NCBI RefSeq assembly: GCF_029953285.1
Contig: NZ_JASAOI010000022.1
Coordinates: forward strand, 62,001-126,000
Length of the DNA: 64,000 nucleotides
Direction: 5' to 3'
DNA from: Yinghuangia seranimata
Lineage (GTDB): Bacteria > Actinomycetota > Actinomycetes > Streptomycetales > Streptomycetaceae
The translations under genes and the position numbers were made by a program. The notes beneath the pieces were generated by a model. The model saw nothing but the letters and a program-made list of their open reading frames with translations, was not told where the DNA came from and made no database searches. Below are positions 1 through 64,000 of the stretch, one piece after another. The first letter of the stretch is position 1. Every line of letters starts with the position of its first letter.

Positions 1-206
1 TGGGCCGTGCCAGGGGAGCATTGTGGGCCGTCGCGGCGCCGCTGCGGAAGACGTACGCGCCGTTGTCCGCGCACCTGCGTCCCATGCCCGCTCCGGGACC
101 CGCCCGTGTGCCGTGCGGTGAGCGGCCCGACCCCCGCGGGTGACGGGCCGTCTCGCCTGGCGGAAATCCCGGCCGGGTCACCGCGCGGGCTCGGTAGGCT
201 GGCTGC
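1..206. other. no gene seen; upstream region of proA
   Basis: No convincing coding frame or RNA gene is visible; the open frames here have no recognisable protein content. The right end carries the proA promoter: a TAGGCT -10 hexamer lies 6 bases before the proA ATG. Confidence 0.5.
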
Positions 207-1505
207 ATGACCAGCAGCGCAGCCTCCTCCACGTCCTCGGATGTCCTCGACACCGCCCGTCGTGCCCGGGAAGCCGCGGCGCTGCTCGCGCCACTGGAGC
301 GCAAGGTCAAGGACGCGGCGCTGCTGGCCGTCGCCGACGCCCTGGTGGCCCGCTCGGCCGAGATCGTCGAGGCCAACGCCGTCGACGTGGCGCGCGCCCG
401 CGAGAACGGCACGCCCGAGTCGACGATCGACCGGCTCGCGCTGACCGCGGAGCGGATCGCCGCCATCGCCTCCGACGTGCGCGACGTGGTCGGCCTGCCC
501 GACCCGGTCGGCGAGGTCGTCCGCGGTTCGACGCTCCCCAACGGCCTGGAACTGCGCCAGGTGCGTGTGCCGCTCGGCGTCGTCGGCATCATCTACGAGG
601 CCCGCCCGAACGTGACCGTGGACGCCGCCGCGCTGTGCCTGAAGTCGGGCAACGCGGTCCTGCTGCGCGGCTCGTCGTCGGCGTACGCCTCCAACACCGC
701 CCTCGTGGCCGTGCTGCGCGACGCGGTCGTGTCGGCCGGGATCCCCGCCGACGCGGTCCAGCTGGTGCCCGGCGAGAGCCGCGACAGCGTCAACGAGCTG
801 ATGCGTGCCCGCGGCCTGGTCGACGTGCTGATCCCGCGCGGCGGCGCGTCCCTGATCCGCACCGTGGTCGAGGGCTCGACCGTCCCGGTGATCGAGACCG
901 GCGTCGGCAACTGCCACGTGTACGTCGACGCGGACGCCGACCTGCAGATGGCCGTCGACATCCTGATCAACTCGAAGGCGCAGCGCGTGTCGGTGTGCAA
1001 CAGCGCCGAGACGCTCCTCGTGCACGCCGACATCGCCGACGCGTTCGTGCCGGTCGCGCTCGCCGCGCTCAAGGACGCCGGCGTCACCGTGCACGGCGAC
1101 GCCGCCGTGCAGAAGTACTCGGCGGACGTCGTTCCGGCGACCGACGAGGACTGGGACACCGAGTACCTCTCGTACGACATCGCCGCCGCCGTCGTCGACT
1201 CGCTGGACGACGCCGTCGCGCACATCCGCCGCCACACCTCGGGCCACACCGAGGCCATCGTGACCCGCTCGCAGGCCGAGGCGCGCCGCTTCGTGCGGCT
1301 CGTCGACTCCACGGCGGTCATGGTCAACGCCTCGACCCGCTTCACCGACGGCGGCCAGTTCGGCTTCGGCGCCGAGATCGGCATCTCCACCCAGAAGCTG
1401 CACGCCCGCGGCCCGATGGGCCTGCCCGAGCTCACCTCCACCAAGTACGTCGTCACCGGCGACGGCCACCTCCGCGACGCGGCCCCGACCCAGCCCAGCT
1501 GCTGA
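207..1505 (+). CDS. proA: gamma-glutamyl phosphate reductase
   Basis: Cytosolic enzyme that reduces gamma-glutamyl phosphate with NADPH to glutamate semialdehyde in proline synthesis, acting after ProB. The 432-residue product has the family's full length. It shows the aldehyde-dehydrogenase-type core, with [10 protein letters not shown] carrying the catalytic Cys264 and the [10 protein letters not shown] and [11 protein letters not shown] motifs that are strongly conserved in ProA. The ATG lies 6 bases after a TAGGCT hexamer with no Shine-Dalgarno sequence, which suggests a leaderless mRNA. No proB is in the window. The position next to the SCO2583/2584-type membrane genes matches Streptomyces gene order as I remember it. 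Confidence 0.97.
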
Positions 1506-1543
1506 CCGCCGCCCCGCCGGAGAACAACCCGTTGATCGATTCT

Positions 1544-1571
1544 TTGATTCAATCAATGGGTTCGCTACAGT
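1544..1571 (+). promoter_or_regulatory. promoter with overlapping palindrome before the first membrane-protein gene
   Basis: A -35-like TTGATT (1544-1549) and a -10 TACAGT (1566-1571) are separated by 16 bases, and the GTG start of the next gene follows 6 bases later. The -35 element is the left arm of a perfect 13-base palindrome, TTGATTCAATCAA (1544-1556). A protein bound there would block the promoter, so this is a candidate operator. The AT-rich stretch stands out from its surroundings. The palindrome could alternatively belong to the 3' end of proA, but it lacks a T-tract. Confidence 0.5.
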
Positions 1572-1577
1572 GCGCGC

Positions 1578-2594
1578 GTGTCGCAGACGACGGGAGAACC
1601 GTCCCCTACGGAACAACCGCCCCCGCAACCCGACTGGCGTGAGGCCGAACAGGCCGCGCAGGCGGAACGCGCCCAGCACCGTCGCCTACCGGTGATCCTG
1701 CAAATAGGCGTGGGCGTAGTGACCACGGCCCTGGTCACTGCCGGCCTGCACGCGTTGTTCGACGCCCGGTCGGACGACACACGGCACCCCGTGCCGCCGC
1801 TCGCGGCGCCGTCCACGGCGGGCATGGGCGCCCCCGGCACGCCCGCCCCCTCGGCCACCGCCGAGAAACCGTCCCTGGAACACCCCTTCGCGGGCTCGAA
1901 GGCGGCCGACTATGCCGACGGCATTGCCGGCATCACCGTCGCCGAGGCGAAGGACGTCCAGGGCTACTCCGCCGACCAGGTGCGCCAGGTGACCGGGCTG
2001 ACGACCCTGCTCCTCGCCGCCGGCAACCTCGACCTGGCGACCCTGCGCGGCGAGACGCCCACCGCCTTCCTGACGATCGTCGACCACCCCGGCTCCGACG
2101 AGCGCAAGAAGATCGAGGCGGCGATCGCCGGGTCCGGCGCCGGGCACGACGCGACCACGTGGGTCACCCGGTTCGACCCGGCGGAGGTCGAGGTGGTGGG
2201 GCCCGCGGTCAAGGTCAAGGGCGCCCTCGACTACCACGTGGACGAGCACGGGTACCTGGTCGTGAACGGCACCGTCGACTTCGTGTACGCGCTGACCCCG
2301 GCGGGCGGCAAGGGCGGCCGGGTCGACCGCTCCCTGGTGCGTCGCACCATCGAGGTGTCGTACGCCACGACCGGCGCGCTCCCGACGCCCGAGGGCAAGC
2401 TGTGGCTGCAGCGCTCCGAGGTCGACGTGTTCAACACGTCGTGCGGCAAGCACGACGGCTTCGTCCATCCGGCGATGACCAACCCGGACCGGCCGCGGCT
2501 CACCGGTCCGACCCTCGACCCGTACACGAGCCCGAGCCCCACCGCCGGGGCGGCGCCGGACGACAGCGACTGCCATCCTTCGGGGCAGGTCTGA
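1578..2594 (+). CDS. SCO2583/2584-like single-pass membrane protein, paralog 1
   Basis: Probable type II membrane protein of 338 residues: short cytoplasmic N-terminus, one membrane segment (about 38-61), a Pro/Ala linker, then an extracellular domain from about residue 95. The domain opens with HPFAGSKAADYADG and contains WVTRFDPAEVEVVGP and LVRRTIEVSY. It shares these blocks with the genes at 3329 and 4712. Two cysteines (NTSCGKHDGF and DDSDC) recur in the paralogs and may form a disulfide. From memory the family corresponds to Streptomyces SCO2583/SCO2584, the latter linked to the spore-wall synthesis complex; this assignment is by synteny and motif only. The start is a leaderless GTG. Unlike its relatives it lacks the N-terminal VFDE motif. 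Confidence 0.8.
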   Translation: MSQTTGEPSPTEQPPPQPDWREAEQAAQAERAQHRRLPVILQIGVGVVTTALVTAGLHALFDARSDDTRHPVPPLAAPSTAGMGAPGTPAPSATAEKPSLEHPFAGSKAADYADGIAGITVAEAKDVQGYSADQVRQVTGLTTLLLAAGNLDLATLRGETPTAFLTIVDHPGSDERKKIEAAIAGSGAGHDATTWVTRFDPAEVEVVGPAVKVKGALDYHVDEHGYLVVNGTVDFVYALTPAGGKGGRVDRSLVRRTIEVSYATTGALPTPEGKLWLQRSEVDVFNTSCGKHDGFVHPAMTNPDRPRLTGPTLDPYTSPSPTAGAAPDDSDCHPSGQV

Positions 2595-2686
2595 CGGTTC
2601 GTCAGGCGGGTGGCGCAGTGAGGTTGCTTCGAGGGGTTCCCGCGAATCCGTTCCCCGTGAGGGGCTCACGGTAATAGTGTGGTGGA

Positions 2687-3253
2687 GTGCCCGATTCGCG
2701 AGGGCCAGATCATCCGGACGGCCCACCGGAGTTCGGGGAGGACCCCGAGCGCGCGGAGGACGAACTGTCCTCCGTGGTCTTCGACGAGCACTTTGTGCGA
2801 GCCGCGCTGATCCATGAACCCACCGCCGCCGAACGGCTGTTGAGCGCTGCCCCGCAGGCGCCGCCGGGCGGGGACGGGGTGTTCCCGCCGCAGCCGGGGT
2901 TCGACCCGCTGGTGCACCGGGCGCCGGGCGACCTGCGCGGCGTCAAGCCGAGGCACGTGCCGAACCCGCCGCCGGGGGACGAGGCCGGGCCGCCGCGCAC
3001 CGCGTGGTGGCGGCAGTCCGTGGCGTGGGTGCTCGCGCTGCTGATGGGCATCGGCGTGGTGGCCATGGCCGTGACGGCGGTGGCGCCGGGCCGCGGCGGG
3101 CAGGGCCCCTCCGGGCCGCAGCCGACGCTGGGGACGCCCGTACCGCAGCCGGGAGACCGGGTGCCCTCGCCCGCGGCGAGCACGCCGGTCAACGCCGCGT
3201 TCGTGCCGGTGGGCTGCGCCCGGTCGACAACGCCGAGGCCGGACTGCGGCTGA
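2687..3253 (+). CDS. short membrane protein carrying only the N-terminal domain of the family
   Basis: A 188-residue protein with the N-terminal motif VVFDEHFVRAALIHEPTAAER, which closely matches VVFDESFVRAAVLHEP in the gene at 4712. Then come a Pro-rich stretch, one membrane segment (about 108-130) and a short outer tail ending in two cysteines (GCARS and PDCG). The HPFAG extracellular domain of the neighbours is missing. It could be a truncated paralog or a regulatory short form that uses the same cytoplasmic contact. Its own -10 hexamer TAGTGT lies 6 bases before the GTG, so it is probably transcribed on its own and leaderless. No enzymatic function is apparent. Confidence 0.75.
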   Translation: MPDSRGPDHPDGPPEFGEDPERAEDELSSVVFDEHFVRAALIHEPTAAERLLSAAPQAPPGGDGVFPPQPGFDPLVHRAPGDLRGVKPRHVPNPPPGDEAGPPRTAWWRQSVAWVLALLMGIGVVAMAVTAVAPGRGGQGPSGPQPTLGTPVPQPGDRVPSPAASTPVNAAFVPVGCARSTTPRPDCG

Positions 3254-3328
3254 CCGTTCCGCCGCCGTAAACGTGATCTGGGCCACCCGGCCGCTCGGCT
3301 GTCGGCGCCATCCGATAGGTTGCGCCGC

Positions 3329-4627
3329 GTGTCTGAGCGCGAGAGCGGTGGGGGCGGGCCTCGGCGGCCCGCGGGGGACGGTTCCGAGCCGAACGTGACG
3401 GGGGATCAGACCCCGTCCGCGGACGACCCGTTCGAAGGACTGGTCCTCGACGAGGACTTCATCAAGGGGGCCGGGAAATCGGAGGGTTCGGCCCGGGCGC
3501 GCATGCTCGCCGCCCGCTGGCGGGAGACTCCGCCCGAGAACACCGGCTTCCGCGAGGCGGCGGACTCGTCGAACGTGACGCGGATGCCGCGTCGCCGGCG
3601 CACGTTCTTCAAGCGCCGCCGCGACCCGTGGGGCCGTCCCGTACGCCGTGACCGCACCAACCTGAAGATCGCGGTGTGGTTCGTCCTGCTCGCGCTGATC
3701 CTGCTGGTCGGCACCAACCAGGGCTACTTCCGCGACCTGCTGGGCGGGAACAGCGACGACGCCGCTGGCTACTCGTCCGACCCGATGACCGCGCAGCCCT
3801 CGGTGAGCGGAGTGGCTTCGGCGGCGGCGCCGCTGCCGTCGGACCTCAAGCCGATCGACCCCGACGTGCCCACACGGGACCACCCGTTCGCGGGTTCCCC
3901 GGCGATCAACTACGCCGACGGGGCGGCAGGCCTGGCGTTGCCGGAGGCCAAGCCGGTGGCCGGCTACACGGCGGCCGAGGTACGCACCGCGCTCGAACGC
4001 AGCCAGCGCATGGTGGAGTTGGCCAACCTCGACCCCGCGACGCTGCGCGGCGAGTTCCCGACGGGCCTCGTGGACCTGATCGACCCGGCGGACCCCCTCG
4101 TCGCGGCCTTCCGCAAGGCCTTCACCACACCGAGCCGTGACGACAATGCGCTGAACTGGGTGACGAGGTTCGACCCGAAGGAGATCGAACTCGTCGGTCC
4201 GGTCGTGAAGGTGTCCGGCATCATGTCCTACAAGCTGGACGACGACGGCGTGCTGACCGTGGACGCCGACTACTCGTTCGTCTATCCCGTCGCGAAGCCC
4301 GGCTCGACCGAGGTGACGCGTGCCTTGGTGCGGCGGACGCTCACGACCAAGCTCTTCAAGCGTGGCAAGTACCGGGCCACGAAGGACGGCACGCTGTGGC
4401 TGCACCTGACCGACCGCGACCTCACGAACTCCGACTGCGCGCGGTACGGCGACGGTTTCATGCACCCCACGTTCGCGTCCGACCCGGGCACACCGGCCAC
4501 CGGGCCGACCACGGACCCGTACGACCGGACCAAGCCGCTCGACACGCAGCCGCCCGGCGGCCCGCAGCCGAGCCCGGGAGCGACCGGCCCGGACCCGGAC
4601 GCGTGCGGCACGGCCTCCCGTATCTAG
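3329..4627 (+). CDS. SCO2583/2584-like single-pass membrane protein, paralog 2
   Basis: 432 residues with a cytoplasmic N-terminus of about 110 residues (variant motif GLVLDEDFIKGAG, then a very basic stretch), one membrane segment (about 111-132) and the extracellular domain shared with the genes at 1578 and 4712 (HPFAGSPAINYADG, WVTRFDPKEIELVGP, LVRRTLTTK). The paired cysteines are present (NSDCARYGDGF and DPDACG), and the C-terminus is Pro/Thr-rich. TAGGTT lies 7 bases before the GTG, again a leaderless arrangement. A TTG nine bases upstream is less likely because it falls inside the -10 region. The likely location is the cell envelope; the biochemical activity is unknown. Confidence 0.8.
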   Translation: MSERESGGGGPRRPAGDGSEPNVTGDQTPSADDPFEGLVLDEDFIKGAGKSEGSARARMLAARWRETPPENTGFREAADSSNVTRMPRRRRTFFKRRRDPWGRPVRRDRTNLKIAVWFVLLALILLVGTNQGYFRDLLGGNSDDAAGYSSDPMTAQPSVSGVASAAAPLPSDLKPIDPDVPTRDHPFAGSPAINYADGAAGLALPEAKPVAGYTAAEVRTALERSQRMVELANLDPATLRGEFPTGLVDLIDPADPLVAAFRKAFTTPSRDDNALNWVTRFDPKEIELVGPVVKVSGIMSYKLDDDGVLTVDADYSFVYPVAKPGSTEVTRALVRRTLTTKLFKRGKYRATKDGTLWLHLTDRDLTNSDCARYGDGFMHPTFASDPGTPATGPTTDPYDRTKPLDTQPPGGPQPSPGATGPDPDACGTASRI

Positions 4628-4711
4628 CCGCCCTGACCACCCGTCAGAAGATCTTTCCCGTCGGGGATTTCCGCAGTTCCCGACGGTCGCGCCGCCACCT
4701 ACCATGGAGTC

Positions 4712-5875
4712 ATGTCGGGTCAGGGCGATCCCCCTGAAGGCCGCCGCGGGGGTGGGCCCGACGGCGAGGACGAATTCCGCGTCGTCTTCGACGAGTCGTT
4801 CGTCCGCGCCGCGGTGCTCCACGAACCATCGGCGCAGGAGCGGATGCGAACCGGGCGAGGCCCCCGGCGCCTGCGCCGCGTCTTCGGCGTGCCCATCGCC
4901 ACGATCCGGGTCGGCGTCCTGCTGCTGTCCGTCGTCCTCGTGCTGGCCGGCGCCCTCTACCTCGGCGCACGGCGGGGCGCCGCGCCGAACGCCCGGGCGG
5001 GGTACGGGCCCACGGTGCTGGTCCGCGTCTCGCTCGTGCCGGCCGACGGCGTACACGTGGGCAGCGGCCCGATGGGCGCGGACCCTTTCGCGGGCAGCGC
5101 CGCCGCCGAGTGGCGTGACGGCCGCGCGGGCATCGTGGTTCCCGACGTGTCCGGGACCCGGAACTTCAGTGCCGCGCAGATCCGCGCGTCGATGGAGATG
5201 GTCCGCGACTTCGTGACCGGCACACAGCTGGACACCGAAGTGTGGCGCGGCGTACGGCCGTGGGCCGCCGCCGTGGGCCTGGACCCCGACCAGCACCGGC
5301 AGTTGATCGACGCGCTCGACCACCCGGCCGACGACGACGTGCACTCCGCGACCGGCTGGGTGACCCGCTTCGACCCGGCGCAGATCGTGGTGGCCGACAC
5401 CAGGGTCCGTGTCCAGGGCGGGACTTCGGCGGTCGAGGCGGCGACCGGCGAGCTGCTGGTCGGCGTCGACGGCGTCTTCGTGTACGCCGTGCACCAGGTC
5501 GACACCCAGGTCTGGACGCGCTTTGTGGTCCACCGGTCGTGGGAGTTCGAGGTCACCGAGGACGGCCTGCGGCACGGCCGGCTGCGGGTGCGGCGCATCG
5601 TGACGGTCGCCGCGCCGCAGTCGTGCGCCGTCGACTCGTCGGCGTTCTTCAGGCCGGTGTTCGGCGACCCGGCGCAGGCCGGGGTCACGCAGAGTCCCGC
5701 CGCGCCCGGTGCGTCGAGCGCGCCGAGCGCATCCGGTGCGCCGGGCCAGGGCGTGCCCCCGCTGCCGACCTCGCCGTTGCTCGCCGTGCCCGGTGCCACA
5801 CCGCCGGGCGCCGATCCGCTGCGCCCCGGCATGGCGACCGGCACGCTGTGCGGCGTCCTGGCCGTCTCCGTCTGA
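4712..5875 (+). CDS. SCO2583/2584-like single-pass membrane protein, paralog 3
   Basis: 387 residues: N-terminal motif VVFDESFVRAAVLHEPSAQER (same as the short gene at 2687), one membrane segment (about 64-85), then a more divergent copy of the extracellular domain (DPFAGSAAAEWRDG, WVTRFDPAQIVVADT, FVVHRSWEFEV) and a Pro/Ser/Ala tail. The two cysteines recur (PQSCAVDSS and GTLCGV). TACCAT lies 6 bases before the ATG, so it is probably leaderless. It converges on the M48 peptidase gene, 46 bases away. The four family members evidently arose by tandem duplication; each keeps its own promoter rather than sharing an operon. Confidence 0.8.
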   Translation: MSGQGDPPEGRRGGGPDGEDEFRVVFDESFVRAAVLHEPSAQERMRTGRGPRRLRRVFGVPIATIRVGVLLLSVVLVLAGALYLGARRGAAPNARAGYGPTVLVRVSLVPADGVHVGSGPMGADPFAGSAAAEWRDGRAGIVVPDVSGTRNFSAAQIRASMEMVRDFVTGTQLDTEVWRGVRPWAAAVGLDPDQHRQLIDALDHPADDDVHSATGWVTRFDPAQIVVADTRVRVQGGTSAVEAATGELLVGVDGVFVYAVHQVDTQVWTRFVVHRSWEFEVTEDGLRHGRLRVRRIVTVAAPQSCAVDSSAFFRPVFGDPAQAGVTQSPAAPGASSAPSASGAPGQGVPPLPTSPLLAVPGATPPGADPLRPGMATGTLCGVLAVSV

Positions 5876-5921
5876 TCCGCGACCGATCGCGGCCAGGCCG
5901 CCGCACCTGCATGACGCGGCG

Positions 5922-7067
5922 TCAGTCCTGGGACCCTGCCCGCCCGTTGCCCGACTCGTCGGGCGAACCGTCCGCCGCGGCCGCGGCTTCGGACGGGGGA
6001 GCGGTCGCCGTACCGTCGTTCGGCCGCGGCACGAACCGGTCGCGCAGCCGTCCGCCCGCGTCCGCCGCGCCGCCCGCGATGTCGCGCAGCAGCCCGAACA
6101 GCGGGTCCGCGGTCTGCCGGACCGAGTCGCGGTACGACTCCGCCGACGCCTTGGCCTCGGCACGCACCGACGCGTCCCCGTCGTCCTCGCGGCGCGGGTA
6201 GTCGCCGGCCAGGATCGCGCGGTAGTCGTCGCCGTCCGACCAGCGCTTCAACTCCGCGACCCGGACCACCGGAAACGGGTGCGAGCGGCCGAACACGTTC
6301 ATCAGCTTCAGCACGCTGTCGCGCAGGTCCCCGGCCGCGTCGTACTCGGCGGCCTGGGCCAGGAATTCGTCCGTGCTCATCTCGTGCAGCTGCGATCCGC
6401 CCGCGATCTTCATCAGCGCGCGCATCGACGCCTCGGGGTCCTGCCCGACGAGCAGCCCCGCCCGGTCGCAGCTCAGCTCCGACTTGCGGAACCACTCGCG
6501 CAGCGCCGCGATCACCGCCTGAATCCCCAACGTGCCCAACGGAATACCGGACACGCTCGCCGCCAGGTTGGTCAGGATCAGCAGCATCGTGCGGTACACC
6601 GCGTGCCCGGACAGGATGTGGCCCATCTCGTGGCCCACCACGGTGCGCATCTCGTCGTCGTCGAGCAACTCGACCAGGCCGCTGGTCACCACGATGAACG
6701 GCTTGTCCATGCCGATCGCCATCGCGTTCGGCTGCGGGTCCAGCATCACGTACAGCTCGGGGACGCGCGGCATGTCCAGCACATAGGCGGCGTCGCGCGC
6801 CAGGTCGTGGAGCCGCCGGAACTGCTGGTCGCTCGTCCGCACCGCGCCGGCCAGGAACATCAGCCGGACGGCACGTTCGGAGAGCAGCCCCGACAGCTGT
6901 TTGAGGATCGCGTCGAAGCCGTTCAGTTTCCGGAGCGCCACCAGCGCGCTGCGGTCGGCGGGGTGTTCGTACGCTCGGGACGATATGCCCGGGAAGCGCG
7001 TGCGGGTACGCGCCGGGACGCCGTCTTCGGAATCCCCGGGACCGGGCTGCTTCGTCGTATCGGCCAT
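5922..7067 (-). CDS. M48-family membrane metallopeptidase (HtpX-like)
   Basis: Zinc metallopeptidase of 381 residues. The catalytic motif HEMGH is at residues 146-150 (VVGHEMGHILSGH, two His ligands plus Glu). It is preceded by PFIVVTSGLVELL and followed by a hydrophobic stretch (about 160-185) that probably lies in the membrane, as in HtpX/Oma1-type enzymes. The C-terminus is charged and low in complexity. Family members cut misfolded or surplus membrane proteins. The ATG was chosen at 7067 because AAGGGGG lies just upstream and the conserved sequence begins soon after; an upstream in-frame start would add a basic, unconserved tail. It lies beside the SCO2583/2584-type genes, as in Streptomyces. 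Confidence 0.88.
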   Translation of the reverse strand: MADTTKQPGPGDSEDGVPARTRTRFPGISSRAYEHPADRSALVALRKLNGFDAILKQLSGLLSERAVRLMFLAGAVRTSDQQFRRLHDLARDAAYVLDMPRVPELYVMLDPQPNAMAIGMDKPFIVVTSGLVELLDDDEMRTVVGHEMGHILSGHAVYRTMLLILTNLAASVSGIPLGTLGIQAVIAALREWFRKSELSCDRAGLLVGQDPEASMRALMKIAGGSQLHEMSTDEFLAQAAEYDAAGDLRDSVLKLMNVFGRSHPFPVVRVAELKRWSDGDDYRAILAGDYPRREDDGDASVRAEAKASAESYRDSVRQTADPLFGLLRDIAGGAADAGGRLRDRFVPRPNDGTATAPPSEAAAAADGSPDESGNGRAGSQD

Positions 7068-7285
7068 GGATCCATCCCCCTTGTGGCAGACCAGTGGACC
7101 TGTGCGGCCGGGCCCGCGCGACCTGCGCCGCATCAACTGTTCAGCCTAAGCGCATCGGCCATCCGGCGATCCTGCGCGCGCGTGTCGTGAGGGACTTCCG
7201 TACGATGTCGTGCGCGACCGCATGCCCGGCGCACGCCGAGGGGCGGCGGCCGCCGTCCACCACCAGACACACAAGGGTTGACCAG

Positions 7286-7447
7286 ATGACCGAGCAGGCC
7301 ATGACCGTCCTCACCCGCCTCGCTTCCGAGGGCGGCGAGCACGGCGGCAACCACGAGAACCTGAGCCCGCTCGGCGCGGGGCTCGGCGCGTTCATCACGC
7401 TGATGGTCCTGCTCATCATCACGCTGTCCTTCAACAAGGACCGCTGA
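7286..7447 (+). CDS. very small membrane protein (53 residues)
   Basis: A short polar N-terminus with an HGGNHEN segment is followed by one membrane helix (GLGAFITLMVLLIITLSF) and the tail NKDR. The Asn/His motif plus single helix and charged end looks like a small conserved actinobacterial membrane protein that I recall in the same place, between the M48 peptidase and nadD genes. The ATG was chosen because it begins the compact conserved unit; the longer open frame upstream has no support. The gene diverges from the M48 peptidase gene. Function unknown; it may be a small partner of a membrane complex. Confidence 0.7.
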   Translation: MTEQAMTVLTRLASEGGEHGGNHENLSPLGAGLGAFITLMVLLIITLSFNKDR

Positions 7448-7598
7448 GCCGCCGACGCACCACGGCGCACCGAACCGGGACCGGCCGTGCGGCGGGCCCC
7501 GGCTTCGTGCTGTCCGGGCCCGTTCCCGGGTCTTCGCCGCCCCGGCGCGTTAATCTTCGGGGCGGACCGCGTGGGGCGCGCGGTCAGGGGAGGGCGGA

Positions 7599-8924
7599 AT
7601 GCGTACCTTCGCGATGGGTGAGAAGGCCAGACTCGCGGACCTGACACCGGCGACCGCGCTGCGGATCGACGTCACGGCGGCGGCACGCGGCACCGAGATC
7701 GCCGCGTTCTGCTTCGCGCTGGACGAGGCGGGCCGGATCGGGGGACACCGGCCGCCGGTCAGCGCGGCCCGTCCGGCGTCGCTGGCCAGTGCCGTGGCGC
7801 TGGTCGAGGGCGGCGGGGCGGACGCGGCGTTCGACCTCGACCTCGACGCGGTCGCCGACGACGTCCACCGGCTGCTGTTCGTGGTCGCCTCGGTCGGCCC
7901 CGAGATCGCGCTGGACTCCGGCGGCCTCGTGCTGGTCGCCGACGGCGTGGAGATCGCCGGCTTCGCGATGACCGCGGCCGAGATGAAGGGCCAGCGCGCC
8001 CTCATCCTCGGCGAGGTCTACCGGCGCGACGGCTGGCGCTTCGGCGCGGTCGGGCAGGGCTACCGCGACGGACTCGAACAACTCGTCCGGGACCACGGCG
8101 CGGACCCGAGGGCCCTGCTGGGCGGCGGGACGGACACTGAGGCGGCTCCCGAGCCCGAGCCAGAGCCCGAGCCGGTCGCCGAGCCGCCTGAGGCACCCGT
8201 CGCCGCGTCCGAGCCCGAGCCCGCCGTCGAGCCCGCCGCAGAGCCGGAGCCGGTGGCCGAGCCCGCCGCGGAGTCCGCGTCCGAGCCCGAGCCCGCGGCG
8301 GAGTCCGAGCCCGAGCCCGAACCGGCCGCCGAGCCCGTCGCGGAGCCCGTGCCGCCGGTTCCGCCCGCCCCCGTTCCCTCCGTCGCCACCTACGAGGGCA
8401 GCGGCGACCGCATCCTGCGGATCACCCGTCCGGTCGAGTCGGGCCCGGTCGTCGCGGAGATCACCTGCGGCGGGGCCGGCAACTTCGCGGTCTGGACGCT
8501 GAACACGGCGCTGGAGCAGGACAAGCTGCTCGTCAACGAGATCGGTGCGTACACCGGCCGCGTCCTGCTCGACGAGCGCGGTACCCGCACCGAACGCCTC
8601 AAGATCGAAAGCGACGGCGCCTGGACGATCTCCGTCCAACCGCCGACCGCCGCACCGTGGTTGATCGGCCCGGCCACCGGCCACGGCCCCGAGGTGCTGC
8701 GTTGGACGGGCCCGCGCACGGTGGTGGCCATGACGCACGGCGGCCACAGCAACTTCATGGTGCGCGTGTACGCCGAGACGCCCGACCGCGCCGAGGACCC
8801 GTACCTGGCCTCGCTCGCGAACACCATCGGCCCGTACGACGGCGAGTCGATCCTTCCCGCCGGCCCCTGCCTGGTCGAGATCGAGGCCGACGGCGACTGG
8901 ACGGTCACCCCCGAGACCGGCTGA
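7599..8924 (+). CDS. TerD-domain protein with Glu-Pro spacer and two C-terminal repeats
   Basis: 441 residues in three parts. Residues 1-165 resemble TerD, the calcium-binding stress domain (LRIDVTAAARGTEIAAFCFALDE, then FVVASVG and QRALILGEVYRRDGWRFGAVGQGY). Residues 180-260 are an EPEPE/PAAEP repeat, probably an extended acidic spacer. Residues 264-441 hold two copies of a beta-rich unit (LRITRP..VVAEITCGGAGNFAVW..LLVNEIGAY and LRWTGP..VVAMTHGGHSNFMVRV..IGPY) that each end in an ExDGxWT block. TerD proteins are linked to tellurite and stress responses; the tandem C-terminal units may bind ligand or partners. An AGGGGAGGG ribosome site precedes the ATG. Confidence 0.82.
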   Translation: MRTFAMGEKARLADLTPATALRIDVTAAARGTEIAAFCFALDEAGRIGGHRPPVSAARPASLASAVALVEGGGADAAFDLDLDAVADDVHRLLFVVASVGPEIALDSGGLVLVADGVEIAGFAMTAAEMKGQRALILGEVYRRDGWRFGAVGQGYRDGLEQLVRDHGADPRALLGGGTDTEAAPEPEPEPEPVAEPPEAPVAASEPEPAVEPAAEPEPVAEPAAESASEPEPAAESEPEPEPAAEPVAEPVPPVPPAPVPSVATYEGSGDRILRITRPVESGPVVAEITCGGAGNFAVWTLNTALEQDKLLVNEIGAYTGRVLLDERGTRTERLKIESDGAWTISVQPPTAAPWLIGPATGHGPEVLRWTGPRTVVAMTHGGHSNFMVRVYAETPDRAEDPYLASLANTIGPYDGESILPAGPCLVEIEADGDWTVTPETG

Positions 8925-8991
8925 CCTCCGACGCGGCCCGGCCGCACCCCCGTGACGGCCGGAGCCGCGCGCGTGCCCGCGGTACCGGCCG

Positions 8992-9141
8992 TCAGCTCCC
9001 CTCCGGGCCGGCGGCCGGTTCCGCGGGCGGTTCGGAGGGGGCGGGCCCGGGGACGCGCGGGCGTGGGACGCGCCCGGTGGTGCCGGAGCCGCCGTCGCGG
9101 GTGGCGCGACGTGTGCCGCGCTGTGCGGGGATGAACATCAT
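8992..9141 (-). CDS. 49-residue basic/Pro-rich peptide at the end of the phage-like operon
   Basis: Small open frame starting ATGATG with a perfect GGAGG six bases upstream, 32 bases after the stop of the tail-protein gene and on the same strand. The product begins MMFIPAQRGTRRATRDGG and is Arg/Pro/Gly-rich. No family is recognised. The strong ribosome site and position support a real gene, perhaps a small accessory of the adjacent tail-type protein. Confidence 0.45.
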   Translation of the reverse strand: MMFIPAQRGTRRATRDGGSGTTGRVPRPRVPGPAPSEPPAEPAAGPEGS

Positions 9142-9173
9142 GTGCCTCCGAAATCCACGGGGTTCGTCGGGGT

Positions 9174-10280
9174 TCAGGCCGCGGCGCCCAGCGTGAGCCG
9201 GACGGTCTCCGGCTCGTCCCCCGCGGGGGTCTCGACCGCAGCGGCGACGACGCGGAGCCGGCCGTCGCGCGCGTCGTCGGCACCGAGGGTGCCGAGCGGC
9301 AGGCGCACATGACGGCCGATCAGCGACGGCGTCGGGCGTTCGTCCAGACGCACCGTCACATCGAGGACGGGGGACGGGTCCCACGCCCGACGGAGGGCCT
9401 GCTTGGCGGCGGTGTCGAGTTCCTCGCGCCGTGCGCAGCCGGGGAGTTCGGCCGCGCCGTCCAGCCGCGGCCACGTCGTGGTGTCGGTTTCCGCGGGATC
9501 GACGACGTCGGCGACCTCCCAGATGTGCGACATGAGGCGGCCGGTGCCGGAGCGTGCGCCCCTGCTGCGCCAGAACGTCGCGCGGCGGGCGCCGTCGTTG
9601 GTGTACGCGTAGCCGAGTACCGCGCCGGGGTCGTCGAGGCGCAGGTCGGGCAGGTCCGAGGCGAGCACCGGATAGCCGAGGTCGAGGCGCTTCATGCGGT
9701 AGCCGCTGCCGGGTTCGCGGGCGCTCGTGATGTGCCATTCGAAACCGTCGTCCTGCGCGGCGAGGCCGCGCAGCGCCTCGCCGATGTGCACCAGGTCGAA
9801 GTCGTCGTACGCGGGCTGCCGTTCGATTCCCGAGGCGGTGAACGGCGCGACGCTGATGCCTATGTCGCCGCCGGGCTGCGCCTGGGCGTGTTCGACGAGT
9901 TCGCGGGCGAGCGCGAGCTGCTCGGCCGGGTCGCCGGGCAGGCCCGCGTAGAGGATCCGGTGGTCGAGGTAGCTGTCCCAGGTCGCGGCGTGCAGTTCGA
10001 GGAACTCGGGGCCGTCGTCGCCGGTGTGCCGGGTGGTGCGCCACACCACGCCGCCCCACCACAGGTCGCCGTCGCGCTGGATCCACACGGCGGTGCGCGC
10101 GGGCAGCAGCGCGGTGTCCGTGCGGAAGGCGAGGTCGGCGTCGGCGCCGAGTTCGACGCGCGCGGTCAGCGTTCCCCCGCCGCCGATCCGGTCGTCGAAG
10201 CGCACGTGGTCGAGGGGGAAGGAGTCGAGGATGTCGTCGGTCCGCAGGTCGCAGACGAGGGCGCGGAACGGGGTCGCCAT
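9174..10280 (-). CDS. phage minor-tail-like protein
   Basis: 368 residues resembling siphophage tail-associated proteins that actinobacteria often carry. The N-terminus (FRALVCDLRTDDILDSFPL...GGGTLTARVEL) and the block LLPARTAVWIQRDGDLWWGGVVW, followed by a WDSYLDHRILY segment, are typical of the baseplate-hub/minor tail family. There is no peptidase motif and no membrane segment. The upstream neighbour on the same strand looks like a tail tube protein; no capsid, portal, terminase, tape-measure or lysis gene is present. This is a prophage remnant or a domesticated fragment rather than a functional phage. Confidence 0.6.
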   Translation of the reverse strand: MATPFRALVCDLRTDDILDSFPLDHVRFDDRIGGGGTLTARVELGADADLAFRTDTALLPARTAVWIQRDGDLWWGGVVWRTTRHTGDDGPEFLELHAATWDSYLDHRILYAGLPGDPAEQLALARELVEHAQAQPGGDIGISVAPFTASGIERQPAYDDFDLVHIGEALRGLAAQDDGFEWHITSAREPGSGYRMKRLDLGYPVLASDLPDLRLDDPGAVLGYAYTNDGARRATFWRSRGARSGTGRLMSHIWEVADVVDPAETDTTTWPRLDGAAELPGCARREELDTAAKQALRRAWDPSPVLDVTVRLDERPTPSLIGRHVRLPLGTLGADDARDGRLRVVAAAVETPAGDEPETVRLTLGAAA

Positions 10281-10318
10281 GGGCCGGTCGCTTTCTGGAA
10301 AGGGTGGTGCGGGAACGC

Positions 10319-10355
10319 CGAACGGCCCGGCGGCGGGCTGCCGTCGGGCCGTTCG
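10319..10355. terminator. hairpin between the two tail-type genes
   Basis: CGAACGGCCC (10319-10328) pairs with GGGCCGTTCG (10346-10355), and TTTTCC follows on the + side. It may reduce read-through between the tail-tube-like and minor-tail-like genes on the minus strand. Confidence 0.4.
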
Positions 10356-10395
10356 TTTTCCGAGGTGGTCGTTGCGGTTCCGGGGTGACCGGGCG

Positions 10396-10935
10396 TCAGA
10401 CGGTGGCGTACGCCCGGTCGTTCATCAGGAGGGTGGCCGGTGGCGCGGCGTCCGCGGCGGGCAGCGCGCGGAACGTCACGCCCCACGGCAGGACGGAGCC
10501 GCGGGCCGGAGTGGCGCCGGTCGTGCGGACGATGCGGCCGCGCGGTATGACGAAGCGGTACTTGGCCGGCCCGGTGTCTCCGCTCGCGTCGGTCTCGGCG
10601 AACTCGACGCCCAGCATGACGCCTTCGGGTGCGGGAGGGGTCGCGCCGACGAGCAGCGCCAGGACCGCGGCGTCGGTGCGCATGAGCGCGAACCGAAGGC
10701 CCAGCCCGCGGTCCGCGCACACGAACCGTGCGGGGCCGACGGAACGCCAGCCGTCCGCGCGGCCGGGGCGGCCGGCGTCGGTGAACAGGACGCCGTCGGC
10801 GGAGGTGTGGCCGAGGTCGCGCCATGCGGCGTCCCAGTCGCGCTCGACCCCGGTCGGCGGCGTGCTGCCGAGCGGTGCGACGAGGACGCGCCCGGTGCCG
10901 GTGACGCGGAGACCGTGCGGGTGCGGGCCGGCCAT
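10396..10935 (-). CDS. phage tail-tube-like protein
   Basis: 179 residues, soluble and beta-rich in composition. It has the layout of a major tail protein: GTGRVLVAPLGSTPP near the N-terminus, WDAAWRDLGHTSADGVLF, then CADRGLGLRFALMRTDAAVLALLVGA and VEFAETDASG...YRFVIPRGRI. The 'W..LGxTsxdGv' plus 'Y.fviPrG.i' pattern is familiar from tail-tube proteins of Streptomyces and related phages. A GGAAGGAG ribosome site precedes the ATG at 10935; longer frames upstream are not supported. It lies upstream of the minor-tail-like gene in a leftward transcription unit. Confidence 0.6.
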   Translation of the reverse strand: MAGPHPHGLRVTGTGRVLVAPLGSTPPTGVERDWDAAWRDLGHTSADGVLFTDAGRPGRADGWRSVGPARFVCADRGLGLRFALMRTDAAVLALLVGATPPAPEGVMLGVEFAETDASGDTGPAKYRFVIPRGRIVRTTGATPARGSVLPWGVTFRALPAADAAPPATLLMNDRAYATV

Positions 10936-10974
10936 CTGTGTGCTCCTTCCGCGGGGCGGACGGGAAAAGGGAAA

Positions 10975-11014
10975 CGGCGAAGCTGAGGCCCCCTCGGTGG
11001 GCACAGCTTCGCCG
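10975..11014. terminator. hairpin after the excisionase-like gene
   Basis: CGGCGAAGCTG (10975-10985) pairs with CAGCTTCGCCG (11004-11014), an 11-bp stem between the HTH gene (stop at 11020) and the tail-tube-like gene on the minus strand. There is no long T-tract. Confidence 0.5.
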
Positions 11015-11019
11015 CTGCC

Positions 11020-11331
11020 TCAAGTGTGATCGACGCGCGCCGGATTCGCAAGTTTGTTCGAGTGGGGTGTTCGGTCAGGCCGCCCGTCGCTCACCCCGTC
11101 GCCCGCGTCGACGCCGTCCGCCGGCGCCGGTTCCAAGCGGTGGTGCGCGGCCCGCTCGGCACGGAAGACGTCCTCGAGCCGGAAGAGGTGCTCCCGCCCC
11201 CGCTTGCCCGCCGGGGCGAGGTGCCCGAGCTGCACCCACTTGCGGATCGTCGCCGGAACGACCCGGACCTCGGCCGCGGCCTCGCCCGCCGTCACCAGGG
11301 CGCGGGTGCCGGCCAGGTCCACGGCTTGCAT
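11020..11331 (-). CDS. small HTH protein, excisionase/MerR-like
   Basis: 103 residues. Residues 10-60 form a winged helix-turn-helix of the excisionase/AlpA type: LVTAGEAAAEVRVVPATIRKWVQLGHL..GKRGREHLFRLEDV, matching the 'seT..eAA..lgVs..tIr.W...G.L...g..rg...lf...Dv' pattern. The rest is a disordered polar tail. Such proteins act as phage or island excisionases or as early regulators. ATG at 11331 was chosen because AAGGGGG lies upstream; a GTG at 11358 overlapping the preceding stop would add nine residues. It belongs to the leftward phage-like operon. Confidence 0.65.
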   Translation of the reverse strand: MQAVDLAGTRALVTAGEAAAEVRVVPATIRKWVQLGHLAPAGKRGREHLFRLEDVFRAERAAHHRLEPAPADGVDAGDGVSDGRPDRTPHSNKLANPARVDHT

Positions 11332-11357
11332 GGAACCCCCTTGCGGGGGAACGGTGT

Positions 11358-12101
11358 TCACGCGGCGGCCTCGTCGAGGTCGGCCACGGTGCAGCCGACC
11401 AGCAGGGCCAGGTCGGCCCACGCCGCGCGCTCCCAGCGGTGCCGGGCGCCCGCGGCGTGGTGGCACGCGCACGACGCGTCCTCGCAGCGGCACCCCGGGT
11501 TGACGCACAGCACGACGTGCCGGGCGCTGAACACCCGCAGCGAGACGGAGTCGCACAGCGGGCAGCGCGGCCGGATGCGGCGGATCGGCTCGGTGTCGCC
11601 GAGCGCCCGCGCGCATCGCCGTGCCATGCGCCGCAGTTCGGACAGCACGTGGGCGGCGAGGTCCGGGTCGCGCGCGATCGTGTCGAGGCGGCCGTGCAGC
11701 CGGGTGAGCCGGGTCGGCACGTCCGCCGTGCGCGGCTCGGGCAGGCCGAACCGGTCGTGCACGGCCTCCTCGAGTTCGGCCAGGCTCGTCGTGATGTCGA
11801 GCTCGGTCTCCAGGACGGTGAGGTCCACCGGTGTGCCGCCGGGCCCCGGCGGCACGAGCCCGCGCCGGGTGTTCCACACGGCCGCGGCCCGGTCCTCGAC
11901 CGCCTCCGCGGCGTGCCGGTTCGCGGGCGCGGGCGCGGGGAGCGGCAGTCGGTAGGCCGGGGACCGCACGCCGCCCCGGCCCAACTCCTCGCGCAGTTCC
12001 GGGAACTGCCGGAGCAGCGCGTCGACGGCGCGGCGTGCCTGGGCGGCGAAGCCTTCGCCGCGCGGGGTGCGTCGCCGGGGGCCGGCGGCGGTGCGGGTCA
12101 T
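11358..12101 (-). CDS. Cys-rich protein with zinc-ribbon-like region (phage island)
   Basis: 247 residues: a basic start, an alpha-helical middle (about 80-170), then a metal-binding-like stretch with CPLCDSVSLRVF, CVNPGCRCEDASCACHH, and a final helix (WADLALLVGCTVADLDEA). The CPxC plus CxxxxC pattern looks like a zinc ribbon. I do not recognise a named family, but I recall similar Cys-rich proteins next to excisionase-like genes in actinobacterial islands. A perfect AGGAGG lies six bases before the ATG. The stop overlaps a possible GTG start of the HTH gene, so the two are probably translationally coupled. Confidence 0.6.
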   Translation of the reverse strand: MTRTAAGPRRRTPRGEGFAAQARRAVDALLRQFPELREELGRGGVRSPAYRLPLPAPAPANRHAAEAVEDRAAAVWNTRRGLVPPGPGGTPVDLTVLETELDITTSLAELEEAVHDRFGLPEPRTADVPTRLTRLHGRLDTIARDPDLAAHVLSELRRMARRCARALGDTEPIRRIRPRCPLCDSVSLRVFSARHVVLCVNPGCRCEDASCACHHAAGARHRWERAAWADLALLVGCTVADLDEAAA

Positions 12102-12164
12102 GGGTTCCTCCTGACGCGGGGTGCGGGCGGGGGAGGCGAAGGGTGGGTCGCGGACGCGGGGCGG

Positions 12165-12413
12165 TCAGCCGGCCCCGGCCGCCGTACGCAGCCGCTGCCA
12201 CGCGTCGGTGCCGACCACGAGCGTCGTGGTGCCGTCGTCGTGGGGTGTGGCGGTGTGGATCGAGTCGAGCAGTGCCGCGACGGTCGCCCGCAGTTCGGCC
12301 GCCGTGCGGTCGGCCCGGCTGAGCCGGCCCAGTTCCACGTCGAGCTCGCGCAGCGCGTCGAGCGCCCGGGCGTAGGCGGGCTCCGGTGGGGTGCCGGGGT
12401 TGGCATTGCTCAT
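12165..12413 (-). CDS. small helical protein, first gene of the leftward phage-like operon
   Basis: 82 residues, mostly one helical region (YARALDALRELDVELGRLSRADRTAAELRATVAALLDSI) followed by a short strand-rich end (TTLVVGTDAWQRLRTAA). No family recognised. It is the promoter-proximal gene of the minus-strand set and faces the HTH regulator at 12621, which is how phage early operons are built. ATG 12413 was chosen; a GTG nine bases upstream is possible and neither has a strong ribosome site. Confidence 0.5.
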   Translation of the reverse strand: MSNANPGTPPEPAYARALDALRELDVELGRLSRADRTAAELRATVAALLDSIHTATPHDDGTTTLVVGTDAWQRLRTAAGAG

Positions 12414-12443
12414 GTCGGACACTCTTCGATCTCGCCCAGTGAT

Positions 12444-12459
12444 TCGAACTGTCGTTCGA
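12444..12459. promoter_or_regulatory. palindromic operator candidate in the divergent phage-like control region
   Basis: TCGAAC-TGTC-GTTCGA (perfect 6-bp arms) lies 31 bases upstream of the leftward gene start, in the 207-base gap to the rightward HTH gene. The position fits autorepression by the HTH protein of both divergent promoters. Confidence 0.45.
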
Positions 12460-12620
12460 TCACAGGCACCACGTTAGCGGTCTGCGTATCCGCTGTCCAC
12501 GCAGTGCGTACCGCGTGTCGGCCGCTGGCGGACCCGCCAGGTACGCTGCGTGTCGACAGGTGTCGCGCGGTGCATCGGGGCGCGTGCGGGCATCCCGTCA
12601 GCAACGGCGGAACGGGAGCG

Positions 12621-13049
12621 ATGGACCGGCTCAAGCAGCTCGTCGAGGGCTGGATCGACGCGGAACCCGGGCGCAACGCCCGCCGTCTCGCCGACGCCGC
12701 GGGCGTCAGCCGGACCACCGTCTACTCGCTGCTCGGCCGCAGCGGCCAGTCCCGGCGCATGGTCGAGCGCGGGACGCTCGAAGCGCTCGCCGGCGGCATG
12801 GGTGTGCACCCCAACCTGCTCATAGAGGCGGCCCGCGACGACGCCGGCTACTGGACGGACGAGATCCGCACCGCGTCGAGCCCGCGCATCCGCGCGCTCC
12901 AGGCCGCGCTCGACGAGCTGACCGAGGCCGAGGCCGAGGAGGTCGCCGAGGTCGCCGAGGTGGTGCTGCGCCGGGTGCTCGCGCGCCGCGCGGCCGCGGG
13001 ACAGCTCCCGCTGGGCGGCGTACCGGATCCACGCACCGCGGGCGAATAG
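12621..13049 (+). CDS. phage-repressor-like HTH regulator
   Basis: 142 residues. The N-terminal 60 residues are an XRE-like helix-turn-helix ([40 protein letters not shown]). Next come a linker and a Glu/Ala-rich helix ([24 protein letters not shown]) suited to dimerisation. It is transcribed away from the leftward phage-like genes, the usual position of an immunity repressor, and probably binds the palindrome at 12444-12459. ATG 12621 begins the conserved HTH and has GGGAG just upstream, unusually close; a GTG 24 bases earlier is an alternative. It ends 94 bases before nadD, marking the right edge of the island. Confidence 0.65.
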
Positions 13050-13143
13050 CCGCGAAGCCGTACGACTCGCGCCGCGACACGTCCCGCGGGGGCGCGCATG
13101 CGGGCGTGTTCAAGCGGAAGCGGGCCCTATAGATTGGCCGCCC

Positions 13144-13758
13144 ATGGACGAAGGCACGGCACAGCGGAACAGACGCGTCGGCGTCATGGGCGGCACGTTC
13201 GACCCCATCCACCACGGCCACCTCGTGGCCGCGAGCGAGGTCGCGGGCCTTTTCCAGCTCGACGAGGTCGTCTTCGTGCCGACCGGCGAACCGTGGCAGA
13301 AGACCGGCCGCGACGTGTCGCCGGCCGAGGACCGCTACCTCATGACGGTCATCGCCACCGCGTCCAACCCGCGCTTCACGGTCAGCCGCGTCGACATCGA
13401 CCGGCCGGGCCAGACGTACACCGTCGACACGCTCAAGGACCTGCGCCGCGAAGCCGGCGAGGGCACCGAGCTGTTCTTCATCACCGGCGCCGACGCGCTG
13501 GCGCAGATCTTCTCGTGGCGCAACGCCGCGGAGATGTTCGAGCTCGCGCACTTCATCGGCTGCACCCGGCCCGGGCACACGCTGTCCGACCCCGGGTTCC
13601 CCGACGGCGGCGTCAGCCTGGTGGAGGTGCCCGCGCTGGCGATCTCCTCCACCGACATCCGCCGTCGCCAGCACGACGGCGAACCGGTCTGGTACCTCGT
13701 GCCGGACGGCGTCGTGCAATACATCAGCAAGCGAGGGCTGTACCGAGGGGCGACGTGA
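13144..13758 (+). CDS. nadD: nicotinate-nucleotide adenylyltransferase
   Basis: Transfers AMP from ATP to nicotinate mononucleotide in NAD synthesis. At 204 residues it has the usual length. Residues 12-25 contain the nucleotidyltransferase signature [15 protein letters not shown] (the T/HxGH class), and the C-terminal ISSTDIRRR block (SSTxIR) is present. TAGATT lies 8 bases before the ATG, so a leaderless start is likely. The stop overlaps the GTG of the LCP-like gene (GTGA), so the two are translationally coupled, as in Streptomyces. Confidence 0.96.
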
Positions 13759-15977
13759 CCGCAAACGGCGAACGGCGGGACGGGCAGCACTACGAGGGCG
13801 GGCCCTACCGGCAGGACGGCGCACAACCGGACCCGGCGGCGCCGGGCTACGGCTACGACCAGGGCCAGGGCGCGCCCGGCCAGGGCTACCCCCAGGACCC
13901 CGCGTACGGCTACGACCAGGGCCAGGGCGCGCAGTACGGCGCGCAACCCGGATACCCCAGCGCGTACGAGAACCAGGGCTACCAGCAGTCCGGCTACGGG
14001 CAGCAGTCCCCGTACGGCTACGCCCCGCCGGCCGACAGCGGCGGCTACCCGGCCGCCCCGGCCGGCTACGACAGCACCCCCGGCTACGGCACCGGCTACG
14101 ACCAGGGGCAGGCCGCGCCCGGCTACGGCACGGCCTACCCGCCGGCCCCGGGCATAGGCGACGGCTACGGCTACGACACCGGCCAGGGCTCCGGCGGCTA
14201 CACCGCCCCGCAGCAGCCGGGCTACGCGGCGCCGGGCGGCGGCGACCCGAACGCATACGGCGCGATCCCGCAGCAACAGCAACAGCAACAGCAACAGCCG
14301 GTGCCCGCGCCCGACTCGGGCGCCTACGGCGGCGTCCCGCAGCAGCCCAGTTATCCGGCAGCGGCACCCGGGGGCGACGACTCCGGCGCCTACGCGGCGT
14401 TCGACGGGCGGCGCGCGCCCGGAGCGGGTGCCGTCGCGGCCGCGCCCGGCGCCGCGGCGCCGACCGGAGCGCCGGTGGAACCGCAGGTGCGCCGTACCGG
14501 AGCGGGGGCCCCGACCGGCGCGACGCAGACCACCGGGTCGTTCCGCGTCCAGGTCCCGACGGGCGGGACTGCCGCCGCGCCAGGCACGACACCCGCCGCG
14601 CCCGGAGCAGCGGGAGCCGCGGGAGCCCGCCGTCCGGGCGAGTCCGGCACGGCGATTCCCGGCCAGCAGCGCCCCGCCCGGCCCGGCGCCCCTCGGCGCC
14701 CGGGGACCGCGGCGTCCGGCCCCAGCGAGCGGGTCGGCTACGCGGCCGACGAGTTCGACTTCGTCGACGACGACTCGGAGGAGTCCGAGGACGTCATCGA
14801 CTGGCTGCAGTTCGCCGAGACCCGCAGCGAGCGCCGCGACGAGCGGCGCCGCATGCTGCGCAGCCGCGCGATCGTGCTGCTCGTCGTGCTGGCGGTCGCG
14901 GGCGTGGGGGTGGGCGGCTACTTCGCCTACGACACGTGGTTCAAGAGCACGTCCGCCGCGGCCAAGGAGGCGACCGGCGGCGCCGTGCTCATCCAGCTGC
15001 GCGGCTCGCAGGGGCAGGCACTGGCCGGCGCGGTGTTCGGCAGCGACGCGAAGGCCGGCACCGCGACGATGCTGACCGTGCCGTCCGGGACCATCGTCAA
15101 CACCGCGGGCGCCGGCCCGGTCCCGGTCGGGCAGCTGATGGCCAGCGACGGCACCGGTGCGACGCGCGACGCGCTCGCCGGTCTGCTCGGCGTCAGGATC
15201 GACGGTTCGTGGGTGGTCAACGAGCCGGTGCTGCAGGCGCTGGTGGACGGCGTCGGCGGCATCGAGCTCAACGCCGACGTCGAGGTCAAGGGCGCCGACG
15301 GCAAGGTGGTCGTGGCCGCCGGGCCGAACAAGATGAACGGCATCATGGCCCGCGCGTACGCCGCCTTCCAGCCGCAGGGCGACGACCCGTCGCGGTCCGC
15401 CGAGCGGTTCGGCAAGGTCATGCAGGCGGTGCTCAAGGGCCTGCCGACCAAGGCGCAGTACGTCAACGACCTGCTGCGCAACCTCGCCAACATCGCGGAC
15501 CCGTCGCTGCCCGACGCGCGGCTGGCGGAGCTGCTGACGCAGATGGGCCAGGCCGTCCAGACCCAGAAGTTCAAGTCCGGCGCGCTGCCCATCCAGCCGG
15601 ACGGCATGCTCAACGTCGCGACGGCGGGCCCGGTGGTCAAGGAGCTGCTCGGCGGCACGGTGAAGGTCGCCAAGGCGGACGGCCCGGCGCGGGTCATGAT
15701 CGGCGACGCGAACGGCGGCAAGGGCGCGCAGGACGCCGCCAAGATCAAGATCATCAACGCCGGCTACACCTACGTGCCCGGCGGTGTCGCCGAGCCGAAG
15801 CCGAAGCCGACCACGCTCATCCAGTACTCCGACGACGCACACGCCGATGTGGCCCGCCAGATGGCGCTCACCCTCGGGGTCCCGGAGACCGCCGCGAAGA
15901 AGGCCGAGGGCCAGATGCTCGCGGACGTCGTGATCACGCTGGGGCAGGACTTCAAGTTCGACCCGCCGAAGCAGTAG
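13755..15977 (+). CDS. LCP/LytR-like envelope protein with long Tyr-Gly-Gln-rich N-terminus
   Basis: 740 residues. About 1-370 is a low-complexity cytoplasmic region rich in [13 protein letters not shown] and a run of nine Gln (173-181). A membrane helix follows (about 372-394, [20 protein letters not shown]), then an LCP-like domain ([44 protein letters not shown]) and a LytR_C-like end ([16 protein letters not shown]). LCP enzymes attach anionic polymers to peptidoglycan, but the usual catalytic Asp/Arg landmarks are hard to find, so this member may be structural. From memory the Streptomyces counterpart (SCO2578) interacts with the spore-wall complex. GTG start with GAGGGG upstream, overlapping the nadD stop by 4 bases. 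Confidence 0.8.
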
Positions 15978-15989
15978 GACCCGGCTCGG

Positions 15990-16026
15990 GGCGGCCGCCG
16001 CCGGTTACTCGGCGGCGGCCACCCCG
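15990..16026 (+). terminator. GC-rich hairpin after the LCP-like gene
   Basis: GGCCGCCGCCG (15994-16004) and CGGCGGCGGCC (16011-16021) form an 11-bp stem with a 6-base loop, 13 bases after the stop codon. There is no T-tract, which is common in actinobacterial terminators. Confidence 0.5.
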
Positions 16027-16078
16027 CGCGGTGTGAGAACCTGGAAGGCGTCCCTCGTCGCCTGAAGAAAAGTCGATC

Positions 16079-16495
16079 GTGACCGCCACACCGCACGCCA
16101 TCGAGCTCGTCACCGCCGCCGCCGAGGCGTGCGCCGAGAAGCTCGCCACCGAGACCGTCGCGTACGACGTGAGCGAGGTGGTCGGCATCACCGACGCCTA
16201 CGTGCTCGCGTCCGCCCCCAACGACCGGCAGGTCAAGGCCATCGTCGACGAGGTCGAGGAGCGGCTGCGCAAGCTCGGCGCCAAGCCGGTCCGCCGGGAG
16301 GGCGACCGCGAGGCGCGGTGGGTGCTGCTCGACTTCATCGACATCGTGGTGCACGTGCAGCACGCCGAGGAGCGCGCCTACTACCGGCTCGAGGGCCTGT
16401 GGAAGGACTGCCCCAAGATCGAGCTGCCGGAGAGCGTGGAGCGGGTCAACCGCGAGCGCGCGGAGGCCGGCGCGGCGTTCGAGGACGCGAGCTGA
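16079..16495 (+). CDS. rsfS: ribosome silencing factor RsfS
   Basis: 138 residues of the RsfS/Iojap family, which binds ribosomal protein L14 and blocks subunit joining when nutrients fall. Family blocks are clear: DVSEVVGITDAYVLASAPNDRQVKAIVDEVEE, then RREGDREARWVLLDFIDIVVHVQHAEERAYYRLEGLW. The length is typical plus a short acidic tail. The start is GTG 16079. The position after nadD and the LCP-like gene is the standard one. The stop overlaps the start of the phosphatase gene. Confidence 0.95.
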   Translation: MTATPHAIELVTAAAEACAEKLATETVAYDVSEVVGITDAYVLASAPNDRQVKAIVDEVEERLRKLGAKPVRREGDREARWVLLDFIDIVVHVQHAEERAYYRLEGLWKDCPKIELPESVERVNRERAEAGAAFEDAS

Positions 16496-17136
16496 GCGGG
16501 CGCGGCGGCCGCCGCATCCTGCTGTGGCGGCACGGTCAGACGCCGTGGAACCTGGAGCGCAGGTTCCAGGGGCAGACCGACATTCCGCTGACCGAGGCCG
16601 GGGTCGCGCAGGCGCAGCGCTCGGCGCGGCTGCTGGCCGCCCTCAAGCCGGACGCGATCCTGTCGTCCGACCTGGTCCGGGCGTCCGACACCGCGGGTGA
16701 GCTGGCGCGGCTGACCGGTCTGTCGGTGGGGGTCGACGCGGGCCTGCGCGAGACGTACGCGGGGCACTGGCAGGGCCTGACCAACGCCGAGATCGAGGCG
16801 CGCTTCCCCGAGCAGTTCGCGGCGTGGCGGCGCGGTGAGCCGGTGCGGCGCGGCGACGGCGAGCTGGAGACCGAGGTCGCGGACCGCGCGGTGCCGGTCA
16901 TCGAGGAGGCGGCCGCGAAGCTGCCGGACGACGGCACGCTGGTCGTGGTGTCGCACGGTGGCGCGATCCGGTGCGCCATCGGCCGCATGATCGGTCTGGC
17001 CGAGGACAGCTGGGGCGCGCTGGGCGCGCTGTCGAACTGCTGCTGGTCGGTGCTGGGCCCCGGCGCGCGCGGCTGGCGGCTGCTGGAGCACAACGCGGGG
17101 ACGCTGCCCGAGCCGGTGCTCGGCGACGAGGTCTGA
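16492..17136 (+). CDS. histidine phosphatase (phosphoglycerate mutase-like), CTG start
   Basis: 214 residues of the histidine phosphatase superfamily. The phosphate-accepting His is in LLWRHGQTPWN (His14) and the second catalytic His is in VVVSHGGAIRC; FQGQTDIPLTEAG and SSDLVRASDTA are typical. The RHG motif must be near the N-terminus, yet no ATG, GTG or TTG lies between the rsfS stop and that motif in this frame. The CTG at 16492 forms CTGA with the rsfS stop, exactly where relatives have ATGA or GTGA, and GAGGACGCGAG precedes it. I therefore call CTG. The only alternative, a GTG about 95 bases upstream, lies deep inside rsfS. Confidence 0.88.
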   Translation: MSGRGGRRILLWRHGQTPWNLERRFQGQTDIPLTEAGVAQAQRSARLLAALKPDAILSSDLVRASDTAGELARLTGLSVGVDAGLRETYAGHWQGLTNAEIEARFPEQFAAWRRGEPVRRGDGELETEVADRAVPVIEEAAAKLPDDGTLVVVSHGGAIRCAIGRMIGLAEDSWGALGALSNCCWSVLGPGARGWRLLEHNAGTLPEPVLGDEV

Positions 17137-17167
17137 GCTCCTCCACGGAGCCACACGCAGAGACGAC

Positions 17168-17199
17168 GAGGGGCGGCACCCGGCCGGGTGCCGCCCCTC
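17168..17199. terminator. strong bidirectional terminator
   Basis: GAGGGGCGGCACC (17168-17180) pairs perfectly with GGTGCCGCCCCTC (17187-17199) between the converging phosphatase and PadR genes. Confidence 0.85.
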
Positions 17200-17225
17200 G
17201 TCGCGTGTCGTGGCTCAGCCGCGGG

Positions 17226-17840
17226 TCAGCCGCGTCCTCCCGGGCGCTCCGCGACGTGCACGTCGCCCTTCGCGAACAGCTCGTCCAGGTCCGCCAGCAT
17301 GCCCTCGGCCAGGTCCCGCTCGGACTGGTAGTAGCGCTCGCTCCAGCGCAGCACCAGGGCCGGGAACGGCCAGCGGTCGTGCGCGGTGTCCTCGGACGCC
17401 TGCACCTCGGCGAGCGTGCGGTCCGCCCAGTCGCGGTGCTCCTCAAGGGTCTTGCGGAGCTCGTCGGGCTCGGACAGGTGCCCCATCCACACGCGCAGCG
17501 CGACGCCGTGCTTGAGCACCGGCGGGCCGGCCGGCGTCTCGCGGGCCCACGCGGCCAGCGCGCGCTGGCCGGCGTCGGTGATGGAGTAAAGCCGCTTGTT
17601 GCGCAGTTCGTCCTGCGACGCGATCCGCGAGACGGCGAAGCCGAGCTGTTCGAGGCGCTTGAGCTCGGTGTAGATCTGGCTGAGCGCGGGGCTCCAGTAG
17701 AAGAAGCGCAGCGACGAATCGGCCCACTTCTTCAGGTCGTACCCGGACCGCTCGCCCGGGAAGGACAGCAGGCCGAGGACCGCCCACGCGGTGTTCGGCA
17801 GCTTGGGCAGCTCCTGTTGTGGCGCTGACGCGTCCTTCAT
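17226..17840 (-). CDS. PadR-family transcriptional regulator
   Basis: 204 residues with the PadR winged helix at about 15-95 (NTAWAVLGLLSFPGERSGYDLKKWADSSLRFFYWSPALSQIYTELKRLEQLGFA) and a C-terminal helical dimerisation domain (about 115-190). These regulators usually repress a neighbouring operon and let go when a small aromatic or lipophilic ligand binds. The gene diverges from the monooxygenase gene across 107 bases containing inverted TGACGTAG elements, its probable operator, and a related element lies before the SDR gene at 20069. ATG 17840 begins the conserved sequence. Confidence 0.9.
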   Translation of the reverse strand: MKDASAPQQELPKLPNTAWAVLGLLSFPGERSGYDLKKWADSSLRFFYWSPALSQIYTELKRLEQLGFAVSRIASQDELRNKRLYSITDAGQRALAAWARETPAGPPVLKHGVALRVWMGHLSEPDELRKTLEEHRDWADRTLAEVQASEDTAHDRWPFPALVLRWSERYYQSERDLAEGMLADLDELFAKGDVHVAERPGGRG

Positions 17841-17865
17841 CGTGTGTCCCTCCCTTTCACCCAGC

Positions 17866-17918
17866 TGATTCTACGTCAGCTCACCTCTTGACGTAGCAGT
17901 CAGTCATACATCTAATTG
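17866..17918. promoter_or_regulatory. PadR operator / divergent promoter candidate
   Basis: CTACGTCA (17871-17878) and TGACGTAG (17889-17896) form perfect inverted 8-base arms, 18 bases repeat to repeat, between the divergent PadR and monooxygenase genes. TTGACG (17888-17893) can serve as the -35 for the monooxygenase, with TCTAAT (17911-17916) as -10 after 17 bases, so a bound repressor would cover the promoter. The right arm extends to TGACGTAGCAGTCA, which recurs with one mismatch at 19983. Confidence 0.65.
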
Positions 17919-17947
17919 GAGTATTCCCCGGACCCCAGGAGCACGGC

Positions 17948-19096
17948 ATGCAGTTCTCGATGATCTTCGAGGCCCAGATGGCCAACCCGACCGCCGAGCA
18001 CGAGCGTCAGGTCATCCTCGACTCCGTCGAGCAGGCCGTCTACGCCGAGGAGATGGGCTTCGACCGAGTGTGGGCGGTGGAGCACCACTCGACGAAGTGG
18101 TACTCGCACATGAGTGCCCCGGAGATCTTCCTGACCTGGGTCGCCGCGCGCACCAGCCGCATCCGCATCGCGCACGGCGCGGTCTGCATGCCGTTCAAGT
18201 TCAACCACCCCGCCCGCGTCGCCGAGCGCATGGCGATGCTCGACACGCTGTCCGGCGGCCGCCTCGACGTCGGCGCGGCCCGCGGCGGGACGCTGCAGGA
18301 GACCAGCCTCGTCGGCGCCGACGTGGAGACCACCAAGGCCGAGGTCGAGGAGGCGCTGCGCATCATCGGCGCCGCGTGGCAGAAGGACGAGCTCGAGTAC
18401 AACGGCGAGCTGCTCCAGATCCCGCCGCACCCGATCCTGCCGCGCCCCGTGCAGACCCCGCACCCGCCGCTGTTCCTCGCGTGCAGCAAGCAGCCCAGCC
18501 TCGTCGAGGCCGCCAACATGGGCGTCGGCGCGCTGGTCCTCGGCTTCGCGGGCCCCGAAGAGGTCGCCAACCTCAACAAGATCTACCGCGACGCCGTCGA
18601 GGCGCGCGACGGCAGCCAGTTCGTCTCCACCGTGCAGAACAACCACCTCGTGGCGCTGTGCCCGACGATCGTGTCCGAGGACGGCGCCAAGGCCCGCCAG
18701 ATCGGCGCGCGCGGCCAGCGCTTCTTCGCGCAGTCCATCGCGCACTGGTTCTCCGGCGGCAAGTCCGGCATCCCGGACGAGGCCGTCGTCGAGGGCCGCG
18801 ACGAGGTCGCCGTCATGCAGGAGGCGGCGGAGCAGCAGGTCGCGATGCTGCACGAGGCGCAGATCCCGGTCACCGTCAACGCGACCGCGACCTACAACCT
18901 CAACCACGCCTACGGCACCGCCGAGGACGCGATCGGCTACGTCCAGAAGCTGATCGACGCCGGCGCCGACGAGATCATGTGCCTGATCCAGATGGGCACC
19001 GTCCCGCAGGAGGCGTGCATGGAGACCATCCGCATCTGGGGCGAAGAGGTCATCCCGCACTTCCGCAAGAAGTACGGCAGCTCGCTGGGCAACTGA
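17948..19096 (+). CDS. LLM-class flavin-dependent monooxygenase (luciferase-like)
   Basis: 382 residues of the bacterial luciferase superfamily, which uses reduced FMN (or F420) and oxygen. Typical blocks: FDRVWAVEHHSTKWYSHMSAPEIFLTWVAARTSRIRIAHGAVCMPF, HPARVAERMAMLDTLSGGRLDVGAARGG and, near the end, DEIMCLIQMG. Members include type II Baeyer-Villiger and terpene monooxygenases. It is followed by SDRs and an esterase, which suggests oxidation of a ketone to an ester or lactone. AGGAG precedes the ATG. Transcription probably starts at the divergent promoter shared with the PadR gene, and a strong terminator follows the gene. Confidence 0.88.
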   Translation: MQFSMIFEAQMANPTAEHERQVILDSVEQAVYAEEMGFDRVWAVEHHSTKWYSHMSAPEIFLTWVAARTSRIRIAHGAVCMPFKFNHPARVAERMAMLDTLSGGRLDVGAARGGTLQETSLVGADVETTKAEVEEALRIIGAAWQKDELEYNGELLQIPPHPILPRPVQTPHPPLFLACSKQPSLVEAANMGVGALVLGFAGPEEVANLNKIYRDAVEARDGSQFVSTVQNNHLVALCPTIVSEDGAKARQIGARGQRFFAQSIAHWFSGGKSGIPDEAVVEGRDEVAVMQEAAEQQVAMLHEAQIPVTVNATATYNLNHAYGTAEDAIGYVQKLIDAGADEIMCLIQMGTVPQEACMETIRIWGEEVIPHFRKKYGSSLGN

Positions 19097-19131
19097 GCGC
19101 AGCCCCACGGGGCCTGACGCCACATCAGGCA

Positions 19132-19172
19132 GGGCCGCCCGTTCCGGTGCGGAGGACTGGAACGGGCGGCCC
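19132..19172 (+). terminator. terminator after the monooxygenase gene
   Basis: GGGCCGCCCGTTCC (19132-19145) pairs perfectly with GGAACGGGCGGCCC (19159-19172). The strong stem makes the monooxygenase gene a separate transcription unit from the SDR that follows. Confidence 0.8.
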
Positions 19173-19226
19173 GACCCATGTGTAATCCGTACGACCGTTC
19201 GCGCTCACGATGAGAGGCCCGCATCC

Positions 19227-19982
19227 ATGACCACCCTCTCCGGCAAGGTAGCCGTTGTCACCGGGGCCGCACGCGGCATGGGCGAGGCCGAGGCCCGGCT
19301 GTTCGTCGAACGCGGCGCGCGGGTCGTGATGACCGACGTCCTCGAGGAGGAGGGCCGCGCGGCGGCCGAGAAGCTGGGCGGCGCGGCGCGGTTCGTCCGG
19401 CACGACGTCTCCTCGGCCGAGGACTGGGCCCGGGTCGTCGAGACCGCGGTCGCCGAGTTCGGCGGCGTCGACGTGCTGGTCAACAACGCCGGCCTGCTGC
19501 GGCACGCGCTGCTGATGGAGGAGACCGCGGAGAACCTGGACAGGATCCTGAAGGTCAACCTGTTCGGCGCGTTCCACGGCATCCAGGCCGTGGTGCCCGC
19601 CATGAAGGCGCGCGGCGGCGGCTCGATCATCAACATCTCCTCGCTCGCCGGCCTGCAGGGCATCCCGCGGCACGCCGCGTACGGGGCGTCCAAGTGGGCG
19701 GTGCGCGGCCTGACCAAGACCGCGGCCCTGGAGCTGGGCGAGGACGGCATCCGCGTCAACTCGGTGCACCCCGGCGCGGTGGACACCGCGATGCTCGGCC
19801 GCACGGTGGAGCGCGGGCGCGGCGGCTTCCCCGCGGTACCGCTACGCCGGGTCGGCGAGCCGGAGGACATCGGCGAGCTGGTGGTCTTCCTGGCGTCCGA
19901 CGCGTCGTCGTGGATGACCGGCACGGAGTTCGTCATCGACGGCGGGTCGATGTCCGGCATCGTGCCGCCCATGCGTGCTGAA

Positions 19983-19985
<3 letters not shown>
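19227..19985 (+). CDS. SDR-family oxidoreductase 1
   Basis: 252 residues, classical short-chain dehydrogenase: cofactor motif TGAARGMG, NNAG, catalytic Ser-Tyr-Lys in NISS and YGASKWAVRG, then PGAVDT and the C-terminal MTGTEFVIDGGSM. The acidic residue after the second strand (MTDVLEEEG) points to NAD rather than NADP. It is most like the FabG/hydroxysteroid dehydrogenase subgroup and very similar to SDR 3 at 21868 (shared GEAEARLFV, RFVRHDVSS.EDWARVVE), so the two are duplicates. A probable role is oxidation of an alicyclic alcohol within the PadR cluster. The start is ATG 19227. Confidence 0.9.
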
Positions 19986-20848
<863 letters not shown>

Positions 20849-20858
20849 CGCGGACCCG

Positions 20859-21821
20859 ATGAGCGACTCCATGACCGGCAAGCCGCTGGACCCGGCGGTG
20901 CGCGGCCTCATCGACATGATGACCGCGACGTTCCCGCCCGTCGGCACCACGCTGGACGACGCCCCCGAGGCCCGCCGCATCCTGGCCGCCGCGCCCAAGT
21001 CGCCCGCCCCGCCGATACCCGTCGCGCACGTCGGGGACCGCACCGTCCCGGGCCCCGACGGCGACCTGCCGGTACGCGTCTACCGGCCGGCCGGCAGCAC
21101 CGACGCCGAGGCCCTCCCCGCCGTGGTCTTCCTCCACGGCGGCGGCTGGGTCCTGTGCGGCCTCGACACCTACGACCAGACCTGCCGCGCGCTGGCGAAC
21201 GCCACCGGCGCCGTGTTCGTCTCGGTGGACTACCGGCTCGCGCCCGAAACCCGCTTCCCCGGCGCGGCCGAGGACGCGTACGCCGCGTACACCTGGGTCC
21301 GCGCCAACGCCGCCGAACTCGGCTGCGACCCCGCGCGCGTCGCCGTCGCCGGCGACTCCGCGGGCGGCAACCTCGCCGCGGCGGTGGCGCTCATGGCCCG
21401 CGACCGCGGCGCCGAGCAGCCGACGTTCCAGCTGCTGATGTACCCGGTGCTCGACCACCGGCGCGCGACCGCGTCGTACACCGAGAACGCCGACGGCTAC
21501 TTCCTCACCGCGGCCCAACTCGCCTGGTTCTGGGCCCAGTACATCGGGCCGGACGGCGACCCCGCGCACCCCTACGCGTCCCCCGGGACCGCCGACGACC
21601 TCAGCGGGCTCGCGCCGGCGTTCGTGGTCGCGCCCGAGCTGGACCCGCTGCGGGACGAGGGCGTCGCATACGCGGAACGCCTCGCCGCGGCCGGCGTCCC
21701 CGCGGCGTACGGCGTCTACGAGGGCATGTTCCACGGCTCGATCAGCATGGGCGCGCTGGTCCCGGCCGCCGTCACCGCGTTCGCCGACGCGACCGAGGCG
21801 CTGCGCAAGGCACTCGCCTGA
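20859..21821 (+). CDS. alpha/beta hydrolase, hormone-sensitive-lipase-type esterase
   Basis: 320 residues with HSL-family signatures: oxyanion motif HGGGW, nucleophile elbow GDSAGG, DYRLAPE between them, an Asp in the ELDPLRDEG region, and a late His in GMFHGS. It hydrolyses esters or lactones in the cytosol. It sits directly after SDR 2 and 46 bases before SDR 3, which suits a pathway where a ketone is oxygenated to an ester or lactone and then opened. ATG 20859 was chosen; a second ATG four codons downstream is possible. Confidence 0.9.
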   Translation: MSDSMTGKPLDPAVRGLIDMMTATFPPVGTTLDDAPEARRILAAAPKSPAPPIPVAHVGDRTVPGPDGDLPVRVYRPAGSTDAEALPAVVFLHGGGWVLCGLDTYDQTCRALANATGAVFVSVDYRLAPETRFPGAAEDAYAAYTWVRANAAELGCDPARVAVAGDSAGGNLAAAVALMARDRGAEQPTFQLLMYPVLDHRRATASYTENADGYFLTAAQLAWFWAQYIGPDGDPAHPYASPGTADDLSGLAPAFVVAPELDPLRDEGVAYAERLAAAGVPAAYGVYEGMFHGSISMGALVPAAVTAFADATEALRKALA

Positions 21822-21867
21822 CCCGTCGGCGCCACCCACGAGCACTTCCGAGGAAAGGAGCGGTCCC

Positions 21868-22641
21868 ATGGCACAGCTCGCCGACCAGCTGGACGGCAAG
21901 GTCGCCGTCATCACCGGCGCGGCACGCGGACAGGGCGAGGCCGAGGCCCGGCTGTTCGTCGCCCGCGGCGCGCGCGTCGTGCTGACCGACCTGCTGGAGG
22001 AGGAGGGCGAGAAGGTCGCGGCCGAGCTCGGCGACGCGGCGCGCTTCGTCCGGCACGACGTGTCCTCCCCCGAGGACTGGGCCCGCGTGGTCGAGGTCGC
22101 GCTCGCCGAGTTCGGCACGGTCGACGTGCTCGTCAACAACGCGGCGATCTACTGGACCAAGGCCTTCGCGGACGAGACCCTCGAGGGGCTCGACCGCATC
22201 TTCAAGGTCAACTTCCAGGGTGTCTTCCTTGGCATGCAGGCGGTGCTCCCGACGATGAAGGAGCGGCGCTCCGGCTCGATCGTCAACATCTCCTCGCAGT
22301 CCGGCCTCGAAGGGCTCCCGTCACACTCCGCGTACGGCGCCACCAAGTGGGCGGTCCGCGGCCTGTCCAAGACGGTCGCCCTGGAGACCGGCGAGTACGG
22401 CGTGCGCGTCAACTCGGTCTACCCCGGCGTCATCGACACCCCGATGATCGCCAAGGCCGGCGTCGAACGCGGTGAGGGCAAGTTCCCCGGTGTCCCGCTG
22501 CGCCGCATCGCGGCCCCGGAGGAGGTCGCCGAGGTCGTCGCCTTCCTCGCGTCGGACGCCTCGTCCTACATGACCGGCGGCGAGATCGTCGTCGACGGCG
22601 GCATGACGGCGGGCGCCGTGCCCCCTGCGGGACGCTACTGA
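21868..22641 (+). CDS. SDR-family oxidoreductase 3
   Basis: 257 residues. TGAARGQG, NNAA (Gly replaced by Ala in the usual NNAG), NISS, YGATKWAVRGLSKTVALE, PGVIDTPM and MTGGEIVVDGGM. It is highly similar to SDR 1, so the pair arose by duplication within this cluster. AGGAAAGGAG precedes the ATG, a strong ribosome site. The probable role is oxidation of an alcohol formed before or after the oxygenation step. Last gene of the PadR-linked set; tRNA genes follow. Confidence 0.9.
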   Translation: MAQLADQLDGKVAVITGAARGQGEAEARLFVARGARVVLTDLLEEEGEKVAAELGDAARFVRHDVSSPEDWARVVEVALAEFGTVDVLVNNAAIYWTKAFADETLEGLDRIFKVNFQGVFLGMQAVLPTMKERRSGSIVNISSQSGLEGLPSHSAYGATKWAVRGLSKTVALETGEYGVRVNSVYPGVIDTPMIAKAGVERGEGKFPGVPLRRIAAPEEVAEVVAFLASDASSYMTGGEIVVDGGMTAGAVPPAGRY

Positions 22642-22694
22642 CCTGCGGTTTTCCCCACACGGGTATCGGTTAGGAAGATGCCCGCCCGACCATG

Positions 22695-22700
22695 TAAAGT
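22695..22700 (+). promoter_or_regulatory. -10 hexamer of the tRNA-Ala promoter (candidate)
   Basis: TAAAGT lies 38 bases before the first tRNA. TTAGGA/TAGGAA about 18-19 bases upstream could be a weak -35. Confidence 0.4.
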
Positions 22701-22737
22701 AATGCCTGGCCAGTCGGGAAACCGGCTGATCAGGTGA

Positions 22738-22810
22738 GGGGCTATAGCTCAGCTGGTAGAGCACCTGCATGGCATGCAGGGGGTCAGGAGTTCAAGTCTC
22801 CTTAGCTCCA
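22738..22810 (+). tRNA. tRNA-Ala (GGC), copy 1
   Basis: 73-base cloverleaf. Acceptor GGGGCTA pairs with TAGCTCC (one G-T pair), D-arm GCTCAGCTGGTAGAGC, anticodon stem CCTGC/GCAGG with loop ATGGCAT giving anticodon GGC (reads GCC), and T-arm AGGAG-TTCAAGT-CTCCT. The discriminator is A; CCA is not encoded. Confidence 0.97.
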
Positions 22811-22845
22811 CCTCACAAGTGAATGGGCCGCGTCAGCGGCCACCC

Positions 22846-22918
22846 GGGGCTATAGCTCAGCTGGTAGAGCACCTGCATGGCATGCAGGGGGTCAGGAGTT
22901 CAAGTCTCCTTAGCTCCA
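22846..22918 (+). tRNA. tRNA-Ala (GGC), copy 2
   Basis: Identical in sequence to the copy at 22738 and 35 bases downstream of it, so probably one transcript. The anticodon is GGC and CCA is not encoded. GCC is a dominant Ala codon in such GC-rich genomes, which would explain the duplicate. Confidence 0.97.
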
Positions 22919-22928
22919 CCCGGAAACC

Positions 22929-22963
22929 GAAGGCCGCCTCTCCGAGGCGGCCTTCGTCGTTTT
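22929..22963 (+). terminator. intrinsic terminator of the tRNA operon
   Basis: GAAGGCCGCCTC (22929-22940) and GAGGCGGCCTTC (22944-22955) form a 12-bp perfect stem followed by GTCGTTTTC. It also faces the end of the convergent toxin-like gene. Confidence 0.9.
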
Positions 22964-22972
22964 CTCGGGTTT

Positions 22973-23248
22973 TCAGTTGTCGCCCACGTCGGCGCTGCTG
23001 TGCGGCTGAACAAGCGCGATCGCGACGGTGGGCGGCGGCGGGTCCGGCGCGAAGACGTAGGCCACGGTGACGGCCGGCGTCTCCGCCGTGCGCTCGATGT
23101 GCGTGACGTACACCTCGGCGCCGTCCCGGGCACCTCGCAGCAATCCGAGCCTCGGGTTCTCGGCCAGATCGCGGCGTAAAGCCCCGACCGCGCGGACGGC
23201 GGCCGGGCCCAGTTGCTCGGCTGCCACCTGTGCGCGCTTGGTGGTCAC
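22973..23248 (-). CDS. RelE/ParE-like toxin candidate
   Basis: 91 residues with a RelE-like layout: helical start (MTTKRAQVAAEQLGPAAVRAVGALRRDLAENPRLG), then strands LLRGARDGAEVYVTHIERTAETPAVTVAYVF with basic residues and a polar tail. RelE toxins cut mRNA on the ribosome. The start is GTG 23248 with GAGG upstream; a TTG 24 bases earlier would overlap the antitoxin stop. The gene directly follows a 98-residue acidic protein, the normal antitoxin-toxin order. The fold assignment is by layout and neighbourhood, not by a decisive motif. Confidence 0.55.
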   Translation of the reverse strand: MTTKRAQVAAEQLGPAAVRAVGALRRDLAENPRLGLLRGARDGAEVYVTHIERTAETPAVTVAYVFAPDPPPPTVAIALVQPHSSADVGDN

Positions 23249-23258
23249 CGCGACAACC

Positions 23259-23555
23259 TCACGGCCGGTCAACGGCGGACTCCTTCGCGGCCAGCGCGGC
23301 TTCGACGCCCTCGGCGATCGCGGCGTCCAGGTCGGGATTCTGCCGCAACAGGATGTGCCCCTTGTAGACGGCGACGACCCGAGCGGCGTCGGCCAGGTCC
23401 GGCGCCGAACCGTCGATCGCACGGGCGAAGTCGGCCTCGAAGTCCGAAGCATCGTCGGGGAACCCGAACCCCTCGTGCAACGCTGCGCGGATGTCGCCGA
23501 CCGTGTCGAGCGACGGCAGACCGCGGCTCTCGTGGTGCACAGGCTGGACGGTCAT
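23259..23555 (-). CDS. antitoxin-like protein (resembles DUF6247)
   Basis: 98 residues, acidic. DTVGDIRAALHEGFGFPDDASDFEADFARAID resembles the 'ppaaIRaaL....l..FeaeyrrAl' start of DUF6247 proteins, and VVAVYKGHILLRQNPDLDAAIAEGVEAAL matches their C-terminal part. In Streptomyces, proteins of this kind often precede a RelE-like toxin gene. GAGGAGG precedes the ATG, and a TAGGCT hexamer lies about 25 bases further up on the minus strand, followed upstream by two spaced direct repeats, the probable autoregulatory site. It should neutralise the product of the next gene. Confidence 0.6.
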   Translation of the reverse strand: MTVQPVHHESRGLPSLDTVGDIRAALHEGFGFPDDASDFEADFARAIDGSAPDLADAARVVAVYKGHILLRQNPDLDAAIAEGVEAALAAKESAVDRP

Positions 23556-23588
23556 GCGGGCCTCCTCGTCTGGTCACATCGAGCCTAG

Positions 23589-23624
23589 CTTGCATGCCTG
23601 CGACATCTCCTTGCACGCGTGCGA
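23589..23624. promoter_or_regulatory. two direct repeats 21 bases apart upstream of the toxin-antitoxin-like pair
   Basis: CTTGCATGCCTGCGA (23589-23603) and CTTGCACGCGTGCGA (23610-23624) match at 13 of 15 positions, and their starts are exactly 21 bases (two helical turns) apart. They lie where the -35 region of the antitoxin promoter should be, so they are a likely operator. Confidence 0.55.
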
Positions 23625-23679
23625 GGAGACTGGACCGGACCTGGCCCCGCAGGGCCGTGGCGCGCCTACGATGGCGGCC

Positions 23680-24333
23680 GTGATCAAACGTTTCGGCTCG
23701 GTGGTCGGTCCGCTGGTGGCGTGCGGGCTTTTGGTGGCGGCGTGCGACAGCGGGTCGGGGGACAAGGCGCCGGCCGCGTCAGGGTCGGCGCCCGCGTCGG
23801 CGACGGCGGAGCAGCCGCTGCCCGGGGCGGCGGCCGGCCCCGACGTCGCCAAGCTGCAGGAGCGCTGGTGGACCTGGGCGGCGGGGCAGCCGCGCGCGAC
23901 GAACCCGGTGGCGGACACCACCGGAGCCCGGTGCGCGACCGGGCAGCCGGGCGACGTGTGGTTCGTCGCCGGGACGTTCGGCGGCGAGGTCACCCGCTCG
24001 TGCACGGTGCCCGCCGGACGGCCGATCGCCGGGCCGCTGTTGAATATGCACACCGACGACCCCGCGCAGTGCCAGGAGTTCGTCGCGGCGGCGGACGGCG
24101 AGGTCGTGCTCGACGGCAAGCCGGCCGACGTGAAGAAGCTCGGCCCCGAGACCGTCACCCTCCAGGGCGTCGCCGGGAACCCCGTCACCGGCGACGCGGC
24201 GCCCGTCACCGAGCAGGCGTGCGGGCTGTGGTTCAGCCTCGCTCCGCTGAGCCCCGGCGCGCACAAGCTGACGATCTCCGGTGTGACGGGTTCCTTCAAG
24301 CTGAACGTCACCTACAACCTGACGGTCGGCTAG
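23680..24333 (+). CDS. predicted secreted lipoprotein
   Basis: 217 residues: basic start, hydrophobic stretch and lipobox LVAAC (Cys22), then a Gly/Ser/Ala linker and a globular domain with WWTWAAGQPRATNPVADTTG, CATGQPGDVWFVAGTFGGEV, CTVPAGRPI and a C-terminal PLSPGAHKLTISG block. The central motif recalls a widespread family of secreted proteins of unknown function ('W.W.......NPv.D..G..Ca..Q.G.VwFLaG'). Anchored outside the cell membrane. GTG 23680 was chosen because TACGAT lies 7 bases upstream (leaderless); an ATG nine bases earlier overlaps that hexamer. Confidence 0.8.
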   Translation: MIKRFGSVVGPLVACGLLVAACDSGSGDKAPAASGSAPASATAEQPLPGAAAGPDVAKLQERWWTWAAGQPRATNPVADTTGARCATGQPGDVWFVAGTFGGEVTRSCTVPAGRPIAGPLLNMHTDDPAQCQEFVAAADGEVVLDGKPADVKKLGPETVTLQGVAGNPVTGDAAPVTEQACGLWFSLAPLSPGAHKLTISGVTGSFKLNVTYNLTVG

Positions 24334-24432
24334 CCCGAAGCGTCGTCGGGACCCCCAAGTGAACGTCGTGGACGACTTTTCCGTGTCCTGGACAGCGCCT
24401 CGTGGGGCGCTCGACGACTTGGGGGGCACACA

Positions 24433-25044
24433 ATGAGCAATCCGATGGGCGGCTGGCCGCAGGGTGGGCAGCAGCCGCAGGGTGGGCAGGCGTACGGTCA
24501 GCCGCAGCAGCCCGGTTGGGGTGCGCCGCAGGGTGGGGCCGGCGGGTATCCGGGGCAGGTGCCCGGGGGCTTCCCCGGCGGGGTGCCGGTGCCGCCGCGT
24601 CGGCGTGGCCGCAGGGTCGCCGTCGTCGTGGGTGTGATCGTGGCGGTCCTGGTCGTCCTCGGTGTGGTCGGCTACCTGACGAAGAAGGACGACGCGACCG
24701 ACGCGAAGGTCGGCGACTGCCTCAGCCAGTGGAGCGGCGTGATCACCGTCAGCCAGATGCCCGACATCGTGGACTGCGGTACGGACAAGGCGCGGTGGAA
24801 GGTCGCCTCGCGGCACGACGACACGACCGACACGAAGCTGTGCACGAGCGAGGCGGACGCCAAGGGCGTCATCTCGGCCCTGTACTGGTCGGGGAGCGGC
24901 AAGAAAGCCGTGCTGTGCCTGGCGATGACGCCGGCCACGACGTACCAGGACGTCACCGGGATCGGCATCACGCCGTTCGGCTTCAACGAGCAGGCGTTCC
25001 AGCAGCTCAAGGAGCAGTCGCTGAAGGCGTCGGGCCAGAAGTAG
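24433..25044 (+). CDS. membrane-anchored LppU-like protein
   Basis: 203 residues: Gln/Gly/Pro-rich cytoplasmic start (MGGWPQGGQQPQGGQAYGQP), a basic RRRGRR stop, one membrane helix (about 61-81, VAVVVGVIVAVLVVLGVVGYL), then an outer domain with four cysteines (VGDCLSQW, IVDCGT, LCTSE, VLCLAM). The Cys layout and 'VGDCl......vvdC....a.wkV..r' pattern match the LppU/SCO3897 family of actinobacteria, whose function is unknown. No lipobox is present, so it is anchored by the helix. Confidence 0.75.
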   Translation: MSNPMGGWPQGGQQPQGGQAYGQPQQPGWGAPQGGAGGYPGQVPGGFPGGVPVPPRRRGRRVAVVVGVIVAVLVVLGVVGYLTKKDDATDAKVGDCLSQWSGVITVSQMPDIVDCGTDKARWKVASRHDDTTDTKLCTSEADAKGVISALYWSGSGKKAVLCLAMTPATTYQDVTGIGITPFGFNEQAFQQLKEQSLKASGQK

Positions 25045-25056
25045 CCGGCCCGGAGC

Positions 25057-25094
25057 GACGCGCCCGGCTCCGTGGCTTCGGGGCCGGGCGCGTC
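25057..25094. terminator. bidirectional terminator between convergent genes
   Basis: GACGCGCCCGGC (25057-25068) pairs with GCCGGGCGCGTC (25083-25094) between the LppU-like gene and the converging GntR gene. Confidence 0.75.
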
Positions 25095-25107
25095 GGTCGT
25101 TCCGGGG

Positions 25108-25899
25108 TCAGCCGAGGAAGCCGCGGAGCAACGCCGCGGTGCCGTCGAGGTGTTCGATCACGGCGAGGCGGGCCGCGTCCGGATCGCCGTCGAGGACGGC
25201 GGCCACGATCGCCTGGTGCTGCACCGCGCTGTGCTCGATGTTGCGGGACAGCACCGGGATGGCGTTCAGCAGGTCGTTGAGCCGCATGCGCACGTCGGCC
25301 GCGGCCGCGGTGAGCGAGGACGATCCGGCCAGTTCGGCGAGCGTGAGGTGGAAGGCGGTGTCGAGCCGCCGGTAGTCCTCGGGCGCCGCCGTGTCGACGG
25401 CCGCCAGCCTCGACAGCAGCAGTTCGCGCTGCGTGTCGGTCAGGCCGCGCGCCGCGAGCACCTGGACCGCGCCCACCTCGAGGACCTGCCGGAACGTCAG
25501 CGCGTCGTCCAGGGCCGGCCCCATGTCCTCGGCGCGCCGCCGGGCCTCGCCGGGCTCGGGGGCGGGCGGGGGGCCGGTGACGAACGTGCCGCCGAACCGG
25601 CCGCGCCGCACCTCGACCTGTCCGGCCTGCTGGAGCGCGCGCAATGCCTCGCGCAGCGTGATGCGGCTGACGCCGAGCCGCGCGGCGAGGTCGCGTTCGG
25701 CGGGGAAGCGCGCGCCCGGCGGCACGACGCCGAGCTTGATGGCGGCCATCAGCCGCTCGACGGTCTCCTCGAAGGCGTTGCCCGCCCGTACGGGCCGCAG
25801 CACGGCCTCGGCCGTCGGATCGTTCCAGCCGGGAAACTCCCGGGACTCGGAAGCACGTTCGTCGGCACGTTCGTCGGCGTCAGCCGGCATGTGGCCCAC
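25108..25899 (-). CDS. GntR-family regulator, FadR/FCD type
   Basis: 263 residues: a winged helix at about 40-110 (LMAAIKLGVVPPGARFPAERDLAARLGVSRITLREALRALQQAGQVEVRRGRFGGTFV) and an FCD ligand domain from about 125 (LTFRQVLEVGAVQVLAARGLTD, DTAFHLTLAELAGSSSL, HQAIVAAVLDGDPDAARLAVIEHL) with metal-binding-type His/Asp residues. It diverges from the gamma-glutamyl ligase operon across an imperfect palindrome at 25948-25971 and is probably its repressor, released by a pathway metabolite. From memory a GntR regulator occupies the equivalent place beside glnA4 in Streptomyces. Confidence 0.9.
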   Translation of the reverse strand: MGHMPADADERADERASESREFPGWNDPTAEAVLRPVRAGNAFEETVERLMAAIKLGVVPPGARFPAERDLAARLGVSRITLREALRALQQAGQVEVRRGRFGGTFVTGPPPAPEPGEARRRAEDMGPALDDALTFRQVLEVGAVQVLAARGLTDTQRELLLSRLAAVDTAAPEDYRRLDTAFHLTLAELAGSSSLTAAAADVRMRLNDLLNAIPVLSRNIEHSAVQHQAIVAAVLDGDPDAARLAVIEHLDGTAALLRGFLG

Positions 25900-25947
25900 C
25901 CCCTTCGCAGCGTCCGCGTTCCGGCACGGGAAAATCTTTCCTCAGAT

Positions 25948-25971
25948 CAATGGACTGATGTTAGACCAATG
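25948..25971. promoter_or_regulatory. GntR operator candidate
   Basis: A 24-base imperfect palindrome of the form CAnTGGnCTnAnnTnAGnCCAnTG lies in the AT-richer gap between the GntR gene and the glutamine-synthetase-like operon. The inner TGG...CCA symmetry is like FadR-subfamily sites. Confidence 0.6.
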
Positions 25972-26047
25972 AGATTGGATAGCCCGGGAACGACCGTACG
26001 AGCATGACGGACGACGGGAGAACGGTGTGACCCAGGGGAGGGCGGCG

Positions 26048-27406
26048 ATGGCAGCAGGCCAGCCGTACGACGTGGACCGGCTCCGCACCCAGATCGCGGA
26101 CGGCGTCATCGACACCGTCCTGGTCGCCTTCACCGACATGCAGGGCCGGCTGCAAGGCAAACGCCTCTCGGCGCGCTACTTCATGGAGGAAGTCCTCAGC
26201 CACAACACCGAGGGCTGCAACTACCTCCTCGCCGTCGACATCGACATGAACACCGTCGACGGCTACGCGATGAGCTCCTGGGAGAAGGGCTACGGCGACT
26301 TCGTCCTGGTCTCCGACCTCAGCACGCTGCGCCCCGTGCCGTGGAACGACGGCACCGCGATGGTGCTCGCCGACCTCGCGTGGGAGGACGGCACCCCCGT
26401 CGTCGCGTCCCCGCGCCAGATCCTCAAGGCCCAGACCGACCGCCTCGCCGCCCTCGGGCAGCGCGCCATGGTCGGCACCGAGCTCGAGTTCGTGGTCTAC
26501 CGCGACACGTTCGAGCAGGCGTGGAGCCGCGGCTACCGCGACCTCACCCCGGCCAACCAGTACAACGTCGACTACAGCGTGCTGGGCACCGCCCGCATCG
26601 AGCCGCTGCTGCGCCGCATCCGCAACGAGATGACCGACGCCGGCATGTACGTCGAGTCGGCCAAGGGCGAGTGCAACCTCGGCCAGCACGAGATCGCCTT
26701 CCGGTACGCCGAGGCCGTCGCCACCTGCGACAACCACAGCATCTACAAGAACGGCGCCAAGGAGATCGCCGCGCAGGAGGGCATGAGCCTGACCTTCATG
26801 GCCAAGCCGAACCAGCGCGAGGGCAACTCCTGCCACATCCACCTGTCGCTGCGCACCGACACGGCGCCGGTGCTCGCGGGCGACGGCCCGTTCGGGCTGT
26901 CGAAGACCGGTGAGCACTTCCTCGCCGGGCAGCTCGCCACCCTGCGCGAGTTCACCCTGCTGTACGCGCCGAACATCAACTCCTACAAGCGCTTCCAGCC
27001 CGGCACGTTCGCGCCGACCGCCGTGCAGTGGGGCGTCGACAACCGCACGTGCGCGCTGCGCCTCGTCGGCCACGGCCAGTCGCTGCGCGTCGAGAACCGG
27101 GTGCCGGGCGGCGACGTCAACCCGTACCTCGCGGTGGCCGGCATGATCGCCGCCGGGCAGTACGGCATCGAGAACGAACTGCCGCTCATCGCACCGCAGA
27201 CCGGCAACGCGTACACCTCGGGCGCCGAGACCGTTCCGACCACGCTGCGCGAAGCCCTCGACCTGTGGGAGAAGAGCGAGCTCGCCCGGACCGTGTTCGG
27301 CGAGGAGGTGCACGCGCACTACGCGAACGCCGCCAAGGTCGAACTCGCCGCGTACGAGGCCGCCGTCACCGACTGGGAGCTCTTCCGCGGCTTCGAGCGC
27401 ATGTAG
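26048..27406 (+). CDS. glutamine synthetase-like gamma-glutamyl-amine ligase (GlnA3/GlnA4 type)
   Basis: ATP-dependent ligase joining glutamate to an amine. 452 residues, shorter than GlnA, with all GS blocks: DMQGRLQGKR, GTELEFVV (metal Glu), SAKGECNLGQHEIAF, NSCHIHLSL (active-site His), NINSYKRFQPGTFAPT, NRTCALRLVGHG and ENRVPGGDVNPYLAVAG. The opening and ANQYNVDYSVLGTARIEPLLRRIRNEM are those of Streptomyces GlnA3/GlnA4, which gamma-glutamylate polyamines or ethanolamine rather than ammonia. The operon contains an SDR but no amine oxidase, which favours an amino alcohol. GGGGAGG precedes ATG 26048; GTG 26027 is an alternative. Confidence 0.88.
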   Translation: MAAGQPYDVDRLRTQIADGVIDTVLVAFTDMQGRLQGKRLSARYFMEEVLSHNTEGCNYLLAVDIDMNTVDGYAMSSWEKGYGDFVLVSDLSTLRPVPWNDGTAMVLADLAWEDGTPVVASPRQILKAQTDRLAALGQRAMVGTELEFVVYRDTFEQAWSRGYRDLTPANQYNVDYSVLGTARIEPLLRRIRNEMTDAGMYVESAKGECNLGQHEIAFRYAEAVATCDNHSIYKNGAKEIAAQEGMSLTFMAKPNQREGNSCHIHLSLRTDTAPVLAGDGPFGLSKTGEHFLAGQLATLREFTLLYAPNINSYKRFQPGTFAPTAVQWGVDNRTCALRLVGHGQSLRVENRVPGGDVNPYLAVAGMIAAGQYGIENELPLIAPQTGNAYTSGAETVPTTLREALDLWEKSELARTVFGEEVHAHYANAAKVELAAYEAAVTDWELFRGFERM

Positions 27407-27472
27407 CCGCCCGCTCCCGCAGCGCTTCCGCGGCACCCCGTGCCGTACCACCAGACACGAGAAAGGGCCGCG

Positions 27473-28840
27473 ATGGCCGACGACGTCTTCGACGTGATCA
27501 ACCCCGCGACCGAGGAGCTGGTCGCCTCCGTGCCGATGGCGGACGCCGACGAGGTCGACCGCGCGGTGCGCAAGGCCGCGGCCGCGTACCCCGCCTGGCG
27601 GGCCGTCAGCCCCGGCGACCGCGCGCGCCTGCTGCGCCGCTTCGCCGAGGTCGTCGACGCGCACACCGACGAACTGGCCGCGCTGGAGATCGCCGAGGCC
27701 GGGCATCCGGTCGGCAACGCGCGGTGGGAGGTCGGCAACCTCCGCGACGTCCTGCACTACTACGCGGGCGCCCCCGAGCGCCTGACGGGCCGCCAGATCC
27801 CGGTCCCGGGCGGCGTCGACGTCACGTTCCAGGAGCCGCTCGGGGTCGTCGGCCTGATCGTGCCGTGGAACTTCCCGCTGCCGATCCTCGGCTGGGGCCT
27901 CGCCCCGGCGCTCGCCGCGGGCAACACGGTCGTCGCCAAGCCGGCCGAGCTGACCCCGCTGACGGCGGTGCGGGTCGCCGAACTCGCCCTGGAGGCGGGC
28001 CTGCCGGAGGGCGTCTTCCAGGTGCTGCCGGGCCGCGGCGCGGTGGCCGGGCGCGCGCTCGTCGACCACCCGGACGTCCGCAAGATCGTGTTCACCGGGT
28101 CGACCGCGGTCGGCAAGGAGATCATGGCGCGTGCCGCCGGCACGATGAAGCGCGTCACGCTCGAACTCGGCGGCAAGAGCGCCAACATCGTGTTCGCCGA
28201 CGCCGACCTGGAGAAGGCCGCCGCGGCCGCCCCCATGTCGTTCTGCGACAACACCGGGCAGGACTGCTGCGCCCGCAGCCGCATCCTCGTGCAGCGCGAC
28301 GTGCTCGACCGCTTCCTCGAACTGCTCGAGCCGCACATCCTCGCGGTCAAGGCCGGCGACCCCAACGACCCCGCGACCGAGATGGGGCCGCTGGTCTCGG
28401 CGGGCCAGCTCGAGCGGGTGCGCGGCTACGTCCCTGAGGACGCGCCGGTCGCGATCCGCGGCACCGCGCCGCAGGGCAAGGGCTTCTGGTACCCGGCGAC
28501 GGTCCTCACCCCGGCCGACCCGCTGGACCGCACCGTCACCGACGAGATCTTCGGCCCGGTGACCGCGGTCATCCCGTTCGAGGACGAGGACGACGCGGTG
28601 CGCATCGCCAACGCCACCGCGTACGGCCTGGCCGGCTCCCTGTGGACCCGCGACGTGGGCCGCGCGCTGCGCGTCAGCCGCGGCGTCGAGGCCGGCAACC
28701 TGTCCGTCAACTCGCACTCCTCGGTGCGCTACTGGACGCCCTTCGGCGGCTTCAAGCAGTCCGGCCTCGGCCGCGAGCTCGGCCCCGACGCGCTGTCCGC
28801 GTTCACCGAGACCAAGAACGTGTTCATCGCGAACGACTGA
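27473..28840 (+). CDS. NAD(P)-dependent aldehyde dehydrogenase
   Basis: 455 residues of the ALDH superfamily: VPWNFPLPILGWGLAPALAAGN, cofactor loop GSTAVGKEIM, LELGGKSANIVF with the general-base Glu, and NTGQDCCARS with the catalytic Cys at 265. The C-terminal PFGGFKQSGLGRELGP is standard. It should oxidise the gamma-glutamyl aldehyde made in this pathway to the acid, like PuuC. ATG 27473 was chosen over an upstream in-frame codon because GAAAGGG precedes it and the family starts there. It is 66 bases after the ligase gene, same operon. Confidence 0.93.
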   Translation: MADDVFDVINPATEELVASVPMADADEVDRAVRKAAAAYPAWRAVSPGDRARLLRRFAEVVDAHTDELAALEIAEAGHPVGNARWEVGNLRDVLHYYAGAPERLTGRQIPVPGGVDVTFQEPLGVVGLIVPWNFPLPILGWGLAPALAAGNTVVAKPAELTPLTAVRVAELALEAGLPEGVFQVLPGRGAVAGRALVDHPDVRKIVFTGSTAVGKEIMARAAGTMKRVTLELGGKSANIVFADADLEKAAAAAPMSFCDNTGQDCCARSRILVQRDVLDRFLELLEPHILAVKAGDPNDPATEMGPLVSAGQLERVRGYVPEDAPVAIRGTAPQGKGFWYPATVLTPADPLDRTVTDEIFGPVTAVIPFEDEDDAVRIANATAYGLAGSLWTRDVGRALRVSRGVEAGNLSVNSHSSVRYWTPFGGFKQSGLGRELGPDALSAFTETKNVFIAND

Positions 28841-28909
28841 CCCATTGGCACACCAGCCCAGCACCAGCCCAGCACCCGCTCGGCACCAGCACCGTGGAGG
28901 ACTGACCAA

Positions 28910-29674
28910 GTGAAGCGTTTCGAAGGCCGTACGGCCGTCATCACCGGCGCCGGCAGCGGCATCGGGCTCGCCACCGCGAAGCGCCTCGCGTCCGAGGGCG
29001 CCAACGTGGTGTGCGTCGACATCGACGAGACGGCCGGCAAGGCGGCCGCCGACGCGGTCGGCGGCCTGTACGTCAAGGCCGACGTCACCGACGAGGCCGA
29101 CGTCGAGGCCATGTACCAGGCTGCGTTCGACGCCTACGGCTCGGTCGACGTCGCGTTCAACAACGCCGGCATCTCGCCGCCCGACGACGACTCCATCCTC
29201 ACCACCGGCATCGACGCCTGGCGCCGCGTGCAGGAGGTCAACCTGACCTCGGTGTACCTGTGCTGCAAGTACGCCATCCCCTACATGCAGCGCCAGGGCA
29301 AGGGCTCGATCGTCAACACCGCGTCGTTCGTGGCCCGCATGGGCGCCGCGACGTCGCAGATCTCGTACACCGCGTCCAAGGGCGGCGTGCTCGCGATGTC
29401 CCGCGAGCTGGGCGTGCAGTTCGCCCGCGAGGGCATCCGCGTCAACGCGCTCTGCCCTGGGCCGGTCAACACGCCGCTGCTCCAGGAGCTGTTCGCGAAG
29501 GACCCCGAGCGGGCCGCGCGCCGTCTGGTGCACATCCCGACCGGCCGCTTCGCCGAGGCCGACGAGATCGCCGCGGCGGTCGCGTTCCTCGCCTCCGACG
29601 ACGCGTCCTTCATCACGGCCGCCGAGTTCCTCGTGGACGGCGGCATCTCGGGGGCGTACGTCACCCCCGTGTAA
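28910..29674 (+). CDS. SDR-family oxidoreductase of the gamma-glutamylation operon
   Basis: 254 residues: TGAGSGIG, VDIDE (NAD preference), NNAG, catalytic Ser and YTASKGGVLAMSRELG, PGPVNTPLL and ITAAEFLVDGGISG. GGAGG lies nine bases before the GTG start. In a gamma-glutamyl ethanolamide pathway it would oxidise the alcohol to the aldehyde used by the preceding dehydrogenase. Before its start, 28856-28892 holds short CACCAGCCCAGCA repeats. Two hairpins after the stop end this transcription unit. Confidence 0.9.
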   Translation: MKRFEGRTAVITGAGSGIGLATAKRLASEGANVVCVDIDETAGKAAADAVGGLYVKADVTDEADVEAMYQAAFDAYGSVDVAFNNAGISPPDDDSILTTGIDAWRRVQEVNLTSVYLCCKYAIPYMQRQGKGSIVNTASFVARMGAATSQISYTASKGGVLAMSRELGVQFAREGIRVNALCPGPVNTPLLQELFAKDPERAARRLVHIPTGRFAEADEIAAAVAFLASDDASFITAAEFLVDGGISGAYVTPV

Positions 29675-29681
29675 GCGGCAC

Positions 29682-29759
29682 GCGGGCCGGGTTCGCGTCC
29701 GGCCCGCGACGACGAGGGGCAGGCCCGGGCCCGTAGGGGGGATCCGCGCCTGCCCCTCG
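29682..29759 (+). terminator. double hairpin after the SDR gene
   Basis: Two stems in tandem: GCGGGCCGG (29682-29690)/CCGGCCCGC (29699-29707) and CGAGGGGCAGGC (29713-29724)/GCCTGCCCCTCG (29748-29759). They separate the hydrolase gene from the operon, so it must have its own promoter, perhaps in the AT-rich stretch 29858-29891. Confidence 0.65.
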
Positions 29760-29950
29760 CCGCCGGCCTTGCGCCGGGCGGCGGCCGGAACCCACCCCCG
29801 TGCCACCGCCCGGCGGCGAGCCGCGCGTGACGAACAACGCGTGCGGCGCCGACACATACGTTTCTATATCCGCTCATACTTGCCCGTATTGGCGAGCGCC
29901 CCGTGCCCGCCCGTCCCCACCGCACGACCGTCAGACAGGTGGTTTCGCGC

Positions 29951-30742
29951 ATGTCCCGTCCCGTCATCGGCATCACCGTCTACAGCGAGCAGGCGAAGTG
30001 GGCCGCGTGGGACGTCCAGGCGACGTTGCTGCCCCAGGCGTACGTCGACCGCGTCGCGGCGGCGGGCGGCCTGCCCGTGCTGCTGCCGTCGGTGCCCGAC
30101 ATCGCCGAGGCGCTCGACCGGATCGACGGACTGGTCGTCGCGGGCGGCGGCGACGTCGACCCCGCGCGCTACCGCAGCGCGGCGCACGAGCTGACCGGCT
30201 GGGTGCGCCCCGCGCGCGACACCGCGGAGTTCGCGCTCGCCGAAGGCGCCCTCGCGCGCCGCATGCCGGTGCTCGGGATCTGCCGCGGCCTCCAGGTCCT
30301 CAACGTGCTGCGCGGCGGCACGCTCGTTCAGCACCTGCCCGACCGGCTCGGCGACACCCGGCACGCGCCCGCGCCCGGGCAGTACGGTCGGCACGCCGTC
30401 ACGCTGGTCGACGGCAGCCGCACCGCGCAGCTGTACGGCCGCACCGAGATCGACGTCGCGACCTACCACCACCAGGCCGTCGACTCACTCGGCGCCGGCC
30501 TCGTGGTCACCGGGCGCGCGCCGGACGGGACCGTCGAGGCGGTCGAGCTGCCCGGCCAGCCGTTCGCGGTCGCCGTGCAGTGGCACCCGGAGGTCGACCC
30601 CGACCTGTCGCCGTTCACCGGGCTGGTCGCCGCCGCGACCGCGTGGGCGCACACCGGCGCGGAGCCGGGAACAGAGGAGCGCACGCCGGTCGACGCGACC
30701 GCCGCGGGCGCCCAACCGGCCGGAGCGGCCGCCGCGGTGTGA
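29951..30742 (+). CDS. class-I glutamine amidotransferase-like gamma-glutamyl hydrolase (peptidase C26, PuuD-like)
   Basis: 263 residues. Catalytic triad: Cys111 in GICRGLQVLN, His212 and Glu214 in QWHPE. PVIGITVYSEQAKWAAWD and DGLVVAGGGDVDPARY are typical of the PuuD/gamma-glutamyl-GABA hydrolase family. It would release glutamate from the gamma-glutamylated acid at the end of the pathway (giving glycine in the ethanolamine version). The last 40 residues are Ala-rich and dispensable-looking. ATG 29951 is where homologous sequence starts; GGTGG lies upstream. Confidence 0.9.
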   Translation: MSRPVIGITVYSEQAKWAAWDVQATLLPQAYVDRVAAAGGLPVLLPSVPDIAEALDRIDGLVVAGGGDVDPARYRSAAHELTGWVRPARDTAEFALAEGALARRMPVLGICRGLQVLNVLRGGTLVQHLPDRLGDTRHAPAPGQYGRHAVTLVDGSRTAQLYGRTEIDVATYHHQAVDSLGAGLVVTGRAPDGTVEAVELPGQPFAVAVQWHPEVDPDLSPFTGLVAAATAWAHTGAEPGTEERTPVDATAAGAQPAGAAAAV

Positions 30743-30880
30743 GCCCCCGCGCGCCGTCCGGAACCGGCCACGCACGCCCCTGACGCGAAGACGCGGCCCG
30801 GACTCAGGCGCATCACGGTTGCGTGACGTACCGCCCGGAGAGGCGAATTCACCGGTTACCACTCAGTATGGTCGCCGATC

Positions 30881-31732
30881 ATGACCCCCCTCGCGTGGAC
30901 CCTGCTCGCGGTGGCCGCCGTCCTGGCGGTCGTCGACTGGGTCGCGCTCGCCCGCGTGGACGTGGGCACCGCGCTGCGGCTCCGCTCCGGGGCGGCCGGC
31001 GGGGGACGGGTCGCCGGGGCATCCGAAGGCGCGGGCGGCGGGGCGTCGCTCGCGGCGTACGCGGACACGGGGCACACCGACGCCGGGCCGGGGGAGACCG
31101 GCTACGCCGAGGCCGGGTACGCGCCGCCGCCGGGTTACGAGGAGGCCGTCTACGTCGGCCCCGACGACCTGGCGCGCGCCTCGCGCACCGACCGCCGCAC
31201 CAGACCCGCGGTCACCCTCGCCCTGATCGCGTTCGCCGCCGTCGTCCAGCCGGCCAGCCGCGCCGAACAGGCGGCCTTCCTCGCGGCACTCGTGCTGTCG
31301 CTCGCCCGCGACCTGATATCCCCCGACGGCAACCGGTGGTTCCCCGCGGCGGTCACCGTCTCGCTGGGCGCGCACATCGCCTACATCGTCGGCTTCCAGC
31401 AGGTCGGGTGGTCCTGGCTGTGGGCCGCGGCGGGGATCGTGGTCGTGCTGGTCGCCGCGCTCGCGTACGCGGTCCGGCTCGTCCTCGGCGCCCGCGCGGC
31501 CGAACCGGCGCTCACCGTCCCGGTCGTGCTCTACGTCGGAGTGCTGTCCGTGATGGTCGTCGCCGCCTCCGCCACCGGGCAGCCCACCGCCGTCGCGGGC
31601 GCGTTCCTCTACTACTGCGCGGACGCGGTCGCCGGCTGGAACCGCTTCCGCGAACCGACGCCCTACGCGCGCGCCACCATTGCCGTCGCCTACCACCTCG
31701 CGCGGGTGCTGCTCGTGGTCTCGCTGCTGTGA
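30881..31732 (+). CDS. YhhN/TMEM86-like membrane protein (lysoplasmalogenase family)
   Basis: 283 residues. One N-terminal helix, a Gly/Ala/Tyr-rich insertion (about 38-100) with no membrane segments, then about seven helices. The last two thirds follow the YhhN pattern: FLAALVLSLARDLI, VSLGAHIAYIVGF, VPVVLYVGVLSVMV, GAFLYYCADAVAGWNRF and TYHLAR-like YHLARVLLVVSLL. Family members hydrolyse the vinyl ether bond of lysoplasmalogens; the insertion is unusual. TATGGT lies 8 bases before the ATG (leaderless). Confidence 0.65.
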   Translation: MTPLAWTLLAVAAVLAVVDWVALARVDVGTALRLRSGAAGGGRVAGASEGAGGGASLAAYADTGHTDAGPGETGYAEAGYAPPPGYEEAVYVGPDDLARASRTDRRTRPAVTLALIAFAAVVQPASRAEQAAFLAALVLSLARDLISPDGNRWFPAAVTVSLGAHIAYIVGFQQVGWSWLWAAAGIVVVLVAALAYAVRLVLGARAAEPALTVPVVLYVGVLSVMVVAASATGQPTAVAGAFLYYCADAVAGWNRFREPTPYARATIAVAYHLARVLLVVSLL

Positions 31733-31792
31733 ACCCGCCAGGGGCGTCCCGCCCGGACCGGGATATCCCGAAGCCCCGCCCACCCGCTGCGG

Positions 31793-31798
31793 TACCCT
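31793..31798 (+). promoter_or_regulatory. -10 hexamer of the leuS leader transcript
   Basis: TACCCT ends 6 bases before the leader-peptide ATG, so the leader would be translated from a leaderless mRNA. A good -35 is not visible. Confidence 0.5.
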
Positions 31799-31804
31799 GT
31801 CCCC

Positions 31805-31840
31805 ATGCGTGCCGTACTGCTGCTTACCGGGCCGCGCTGA
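31805..31840 (+). CDS. leucine leader peptide of leuS attenuator
   Basis: An 11-codon open frame encoding MRAVLLLTGPR, with three consecutive Leu codons (CTG CTG CTT), ends 46 bases before an intrinsic terminator and 131 bases before leuS. This is the layout of ribosome-mediated attenuation: ribosome stalling at the Leu codons when charged leucyl-tRNA is scarce would favour read-through into leuS. Leader-peptide attenuators are known for amino-acid genes in actinobacteria. The peptide itself has no other expected function. Confidence 0.75.
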   Translation: MRAVLLLTGPR

Positions 31841-31846
31841 GCGGGC

Positions 31847-31912
31847 GGGCGAGACCAGGCTCTCGCCCACCTCGGCGCGGCGACCCCTCCTGAGCGAGGG
31901 GTTTTTGTATTT
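31847..31912 (+). terminator. leuS attenuator: upstream hairpin and intrinsic terminator
   Basis: GGGCGAGA (31847-31854) pairs with TCTCGCCC (31861-31868). The terminator stem CCCCTC (31884-31889)/GAGGGG (31896-31901) is followed by TTTTTGTATTT, one of the few true T-tracts in the window. It sits between the leader peptide and leuS, where no other gene ends, which marks it as regulatory. Confidence 0.8.
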
Positions 31913-31971
31913 CCGGACAAGCCCCCGCAATAACGACGCGCCGACGTGTGCACCCAGGAGCCCTGAGGACG

Positions 31972-34854
31972 ATGACCGAGACGACGCAGGCCGCCGAGCC
32001 GACCGAGCCCCACCGCTACACGGCCGCGATGGCCGGCGAGATCGAGCTGCGCTGGCAGGACCGCTGGGCGGAGGAGGGCACCTTCGAGGCGCCCAACCCG
32101 GCCGGTCCGCTGGCCGAGCCGGACAAGGTCGCGGGCCGCGAGAAGATGTTCGTGATGGACATGTTCCCGTACCCCTCGGGTGCGGGCCTGCACGTCGGCC
32201 ACCCGCTGGGCTACATCGCGACCGACGTCTACTCCCGGTTCAAGCGCATGACCGGCTACAACGTGCTGCACACGCTGGGCTACGACGCCTTCGGCCTGCC
32301 CGCCGAGCAGTACGCGGTGCAGACGGGCACGCACCCGCGCGTCACCACCGAGGCGAACATCGCCAACATGCGGCGCCAGCTGCGCCGCCTGGGCCTGGGC
32401 CACGACCAGCGCCGCTCGATCGCGACGATCGACCCGGACTACTACCGCTGGACGCAGTGGATCTTCCTGCAGATCCGCAACTCCTGGTACGACACCGAGG
32501 CCGACGGCGGCGCCGGCCGCGCCCGCCCGATCGCCGAACTGGTCGAGCAGTTCGAGAAGGGCACCCGCGCGGTCCCCGGCGGCGGAGCGTGGGCCGACCT
32601 GTCCCGCGCCGAGCAGGCCAAGGTCGTCGACGGCTTCCGCCTGGCGTACCTGTCCGAGGCGCCGGTCAACTGGTGCCCGGGCCTGGGCACCGTGCTGGCG
32701 AACGAGGAGGTCACCGCCGAGGGGCGCAGCGAGCGTGGCAACTTCCCGGTCTTCAAGAGCAATCTGAAGCAGTGGATGATGCGCATCACCGCGTACTCCG
32801 ACCGCCTGATCGACGACCTGGACGAGCTGGACTGGCCCGAGCCGGTCAAGCTGATGCAGCGCAACTGGATCGGCCGCTCCGAGGGCGCGCACATCGACTT
32901 CGCGTTCGACGGGCACGCCGACACCACCGTGCGGGTCTTCACGACGCGGCAGGACACGCTGTTCGGTGCGACGTACATGGTCCTGGCGCCCGAGCACGAG
33001 CTGGTCGGCTCCGTCGTCCCGGCGGCGTGGCCCGAGGGCACCCCCGAGGCGTGGAAGGGCGGCGCGGCGACGCCGGCCGAGGCGGTCGCGGCGTACCGCG
33101 CGCAGGCCGCCGCCAAGTCCGAGGTCGAACGGCAGACCGAGGGCAAGGACAAGACCGGCGTCTTCACCGGCGCGTACGCGGTCAACCCCGCGAGCGGCGC
33201 CCGCGTCCCGGTCTTCATCGCCGACTACGTGCTGGCCGGCTACGGCACCGGCGCGATCATGGCGGTCCCCGCGCACGACCACCGCGACTTCGAGTTCGCG
33301 CGCAAGTTCGACCTGCCGATGACCTGCGTCGTCGAGCCGGAGGACGGCCGCTCGACCGACCCGGCGACCTGGGACGACGCGTTCGACTCGAAGACCGCGA
33401 AGATCATCAACTCGGCGGCGGGCGACTTCAGCCTGAACGGCCTGGCGGTGCCCGACGCCAAGAAGGCGATGGACGCGCACCTGGCCGCCGAGGGCGTCGG
33501 CGCGCCGACGATCACCTACAAGCTGCGCGACTGGCTGTTCAGCCGGCAGCGCTACTGGGGCGAGCCGTTCCCGATCGTCTACGACGAGGACGGCGTCGCG
33601 CACGAGCTGCCCGAGTCGATGCTGCCCGTCGAACTGCCCGAGATCGACGACTACCGGCCGCGCACGTTCGACCCGAACGACGCCGACACGCAGCCCGAGA
33701 CGCCGCTGTCGCGCCGCGAGGACTGGGTCACCGTCGAGCTGGACCTGGGCGACGGGCCGCGCACGTACCGCCGCGAGACCAACACCATGCCCAACTGGGC
33801 CGGTTCGTGCTGGTACGAGCTGCGCTACCTGGACCCGACCAACGACGCCGTGCTGGTCGACCCCGAGAACGAGCGCTACTGGATGGGCCCGCGCACCGAG
33901 GGCGCGTCGGGCGGCGTCGACCTGTACGTCGGCGGTGTCGAGCACGCGGTGCTGCACCTGCTGTACTCGCGCTTCTGGCACAAGGTGCTGTTCGACCTGG
34001 GCCACGTCTCGTCGTTCGAGCCGTTCCACCGCCTGGTCAACCAGGGCTACATCCAGGCGTTCGCCTACACCGACTCGCGCGGCGTGTACGTGCAGGCCGA
34101 CGAGGTCACCGAGGAGGACGGCAAGTTCTTCCACGGCGGCCAGGAGGTCAAGCGCGAGTACGGCAAGATGGGCAAGTCGCTGAAGAACTCGGTCACCCCC
34201 GAGCAGATGTGCGACGAGTACGGCGCCGACACGCTGCGCCTGTACGAGATGTCCATGGGCCCGCTGGAGATGTCGCGCCCCTGGGAGACCCGCGCGGTCG
34301 TCGGCTCGTACCGCTTCCTGCAGCGGCTGTGGCGCAACATCGTCGACGAGGGCACCGGCCTGCCGCGCGTCTCCGACGCCGAGCCGGACGAGGCGACGCT
34401 GCGCGCGCTGCACAAGACCATCGACGGCATGCGCCGCGACCTGGACGGCATGCGGTTCAACACCGCCATCGCCAAGGCCATCGAGCTGAACAACCAGCTG
34501 ACCAGGCTGGACGCGGTGCCGCGCGGCGTCGCCGAGCAGCTGGTGCTGATGGTCGCGCCGCTGGTGCCGCACATCGCCGAGGAGCTGTGGGCCCAGCTGG
34601 GCCACGAGGGCTCGCTGGCGCACCTCGACTACCCGGAGGCGGACCCGGCCTATCTGGTCGACGACACCGTCACCTGCGTCGTGCAGATCAAGGGCAAGGT
34701 CAAGGCCCGCCTGGAGGTCCCGCCCGCGATCGGCGAGGACGACCTGCGCGAACTGGCGCTGGCCGACCCGACGGTGCAGGCGGCGCTGGACGGCGCGGGT
34801 GTACGCATGGTGATCGTGCGGGCACCGAAACTGGTCAACATCGTCCCGAGCTGA
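31972..34854 (+). CDS. leuS: leucyl-tRNA synthetase
   Basis: 960-residue class I aminoacyl-tRNA synthetase charging tRNA-Leu. The ATP motif HVGH is at 74-77 ([14 protein letters not shown]). The editing domain lies between about 240 and 430 ([23 protein letters not shown]), [18 protein letters not shown] is the family signature, and KMGKS is at 732-736 (variant of KMSKS). The C-terminal end is of the bacterial type. ATG 31972 was chosen with TGAGGACG just upstream; a GTG 24 bases earlier is less likely. Expression is probably set by the Leu-peptide attenuator upstream. Confidence 0.98.
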
Positions 34855-34862
34855 TCGGACAC

Positions 34863-34910
34863 GCTGCGGGGTCCGCCCCGGTCTCCGGACCGGTGCGGGC
34901 CCCGCGGCGT
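34863..34910 (+). terminator. GC-rich hairpin after leuS
   Basis: CGCTGCGGGG (34863-34872) and CCCCGCGGCG (34901-34910) form outer arms, with CGGTC/GACCG pairing inside. The rest of the gap to 35124 (269 bases) shows no gene, only the promoter-like TAGTGT near 35080. Confidence 0.5.
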
Positions 34911-35123
34911 ACCCGCCCGGGTTGCCCTCGGTGTCGACTGTTCGCGTGATTCCCGGGCAGTCGGGGCGGTGGAGCGACCGGCCGTTTCCACGCGGTGTCC
35001 GGTCGATTTCCGCGCTGTGACGGATCGCCCGGGAACGGGGGGATTTCGTCCGGCGTGAACGCCTGGCCGCCATACGGCGCTAGTGTTGGAATTCGCAGGT
35101 GGCGACCTGGGAGGAGACCAACC

Positions 35124-35723
35124 GTGTCACTCGCCTCCGATGGTATGCAGGCCGTCGCACTCGTGCTGGGCGCCGGGGTCGCGGCCCTGCTCGTCTTCAT
35201 CGGTGTGGTGGTGATCTTCGCGGTGGTGGTACGGCGGTCGGTACGGCGCCGGATCGAGCGGCACGCCCCGCGGCTGCGCGGGCTGGTCGACGACGCCGCC
35301 TCGCGGGCCCGCGGCTACACCAGGATGGGCGGCGCGGGCGAGGCGGCCCGGCTGCGCAACGCCCTGCGACGGTCCCTCGAACACACCCGGCGCGTGCTCG
35401 ACGCGGGATACACGCGCGACGCGCAACTCTCCGAGGCTTTGCGGCTGCTCGACCGGCTCGAACGGCTCGCCGACGGCCTCGACACCGACCTGCGGATGCT
35501 CGAACGCGAGCCCGACCCGGCGCGCGTCGCCCGTGAGCTTCCGGTACTGCGGGAGCGCGCCGAGCGCGTCCAGCACGCGGCGGGGTCGCTGCGCTGGGCG
35601 GCGCAGGACCGCGAGCGGGCGTTCGAACGCGACGAGCTGGACCGGCTCGGCCGCGATGTCGAGAACGAGGTCTCGGCGCTCCGCGAAGCGGCGCAGTCGG
35701 CCAAGGAGGCGCTCGGGCCGTGA
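35124..35723 (+). CDS. membrane-anchored coiled-coil protein
   Basis: 199 residues: a membrane helix near the N-terminus (about 10-32, ALVLGAGVAALLVFIGVVVIFAVVV), a basic RRSVRRRIERH stretch, then nearly continuous charged helices with heptad-like spacing (LRNALRRSLEHTRRVLDAGY, LSEALRLLDRLERLADGLDTDL, LRERAERVQHAAGSLRWAAQDRERAFERDELDRL). Probably a cytoplasmic coiled-coil held at the membrane. It lies between leuS and the DegV gene, as I recall for Streptomyces. GAGGAG lies seven bases before the GTG start. Function unknown. Confidence 0.75.
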   Translation: MSLASDGMQAVALVLGAGVAALLVFIGVVVIFAVVVRRSVRRRIERHAPRLRGLVDDAASRARGYTRMGGAGEAARLRNALRRSLEHTRRVLDAGYTRDAQLSEALRLLDRLERLADGLDTDLRMLEREPDPARVARELPVLRERAERVQHAAGSLRWAAQDRERAFERDELDRLGRDVENEVSALREAAQSAKEALGP

Positions 35724-35856
35724 GCCGGGGCCGGGCTGATCCGGTCACGAAACGCCGAAACGGGGCACGAAGGCGTGCCCGGCGGCGGGGCCGACACCCG
35801 GGCACGACCGGCTTTCTTCGTTCCTTGTCCCTTCGCCGACGGGTAGCTTCAGCCCT

Positions 35857-36702
35857 ATGACGACCGAAGTCGCGATCGTTACCGATTCCACGGCCTACCT
35901 GCCCGACCAGGTCGTCGAGCGGCACGGCATCGTCGTGGTCCCGCTCAAGGTCGTGCTGCGCGGCCGGCCGCTCGACGACGGGACCGAGGCCACACCGGCC
36001 GGACTCGCCGAAGCGCTGCGCCAGAAGCGCGTGGTGACGACGTCGCGGCCGGCGCCCGAGACGTTCGCGGAGACATACCGGCGCATCGCCGACGAGGGTG
36101 CCCGCGAGATCGTGTCCGTCCACCTCTCGGCCGAACTCTCCGGCACCTACGAGGCCGCACTGCTCGCCGCACGCGAATCGCCCGTCCCGGTACGGGTCGT
36201 CGACTCGCGGACCCTGGCGATGGCGATGGGCTTCCCGGTCCTGACCGCGGCGGAGGCGGTCGCGGACGGGGCCTCGGCGGAAGAAGCGGCCGCGGCGGCC
36301 GAGAAGCGTGCGGCGGCCACCCACGGGTTCTTCTACGTCGACACCCTCGAATACCTGCGCCGAGGCGGCCGCATCGGCGCCGCGGCGGCCCTGATGGGGG
36401 CCGCACTGGCGGTCAAACCGCTCCTCTACGTCTCCGACGGCCGCGTCGCCCCACTGGAAAAGGTCCGCACGGCGGCCAAGGCGATCAGCCGCCTCGAAGA
36501 AATCGCCATCGAAGCCGCCGGCGACGACCCGGTCGACATCGCCGTCCACCACCTGGCCAGCCCGGAACGCGCCGAGGCTTTGGCGGACCGGCTGAAGGAC
36601 CGGCTGCCGCTGCTGGATCAGATGTACGCGAGCGAGGTCGGCGCGGTGATCGGAGCGCATGCGGGGCCGGGGTTGCTGGCTGTGGTGGTGTCGCCGAAGT
36701 AG
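35857..36702 (+). CDS. DegV-family fatty-acid-binding protein
   Basis: 281 residues, complete DegV family: VAIVTDSTAYLPDQ at the start, VVTTSRPAPETFAETY with the TSxPs loop that contacts the fatty acid, SVHLSAELSGTYEAA, VVDSRTLAMAMG, and GFFYVDTLEYLRRGGRI...KPLLYVSDGRVAPLEKVRT. Members bind fatty acids, in some bacteria as the FakB partner of a fatty acid kinase; no FakA is nearby. TAGCTT lies 7 bases before the ATG (leaderless). It precedes comEA. Confidence 0.93.
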   Translation: MTTEVAIVTDSTAYLPDQVVERHGIVVVPLKVVLRGRPLDDGTEATPAGLAEALRQKRVVTTSRPAPETFAETYRRIADEGAREIVSVHLSAELSGTYEAALLAARESPVPVRVVDSRTLAMAMGFPVLTAAEAVADGASAEEAAAAAEKRAAATHGFFYVDTLEYLRRGGRIGAAAALMGAALAVKPLLYVSDGRVAPLEKVRTAAKAISRLEEIAIEAAGDDPVDIAVHHLASPERAEALADRLKDRLPLLDQMYASEVGAVIGAHAGPGLLAVVVSPK

Positions 36703-37126
36703 GGCGGGGAGCGGGCGGGTTGGCCGCCCGAGGCCGTGCACCCGCCGTTGTTCTCGTGCCTGCGTGCGTTCCCGCGCCTGCTCAGGGCACGTCGCAATCC
36801 CCGGGCGCATCTCTCCCACGCCCACGGTTGTTCCTGTTCCTGTTCCTGTGCCCGTGCCTGCGCCGAGCTCGGCGAGGGCCCTGGCGCTCGTCGTTGCTTC
36901 GTCACGCGTTCCTGCTCTTGCGTGTGCACCCCCGTGCCCGCGCTCGCCCCTGCGTGCGCTTCCGCGCCCACCACCGCAACTCCGCGTGCGTCGGCGCGGG
37001 TTTCCGCTCCGTGTGCCGGGCAGCCGTCGTCCACAGGTGGCTTGCGCGCCTGCGGCTTTTCCACAGATTTGGTCCTCGCGGGGCTTCTCGTCATTTCGCG
37101 CCGCGGGCCGGGCCTAGCTTCGATGC
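36703..37126. other. intergenic region before comEA; two DnaA-box-like sites and a triplet-rich stretch
   Basis: No gene supported in 424 bases; the open frames are Arg/Pro/Cys-rich and lack ribosome sites. 36829-36850 carries TTCCTG repeats. TCGTCCACA (37027-37035) and TTTTCCACA (37057-37065) each match the actinobacterial DnaA box TTGTCCACA at 8 of 9 positions and are 30 bases apart. TAGCTT (37115-37120) is the comEA -10. Confidence 0.4.
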
Positions 37127-38107
37127 ATGACGAATTCCGCGACGCCGCCCACGCTTTCCCGCCTCGCCGCGCTGTTTCCGCCGACGACTCCGGCGACCGG
37201 GGCCGCCGAGCCCGGTCAGCCCGTCGGGCCCGGGGTCCCGCCGCCGCGGCATCCGTCCGTTGTCGACCCGGCCTCGGTCGACTCGGCGTACTCCCTTTCG
37301 GATGGGCATCCACCGCCCGAGGCCCCGTGGGTTCCGCCACCTGAGCGGTCTTCCGTCGAGGACGAGCCGGTTCCGCTCGCGACGGGGGAGCGGCTCGTCG
37401 GTGCGTTGTCCGATCGGATTCCGCCGGGCGTCAAGGCACTTCGGGTGGGTGTGGACCGCCGCGCCGTCTTCGCCGTCGCCGTCCTCGCACTCCTCGCCGT
37501 CGTGCTCGCGGTCGTCGGATGGTGGCAGGCGCGGCCGCACGAGGTCGCCGTGCCGCCGCCGGTCGCCGCCTCCTCCTCCGGCGTTCCGTCCACCGCCGCG
37601 AAGGCGGCCTGGCACGGCGCTTCGTCGGCGGCCGAGCCCTCACCCGTCGGGCCTCCGGCCTCGTCGGCGGGCGGGCCCGTCGCGGTCCACGTCGTCGGTC
37701 ACGTCGCCCGGTCGGGGCTCTTCACGTTGCCCGCCGGCTCCCGGGTCGACGACGCGCTGAAGGCCGCCGGCGGCGTGCTCCCCGGCACCGACCTGAGCAC
37801 GCTCAACCTCGCCCGCCAGCTCACCGACGGCGAGCAGATCCCCGTCGGCGTCCCGGGCGCGACCCCGCCGTTTGCCGCCGCGCCCGGGCGTTCCGGGGCG
37901 GCCGCCGATCCGCGCGCCGTCGTCGACCTGAACACCGCCACCGTCGAGCAGCTCGAAGCGCTGCCCGGCATCGGCCCGGTCATGGCGGCCCACATCCTCG
38001 ACTGGCGCCGCGACCACGGCAGGTTCTCGTCGGTCGACCAGCTCCGCGAGATCCGCGGTATCGGCGAACGCCGGCTCCAGGACCTGCGCCCGAGGGTCCG
38101 GGTATGA
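37127..38107 (+). CDS. comEA: competence-type DNA-binding protein ComEA
   Basis: 326 residues: long disordered N-terminus, one membrane helix (about 112-132, AVFAVAVLALLAVVLAVVGWW), an SLBB domain (VAVHVVGHVARSGLFTLPAGSRVDDALKAAGGVLPGTDLSTLNLARQLTDGEQI) and two C-terminal helix-hairpin-helix motifs (VDLNTATVEQLEALPGIGPVMAAHILDWR, QLREIRGIGERRLQDL). It binds double-stranded DNA outside the membrane and hands it to ComEC. TAGCTT lies 6 bases before the ATG (leaderless). The stop overlaps the comEC start (ATGA). Confidence 0.93.
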   Translation: MTNSATPPTLSRLAALFPPTTPATGAAEPGQPVGPGVPPPRHPSVVDPASVDSAYSLSDGHPPPEAPWVPPPERSSVEDEPVPLATGERLVGALSDRIPPGVKALRVGVDRRAVFAVAVLALLAVVLAVVGWWQARPHEVAVPPPVAASSSGVPSTAAKAAWHGASSAAEPSPVGPPASSAGGPVAVHVVGHVARSGLFTLPAGSRVDDALKAAGGVLPGTDLSTLNLARQLTDGEQIPVGVPGATPPFAAAPGRSGAAADPRAVVDLNTATVEQLEALPGIGPVMAAHILDWRRDHGRFSSVDQLREIRGIGERRLQDLRPRVRV

Positions 38108-40839
38108 ACGCGACCGGCGGCACCGCCGCCCGCACCCCCGCGGCTTCACCACCCGCCGCCGTCGATCTCCGCCTCCTGCCAGGGGCGTTCGCCGCCTGGG
38201 GTGCCGCATGGTCCGCGCCCGTCGCCCCACCCGCCGTCACCTGGTCCGTCGCCGCCGGCTGCACGGTCGGTGCGATCGTCCTCGTCGTCCGCGAACGCCC
38301 GGGTGCCGTCCGTGCCCCCTCCCGTCGGCGCGCGGTGCACGCGACGGTGGCCGTGGCGCTGCTGTGCTGCGCGGCCGGGGGAGCCGCCGCCGCACTCCAG
38401 GTCTCCGGTGAACGCACCGGCCCGATCCCGGATCTGGCGAGCCGCGGTGCCGCCGCCACGGTCCGGCTGACGGTCGTCGACGACCCGGTACCGGTCGCCG
38501 CCAAGGCTCCCGGCGGAGTTTCCGCGGCGCTACGGATCGGCGTCCGCGTCGACCGCGTCACCCCTGCCCCATCGCGAGCCGCCACCCGCACGCGAACTCC
38601 CGTAACCCTCCTGGTCAGCGGGCCCGCCGTAGGCGCGTGGGCGCGGCTGCTGCCGTCGACGACGCTCGACACCACCGGCCGATTCGCGCCGCCCAGACCC
38701 GGGGCGCAGAGCGTCGCCGTGTTCCGCACCGAAGCCGCGCCGCGCGTCGTGTCGGAGCCCGCCGCCTATCAGCGTTGGGCGGGGCGGCTGCGCGACCGCA
38801 TGCGTGCGGCGTGCGCGGGGCTGCCCGCCGAGGCGCGGGGGCTGCTGCCGGGCCTGGTCATCGGCGACACCGGCGGCATCGCCCCGGACCTGGCGGCGGA
38901 TTTCAAAACCGCCGAGCTCACCCACCTCGTCGCCGTCAGCGGAACCAACATCACGATCCTGCTCGGCGCCTCGCTGTTCGTGCTCCGGATCGGCGGAGTG
39001 CGGGGCCGACTGCTGCCGGTCCTCGGCACCGGCGCCGTGCTCGCTTTCGTCGTGCTGGCCCGGCCCCAGCCGAGCGTGCTGCGGGCCGCCGTCATGGGCC
39101 TGGTGACGCTGGCCGCGCTGTTCGGCGGGCGCCGACGGCACGCGCCGTCGGCCCTGTGTGCGGCGGCCCTCGTGCTCCTTCTGCTCGACCCGGGGCTGGC
39201 CCGCAGCTTCGGCTTCGCGCTGTCCGTCCTGGCCACCGGCGCGCTGCTGCTGCTCGCGCCGCGCTGGTCCGACGCCCTGGTGCGGCGCGGATGGCCGCAC
39301 AAGCTCGCGGTGGCCGTCGCGGTGCCGTGTGCCGCGCAGGCCGTCTGCGGTCCCGTCGTCGTCATGTTCACCGAGCGGGTCAGCCTCGTCGCCGTCCCGT
39401 GCAACCTGCTCGCCGAACTGGCCGTCGCACCCGCCACGGTGCTGGGCTTCCTGGTCCTGCTCACCGCCGCCGTGTGGCTGCCGCTCGCCGCCCTGCTCGC
39501 CCACCTCGCCGCGCTGCCGGTCGCCTGGATCGTCGCGGTCGCCCGCACCGGCGCGGCACTGCCCGGCGCCACGATCGGCTGGCCCGGCGGCCTGTGGGGC
39601 GGACTGGCGCTCGCCGTCGCCACCGCGGCCCTCGTCCCGGTCGCCCGGGTGCTGATCCGCCGACCGCTGCCGCTGTGCGCGGCGGCCGCCGTCCTGTGCG
39701 CCGCGTTGCTGCGTCCCGCCGCGCTCGTCCGCCCGCTCACGGGCTGGCCGCCACCGGGCTGGGTGCTCACCATGTGCGACGTCGGCCAGGGCGACGCGCT
39801 GGTCCTCAACGCGGGGCACCGGTCGGGCATCCTCGTCGACGCCGGGCCGGACCCGGGGGCCGTCGACCGCTGCCTCCGCGAACTCTCCGTCGACCGGCTG
39901 CCGTTGGTCCTGCTCACGCACTTCCACGCCGACCACGTCGAGGGCCTGCCGGGGGCGTTGGGCGGACGCTCCGTCGGGGCGGTGGAGACCACGCCGATCA
40001 CCGAGCCGCCGGGCGAGGTGTCCCGGGTCCGGCGCTGGACCGGCGCGGCGCACGTCCCGCTGCAGCCCGCGCCGTACGGCGAAGTCCGCTCCACCGGCGC
40101 GGGGTTGACCTGGCGCGTGCTGGCGCCCCGCGACCCGGACGCGGTCCGCCGCCAGCCGGGCTCGGTCCCCAACAACGCCAGCCTGGTGGTCCTCGCCCGT
40201 CTCGGCGGCCTCACCGCCCTGCTGACCGGCGACATCGAACCCGAGGCCCAGCACCTGCTCCGCGGTGAACTGTCCGGGACCACGGTCGACATCCTCAAGG
40301 TCCCGCACCACGGCTCGGCCCGTCAGGACCCGTCCCTGCTCCTGGGCCTCCACCCACGCGTCGCCCTCGTCTCCGTCGGCGCGGGCAACCGCTACGGTCA
40401 CCCGGCGGCGTCGACCCTGGCCGTGCTCGCCCGCAGCGCCACCCGCACACCACGCACCGACCGCGACGGATCCGTGGCCCTGACCGGCACCACCCCCGCA
40501 ACCCTCCACATCGCGACCCGTGGCCGCCACCGCGTCATCGCCCAAGGCCAACCCCCGCCGGCGATCCAGGCCTTGCCACCCCGCCGCAGAGCCCCGCCGA
40601 CCGCGGGCTTCCAGGGCGTGCTCCAGTCCGTGCGCCGACAATCACGGGCTGTCGGCGCCAGCCGCGTTGTCGCCGTGGACGCGCCGATGGACACCGTCCG
40701 TCGCCGGCAGGGTCGGGCGTCCCGAGGAGGTCGCCGCGGCCGTGGCCTTCCTCGCCTCGTCCGACGCGTCCTACGTCAACGGCCAGGACCTCGTCGTCGA
40801 CGGCGGGTTGTTCGGGGCTGTGCCCGCCTGACCACCTGA
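38104..40839 (+). CDS. comEC: DNA-uptake channel ComEC/Rec2, with foreign C-terminal extension
   Basis: 911 residues. N-terminal helices and an outer domain (about 1-230), the Competence domain with ten or so helices (about 255-540: [19 protein letters not shown]), then the metallo-beta-lactamase-like nuclease domain ([10 protein letters not shown] at 559, [13 protein letters not shown] at about 603, [28 protein letters not shown]). ComEC carries single-stranded DNA into the cytosol. The recognisable protein ends near residue 815 (IAQGQPPP). The remaining ~95 residues are Arg-rich and unconserved; they read a different frame of an SDR gene remnant, so the native stop was lost. ATGA overlap with comEA. 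Confidence 0.9.
40680..40831 (+). pseudogene. C-terminal remnant of an SDR gene
   Basis: In the frame ending at 40831, the codons from about 40706 read [22 protein letters not shown] followed by [12 protein letters not shown] and a short tail, which is the standard C-terminus of a short-chain dehydrogenase. The rest of the gene (cofactor site, Ser-Tyr-Lys) is absent. A DAPMDT segment typical of the preceding SDR region occurs in the neighbouring frame just upstream, suggesting a frameshift. It overlaps the 3' end of comEC in a different frame and is not expected to make a functional enzyme. Confidence 0.75.
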
Positions 40840-41215
40840 CCGCCTGACCGCGTTCGTGAGGCGGCCCCGGGGCGGGGTACGGGCGCAATCGTTCCCCCGG
40901 CCCGGGGCCGTAGGCGCCCACGGGCGGATGCAACCGTGGCGTCGGCGGGGCCGACGCGCCGCCAGGGCGCCGGGCGGCACGGCGCGACGTGCCGCGGCGC
41001 TCCCAGGCCACGGCCGGCAACCGGCTCGCCGTACGACTGTCGCGTACGGCCCGGGCCCGTGGTTGGACGTCCGCGCCAGGCCGGTTGACGCTCCGTGCCG
41101 GATCGGCGACACGACAACAGCGACCTGACAGGCGCGAAGCGCGTCCGAACGTGAACATGCGTCGGCGAGCGGGCAGTGGCCTGAGCTGTCGCCGGAGCGT
41201 GCGATGCTGTGCGTG
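40840..41215. other. gap between comEC and holA, no gene seen
   Basis: 376 bases with only Arg/Ala-rich shadow frames. The sequence directly after the SDR remnant probably belongs to the same rearrangement. GATGCT at 41202-41207 is a possible -10 for holA. Confidence 0.4.
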
Positions 41216-42193
41216 ATGGCCAGGAAAGCTGCTGACGACCCGCTCGCCCCGGTGACCCTCGTGGTCGGCCCGGAGGAACTCCTCGTCGACCGGGCGGTGT
41301 CCGCGGTCACCCGCGCCGTGCGGGCCGAGGACCCCGAGGCCGACATCCGCGACCTCGCGCCGGGCGCCCTGCAGCCCGGCATGCTCACGGAGCTGACCAG
41401 CCCGTCGCTGTTCGGCGAGCGCAAGGTCATCGTCGTGCGCGCTGCCCACGACCTCGGCACCGACCTCGTCAATGAGCTCAAGGCGTACCTGGGCGCGCCC
41501 GCCGACGAAGTGGTGCTGGTGATCACGCACCTCGGCGGGCCCAAGGGCAAGGCCCTGCTCGACGCCGCCCGCAAAGCGGGTGCGCGCGAGGTCGCCTGTG
41601 CCAAGGTCACCAAGGCCGGCGACCGGCTGGCACTGGTCAAGACCGAGTTCCGCACCGCCGGTCGCTCGGTCACCGAGGACGCTGCCCGGGCCCTCGTCGA
41701 GGCCGTCGGCAACGACCTCCGCGAGCTCGCGGCCGCGTGCAGCCAGCTCGCCGCCGACACCGACGGCGTGATCGACGAGGAGATCGTCGCCCGCTACTAC
41801 ACGGGCCGCGCCGAGACCTCCAGCTTCGACGTCGCCGACAAGGCCGTCGAAGGCCGAGCGGCGGAGGCGCTGGAGCAGCTCCGCTGGGCCCTCTCCGTCG
41901 GCGTCGCCCCCGTGCTGGTGACGAGCGCGCTCGCACAAGGCGTCCGCAACATCGCCCGCCTAGGCGGCGCCCCCCGCGGCGCCCGCCCAGGAGACCTGGC
42001 CCGCGAACTCGGCATGCCCCCGTGGAAGCTCGACCGCGTCCGTCAACAGATGCGCGGGTGGACCCCGGACGGCATCGTGCGCGCCCTCCAAGCCGTCGCC
42101 GAAGCCGACGCCGCCGTCAAGGGCGGCGGCTCCGACCCGGCCTACGCCCTGGAGAAGGCCGTGGTCACCGTAGCCACCGTCCGAAACACCTGA
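41216..42193 (+). CDS. holA: DNA polymerase III delta subunit
   Basis: 325 residues. Clamp-loader delta subunit that opens the beta clamp. Blocks typical of the actinobacterial protein: PLAPVTLVVGPEELLVDRAV, LTSPSLFGERKVIVVRAAHDL, KGKALLDAARKAGAREVACAKV, NDLRELAAACSQLAAD, YYTGRAETSSFDVADKAVEGRAAEALEQLRW and ELGMPPWKLDRVRQQMRGWTPDGI. ATG 41216 (MARK) was chosen by likeness to Streptomyces holA; GTG 41213 or ATG 41204 are possible. rpsT follows further on, the usual order. Confidence 0.95.
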   Translation: MARKAADDPLAPVTLVVGPEELLVDRAVSAVTRAVRAEDPEADIRDLAPGALQPGMLTELTSPSLFGERKVIVVRAAHDLGTDLVNELKAYLGAPADEVVLVITHLGGPKGKALLDAARKAGAREVACAKVTKAGDRLALVKTEFRTAGRSVTEDAARALVEAVGNDLRELAAACSQLAADTDGVIDEEIVARYYTGRAETSSFDVADKAVEGRAAEALEQLRWALSVGVAPVLVTSALAQGVRNIARLGGAPRGARPGDLARELGMPPWKLDRVRQQMRGWTPDGIVRALQAVAEADAAVKGGGSDPAYALEKAVVTVATVRNT

Positions 42194-42405
42194 CCCCCGA
42201 CGCGCCACCCGCGGACCTGCCGACGGCCGCCGTCGACGCGCGAGGGCCGGAGGACGCCGGATACCGCGCACCTGCCGCCGTCCGCGCCCGACAAGCCACA
42301 GAGTGCCCAACGGGGGGCCGGCCCCAGCGGAACACTCAGCACCAGCGACCGACTCGCCCCGCACGGGCCAGGCCTCGACGACACCGCACCGATCGACGAC
42401 ACCGG

Positions 42406-42615
42406 ACCGATCGACGGCCCCGCATCGTCCGACGGCTTCGCAGGACCCGCCGGAGTGACGAGGCTGGAGGGGAGCGGATGCCCCTACGAGGGCGGATGCT
42501 CGGCCGCACGGCACCGATCGACGGCCCCGCTTCGTCCGACGGCTTCGTAGGACCCGCCGGAGTGACGAGGCTCGGGGGAGCGGATACCCCTATGAGGGCC
42601 GACGCTCGGCCGCAC
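42406..42615. repeat. tandem imperfect direct repeat, two units of about 104 bases
   Basis: Unit 1 (42406-42509) and unit 2 (42513-42615) both start ACCGATCGACGGCCCCGC and end CTCGGCCGCAC, with only scattered differences between. Additional ACCGATCGACG copies lie just upstream (42388). The whole gap between holA and the lipoprotein gene (42194-42844, 651 bases) shows no supported gene. No inverted ends or target duplications were noticed. Confidence 0.75.
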
Positions 42616-42844
42616 CGCGCCGCGCCGCGCCGATCGCCGCGTCGAGCATGAGGTCGGGCTGTGGCCCTCGTCGGACGCGAACGGGGTCAGGCCTCTGTCG
42701 CCGGGTGACTCGCACCCCGTGGCGGGGGCGGCACGTTGGGCTGGTTCGTGGTGTCGGCGGCCCGCTGGCGGCCAACTCTTCGGTCTCTGACGGGGTGTTG
42801 TTCCGAGCTGCCATGCTGTGCGCCGACTACGAGGGGAGTGGCTT

Positions 42845-43435
42845 GTGCGGCGGACCCAGCGGATATGGGTGGCAGGTGCGGCGGCGGGGGTGGTGCTGGT
42901 CGGGGTGACCGGGTGCGGGAGCGCGGGGGACAAGGCGGCCAAGCCGCCGAAGGAGCCGTGTGCGCAGGTGCTGCCTGCCGAGTTGGCCGCGCTCGGGGTG
43001 ACGGGGCAGGGGCGGGCGCAGTCGACCGCGGCGATGGCGAGTGCGACGTCCGCGCAGTGCCTGTTCCAGGCCGCCACCGCGGGCGGGGCGTTCTTCGACA
43101 TGCAGTGGAAGAGCTACGGCAAGACGACCACGCGGACCAACGGCAAGAAGAAGTCCACCAGCGGCACGGCGAACACGCAGCGCCAGTACGGCGTCGAGCG
43201 GGACGGTGCGACGCGGGCGGTGGGCCCGGCCGCGGCGCTCAGCGGTGTCGGAGACGAGGCGGTGGTGAGTGTGGCCCCGCCCGCGACGGCCTCGGCGGCG
43301 ACGCAGGTGCGGGTGGTGGCGCGGGACGGCAAGAAGCTCGTGACCGTGGCGTACACCGGCTCCGTCAAGGACACCGCGAAGGTTCGGGACACGCTGCGGG
43401 CCGTCGCGGCCCGGCTGCTCGCCGCCAAGAGCTGA
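42845..43435 (+). CDS. predicted lipoprotein
   Basis: 196 residues: RRTQR, hydrophobic stretch and lipobox GVTGC (Cys24), then a globular domain (CAQVLPAELAALGVTGQGRA, CLFQAA, AALSGVGDEAVVSVAP, VRVVARDGKKLVTVAYTGS). The pattern of an early 'C.lL......lG' and 'C.w....' followed by a gdeA block is common in actinobacterial DUF3558-like lipoproteins. GAGGGGAG lies six bases before GTG 42845, which fixes the start; a longer frame from 42818 would put charged residues before the signal. Function unknown; anchored outside the membrane. Confidence 0.75.
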   Translation: MRRTQRIWVAGAAAGVVLVGVTGCGSAGDKAAKPPKEPCAQVLPAELAALGVTGQGRAQSTAAMASATSAQCLFQAATAGGAFFDMQWKSYGKTTTRTNGKKKSTSGTANTQRQYGVERDGATRAVGPAAALSGVGDEAVVSVAPPATASAATQVRVVARDGKKLVTVAYTGSVKDTAKVRDTLRAVAARLLAAKS

Positions 43436-43552
43436 CCGACGGCCGGCGGAGCGCTGAGCCCACGGCCTGCGCAACGCCGAGCGGTCGCCGGGTCGACGCC
43501 GGACAGCTGCCGAACAGCGCCCGGGCAGCTTCCGAGTACATGCGGGAACGCC

Positions 43553-43586
43553 GAAGGCGCCGCCCCCTTGCGGGGGCGGCGCCTTC
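43553..43586. terminator. strong bidirectional terminator
   Basis: GAAGGCGCCGCCCCC (43553-43567), loop TTGC, GGGGGCGGCGCCTTC (43572-43586). It lies between the converging lipoprotein and rpsT genes. Confidence 0.9.
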
Positions 43587-43631
43587 GTCAGTTCCACTGA
43601 CCGGCCGCCGCGGCGGCCGACCCGAGGTGGC

Positions 43632-43898
43632 TCAGCCCTGGAGGCCGGCGACCTTCTTGGCCAGCGCCGACTTCTTGTTGGCGGCCTGGTTCTTGTGGAT
43701 GATGCCCTTGGTGACGGCCTTGTCGAGCTTGCGGCCGGCCTCGCGGCTCAGCTCGTTGGCCTTCGCGAGGTCACCGGCCTCGACGGCCTCGCGCGCCTTG
43801 CGCACAGCGGTCTTGAGCGACGACTTGACCGCCTTGTTGCGCTGGCGGGCCTTCTCGTTGGTCTTGATCCGCTTGATCTGGGACTTGATGTTAGCCAC
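43632..43898 (-). CDS. rpsT: 30S ribosomal protein S20
   Basis: 88 residues, the family's usual size, basic and helical: [41 protein letters not shown] and [24 protein letters not shown]. It binds 16S rRNA early in 30S assembly. The start is GTG 43898 (product MANIKSQ); the upstream in-frame sequence is leader. Transcribed opposite to its neighbours holA and lepA. Confidence 0.97.
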
Positions 43899-44057
43899 GG
43901 GTAAAAGCCTCGTCTTTTTGGACGTGTTGCGCTCACGTCGGGGAGAGGGCCCTCCGTGAACTGACGACTTGCGTGGCTGAGACAAGTGGCACACGCAGTG
44001 GGTCAGGCTAGCAGGGGCGGTCGGGGGTCCTCAAACCGGGCGATCCGCCCCGCCGGG

Positions 44058-44351
44058 TCACAGCGCGGTGGTGAAGTGCGTGACCTCGGGGAACGGCTCG
44101 TAGAAGTGGTGCAGCAGCGCCCGCCACTCCTGGTATTCGGGCGAGCCGCGGAAGCCCTCGGTGTGGTCCTCCAGGGTCTCCCATTGCACGAGCAGCAGGA
44201 ACCGGGACGGGTGCTCGACACAGCGTTCGAGGCGCAGGTCGAGGAAGCCCTTCCGCGCCGCGATCAGCGGCCGGGCCTGGGCGAAGGCGGCCAGGAAGGC
44301 GTCCTCCCGGCCCGGCCCGACGTTCAGCAGGGCGTGTTCGAGCACGGTCAT
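44058..44351 (-). CDS. antibiotic biosynthesis monooxygenase (ABM) domain protein
   Basis: 97 residues, a single ABM ferredoxin-like barrel: VLEHALLNVGPGREDAFLAAFAQARPLIAARKGFLDLRLERCVEHPSRFLLLVQWETLEDHTEGFRGSPEYQEWRALL. 'LLvQWET.edH..gFr.Sp.y..Wr' is the family hallmark. Members act as small cofactor-free oxygenases or as stress proteins. GAGGAG precedes the ATG. It starts 58 bases after the kinase-like gene on the same strand and may be co-transcribed with it. Confidence 0.9.
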   Translation of the reverse strand: MTVLEHALLNVGPGREDAFLAAFAQARPLIAARKGFLDLRLERCVEHPSRFLLLVQWETLEDHTEGFRGSPEYQEWRALLHHFYEPFPEVTHFTTAL

Positions 44352-44409
44352 CTTCGCTTGTCTCCTCTACACAGGACACGAGTCACAGGGGGCAGGGAAA
44401 GCACATGAG

Positions 44410-45345
44410 TCACATGCGCGGGCGGAAGGGCCGGTCCAAGGCCGCCCGCAGCCACCGCAGGGCCTTGGCCGCCCGCGCGGCCTCGTAGGCGCGCAGGCCG
44501 GGGGCGTACGGAGGCGGTTCGAGGCGGGCGGCGTCGGTCCAGTGACCGGCCGCGCCCGCGAGGAAGGCCGTCAGGCCGGCACGCGGCAGGTCGTACCGCG
44601 CGCCGAACCATGCCGGGAGCTCCGGTACGTCGGGGTCGCGCAGGCAGAACAGGAGCGGGTCGACCCAGGCCGCGCCGACCGAGGGCCGCGTCCAGTCGAC
44701 GGCGACCGCCTCGGGTCCGTCCGGTCCCCGCCGGACGAGCACGTTGCCGCCGTGCAGGTCGGTGTGCGCCGGCACGCCGCCCTCGCCCCAGCGCGGCCAG
44801 GCGGCCTCCAGCGTGCACAGCGTGTCGAGGTGCGAGCGCGCCCACGCGTCCAGCCGCGGCGGCGGGGCCTCCGCGATCCGTCGCCAGCCGGTGGTGAGGT
44901 GGCCGAGCGACACCATGACGGGCGGGATGCGGTGTGCCCACGCCGCGGGGTAGGGCGTCGCGGTCAAGCGGTCGCACAGCGTCAGGCAGGCGGCGAGGTC
45001 GGCGGGGTCGGCGAGCCGGGCGTCGTGTCCGTCGACGTCCTCGAAGAGCAGCAGGTACCAGCCGGCGGCGGTGAGCTCGCCGAGCAGCGCCGGCGCGGGC
45101 GGGCCCGGCGTCCAGTCGGCGAGGCGGCGGCCGAACCACGCCTCGACCTCGTACTGCGCGACGACGGGGTGGTCGACGGGGCAGCCTTTGACGAAGACCG
45201 TGCGGCCGTCGGTGAGCACGGCGCGGGCCGCGACGCCGCCGCTGAAGCCGCCCGGCCGGGTGGTCGCGGACGCGACCGGAGCGCCCAGTCGGTCTGTGAG
45301 GGCGGCATACACCTCGGCCGGGAGAGACCGGAAGTCGACGCGCAT
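44410..45345 (-). CDS. aminoglycoside phosphotransferase-family kinase
   Basis: 311 residues with a protein-kinase-like fold: GGFSGGVAARAVLTDGRTVFVKG (Gly loop and Lys), LLFEDVDGHDA, catalytic HTDLHGGNVLVRRG (Asp and Asn), and the metal site VDWTRPSVGAAWVD. The length and order match the APH/choline kinase superfamily. The substrate is unknown; nothing nearby indicates antibiotic resistance. ATG 45345 opens the conserved part. It diverges from lepA. Confidence 0.85.
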   Translation of the reverse strand: MRVDFRSLPAEVYAALTDRLGAPVASATTRPGGFSGGVAARAVLTDGRTVFVKGCPVDHPVVAQYEVEAWFGRRLADWTPGPPAPALLGELTAAGWYLLLFEDVDGHDARLADPADLAACLTLCDRLTATPYPAAWAHRIPPVMVSLGHLTTGWRRIAEAPPPRLDAWARSHLDTLCTLEAAWPRWGEGGVPAHTDLHGGNVLVRRGPDGPEAVAVDWTRPSVGAAWVDPLLFCLRDPDVPELPAWFGARYDLPRAGLTAFLAGAAGHWTDAARLEPPPYAPGLRAYEAARAAKALRWLRAALDRPFRPRM

Positions 45346-45480
45346 GGGACGATGATGGTCTACACGGTTGCGGTCGCCGGTGACGCGGTCGGTCCGAGCT
45401 CGTCGCGAGCGCGGTTCCGGCGGCGGTTCCGGCCCCGAGCGCGGCCGCGTGCCGAGCCCGACCGAGCACCGTCCAGCCAC

Positions 45481-45521
45481 ACCGGTAACACCCGTAAGAC
45501 CCGTAGGACCCGTAGGACCCG
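45481..45521. repeat. short tandem repeat ACCCGTAGG upstream of lepA
   Basis: Three to four copies of a 9-base unit (ACCCGTAAG, ACCCGTAGG, ACCCGTAGG, partial copies on both sides) lie in the 281-base gap between the divergent kinase and lepA genes. The rest of that gap shows no gene. Confidence 0.55.
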
Positions 45522-45626
45522 AGTCACACCGCAAGCCCGAGCAAGTAGCCCCACCCAGCGAGCCTCATCAGCAGTCCGCTGGTCCGTCCGTCCCCTCACT
45601 CCACGATCGAGAACCTGGAAGCCTGC

Positions 45627-47486
45627 GTGCCCGCGACCCCCGTGAACGTGCCGGAGCCCAGCCGTACCGACCCGGCGCTGATCCGCAACTTCTGCATCAT
45701 CGCCCACATCGACCACGGCAAGTCCACGCTCGCCGACCGGATGCTCCAGATCACCGGTGTGGTCGAGGCGCGGCAGATGCGCGCGCAGTACCTCGACCGC
45801 ATGGACATCGAGCGTGAGCGCGGCATCACCATCAAGTCGCAGGCGGTGCGGCTGCCGTGGACCGCCGAGGACGGCCGGACGCACATCCTCAACATGATCG
45901 ACACGCCGGGCCACGTCGACTTCACGTACGAGGTGTCCCGTTCGCTGGCGGCGTGCGAGGGCGCGATCCTGCTGGTCGACGCCGCGCAGGGCATCGAGGC
46001 GCAGACGCTTGCGAACCTGTACCTGGCGCTGGAGAACGACCTCCAGATCATCCCGGTGCTGAACAAGATCGACCTGCCGGCGGCGCAGCCGGAGAAGTAC
46101 GCCGAGGAGCTCGCGCACATCATCGGCTGCGAGCCGTCCGACGTGCTGCGGGTGTCGGGCAAGACCGGCGAGGGCGTCGCGGAGCTGCTGAACGAGTGCG
46201 TGCGCCTGGTGCCGGCGCCGATCGGTGTGAAGGACGCGCCGGCCCGCGCGATGATCTTCGACTCGGTGTACGACTCGTACCGCGGTGTCGTCACCTACGT
46301 GCGTGTCGTCGACGGCCAGCTGACCAAGCGCGAGCGCATCCAGATGATGTCGACGGGCGCGACGCACGAGCTGCTCGAGATCGGCGTCATCTCGCCGGAG
46401 CCGAAGCCGGCCGACGGCCTGGGTGTCGGCGAGGTGGGCTACATCATCACCGGTGTGAAGGACGTCCGGCAGTCCCGCGTCGGCGACACCATCACGTCGA
46501 TGCACAAGGGCGCGACGGAGGCGCTGGGCGGCTACAAGGACCCGCGTCCGATGGTGTTCTCCGGCCTTTATCCGCTGGACGGTTCGGACTACCCCGAGCT
46601 GCGCGACGCGCTGGAGAAGCTCCAGCTCAACGACGCGGCGCTGGTGTGGGAGCCGGAGACGTCGGTGGCGCTGGGCTTCGGCTTCCGCTGCGGCTTCCTG
46701 GGGCTCCTCCACCTGGAGATCATTCGCGAACGCCTGGAGCGCGAGTTCGGGCTCGAGCTGATCTCGACCGCGCCGAGCGTGGTGTACCGCGTCGTGATGG
46801 AGGACGGCACCGAGCACACGGTGACCAACCCGAGCGAGTTCCCCGGCGGCAAGATCGCCGAGGTGCACGAGCCGGTGGTGCGTTCCACGATCCTCGCGCC
46901 CAGCGAGTACGTCGGCGCGATCATGGAACTGTGCCAGTCGCGCCGCGGCAGCCTGCTGGGCATGGACTACCTGTCCGAGGACCGCGTCGAGCTGCGCTAC
47001 ACGCTGCCGCTCGCCGAGATCGTGTTCGACTTCTTCGACCAGCTGAAGTCGAAGACGCGCGGCTACGCGTCGCTGGACTACGAGCCCACCGGCGAGCAGA
47101 TGTCCGACCTGGTCAAGGTCGACATCCTGCTCCAGGGCGAGGCGGTGGACGCGTTCAGCGCGATCGTCCACAAGGACAAGGCCTACAACTACGGCGTCGA
47201 GATGACGAAGAAGCTGCGCGAGCTGATCCCGCGGCAGCAGTTCGAGGTGCCGATCCAGGCGGCGATCGGCGCGCGGGTCATCGCGCGCGAGAACATCCGG
47301 GCGATCCGCAAGGACGTTCTCGCCAAGTGCTACGGCGGCGACATCTCCCGCAAGCGCAAGCTGCTCGAGAAGCAGAAGGAAGGCAAGAAGCGCATGAAGA
47401 TGGTCGGCCGGGTCGAGGTGCCGCAGGAGGCGTTCATCGCCGCCCTGTCCACCGACTCGGACGGCGGCGGGGACAAGAAGAAGTAG
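45627..47486 (+). CDS. lepA: elongation factor 4 (LepA)
   Basis: 619-residue translational GTPase that acts on stalled or misassembled ribosomes. G1 AHIDHGKST (26-34), G2 [14 protein letters not shown]3 DTPGHVDF, G4 NKIDLP, then the EF-4-specific C-terminal domain ending [16 protein letters not shown]. Full length. The start is GTG 45627, matching the family's N-terminus. A strong terminator follows. Confidence 0.98.
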
Positions 47487-47519
47487 TCCCCGGCGACTTC
47501 GCGGCGCCGAACGGCGAAG

Positions 47520-47555
47520 AGGCGGCCTCCCCAAAGGAAGGGGGAGGCCGCCTCC
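47520..47555. terminator. bidirectional terminator
   Basis: GAGGCGGCCTCCCC (47520-47533) pairs with GGGGAGGCCGCCTC (47542-47555) between the converging lepA and NlpC/P60 genes. Confidence 0.85.
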
Positions 47556-47586
47556 GTCGTTCCCGGGTTCGGACGTCAGCCGGGCG

Positions 47587-48099
47587 TCAGGTCACCCGTC
47601 CCGCGACGACGCTCCTGCCCATCGCCCAGTCCATCCGCTCCAGGCGGACGGTCTTTCCGGGGCGCGGCGAGTGCCACACCATGCCGTTGCCGGCGTAGAT
47701 GCCGACGTGCGTGATGGCGCCGCCCTTGCGGGTGAAGACCAGGTCGCCGGGCCGCAGTCGGCCCAGCGGGATCTTCCGGGACGCGGCGTACTGCTGTGAT
47801 GTGGTGCGCGGCAGACTCCTGCCGGCCTTCGCGAAGACGTACCTGGTGTAGCCGGAGCAGTCGAACCCGCTCGGCCCGTTGCCGCCGTAGCGGTACGGCG
47901 TCCCCTTGAGGGACGCCGCGACGGACAGGACGTCCGCGGCCGACGGCGACGCTTTGGCGGTGACCGGCGCGCGGCGCGCGGCGGGCGCGGCCTCGGCGGT
48001 GGCGACCGACGAGACCGCCATGACAGCGGCGACGGCGGTCGCGGTGACCCCGACCCGGGTCAGGACGCGTCGGGGCGTGCGTATATGGCTTGAGGACAT
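47587..48099 (-). CDS. secreted NlpC/P60 peptidoglycan hydrolase
   Basis: 170 residues: basic signal region and hydrophobic helix (VLTRVGVTATAVAAVMAVSSVATAEA, cleavage likely near AEAAP), then a single NlpC/P60 domain with catalytic Cys in PSGFDCSGYTRYVF and His in ITHVGIYAGNGMVWHSP. It cuts the peptide stem of peptidoglycan outside the cell. ATG 48099 begins the signal peptide; longer frames are leader. The upstream leader is long and structured, so expression may be controlled in the RNA. Confidence 0.92.
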   Translation of the reverse strand: MSSSHIRTPRRVLTRVGVTATAVAAVMAVSSVATAEAAPAARRAPVTAKASPSAADVLSVAASLKGTPYRYGGNGPSGFDCSGYTRYVFAKAGRSLPRTTSQQYAASRKIPLGRLRPGDLVFTRKGGAITHVGIYAGNGMVWHSPRPGKTVRLERMDWAMGRSVVAGRVT

Positions 48100-48343
48100 G
48101 CGTGGGTTTCTCCCGTACGCCTGCTGATGCGCGCTCGGGGGCGGGGCAGGCTGCCGTGACCGGCCCTGGGCCTGCCGGGAGGGACGCCCCGAACGCACGC
48201 TCCCGCCCTGGGGGTTGGTGTCGCGCGGCCGGAGGGCGGGACCAGGCGTTCCGGTGCGAGGGTTCGGTCCGGGGGTCCTTGCGGCTTCCGGACGGCGATG
48301 AGGTTAACCATGAACGTCCGGATTAGTCCCATAAGTTGCTTAT
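48100..48343 (-). promoter_or_regulatory. long structured 5' leader and palindrome of the NlpC/P60 gene
   Basis: On the minus strand the 473-base gap contains the palindrome ATAAG-CAA-CTTAT (48331-48343), probably at the promoter, then a leader of some 200 bases with a GTCCGG/CCGGAC stem and a long-range stem formed by 48201-48209 and 48233-48241. In Streptomyces some cell-wall hydrolase genes carry c-di-AMP (ydaO-type) riboswitches in such leaders. I could not recognise the conserved ydaO core here, so the class is open. Confidence 0.4.
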
Positions 48344-48571
48344 AGCGGAGATGCGGAATCCTGATGGCTGCCGCCGCCGGCGTTCCGGCCCCGCCGCGAC
48401 CCGGCGTCCGCCCCGCCTTCGCCCGCTTTCGTTGCCCGGCCACAGAAATCGTTCCGGCGCCCGCGGCTACTACCGCGTAGACCTCCGGCGGACTACGTTG
48501 ACGGATCATCAATTGGCGTGAGGTACAGCACTCCACCACGCATCACCCCATTCGGGGTCTCGGAGGCCGAC

Positions 48572-50449
48572 GTGAGTGATTCAGCTGCCGCGATCGAGAA
48601 CCGCCCCGCGTCCATAGCCGTCGACTTCCTCGCCCGTGTGACGGCGACCCCCGACGGCGAGGCGTACCGTTTCCCCTCGCCCACGCCCGACGGCGGCGAG
48701 GAGTGGAAGTCGCTCACCTGGGCCGACACGGAGGCCCGCGTCAAAGGCATCGCCGCCGGCCTGCACAGCCTGGGCGTCGAGCCCACCGACCGGGTCGGCA
48801 TCGTGTCCGAGACCCGCGTCGAGTGGGTCCTCGCCGACCTCGGCATCGTGTGCGCCGGCGCCGCGACCACCACCGTCTACCCGTCCACCAACGCCGACGA
48901 GGCCGCCTACATCCTCGAGGACTCCGGCAGCACCATCGTCTTCGTCGAGAACGCCGCGCAGGCCGCCAAGCTGCGCGGTGAACGCGAACGACTGAGCGCG
49001 GTGCGCCGCCTCGTGGTGTTCGACGCCGCATCCGGCGGAACCGCCGCGTCCGAGGACACCGCCGCCGACGACGACTGGGTCATGACGCTCGAGGACCTGG
49101 AGGCGGCCGGCCGCGGGGTCCTGGAGAAGGACCCCGAGCTCGTCGAACGGCTCGTCGCCGCGATCGACCGCGACCAGCTCGCCACCCTCATCTACACATC
49201 CGGAACGACGGGCCGCCCCAAGGGCGTCCGCCTCACCCACGACTGCTGGGCCTACCAGGCCGCCGCGCAGTCCGAGCTCGCCATCAGCGACGGCAACGAC
49301 CTGCAGTACCTGTGGCTGCCGCTCGCGCACTGCTACGGCAAGGTGATGATCTCCGGGCAGCTGCGCATCGGCTACCCGACCGCCGTCGACGGCCGCATCC
49401 CCAGGCTCGTGGCCAACCTGCCGATCGTGAAGCCGACGTTCATGGCCGCCGCGCCGCGCGTGTTCGAGAAGGTCTACAACACGGTGCACACGCGCGCGAA
49501 GGAAGGCGGCGGCGCCAAGTACGCGATCTTCACGTGGTCGGTCGGCGTCGGCCGCAAGCGCGTCCGCCTCCTGCGCGCCGGCAAGCAGCCCGGGCTGCTG
49601 CTCACCGTGCAGAACGCGGTCGCCGACAAGCTCGTCTTCGGCAAGCTGCGCGACCTGTTCGGCGGCCGCCTCAAGGGCTGCATCTCCGGGAGCGCCGCGC
49701 TGTCCGACGACGTCGCCGAGTTCTTCGAGGCGGTCGGCATCCCGATCCTCCAGGGCTACGGCCTGACCGAGGCGAGCGCCGGCAGCACCGTCAACCGCCT
49801 CGGCGACAACCACATCGGCACCGTCGGCCTCGCGCTGCCGGGCACCGAGATCAAGATCGCCGAGGACGGCGAGGTGCTGCTGCGCGGCCCGTCCGTCATG
49901 TCCGGCTACCACAACAACCCCGAGGCGACCGCCGAGGTCCTCGAGCCCGACGGCTGGCTGCACACCGGCGACATCGGCGAGATCGACGGGCACGGATCGC
50001 TGCGCATCACCGACCGCAAGAAGGACCTCATCAAGACGTCCGGCGGCAAGTACGTCGCGCCGTCCGACATCGAGGGCCGCTTCAAGGGCCTGTGCCCGTA
50101 CGTCAGCAACATCCTCGTCCTGGGCAACAACCGCAACTTCTGCACCGCGCTCATCACCCTCGACGCCGACGCGCTCGCCGGCTGGGCCGCCGGCAACGGC
50201 CTCGGCGACCTGGCCTACCCCGAGCTCGTCGCGGCGCCCCAGGTCAGGACGCTGATCGAGGGCTACGTCGAGCAGCTCAACACCGATCTACAGCGCTGGC
50301 AGACCATCAAAAAGTTCGAGGTCCTCCCGCGCGACCTGAGCGTCGAGACCGGCGAGCTGACGCCGAGCCTCAAGGTCAAGCGGGTCGTCGTGGAGCGCAC
50401 CTACTCCGGGCTCATAGACGGCATGTACGAGGGCACGCTCGTCACCTGA
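48572..50449 (+). CDS. long-chain fatty-acid--CoA ligase (AMP-binding)
   Basis: 625 residues of the ANL superfamily: A3 motif LIYTSGTTGRPKGV (about 206), LPLAHCYGK, GYGLTEAS, the TGD block in DGWLHTGDIGEIDGHG, ITDRKKDLIKTSGGKYV, and a C-terminal LTPSLKVKR with the catalytic Lys. It activates fatty acids as acyl-AMP and then acyl-CoA. It is most like the bacterial FadD15-type long-chain ligases (KLVFGKLRDLFGGRLKGCISGSAAL). CGGAGG lies five bases before GTG 48572, fixing the start over the upstream frame. Confidence 0.95.
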   Translation: MSDSAAAIENRPASIAVDFLARVTATPDGEAYRFPSPTPDGGEEWKSLTWADTEARVKGIAAGLHSLGVEPTDRVGIVSETRVEWVLADLGIVCAGAATTTVYPSTNADEAAYILEDSGSTIVFVENAAQAAKLRGERERLSAVRRLVVFDAASGGTAASEDTAADDDWVMTLEDLEAAGRGVLEKDPELVERLVAAIDRDQLATLIYTSGTTGRPKGVRLTHDCWAYQAAAQSELAISDGNDLQYLWLPLAHCYGKVMISGQLRIGYPTAVDGRIPRLVANLPIVKPTFMAAAPRVFEKVYNTVHTRAKEGGGAKYAIFTWSVGVGRKRVRLLRAGKQPGLLLTVQNAVADKLVFGKLRDLFGGRLKGCISGSAALSDDVAEFFEAVGIPILQGYGLTEASAGSTVNRLGDNHIGTVGLALPGTEIKIAEDGEVLLRGPSVMSGYHNNPEATAEVLEPDGWLHTGDIGEIDGHGSLRITDRKKDLIKTSGGKYVAPSDIEGRFKGLCPYVSNILVLGNNRNFCTALITLDADALAGWAAGNGLGDLAYPELVAAPQVRTLIEGYVEQLNTDLQRWQTIKKFEVLPRDLSVETGELTPSLKVKRVVVERTYSGLIDGMYEGTLVT

Positions 50450-50487
50450 CACCCCGCCGCGGCCGCGCGGCGCCAGGACAACGTGCG

Positions 50488-50537
50488 ACGAGGCGGGCGG
50501 GGAGCCGCGCAGCGGTTTTGGGCCCCGCCCGCCTCGT
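50488..50537 (+). terminator. terminator between the acyl-CoA ligase gene and hemW
   Basis: ACGAGGCGGGCGGGG (50488-50502) pairs with CCCCGCCCGCCTCGT (50523-50537). hemW then starts 17 bases later from its own GACACT -10 (50542-50547). Confidence 0.75.
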
Positions 50538-50553
50538 CGTGGACACTGGGCGC

Positions 50554-51792
50554 ATGCCCTCCGCTCTTCCCGACGGCCTGCCCGCGCCCCTCGACGGCTC
50601 CCTGCCCGCGTCCGCCGTGGCCGAGGGCCTGCCCGCGGACGGCCGCCCGGGGCGGCCCTTCGGGTTCTACGTCCACGTGCCGTACTGCGCGTCACGCTGC
50701 GGCTACTGCGACTTCAACACCTACACCGCGGCCGAACTGGGCGGCGGCGCGTCCCAGGCCGGGTACGCCGACGACGCCGTCGCGGAGATCCGCCTCGCGC
50801 GGCGCGTCCTCGGCGACGCCGACCGCCCCGTCGAGACGGTGTTCTTCGGCGGCGGCACCCCCACGCTGCTGCCCGCCGCCGACCTCGGCCGGATGCTGGC
50901 CGCCATCCGCGACGAGTTCGGCCTGGCCCCCGGCGCCGAGGTCACCACCGAGGCCAACCCCGAGTCCGTCGACCCCGCGTACCTCGCGGAGCTGCGCGAG
51001 GCCGGCTTCACCCGGCTGTCCTTCGGCATGCAGAGCGCCCGCACGCACGTGCTCCAGGTGCTCGACCGGCACCACACCCCGGGCCGCGCCCAGGAGTGCG
51101 TCGCCGAAGCCCGCGCCGCCGGGTTCGAGCACATCAACCTCGACCTGATCTACGGAACGCCCGGCGAGACCGACGCGGACTGGCAGGCCTCGCTCGACGC
51201 GGTGCTGGCCGCGGAGCCCGACCACGTCTCCGCGTACGCGCTGATCATCGAGGACGGCACGCGCATCGCGACCCGCATCCGGCGCGGCGAGCTCCCGGCG
51301 CCCGACGACGACGTGCTCGCCGACCGCTACCTCATGGCAGACGAGGCCCTGACCGCCGGCGGTCTCGGCTGGTACGAGGTCAGCAACTGGGCCGCCGACG
51401 GCGCCGCGCGCTGCCGGCACAACGAGCTGTACTGGACCGGCGCCGACTGGTGGGGCGCCGGCCCCGGCGCGCACAGCCACGTCGGCGGCGTGCGCTGGTG
51501 GAACGTCAAGCACCCGAAGGCCTACGCGGAACGCCTGCGCGCCGCCGAGTCCCCGGCCCACGGCCGCGAGCTGCTCGGCGACGAGGACCGCCGCGTCGAG
51601 CGCATCCTGCTCGAACTGCGCCTGAAGGACGGCTGCCCGCTCTCGCTGCTCAAGGAACAGGGCCTGGCCGCCGCCGAACACGCCGTCGCCGAGGGCCTCC
51701 TGGATCCGGCGAAGTTCGCCGACCGCCACGCGGTGCTGACGCTGAAGGGCCGCCTGCTGGCCGACGCGGTGGTCCGCGACCTCGTCGACTGA
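50554..51792 (+). CDS. hemW: radical SAM heme chaperone HemW
   Basis: 412 residues. The [4Fe-4S] motif CASRCGYCDF has Cys45, 49 and 52; FFGGGTPTLL and the SAM-binding LSFGMQSA follow. The HNELYW motif (His289), specific to HemW rather than HemN, indicates heme binding, so a heme chaperone is more likely than coproporphyrinogen dehydrogenase. ATG 50554 lies 6 bases after GACACT. It usually follows lepA in actinobacteria; here the acyl-CoA ligase and NlpC genes intervene, and the usual downstream hrcA-dnaJ is replaced by the dynamin locus. Confidence 0.94.
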   Translation: MPSALPDGLPAPLDGSLPASAVAEGLPADGRPGRPFGFYVHVPYCASRCGYCDFNTYTAAELGGGASQAGYADDAVAEIRLARRVLGDADRPVETVFFGGGTPTLLPAADLGRMLAAIRDEFGLAPGAEVTTEANPESVDPAYLAELREAGFTRLSFGMQSARTHVLQVLDRHHTPGRAQECVAEARAAGFEHINLDLIYGTPGETDADWQASLDAVLAAEPDHVSAYALIIEDGTRIATRIRRGELPAPDDDVLADRYLMADEALTAGGLGWYEVSNWAADGAARCRHNELYWTGADWWGAGPGAHSHVGGVRWWNVKHPKAYAERLRAAESPAHGRELLGDEDRRVERILLELRLKDGCPLSLLKEQGLAAAEHAVAEGLLDPAKFADRHAVLTLKGRLLADAVVRDLVD

Positions 51793-51818
51793 GCCGCGCG
51801 AAGCGGGCGTGAACAGGC

Positions 51819-51846
51819 CCGGGCAGACCCCGAAGGGCCTGCCCGG
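51819..51846. terminator. bidirectional terminator at the dynamin locus boundary
   Basis: CCGGGCAG (51819-51826) pairs with CTGCCCGG (51839-51846) between converging hemW and the last dynamin gene. Confidence 0.7.
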
Positions 51847-51874
51847 TCGCAACCCGAAGGTGTCCCGCGAGGAC

Positions 51875-53851
51875 CTAGATCGCCACGTCCATGATCAGGT
51901 CGGCGAGCTGCTCGTCGATGCGGTTCAGCTCCCCGGCGTAACGCCGCAGGTCGGCGCCGGTCTTCTTGGCGTCCTCCTCGCCCTGCTCCTTGGTCTGGAG
52001 CGCCTGGCCGACCTCGTCGCGGATGGACTTGATCTCGGCGTCCAGGCCCTGGGCGATGGCGTCGCGCATCGTGCGGAGCTGCTTGGTGACCTCGTCGCCC
52101 AGGTTCGTGACGTCCTGCTCGACGCGGCCGCGCAGTTCCTCGACGACGGTCTCGGCGACCTGCTCCTTCATCCGCTGGTTGGCCTTGTTCAGCTGCAGCG
52201 CGCCGCGGAACAGGTTGCCGCCCAGCAGCATCGCGAAGATCGCCACCGGGCCCAGGCCGACGAAGACCGCGATCGCGCCGACGGCGATCTGCGGGAGCAG
52301 CGTCGTGAGCATCGTGCGGAGGCTGAACTTGCCGCCCGTGAGCGCGGTGCCCGGGTCGAGCACGAACGAGACGGCGTCGGCGAGCAGGCGCTCCAGCGGC
52401 GCGGCCTTCTCGTTGACCTTCATGATCTGCGTCTCGGCCTCGTCGCGGGTCAGCGAGGCGCGGATCTCGTCGATGCGCGTGACGAACTGCTTCACGTCGT
52501 CGTCGATGGACCGCTCCAGGTCCTCGACGCGGCGCTGCAGCAGCGGCTTGAGCTCCTTCTCCTGCCACTCGGCGAACGCGACCTGGATGCGCCCCGACAG
52601 GTGGTCGGAGATCTCCTTGACCGCGGCCTCCATCTTCTCGCGCGCCTTGAACGGGTTGGCGCCGAGCGTGTTCTGCGGGTCGTACTCGCGGGCCCAGCCG
52701 GGGACCTGGCCGATCACGCGGTTCATGAACCGGCGTCCGGCGTCCTCGACCTCGCCGCGGGTCTCCCGCAGGTGGCCTTCCATCTGCGCGACGATGACGC
52801 GCCGGTTCTGCTCGAGGCGGGTCAGCGGGACCTGCACGCGCTCGTAGGTGGCGCGCAGGTCGTCGACGTTCTGCGTGAGCAGGGCCTCGCGCCGGTCGAT
52901 CTGCTCGCGGGCCTCGATCAGTAGGTACTTGAGCTCGCGCGCCGGGGAGAGGATCTTGGCGCGGCCGCGCTCGCGGGTGAGGAACTCCTCCAGCGCGCGC
53001 TCCAGTTCCACCATGCCGGACTCGCCGACGAGCGCCGGGTCGTCCTTGCGGCGGCCGTTGAGCGCGGCGCGCGCGTTGACGAAGAACACCCGGTCGGGGC
53101 GGGACACGTAGGGGCCGAGGCGCTTGCGGATCTCCCGCTTGACGTCCTCGCGCTCCTCGTCCTCCACCAGGTTGATCTTGTTGCCGACGTAGAAGACGTC
53201 CTCGTGGCCGCGCGCCTTGACGTGCACGTCGAGGAACAGCTGCTCGCTGCGCGACATCGCGGCCTGGCAGTCCACCACGAACACCAGCACGTCGGCCTGT
53301 TCGAGGTACTGCAGGGTGACGCGCTCACGCTCGGGCGCCTCGTTGAGCCCGGGGGAGTCGACCACCACGACGCCGTTGCGGCACAGTTCCAGCGGCCAGC
53401 GCACGACCGCCCGCTGGTACGGGTTGGGCGTGTTGTCGTCGTCGGCCCCGATGGTGACGTAGTCGACGATCTCCTCGACCTTGATCGGGATCGGGTCCCC
53501 GGCGCTGCCGTCCGGCTCCAGCGGGTAAATGAGGGCCGAGCGTTCGTCGGCCCACATCACCTCGTTGATGATCGCGGTGCACGGCCGCGCGAAGGACGGC
53601 AGCACCTTGTCGCCCAGCATCGCGTTGATGACCGTGCTCTTGCCGCGCTTGAACTCGCCGACGATCATCACCTTGAACGCCTCGGACGCGGCGCGGGTCC
53701 GCACCGAGGCGAGCTTCTTGACGCCGCTGCCGATGGAGAGCCCGGAGATGATCGGCGTGAGCCGGTCGATGAGCTCCACCAGGGTCTCCTGGCGGGCCCG
53801 CCACGCGCTGTATCCGCCGCCGGTGCCCTGCGGCATGCGATTGCCTTCCAC
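51875..53851 (-). CDS. dynamin-like GTPase 1 with membrane hairpin
   Basis: 658 residues. The G domain has P-loop GEFKRGKST (65-73), the switch Thr in RPCTAI, DSPG (165-168) and NKIN (224-227; Asn replaces the usual Asp of NKxD). A long helical bundle follows (REQIDRREALLTQNVDDLRATYERVQ), then a hydrophobic hairpin at about 510-546 (LLPQIAVGAIAVFVGLGPVAIFAMLLGG) and a C-terminal coiled coil. This is the layout of bacterial dynamin-like proteins and IniA that bind and remodel membranes. The GTG start has a GGAGGGAGGGAG site upstream. Last gene of the four-gene set, 91 bases after dynamin 2. Confidence 0.9.
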   Translation of the reverse strand: MEGNRMPQGTGGGYSAWRARQETLVELIDRLTPIISGLSIGSGVKKLASVRTRAASEAFKVMIVGEFKRGKSTVINAMLGDKVLPSFARPCTAIINEVMWADERSALIYPLEPDGSAGDPIPIKVEEIVDYVTIGADDDNTPNPYQRAVVRWPLELCRNGVVVVDSPGLNEAPERERVTLQYLEQADVLVFVVDCQAAMSRSEQLFLDVHVKARGHEDVFYVGNKINLVEDEEREDVKREIRKRLGPYVSRPDRVFFVNARAALNGRRKDDPALVGESGMVELERALEEFLTRERGRAKILSPARELKYLLIEAREQIDRREALLTQNVDDLRATYERVQVPLTRLEQNRRVIVAQMEGHLRETRGEVEDAGRRFMNRVIGQVPGWAREYDPQNTLGANPFKAREKMEAAVKEISDHLSGRIQVAFAEWQEKELKPLLQRRVEDLERSIDDDVKQFVTRIDEIRASLTRDEAETQIMKVNEKAAPLERLLADAVSFVLDPGTALTGGKFSLRTMLTTLLPQIAVGAIAVFVGLGPVAIFAMLLGGNLFRGALQLNKANQRMKEQVAETVVEELRGRVEQDVTNLGDEVTKQLRTMRDAIAQGLDAEIKSIRDEVGQALQTKEQGEEDAKKTGADLRRYAGELNRIDEQLADLIMDVAI

Positions 53852-53942
53852 TGCTCTCCCTCCCTCCGCGGCGCCCGCCGGACCGCTGCCGCGGTCCGGT
53901 CCCCGTGCGTGCGGACCTGCGGATCATACGGTCATAGGACGG

Positions 53943-56534
53943 TCAGCGGGCGCCCGCGGTCTCCCCGTCGATCAATGCGCTGACCCCGGTGATCAATTCC
54001 TGGGTGCGGTTGAACAGTTCCGGCCAGTTCGGCCCGTCCGTGCCCGCCTTGTTCAGCGCCGCGAGCCGGTCCTGGCGCCACGCCTTCTGGCCCCGCACCG
54101 CCTCGTCCATGACCCCGGCGTACAGCGTGTACAGCCGCTCGGAGACCTGCTCGGAGAACCCGGACAGCACCTGCTCCACCGCCGGCTCCAGCGCCTTCGC
54201 GGCCGCCGCGCGCTGCCCGTCGGTCAGCGACCCCGACTTCACCTCGCCCAGCACCATGCCGCCGACCGACGCCGCCATGCCCGCGCCCATCGGCATCGAC
54301 AGACCGCCGGTGAGCGGGATCAGCAGCATGCCGAGCACCGCGATACCGCTCGGGCCGATGCGCCACGCCAGCTTGCGGCTCTTGAGGTCCTTCAGACCCA
54401 GGTCCTCGGCCTCGTTCAGCTCGAAGTCGGTCGACAACTGCTCGGCCTTGTCGACCTTGAGCTGGGTGCCCTTGCCGAAGTGCCGCTTCATCTGCGCGTC
54501 GAGCCACTGCAGGTCGGCCTGCACGCTGGAGTGCAGCTGGCCCTCGTACTTCTTGGCCATGCCGGTGAGTTCGCGGCGCAGCCGGAACGGCAGGTCGCGC
54601 TCCCACCACGTCTTCGGGTCGGGGGTGCGCTCCATCTCGTAGCTCAGCACCCCCATCAGCTCCTCCTGCGAGGTCGCCAGGTGCTCGCGGAACTTCTCGG
54701 CGGTGGTGCTGCGGCGTTTCTGCAGCTCGACGCGGACCTTGCCCCACTCGGCGGTCATGTTGTCGATCTGGACCTCGGCCTCCTCGGCCGCGCGCCGCTT
54801 GTCCTCCTCGCTGAGCGCGCTGTCCGCGACACCGCCGCGGGCCAGTTCGCCCATCTCCTCGAGCAGCGCCAGCAGCTGGCCCGCGGTCTGCCGGGCGCGC
54901 ATCGCGCGGCGCCCGCCCGACTGCGCGTACTCCTCGAGTCGCGCGCGCACCGCGGCGATCGGCGCGGAGTCCTCGCGGTGCGGGCCCGCGAGCACCTCCA
55001 GCACCGGCGAGATGCGCCGCACCCGGCCGCCGAGGTAGTCGACGATGTCCTCGCGCTCGTCCTCGTCGACGGTGTCCAGCTTGGAGACGACCACCGTGAT
55101 CCGCGGCACGTGCCGGGCGATGACCTCCTCCTCCAGGAACGAGGTCTCCGAGATGCCCAGCGGCGCGCTCGCCGACACCACCATGAACACCGCGTCGCTC
55201 GCGGCGACGGTACGCCGGACCAGGTCCTGCGCCTTGTCGTCGTCGGTGTCGCCGGCCAGCCCCGCGTTGACGCCCGGCGTGTCGACGATCTCGACGTCCA
55301 GACGCGCCAGTTCCGGGTCCTCGACGAGCACCCGCACGCCGACGAGCGCGTCGTCGCCGGTGGCCGCCGCAGCCGCCTCGACGGCGTCCCACGACGACGC
55401 CAGCGCCGGCCGCGGCTCGCTGCGCCCGTCCGCGAACTGCAGCTCCAGGCGGGCCTCCGGGCCGGGCGCGACGACCACCGGCACGCGCGTGTGCCGGCCC
55501 TCGGGGACCACCTTCGCCCCGAGCAGCCGGTTCACCAGCGACGACTTGCCGCGCCCGAACTCGCCGATGACCGCGATGCGGAAGCCCGGGCGGCGCATCC
55601 GCGTGCGCAGCCGGTCGATCTCCGTGCTCACCTGGGACAGGCCGAAGCGGTCGGCCAGCTCCTGAGCCTCGGCGATCGGCGTACTGAGCGCGGCACCCGA
55701 CGACTTCACCAGGCCCGGCGATCCGGCGGAGCCGACCGCCTGCCCGGTGCGCGCCGCGGGTGCCGCGGCGACGGCCCGCTGGGGTGGAACGCCCGCCGAG
55801 GACGGACCGGTGGCACGCGCGGGCGGGGCCCCCGCCCCCCGAGGCGCGGCACCGGCCGGGGCCGCCTGCGTCGCAGCGGGACGCTGCGGCGCGGTCCTCG
55901 ACGGGCCGGGTAGACCTGCGGAGCCGGCGTCGGCGGACCCGGCCGCCGAACGCGAACGCGCCTCGCGGCCCGCGCCGTTCGGCGCCACCTGCAGCCACGC
56001 CCGGGTGCTCGGCACCAGCACGTGGTAGATCGGGTACGCGGCGCGCGGCAGCACCTGCGCATACGCGCGGGTGAGCAGCTTCAGGTCGCGCTCGACCGGC
56101 TCGGACACGAACCGGGTCAGCGTCTGGAAGAACCGCGCGCGGGCGGCCAGCGCCTCGGCCTGCATGGACAGGTTCCACGCCGACTCGTGCCCGGCGCCCT
56201 TGGCGAGCATCGCGGCGACGTCGGCGTTGTCGGCGAGCGCGACGTGCGAAAGCACCTTCTGCGAAGGCCACTCCCACGAGACGGCGCCCCACGCGGGGGA
56301 GACGTCGATGACGGGCGCCTGCGGGGTGCGGCGGCCCACGGCGACGAGCGCGGTCAGCGTCCAGGCGCCGTCCACCCGCTCGGGCACCGGCGGCAGGGCG
56401 ATCGACCCGCCCTTGAGCCAGCCCCTCAGTTCGGCGCTGCGGTGGATGCCGCCGAGCAGGCCGGCCACACCCGCCTGACGGCGCGGCTGGGACTGGGCGA
56501 CGCGGGCGTTGACGGCCTCACGGTCGATGGTCAC
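53943..56534 (-). CDS. dynamin-like GTPase 2 with extra N-terminal domain
   Basis: 863 residues. Residues 1-185 form a helical domain of unknown type (WLKGGSIALPPVPERVDGAWTLTALVAVGRRTPQAPVIDVSPAWG; NLSMQAEALAARARFF). A disordered Pro/Ala/Arg linker spans about 185-290. The G domain then has GEFGRGKSS (324-332), DTPGVNAGLAGDTDDD and VVSKLDTVDEDE (SKLD as G4). Helical stalk follows, with a hydrophobic stretch at about 730-762 (GIAVLGMLLIPLTGGLSMPMGAGMAASVGGMVLG). GTG 56534 was chosen at the beginning of the ordered sequence; the longer open frame upstream crosses the C homopolymer and is low-complexity. Confidence 0.87.
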   Translation of the reverse strand: MTIDREAVNARVAQSQPRRQAGVAGLLGGIHRSAELRGWLKGGSIALPPVPERVDGAWTLTALVAVGRRTPQAPVIDVSPAWGAVSWEWPSQKVLSHVALADNADVAAMLAKGAGHESAWNLSMQAEALAARARFFQTLTRFVSEPVERDLKLLTRAYAQVLPRAAYPIYHVLVPSTRAWLQVAPNGAGREARSRSAAGSADAGSAGLPGPSRTAPQRPAATQAAPAGAAPRGAGAPPARATGPSSAGVPPQRAVAAAPAARTGQAVGSAGSPGLVKSSGAALSTPIAEAQELADRFGLSQVSTEIDRLRTRMRRPGFRIAVIGEFGRGKSSLVNRLLGAKVVPEGRHTRVPVVVAPGPEARLELQFADGRSEPRPALASSWDAVEAAAAATGDDALVGVRVLVEDPELARLDVEIVDTPGVNAGLAGDTDDDKAQDLVRRTVAASDAVFMVVSASAPLGISETSFLEEEVIARHVPRITVVVSKLDTVDEDEREDIVDYLGGRVRRISPVLEVLAGPHREDSAPIAAVRARLEEYAQSGGRRAMRARQTAGQLLALLEEMGELARGGVADSALSEEDKRRAAEEAEVQIDNMTAEWGKVRVELQKRRSTTAEKFREHLATSQEELMGVLSYEMERTPDPKTWWERDLPFRLRRELTGMAKKYEGQLHSSVQADLQWLDAQMKRHFGKGTQLKVDKAEQLSTDFELNEAEDLGLKDLKSRKLAWRIGPSGIAVLGMLLIPLTGGLSMPMGAGMAASVGGMVLGEVKSGSLTDGQRAAAAKALEPAVEQVLSGFSEQVSERLYTLYAGVMDEAVRGQKAWRQDRLAALNKAGTDGPNWPELFNRTQELITGVSALIDGETAGAR

Positions 56535-56689
56535 GGAGGTGTTCCTCTCCCAATTAAGTCTGGTTGGAGCGAATACGGGCGGGTGCGGTCGGCGCGCGTC
56601 GGGGGACGCTGGGGGGCGTGCCGCGCGGTACGGGGACGTGCGCGGACGTGGGGGCGGAGCGCCGGGCCGCACGGCCCGGTCGGCGGCGT

Positions 56690-56775
<86 letters not shown>

Positions 56776-56827
56776 ACGACCGCCTGGAGCCGGCCCCGGG
56801 CGTCCCCGGCGCGAGCCCCTAGGTGCG

Positions 56828-58663
56828 TCAGCTGCCGGCGGCGGCCGGAGCGTGCGCGATCACGGTCTGGTTGCCGCTGTCGGCCCACGCGTTGGTGAAG
56901 TCCTCGAGCGCGATGGCCTGGGTCTGACCCTCGGGCCAGCTCGGGTCGTTCACGATGACGTACGCGGAACCGTCGGGCTGCACGTCGACGCCGGTCACCC
57001 ACACGGTGTTCATCAGCGGCGGGTTCTGCTCGATCGGCTGGCCGGTCACCGCGTCGTGCAGCGCGTCGCCGGTCTCGTTGGTGTCGACGACCGCGATGAC
57101 CTGGTCGCCGTGGTCCAGCGCGTTGATGATCGTGTCGACGTTCGCGTCGTACACCGTCGTGGTCTCGATGCCGTGCATCTCCAGCAGGCCGCCCACGTCG
57201 GTGTTGAGCATGCCGCCCTGCGCCTGGTCCCACAGGCCGCCGGCCTGGGCCTGCTGCAGGAACGCCTGCTCGTTGTACGGCTCGCCGGTCATCGCCTCGA
57301 CGATGCCGCCCTCGACGGCGAGCGGCGCGTGCGCCGGGTCCTCGACACCGTGGAAGAACTGCGCGGCGTGCGCCGGGTCGCCCGAGCCGTCGAAGTCGGC
57401 CAGGGCCCACTCGGGCGAGTAGTGCGAGATCTCGAACGAGTTGTACGGCGCGTCGGCGGCCGGGTCGTGGCCGTCGTAGTGCGGCTCGACCGGCAGGTGC
57501 GAGTCGTGCGTGTCGTGCGTCGGCGCGGGGGCCTCGTGCGTGTCGTGGGCCGGAGCCGGGGCCTCGTGCGGCTCGGGCGCGACGACCGGCGCCGCCTCGT
57601 GCGTGTCGGGCGAGTCGTCGACCGGGGCGTAGGTGTCGGCGTCCGCGCTGCCGTCGTAGGAAATGTCGGCCGGGTCGCCGGAGTACACGTCGCCGTCGAT
57701 CGTGACGTCCACGTCGATGTAGATCGAGTACGCGTCGTACGAGGCGTCGCCGAAGCAGCCGTCGTAGACGTCGAAGTCACCGCCGTACGGGCCCTGCTCG
57801 TACGGGTTGTAGTTCGGGTCGCCGTACGGGTCGTAGCCGGGGTCGTAGCCGTCCGTCGCGAACGGGTCCTCGTACGGGTACTCGGTCGGCATCTGCTCGG
57901 GGTCGTAGCCCTCGTAGCCGTTGTGCGGGGCCGGGCCGTCGTGCGGGGCGTGACCGTCGTGCGGGACCGGCTCGGCGTACGGATCGTCCGACACGTCGGT
58001 CGGGCCGTCGTAGACGTGGCCGTTCTCGGCGTAGTAGTGGTCGTAGCTCGGGTCGGACGGGTCCAGGCCCACGTTCGGGTCGTTCGGGTCGTGCCCGGCG
58101 GCCTGCGCGTCCGTCTGGTCCTGGAGGTCCTGCTGCGCACCCGGGTCGGTGTTGTCGTACGGGTCGCCGTACGGGTCGTCGGTGCCGGGCTCGACGACGT
58201 CCAGCGGCGTGCCGTCCGGGTTCAGGCCGTGCGCGGCGGCGTCGTCGACCTGGTCCTGGATCCACGGGTCGGTGTGGCTCGGGTTGGTCGCCCACTCGGG
58301 CGGCTCGACCGGCGAGCCGTCCGGGTTGAGGTCGCCCTGCGCCTCCGAGTCGGCCGGGTTGTACACCGAGGAGTCGTCCAGCGCGGGCCCGGAGATGTCG
58401 CCGTCGAGGCTGGCGGCCGGGTCGTCCAGCGCCGGGCCGGAGATGTCGCCGTCGAGGTTCGCGGCCGGGTCGCTCGGCTGGAAGTCGGAGCCGGGCGGGA
58501 CGTCGTCGCTGAAGTCGATCTGGTCCAGGTCGCCGCCGATCGAACCGGTCTCCCAGAGCTGGTCGTTGCCGGGCTCGTCGCCGAACGAGTGGTCCATCGA
58601 CGTGTCGTCGTAGCCACCGCTGTCGAGACCGTCGTAGGCGTCGTCGTGGTAGTGCTCGGTCAT
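56828..58663 (-). CDS. acidic repeat protein with degenerate C39-peptidase-like C-terminal domain
   Basis: 611 residues. About 1-390 is extremely Asp/Gly/Tyr/Pro-rich (duplicated DGDISGPALDDPAASL-type units, many DPYGDP and YDPGYDP segments) and should be disordered. Residues about 410-611 resemble a C39-like papain fold: AHAPLAVEGGIVEAMTG, AQAGGLWDQAQGGMLNTDVGGLLEMHGI, VIAVVDTNE, VWVTGVDVQPDGSAYVIVNDP, IALEDFTNAWADS. By recalled alignment the catalytic Cys is His445 and the His is Asn552, so it is probably inactive. No signal peptide. ATG 58663 overlaps the stop of dynamin 3 (ATGA), so they are translationally coupled. It holds the place that IniB has in iniBAC. Confidence 0.75.
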   Translation of the reverse strand: MTEHYHDDAYDGLDSGGYDDTSMDHSFGDEPGNDQLWETGSIGGDLDQIDFSDDVPPGSDFQPSDPAANLDGDISGPALDDPAASLDGDISGPALDDSSVYNPADSEAQGDLNPDGSPVEPPEWATNPSHTDPWIQDQVDDAAAHGLNPDGTPLDVVEPGTDDPYGDPYDNTDPGAQQDLQDQTDAQAAGHDPNDPNVGLDPSDPSYDHYYAENGHVYDGPTDVSDDPYAEPVPHDGHAPHDGPAPHNGYEGYDPEQMPTEYPYEDPFATDGYDPGYDPYGDPNYNPYEQGPYGGDFDVYDGCFGDASYDAYSIYIDVDVTIDGDVYSGDPADISYDGSADADTYAPVDDSPDTHEAAPVVAPEPHEAPAPAHDTHEAPAPTHDTHDSHLPVEPHYDGHDPAADAPYNSFEISHYSPEWALADFDGSGDPAHAAQFFHGVEDPAHAPLAVEGGIVEAMTGEPYNEQAFLQQAQAGGLWDQAQGGMLNTDVGGLLEMHGIETTTVYDANVDTIINALDHGDQVIAVVDTNETGDALHDAVTGQPIEQNPPLMNTVWVTGVDVQPDGSAYVIVNDPSWPEGQTQAIALEDFTNAWADSGNQTVIAHAPAAAGS

Positions 58664-60855
58664 ATTCGGGAACCCCCCCGAGTAGTGAGGCGTTCGCGCT
58701 GGGCGTTCACCGTCGCGCGCCGCCTTTCCGTTTGCCTGCTCGCGTCCTGCAGCAGGGTCCTGCGCGCCGCGAGGATGGCCTCGCTGCGGTGGTGCTCGGC
58801 CACCAGCTCGGCGACCGTCCGCTCGTACGTGGCCCGGTACTGCTCCACGTGCGCCCGCACCGTCTCCGCGTAGTGCTCGGTCGCGGTCTCGATGGCCTCG
58901 CCGATCTGCCGGGCCAGCCCGGTCGCGACCGTCTGGAGAGTCTGATGCATTTCGGCCCGCGCGTGGTTCCGCAGCGCGTGCATGTCCGTGGTCGCCAGCG
59001 AGTCGGCGATCCGGGCCGCGAACCCCCCGAGACCACCGCGTGTTTGGGCGTCCGGAGGCGGGGGAGGCGCGACCGGCGGTTGAGGCGGATATGCGGGGGG
59101 TCTGTCCGGAATAGGTGGCCGGAATTGCCCTGATCCGCCCGGCGGTTGGGGTGGCGGCAGGGTCGGCTTCGCGGGCACCCCGGGGGGCTGGGGAGGCCCG
59201 CTCGGCTGAGGCGGGGAGGCGAACCATTGGTCGACTCCGGAGCCGATCGGTCCTGATCTTGTTGCCTGGCGGCGAACCGCCCGTAGCTGTTGTGTGACAC
59301 CCGAGACGTTGGACTCGTACGCCTGAAGGGCGTTCTTCGCCAACTGCTGCCCGGACACCACGGTGATCTTGGGCCGGGCGAGGCGCACCGCCTCCTGGTC
59401 GAGCTTGGCGTACTCGGCCTCGAACGCCGTCTCGACGACGCCCTCGGCCTCGCGCGCGCCGTCGGCCAGCGCCGAGGTCACGGCCTTCTGCACGACGTCG
59501 CCGATCCGCGGCAGGTCGCGCCGGATCAGGTCGGGCACGTCGGAGCGGATGACCCGGCGTACCGCGTCGGGATGCGGCGCGGCGTCGATCGCGTCGTCGA
59601 TCGCGCGGTGGATGTACTGCTGCCACTGCGCGGCCATCGCGCCCACCGCGCGCCGGGCGTTCTCCGCGCCCGCGTCGACCAGCAGGCCGGCGCGGACGCC
59701 GAGCCGGGACGCGAAGCCGGCGAGGTCGGAGATGCGCGCCGCCCCGAGCTCGGCCTCCTCGGTGTCCAGCCGCCGTTGCGCGTCGGCCAGTTCCGTGCCC
59801 AGCTCGCCGAGCACGTCCTCCAGCAGCCGCAGCAGGTGGTCGGACACCGCGATGATGCGCTGGCGCTGCATGGCGTCCCGCAGCCGGGCGAGGAACGCGG
59901 GGAACGCGTCGGCCCAGTACTCCTGTTCCGGTCCGCGCAGCGGCCGCCCGGTGGCGCGGCGCAGCACCGCGTCGGCGGCGACGCCCTCGACGACGACGTC
60001 GTCGACGCCGAGCATCCGCGCGTAGCGGCGGCGCACGTGGTTGAGCAGGTCGTCGTGCTCGTCGTCCTCGACGTGGTCCATCTTCGTGACCAGGAAGACG
60101 CAGCGGCGCAGCAGCGCGGGGTCGAGCGCGTCGGTCAGGAAGTCGGTCAGCGACGTGGACGCGGGCGACGCCGACGGGCTGAGCACGGCGGCCAGGTCGG
60201 CCTCTTCGCGCATCACCTCGGTGGTGATGTCGGTGTGCCCGACCTCGGCGTTGGTGCCGGGGGTGTCGATGATCACCAGGCCGTCGCGCAGCGGCGTGGC
60301 CGGGTGCCGCACCTCGAGGTAGGCGAGGTGCGGCGCGATGCGCTCGTCGGCGGTCAGCAGCGACAGGATGCCGGCGGTGTCGTCAGGCACGCGCAGGTAC
60401 GGCGCGAGGTGCAGGAGCATGCGCCCGAGCGGGCTCGCGGCGCCCGCGGTGCGGCCGGCGGGGTAGATGTAGCGGATCCCGTCGTTGCGGAACCGGACTT
60501 CGAGCGTGAACTCGGGTCCGTGCGTGATCCGGGTCGCGGCGGCGGTGGTGCGCAGCGCCGAGGTGGGGAGCAGGTCCTCGCCGAGCAGCGCGTTGATGAA
60601 GGTGCTTTTTCCGGCCGAGAACTCGCCGATGACCGCGAGGTAGTAGCGGTCGTCGTTGAGGCGTTGTTCGACGGCCTGGACGCGTTTGGTGAGCTCGGCG
60701 AGCCGGTCGCGGTCGGCGACGGTGCGGCGGACCAGGCGCAGCGCGAAGTCGAGGTGATCGGACACCTCGGTGAGCGCTTCGATCGTGTCGAGGCGTTCGT
60801 CGCGCCCGACCTCGGACCGGGATCCGTCCGGCCCATGAGACATTCCCACGTGCAT
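58660..60855 (-). CDS. dynamin-like GTPase 3 with Pro-rich insert, no membrane segment
   Basis: 731 residues. The G domain has GEFSAGKST (77-85), switch TTAAATRI, DTPGTNAEVGHTD (197-) and VTKMDHVEDDE (TKMD 257-260). A helical stalk follows, then a Pro-rich insert (about 545-615: PPQPSGPPQPPGVPAKP, PPQPPVAPPPPP) and a C-terminal helical part (LRNHARAEMHQTLQTVATGLARQIGEAIE). No hydrophobic hairpin is seen, unlike dynamins 1 and 2; it may reach membranes through its partners. First gene of the minus-strand set; the ATG has GGGGAG upstream. The stop overlaps the acidic-protein start by 4 bases. Confidence 0.9.
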   Translation of the reverse strand: MHVGMSHGPDGSRSEVGRDERLDTIEALTEVSDHLDFALRLVRRTVADRDRLAELTKRVQAVEQRLNDDRYYLAVIGEFSAGKSTFINALLGEDLLPTSALRTTAAATRITHGPEFTLEVRFRNDGIRYIYPAGRTAGAASPLGRMLLHLAPYLRVPDDTAGILSLLTADERIAPHLAYLEVRHPATPLRDGLVIIDTPGTNAEVGHTDITTEVMREEADLAAVLSPSASPASTSLTDFLTDALDPALLRRCVFLVTKMDHVEDDEHDDLLNHVRRRYARMLGVDDVVVEGVAADAVLRRATGRPLRGPEQEYWADAFPAFLARLRDAMQRQRIIAVSDHLLRLLEDVLGELGTELADAQRRLDTEEAELGAARISDLAGFASRLGVRAGLLVDAGAENARRAVGAMAAQWQQYIHRAIDDAIDAAPHPDAVRRVIRSDVPDLIRRDLPRIGDVVQKAVTSALADGAREAEGVVETAFEAEYAKLDQEAVRLARPKITVVSGQQLAKNALQAYESNVSGVTQQLRAVRRQATRSGPIGSGVDQWFASPPQPSGPPQPPGVPAKPTLPPPQPPGGSGQFRPPIPDRPPAYPPQPPVAPPPPPDAQTRGGLGGFAARIADSLATTDMHALRNHARAEMHQTLQTVATGLARQIGEAIETATEHYAETVRAHVEQYRATYERTVAELVAEHHRSEAILAARRTLLQDASRQTERRRATVNAQRERLTTRGGSRI

Positions 60856-61080
60856 GGCTCCCCCCAGAGGGGGTCAGTCTGTCGAGTGCGAGTTACCCGC
60901 GTCAACGTGGGCGTCACGACGGGCGCGAGCCGTATCCAGGCGGCCGAAAAGCCACGGAGGAGTGCGGGTGCGGATCAAGGTACGGCCAAGCGCCGGCCAA
61001 GTCCGAGCCACAGGGGTCGACACCCGGACCGCAGCCAAATCCCCTCGCTACGATCACGCGGTTGAACATCTTGCGACCAC

Positions 61081-61102
61081 TTCCGACCGATTCGGGTCGG
61101 AA
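61081..61102. promoter_or_regulatory. inverted repeat between the dynamin operon and the lipoprotein array
   Basis: TTCCGACC (61081-61088) and GGTCGGAA (61095-61102) form perfect 8-base arms around a 6-base centre, 45 bases before the first lipoprotein gene and in the 292-base gap to dynamin 3. A candidate operator; the rest of the gap shows no gene. Confidence 0.45.
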
Positions 61103-61147
61103 TCGATGCAGATGTCGTCCCCCCACTGAACGAAGGACCACGAACCG

Positions 61148-61978
61148 ATGCGCTCTGCCCGCATGCGGCTGGCCGGTGCCGCCGTCGTCCCCCTCCTGCT
61201 CCTCGGCACCGCCTGCAAGTTCGGCTCCGACGACAAGAGCGACAAGAAGGACAGCACCGCCCAGAACGCCGGCGCGTCCGCCCCCGCCCAGGCCCCGGCC
61301 TCCAGCGCGCCCGCCCCCGCCGCGTCCCCGTCCGACACCGCGAAGGCCCCGGCCGGCAAGGCCCTCGACGCCGCGAAGCTCAAGACCACACTGCTCACCG
61401 CGAAGGACCTCCCGGCCGGCTGGTCGGTCGCCCCCGCGGCCAACGGCGGAACGCAGCCGGCGAAGATCACGCCGCCGGTCTGCCAGCCGATCTACGACCT
61501 GCTCTCCGGCGACGGCAAGCGCAACCCCGTCGCCCAGGCCACCGAGACCATGAAGGGCCCCGGCGACACCGGCGTCTACACGGTCCAGCTCGCCGAATTC
61601 GCGCCCGGCACCGCCCAGGAACTCCTGGACAAGGCCGCCGCGGTCGCCGACAACTCGACCAGCACGCCCTGCCTGGACTTCTCCGCGAAGGACGCCAAGG
61701 GCGTGGTCACGCTGTTCGAGCTGAACGTCACCACCGACAAGGTCGGCAAGCTCGGCGACGGCACCCTCAGCCTGCTGCTGACCTACGGCGACGAGAAGTC
61801 CATGAAGAACCCCTCCGAGGCCAACCCCAGCGGCATCCTGACCATCGTGCGCAGCGGCAACGCGCTCGTCGGCATCAGCGGCGTCGGCGACCCGACGACG
61901 GGCAACTTCCCCAAGGACCTGCCCAACACGATCCTCAAGACGCAGGTCGACAAGGTGGCCACGGCCCGCAAGGGCTGA
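61148..61978 (+). CDS. predicted lipoprotein, tandem family member 1
   Basis: 276 residues: signal region MRLAGAAVVPLLLLGTAC with lipidation Cys23 (Gly at -3, slightly unusual), then an Ala/Pro/Ser linker (about 35-75) and a domain beginning LLTAKDLPAGWSVAP, followed by PVCQPIYDLLSG, VYTVQLAEFAPGTAQELLDKA, CLDFSAKD and ILTIVRSGNALVGISG. The Cys pair and fold layout recall the PknH extracellular sensor-like domain of actinobacteria. Anchored outside the membrane; a ligand is not known. The domain is shared with the next two genes. Confidence 0.8.
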   Translation: MRSARMRLAGAAVVPLLLLGTACKFGSDDKSDKKDSTAQNAGASAPAQAPASSAPAPAASPSDTAKAPAGKALDAAKLKTTLLTAKDLPAGWSVAPAANGGTQPAKITPPVCQPIYDLLSGDGKRNPVAQATETMKGPGDTGVYTVQLAEFAPGTAQELLDKAAAVADNSTSTPCLDFSAKDAKGVVTLFELNVTTDKVGKLGDGTLSLLLTYGDEKSMKNPSEANPSGILTIVRSGNALVGISGVGDPTTGNFPKDLPNTILKTQVDKVATARKG

Positions 61979-62076
61979 CCCGACGGGCGGGGCCGCGTCG
62001 TCGTACGCGATGATGCGGCCCCGACTGCGTTGTTTCGTAGTTGTCCCGCAACGGACATCCGACGAGAGGAGCCGCG

Positions 62077-62958
62077 GTGCCCGCCCCTTCCGCGCCGCTG
62101 CGCCGCCTCGCCGCGAGCGCGGCCGCCGTCGCGGTGGCCGCCGCCGGAGCCGCCGGATGCCGGGCCGAGGCCGTGCGCGATCCGCTGGGCGCGGCGCTCG
62201 TGACCGCGAAGGACCTGCCCGACGGGTGGACGCCGACCACCAAGCTCCCCGACGACCGGACCGGCCCCGCGTCCCGCCCCGAATGCCAGCCGGTCGCCGA
62301 CCTCGTCCAAGGCGGCGGCGACCGAATACGCCCCGGCGCCACGGCCCGCACCGGCCTCGTCTCCCAACTCGCCCCGGCGGGCACCTTCGCGATCACCCTC
62401 CGCTCCTACGAACGCGGCGCCGCCGAAGCCCTCCTCACCGCGGGCCGCACGGCACTCCCAACCTGCGAAACGTTCGAAGTCCGCGACCCGAGCGGCGACG
62501 CCGACTACCGCCAGACCCTGACCCCCGCCCCAGGCCTCGGCGACGAAGCCCTCCACGGAACGGTCACCACCCGCCGCCGCGGCGCCGAACGCACCGTCAC
62601 GTACACGATCGTCCGCATCGGCGACGTGGTGGCCCAGTTCATGTCGTCCGACCCGAGCGCCTACGCCCCGGTCACGATCCCGGACGCGATAGTCCGCACC
62701 GCACTCGCCAAACTCCCCCCGCACGGCCGCCCGTCACCCCCGACGAGCACCCCCGCCGCCCCGACGGACACCAGGCCCGCGACGACCGCCCCTGCCGCCC
62801 CGACGGACACCAAGTCCCCGACGGCACCCGAGGGTTCCCCGCCGCCCGCGGCCAACCCGCCCGCGGCCCCGAGCGCTCCGACCGCCCCGGCGACACCGCC
62901 CCCGGACCCGGGGACGCCCCCAGCCCCGCCGACGACTGCCCCGACCCCGGCGGGATAA
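62077..62958 (+). CDS. predicted lipoprotein, tandem family member 2
   Basis: 293 residues: signal region with AAGC as the apparent lipobox (weak, Ala at -3), then ALVTAKDLPDGWTPTTKL, RPECQPVADLVQGGG, FAITLRSYERGAAEALLTAGRTALPTC and YTIVRIGDVVAQFMS. The same domain order as the gene at 61148, plus a Pro/Thr/Ala tail of about 80 residues not found there. GTG 62077 was chosen because GAGAGGAG lies upstream. Probably sits on the outer face of the membrane with the tail extending into the wall. Confidence 0.75.
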   Translation: MPAPSAPLRRLAASAAAVAVAAAGAAGCRAEAVRDPLGAALVTAKDLPDGWTPTTKLPDDRTGPASRPECQPVADLVQGGGDRIRPGATARTGLVSQLAPAGTFAITLRSYERGAAEALLTAGRTALPTCETFEVRDPSGDADYRQTLTPAPGLGDEALHGTVTTRRRGAERTVTYTIVRIGDVVAQFMSSDPSAYAPVTIPDAIVRTALAKLPPHGRPSPPTSTPAAPTDTRPATTAPAAPTDTKSPTAPEGSPPPAANPPAAPSAPTAPATPPPDPGTPPAPPTTAPTPAG

Positions 62959-63520
62959 CCGCGACAGACGGAACGAGGCGGCCAGCGCACAGGCACCGCT
63001 CCGTGCGGACCGGTGCGGGCCGCTGCGGTAGTCAGAGCCTCGCGTGCGCGCACATCGCCGCCCGACTCGCCGGCGGCTGAGGGGCCCCGCCGACCGCGGC
63101 CGAAGCGACCGCGGAACCGAGCGCGTTGCCCACACCGACGACCACGGACACCCCAACCACCCCGGCGGCGTGGCCCCGGCAGGATCCCCGGACAGCAGCG
63201 GGTCCTCTGCGGCGGTCAGAGCCTCGCACCCACATCGGCGCCCAACCCGTACTCGGTCGCACTTGGAGGACAGCGGGCTCTGACGGCCGTCCTGGCAACG
63301 CGGCGGAGCGAGCGCAGCGAGTGAGGGGGTGCTTAGGCCGAAGGAGGGGTCGGAGGGCCTGGTGCGGCCTCGTCGCGGCTCTGCTCGCGGAGGGGTCTCG
63401 TCGGGCTGGTGGGCTCGTCGGAGGGGTGGGGGCGGTGGGGGCTCGGGTGCGGGCGTGGGGGTTTGTGCGCGATGATGCCTAACTTGCCGCCGACCGCACC
63501 GTCCGTCGAGGGACCGTTTC
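62959..63520. other. gap with imperfect direct repeat, no gene seen
   Basis: 562 bases without a supported gene. Two related blocks, 63022-63068 and 63206-63249, share CTGCGG, GTCAGAGCCTCGC, CACATCG and CGCCC in order, about 184 bases apart. GAGGGA before 63521 is the ribosome site of the next gene. Confidence 0.45.
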
Positions 63521-64000
63521 ATGCGCACCACCTCCCGTCGCCTGCTCGCCTCCGCCGCACTCCCGACGCTGGTCGTCGTGGCCGCGTGTGCCGCCGGCGG
63601 GGGGAAGGGCGGGGGGACCGTGCCGGTCGCTGCGAGTGCGCCTGCGCCGGCGTCCGCTCCGTCGGTGGTGGGTGCTCCCGGTCAGGCGGCCGAGGCGGGG
63701 GCCTCGTTGGCGCCCGAGGCGTTGCCCGGGGTGCGGCTGGTGCAGGCGGATCTGCCGCCCGGGTGGTCGATCGGGGAGAAGGCCACCGACGACGACACCG
63801 GCCGGACCGAGCGGCCCGAGTGCCAGCCGTTCGCTGACCTGATGACCGGGTCCGGCGCGGGGGTCGCCCCGACGGGGTACGGCGCGGTCGGCCTGGTCGC
63901 CGACGGCAAGGAGGACGCGCTGTTCTCCATCAGCATGCGCACCTACCGCCCCGGCGACGCGCCCGCGCTGTTCGACGCCGCCAGGGCCGCGCTGGCCGCG
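63521..64000 (+). CDS. predicted lipoprotein, tandem family member 3 (cut by window end)
   Basis: At least 160 residues, open at the window end. MRTTSRRLLASAALPTLVVV followed by lipobox VAAC (Cys23), a Gly/Lys then Ala/Pro linker, and the family domain: VRLVQADLPPGWSIGEKATDDD, RPECQPFADLMTGSG, YGAVGLVADGKEDALFSISMRTYRPGDAPALFDAARAAL. It clearly matches the genes at 61148 and 62077 (DLPxGW and CQPxxDL blocks), closest to the second. GAGGGA lies ten bases before the ATG. Confidence 0.8.
   Translation, partial: MRTTSRRLLASAALPTLVVVAACAAGGGKGGGTVPVAASAPAPASAPSVVGAPGQAAEAGASLAPEALPGVRLVQADLPPGWSIGEKATDDDTGRTERPECQPFADLMTGSGAGVAPTGYGAVGLVADGKEDALFSISMRTYRPGDAPALFDAARAALAA

What the first reader, a model, noticed from the sequence alone, without database searches (positions are those of the whole stretch)
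51875..60855. Four-gene locus with three different dynamin-like GTPases and an acidic pseudo-peptidase
Seen: four consecutive minus-strand genes, three with full dynamin-type G motifs but different extra parts (a membrane hairpin in 1, an extra N-terminal domain plus hydrophobic stretch in 2, a Pro-rich insert without membrane segment in 3), and one acidic protein overlapping dynamin 3 by 4 bases. Known: bacterial dynamins remodel membranes; mycobacterial iniBAC pairs a non-GTPase with two dynamin-like proteins; some bacterial dynamins protect against phage or envelope stress. Inference: the three GTPases form a hetero-oligomer with the acidic protein as scaffold or trigger, in envelope stress, sporulation septation or phage defence. 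It sits after hemW, where Streptomyces normally has hrcA-dnaJ, as I recall.
Basis: partly seen in the sequence, partly recalled or inferred. Interest (0 to 1): 0.78.

Follow-up and report, generated by a model that had tools for sequence, protein, structure and literature searches.

The report
Three-dynamin operon with dead peptidase partner
Three different dynamin-like membrane-remodelling proteins and a very acidic papain-like (C39) protease form a four-gene set that recurs in the same order in actinobacteria, cyanobacteria and acidobacteria, and in this organism's genus the protease has lost its catalytic residues, which links dynamins to a protease partner we could not find described before.

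Summary
Minus-strand genes D3, AC, D2 and D1 (60855 to 51875) encode three dynamin-like GTPases and one acidic protein. The same order, D3-AC-D2-D1, occurs in six related actinobacterial genomes (window included; a seventh is split over two contigs), five cyanobacteria and two acidobacterial MAGs. In a maximum-likelihood tree D1, D2 and D3 are each one clade across phyla, so the three paralogues are old and travel together. Many streptomycetes, one Pseudonocardiaceae and Nostocales carry D3-D2-D1 without AC.

AC is a papain-like C39 domain behind a long acidic tail. Its catalytic Gln, Cys and His are kept in the other dynamin-linked copies examined, including the sister genus. All three species of the window's genus have lost them, so 'pseudo-peptidase' is correct.

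D2 carries a ~180-residue N-terminal domain with no match in the structure libraries searched. In 386 cyanobacterial genomes it was found only with AC. In an Anabaena plasmid it is a separate gene between the C39 gene and two dynamins.

Best reading: a three-component dynamin complex to which the C39 protein docks through the D2 N-terminal domain. In this genus the C39 protein acts by binding, not cutting. Envelope maintenance is likelier than phage defence or sporulation, but the physiological role is untested.

The parts
58660..60855 (-). D3: dynamin-like GTPase (731 aa), first gene of the operon
   Evidence: Dynamin_N 9.1e-25; one clade with cyanobacterial, acidobacterial and Bacteroidota D3
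59044..59217 (-). Proline-rich insert of D3 (28 Pro in 58 aa) in the region where other D3 proteins have a Gly-zipper hydrophobic hairpin
56828..58663 (-). AC: acidic protein (611 aa, net charge -131, no Lys/Arg); start overlaps the D3 stop by 4 bases
57419..58663 (-). Acidic low-complexity tail of AC (415 aa)
56831..57418 (-). C39/papain-like domain of AC, catalytically degenerate
   Evidence: PF13529 1.7e-6 in 3 of 6 close relatives; fold match of the sister-genus model; alignment
57326..57328 (-). Ala446 at the position of the catalytic Cys (Ser or Thr in the two sister species)
57008..57010 (-). Asn552 at the position of the catalytic His (Ser or Gly in the two sister species)
56742..56775 (-). 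Run of 34 G in the gap between AC and D2; absent from relatives; tract or assembly artefact
53943..56534 (-). D2: dynamin-like GTPase (863 aa)
   Evidence: Dynamin_N 1.8e-20; one clade across phyla
55992..56534 (-). D2 N-terminal domain (about 181 aa), found only where AC is present; no known fold found
55635..55991 (-). Pro/Ala/Gly-rich linker between the D2 N-terminal domain and the GTPase domain
54246..54344 (-). Hydrophobic stretch of D2 (predicted membrane contact)
51875..53851 (-). D1: dynamin-like GTPase with bacterial helical domain (653-658 aa), last gene
   Evidence: Dynamin_N 5.8e-25 and PF21808 1.9e-21; most conserved of the four (94 and 92% in the genus, 80% in the sister genus)
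52217..52300 (-). Membrane hairpin of D1, conserved in essentially all D1 relatives

Best explanation
The four genes are an ancient co-inherited module that makes a heteromeric membrane-remodelling complex from three dynamin paralogues (D1 and D2 membrane-contacting, D3 cytosolic in this lineage), plus a C39-like partner (AC) that docks onto D2 through D2's N-terminal domain. In most lineages AC keeps a complete Cys-His-Asn site and probably processes or trims a component of the complex or a client, with the acidic tail as a regulatory or membrane-repelling arm. In the window's genus catalysis is lost and AC acts by binding alone, as an adaptor or brake. Shown: gene order, three-way paralogy, the C39 fold (on the sister-genus sequence), loss of catalytic residues, and co-occurrence of the D2 N-terminal domain with AC, with the domain as a separate gene elsewhere. 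Inferred: physical complex, docking, role of the tail, and envelope maintenance as the physiological role.
For: Gene order D3-AC-D2-D1 is kept in actinobacteria, cyanobacteria and acidobacteria. D1, D2 and D3 each form one clade with 100% bootstrap support across phyla. AC occurs once per AC+ genome, and in none of 10 genomes whose cassette lacks it. The D2 N-terminal domain was found in 5 of 386 cyanobacterial genomes, all five among the 9 with AC, and is a separate gene right after the C39 gene in the Anabaena sp. 90 plasmid (profile E 8e-9) and, weakly, in a Muribaculaceae cassette (E 0.024). In Chrysosporum one deletion removed the AC catalytic domain and the D2 N-terminal domain and joined the first ~15 AC residues in frame to D2. 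The AC domain has a papain/C39 fold (VIA Z 15.7 to Alr0975, 13.9 to a C39-like peptidase). Catalytic Gln/Cys/His are present in relatives and lost in three species. D3-AC translational coupling (1-4 base overlap) is kept. Published work holds that most bacterial dynamins sit in pairs and form hetero-oligomers (PMC6104087).
Against: No interaction, expression or phenotype data. One deletion can remove AC and the adjacent D2 N-terminal domain together, so their co-loss is partly explained by adjacency. The D2 linkers share no conserved cleavage motif such as Gly-Gly. AC evolves fast in the window's genus (dN/dS 0.48-0.96 for the C39 domain against 0.11-0.28 for the dynamins), so it could be decaying. 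Many functional-looking cassettes lack AC altogether.
Confidence: 0.55

Rival explanations
1. Protease-gated dynamin: the D2 N-terminal domain is an inhibitory prodomain that the C39 peptidase cuts off to switch the complex on, as OMA1/YME1L process OPA1 in mitochondria (from general knowledge). The window's genus has lost the cut.
For: Active-looking C39 in the other cassettes; D2 lacks the domain where AC is absent, as if pre-processed; a long flexible linker separates the domain from the GTPase domain.
Against: The window's genus keeps the domain with a dead peptidase; the domain is a separate gene in Anabaena; no conserved cleavage site in the linkers.
Confidence: 0.2
2. Phage-defence or membrane-damage suicide system of the Eleos (Leo) or DynA kind.
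For: Patchy distribution across phyla (19 of 385 family genomes, 9 of 386 cyanobacteria, 1 of 396 acidobacteria); presence of a related operon on a plasmid; DynA delays phage lysis in Bacillus (PMC9950537); weak LeoA/LeoBC profile hits.
Against: IniA-type control dynamins score as high against the Leo profiles; the C39 protein has no PADLOC or phage match; 58 neighbours of other cassettes give mainly generic kinase and HEAT-repeat models among the top PADLOC families; fixed chromosomal site in all six genomes of the two genera examined.
Confidence: 0.12
3. Septation or sporulation machinery like Streptomyces DynA/DynB.
For: Host family sporulates; DynA/DynB are reported to act with FtsZ in division and sporulation septa (cited in PMC9950537).
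Against: A separate, divergent dynamin pair exists elsewhere in the genome; the cassette is absent from most of the family and present in non-sporulating phyla.
Confidence: 0.08
4. AC is a decaying relic in this genus and only the three dynamins matter.
For: Catalytic residues lost; dN/dS near 1 for AC in some pairs; AC absent from many cassettes.
Against: Frame, position, D3 overlap and extreme acidity kept in all three species; dN/dS 0.48 for the C39 domain in one pair; D2 N-terminal domain kept.
Confidence: 0.15

Closest known systems
Nostoc punctiforme BDLP1 and the cyanobacterial Tandem A/Tandem B dynamin pair (PMC5827413)
   Same: D1 matches BDLP1 (2j68) over most of its length, including GTPase and helical domains (3.1e-32); tandem dynamins in cyanobacteria
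   Different: BDLP1 is only a distant relative even of the Nostoc D1 (141 bits); the paper's main text names pairs and gives no third dynamin, C39 protein or D2 N-terminal domain
Campylobacter DLP1/DLP2 heterotetramer (PMC6104087)
   Same: Different dynamins side by side in an operon, shown to form a hetero-oligomer that tethers membranes
   Different: Two dynamins, not three; no C39 partner
Mycobacterial iniBAC (PMC6715688)
   Same: Non-GTPase gene with two dynamin-like genes in an actinobacterium
   Different: IniA- and IniC-type relatives fall outside the D1, D2 and D3 clades; the non-GTPase is glycine-rich IniB, not a C39 protein. Rhodococcus plasmids do pair a dynamin, an Hsp70 and an acidic C39 protein
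LeoA/LeoBC (Eleos)
   Same: Dynamin-like proteins in one operon
   Different: Profile matches no better than those of unrelated dynamins
Peptidase C39_2 family (PF13529)
   Same: Domain family and fold of AC
   Different: Cytosolic-looking, with a long acidic tail, encoded with dynamins; catalytic residues lost in this genus

Membership tests
Bacterial dynamin-like proteins | Dynamin-type GTPase domain with G1, G3 and G4 motifs | tested here: met
   all three proteins
Bacterial dynamin-like proteins | Membrane-contacting hydrophobic segment | tested here: met
   D1 and D2 yes; D3 lacks one in this genus and its sister genus but most full-length D3 relatives elsewhere have it
Bacterial dynamin-like proteins | Hetero-oligomerisation and GTP-driven membrane remodelling | not testable with these tools
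   needs protein work
Peptidase C39-like | Papain-like fold and family profile | tested here: met
   PF13529 up to 1.7e-6 in 3 of 6 close relatives; Foldseek 8.7e-7 and VIA Z 15.7 on the sister-genus model; the whole window AC alone gives no Pfam hit
Peptidase C39-like (active enzyme) | Catalytic Cys, His and oxyanion Gln | tested here: not met
   Cys to Ala/Ser/Thr, His to Asn/Ser/Gly and Gln lost in the window's genus; present in the sister genus and in cyanobacterial, acidobacterial and plasmid relatives
NpBDLP1 / Tandem B orthologue group | Close sequence identity to NpBDLP1 | tested here: not met
   115-141 bits only
iniBAC | IniA and IniC clade membership | tested here: not met
Eleos/Leo defence system | Specific match to LeoA/LeoBC profiles above that of other dynamins | tested here: not met
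Streptomyces DynA/DynB | Orthology to the sporulation dynamin pair | tested here: inconclusive
   a second, divergent dynamin pair exists in the genome; no DynA/DynB reference sequence was compared

The most novel reading that the evidence does not exclude
A protease-controlled bacterial dynamin machine: a dedicated cysteine peptidase with an acidic arm, docked on one of three dynamins by a domain with no known fold found, switches membrane remodelling on or off by cutting a subunit, a bacterial parallel of OPA1 processing; in one genus the switch has become a pseudo-enzyme.
Probability: 0.25. Interest if true: 0.85.

Novelty: new variant of a known kind. Interest (0 to 1): 0.62.

Why it matters
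Bacterial dynamins are described as singles or pairs, and the dynamin papers consulted here named no protease partner in their operons. A three-paralogue module whose members are inherited together across phyla, with a dedicated C39-like protein and a docking domain with no known fold found, would give bacterial dynamin biology a defined regulator to test. The natural series of active, dead and deleted peptidase makes the function of that partner testable by comparison.

Tried and rejected
The genome search with D2 and D3 failed on the server, so their positions were read from fetched loci. Two surveys centred on loci failed until handles were obtained. Prodomain cleavage at a Gly-Gly site: no conserved motif in the linkers. 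Defence island: top PADLOC families of 58 neighbours are generic kinases, a HEAT-repeat model, mad6 and MkoA; only the first 25 of 71 families were shown, so this is not exhaustive. The Leo assignment was rejected because control dynamins score alike. No match for the D2 N-terminal domain in Pfam, PDB or viral structures; this does not show that the fold is new. AC or C39 in phage records: none. The L134 small protein next to its C39 gene resembles the D2 N-terminal domain by eye only and did not match the profile. The host genus is unnamed in the tools; a Yinghuangia/Embleya placement is my recollection of genome sizes and was not tested.

Full report
Observation. The four minus-strand genes are as described: D3 (58660-60855), AC (56828-58663), D2 (53943-56534) and D1 (51875-53836 or 53851). 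D1, D2 and D3 match Pfam Dynamin_N at 5.8e-25, 1.8e-20 and 9.1e-25; D1 also matches the bacterial dynamin helical domain. G1, G3 and G4 motifs are intact in all three. AC gives no family hit as a whole, has 131 Asp/Glu and no Lys or Arg, and its start codon overlaps the D3 stop by four bases.

Conservation of the set. Six genomes examined in two genera of the host family (window included) carry D3-AC-D2-D1 in one order and strand, next to hemW. A genome-wide scan with D1 and neighbourhood analysis found the same order in Oscillatoria PCC 10802, Oscillatoria Prado101 and two acidobacterial MAGs, and a cyanobacterial survey added three exact copies. In Streptomyces SID3343 the set is split over two contigs. 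A Muribaculaceae genome has AC, D2, D1 and D3 in another order, and two cyanobacteria pair AC-D2 with other dynamins. Streptomyces, Umezawaea and Nostocales genomes carry D3-D2-D1 without AC. A maximum-likelihood tree puts D1, D2 and D3 each in a single clade (100% bootstrap), each holding actinobacterial, cyanobacterial, acidobacterial and Bacteroidota members, with IniA/IniC-type proteins outside. The triplication is therefore old. The distribution is patchy: D1 in 19 of 385 genomes of the host family, AC in 9 of 386 cyanobacteria and 1 of 396 acidobacteria.

The acidic protein. The C-terminal ~200 residues match Peptidase_C39_2 in three of six close relatives (best 1.7e-6). A model of the sister-genus sequence (pLDDT 71.6) matches papain-like enzymes: Foldseek 8.7e-7 to Alr0975, VIA Z 15.7 to Alr0975 and 13.9 to a C39-like peptidase. 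The oxyanion Gln, catalytic Cys and His are present in the sister genus and in the cyanobacterial, Muribaculaceae and plasmid copies; Cys and His also in the acidobacterial ones. In the three species of the window's genus the Cys position is Ala, Ser or Thr and the His position Asn, Ser or Gly. All dynamin-linked copies examined are strongly acidic (-42 to -131). In the window's genus the C39 domain evolves faster than the dynamins (dN/dS 0.48-0.96 against 0.11-0.28); these are simple estimates in a very GC-rich genome and only the contrast between genes is used.

The D2 N-terminal domain. D2 of AC-bearing cassettes starts with a conserved ~180-residue domain, recognisable from actinobacteria to acidobacteria; D2 of AC-less cassettes lacks it. 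The same 386 cyanobacterial genomes searched with AC and with this domain gave 9 and 5 positives, the 5 all within the 9 (chance about 2e-9 without correction for relatedness). In the Anabaena sp. 90 plasmid a 187-residue protein between the C39 gene and two dynamin genes matches the domain profile at 8e-9 over 3345 ORFs; a Muribaculaceae protein in the same place matches weakly (0.024). This is a gene-fusion argument that the domain is the partner of the C39 protein. AlphaFold2 gives it a confident model (pLDDT 84.7) without a PDB or viral match. In Chrysosporum, against a 92% identical AC-bearing locus, 1,389 bases are missing: most of AC and the D2 N-terminal domain are gone and the first ~15 AC residues are fused in frame to D2. 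Because the two pieces are adjacent, one deletion suffices, so this case alone does not prove coupling.

Other partners. In the AC-less Streptomyces-type cassettes a ~360-residue protein with no Pfam match follows D1 directly (ten cassette loci, some from the same species). By eye it resembles a class III cyclase-like domain; this is untested. Rhodococcus plasmids carry an acidic C39 gene beside Hsp70 and dynamin genes.

D3 in this lineage. Most full-length D3 proteins elsewhere have a Gly-zipper hydrophobic segment; in the window's genus and the sister genus it is gone, and the window's genus has a proline-rich insert.

Mechanism. Published work finds most bacterial dynamins as operon pairs that form hetero-oligomers (PMC6104087), and cyanobacterial tandem pairs including NpBDLP1 (PMC5827413). 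By extension the three paralogues most likely form one complex. The C39 protein most likely docks through the D2 N-terminal domain; active versions may cut a subunit or client, and the window's version can only bind. Envelope maintenance is the default role for such proteins. Defence, sporulation and relic readings are weighed in the rivals section. No binding, cutting or phenotype was shown here.

Limits. Gene calls in fetched loci come from a simple script; named and unnamed collections overlap, so some loci are the same genome. The PADLOC neighbour check shows only the first 25 families and covers other cassettes' neighbours. Literature searches cover open-access full text only; no paper found there describes a dynamin operon with a C39 peptidase.

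Noticed in passing
window 56742-56775: Run of 34 G (minus strand) between AC and D2, absent from the relatives' gaps; the longest G/C run in the window. Could be a slippage tract or an assembly artefact.
   Followed up: partly
L029:4058-5146, L030:4744-5925, L086:11947-13011, L192:6096-7250, L195:11488-12750: A ~360-420 aa protein with no Pfam match (start 'MARYRRRLCLAVDLRHYSRH') follows D1 in AC-less Streptomyces-type cassettes, often with overlap; looks like an alternative fourth partner.
   Followed up: partly
L165:2577-13927 (Anabaena sp. 90 plasmid pANA01): Plasmid operon-like run: Hsp70, four hypotheticals, acidic C39 peptidase, stand-alone D2-N-terminal-domain protein, two dynamins, near a CHAT-domain gene.
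   Followed up: partly
L166:1-6173 (Rhodococcus plasmid): Dynamin-type GTPase, Hsp70, acidic hypothetical, acidic C39 peptidase and another acidic protein in a row; similar C39 matches on 26 Rhodococcus/Prescottella plasmids.
   Followed up: no
L065:8077-9930 against L157: Natural in-frame fusion of the AC start to D2 by a 1,389-base deletion.
   Followed up: yes
window 61148-64000 and L038:1-993: Run of small lipoprotein-like plus-strand genes without Pfam match, related to each other, beside the cassette in all three genomes of the genus.
   Followed up: no
L040:5263-8444: A second, divergent adjacent dynamin pair elsewhere in the window's genome.
   Followed up: no
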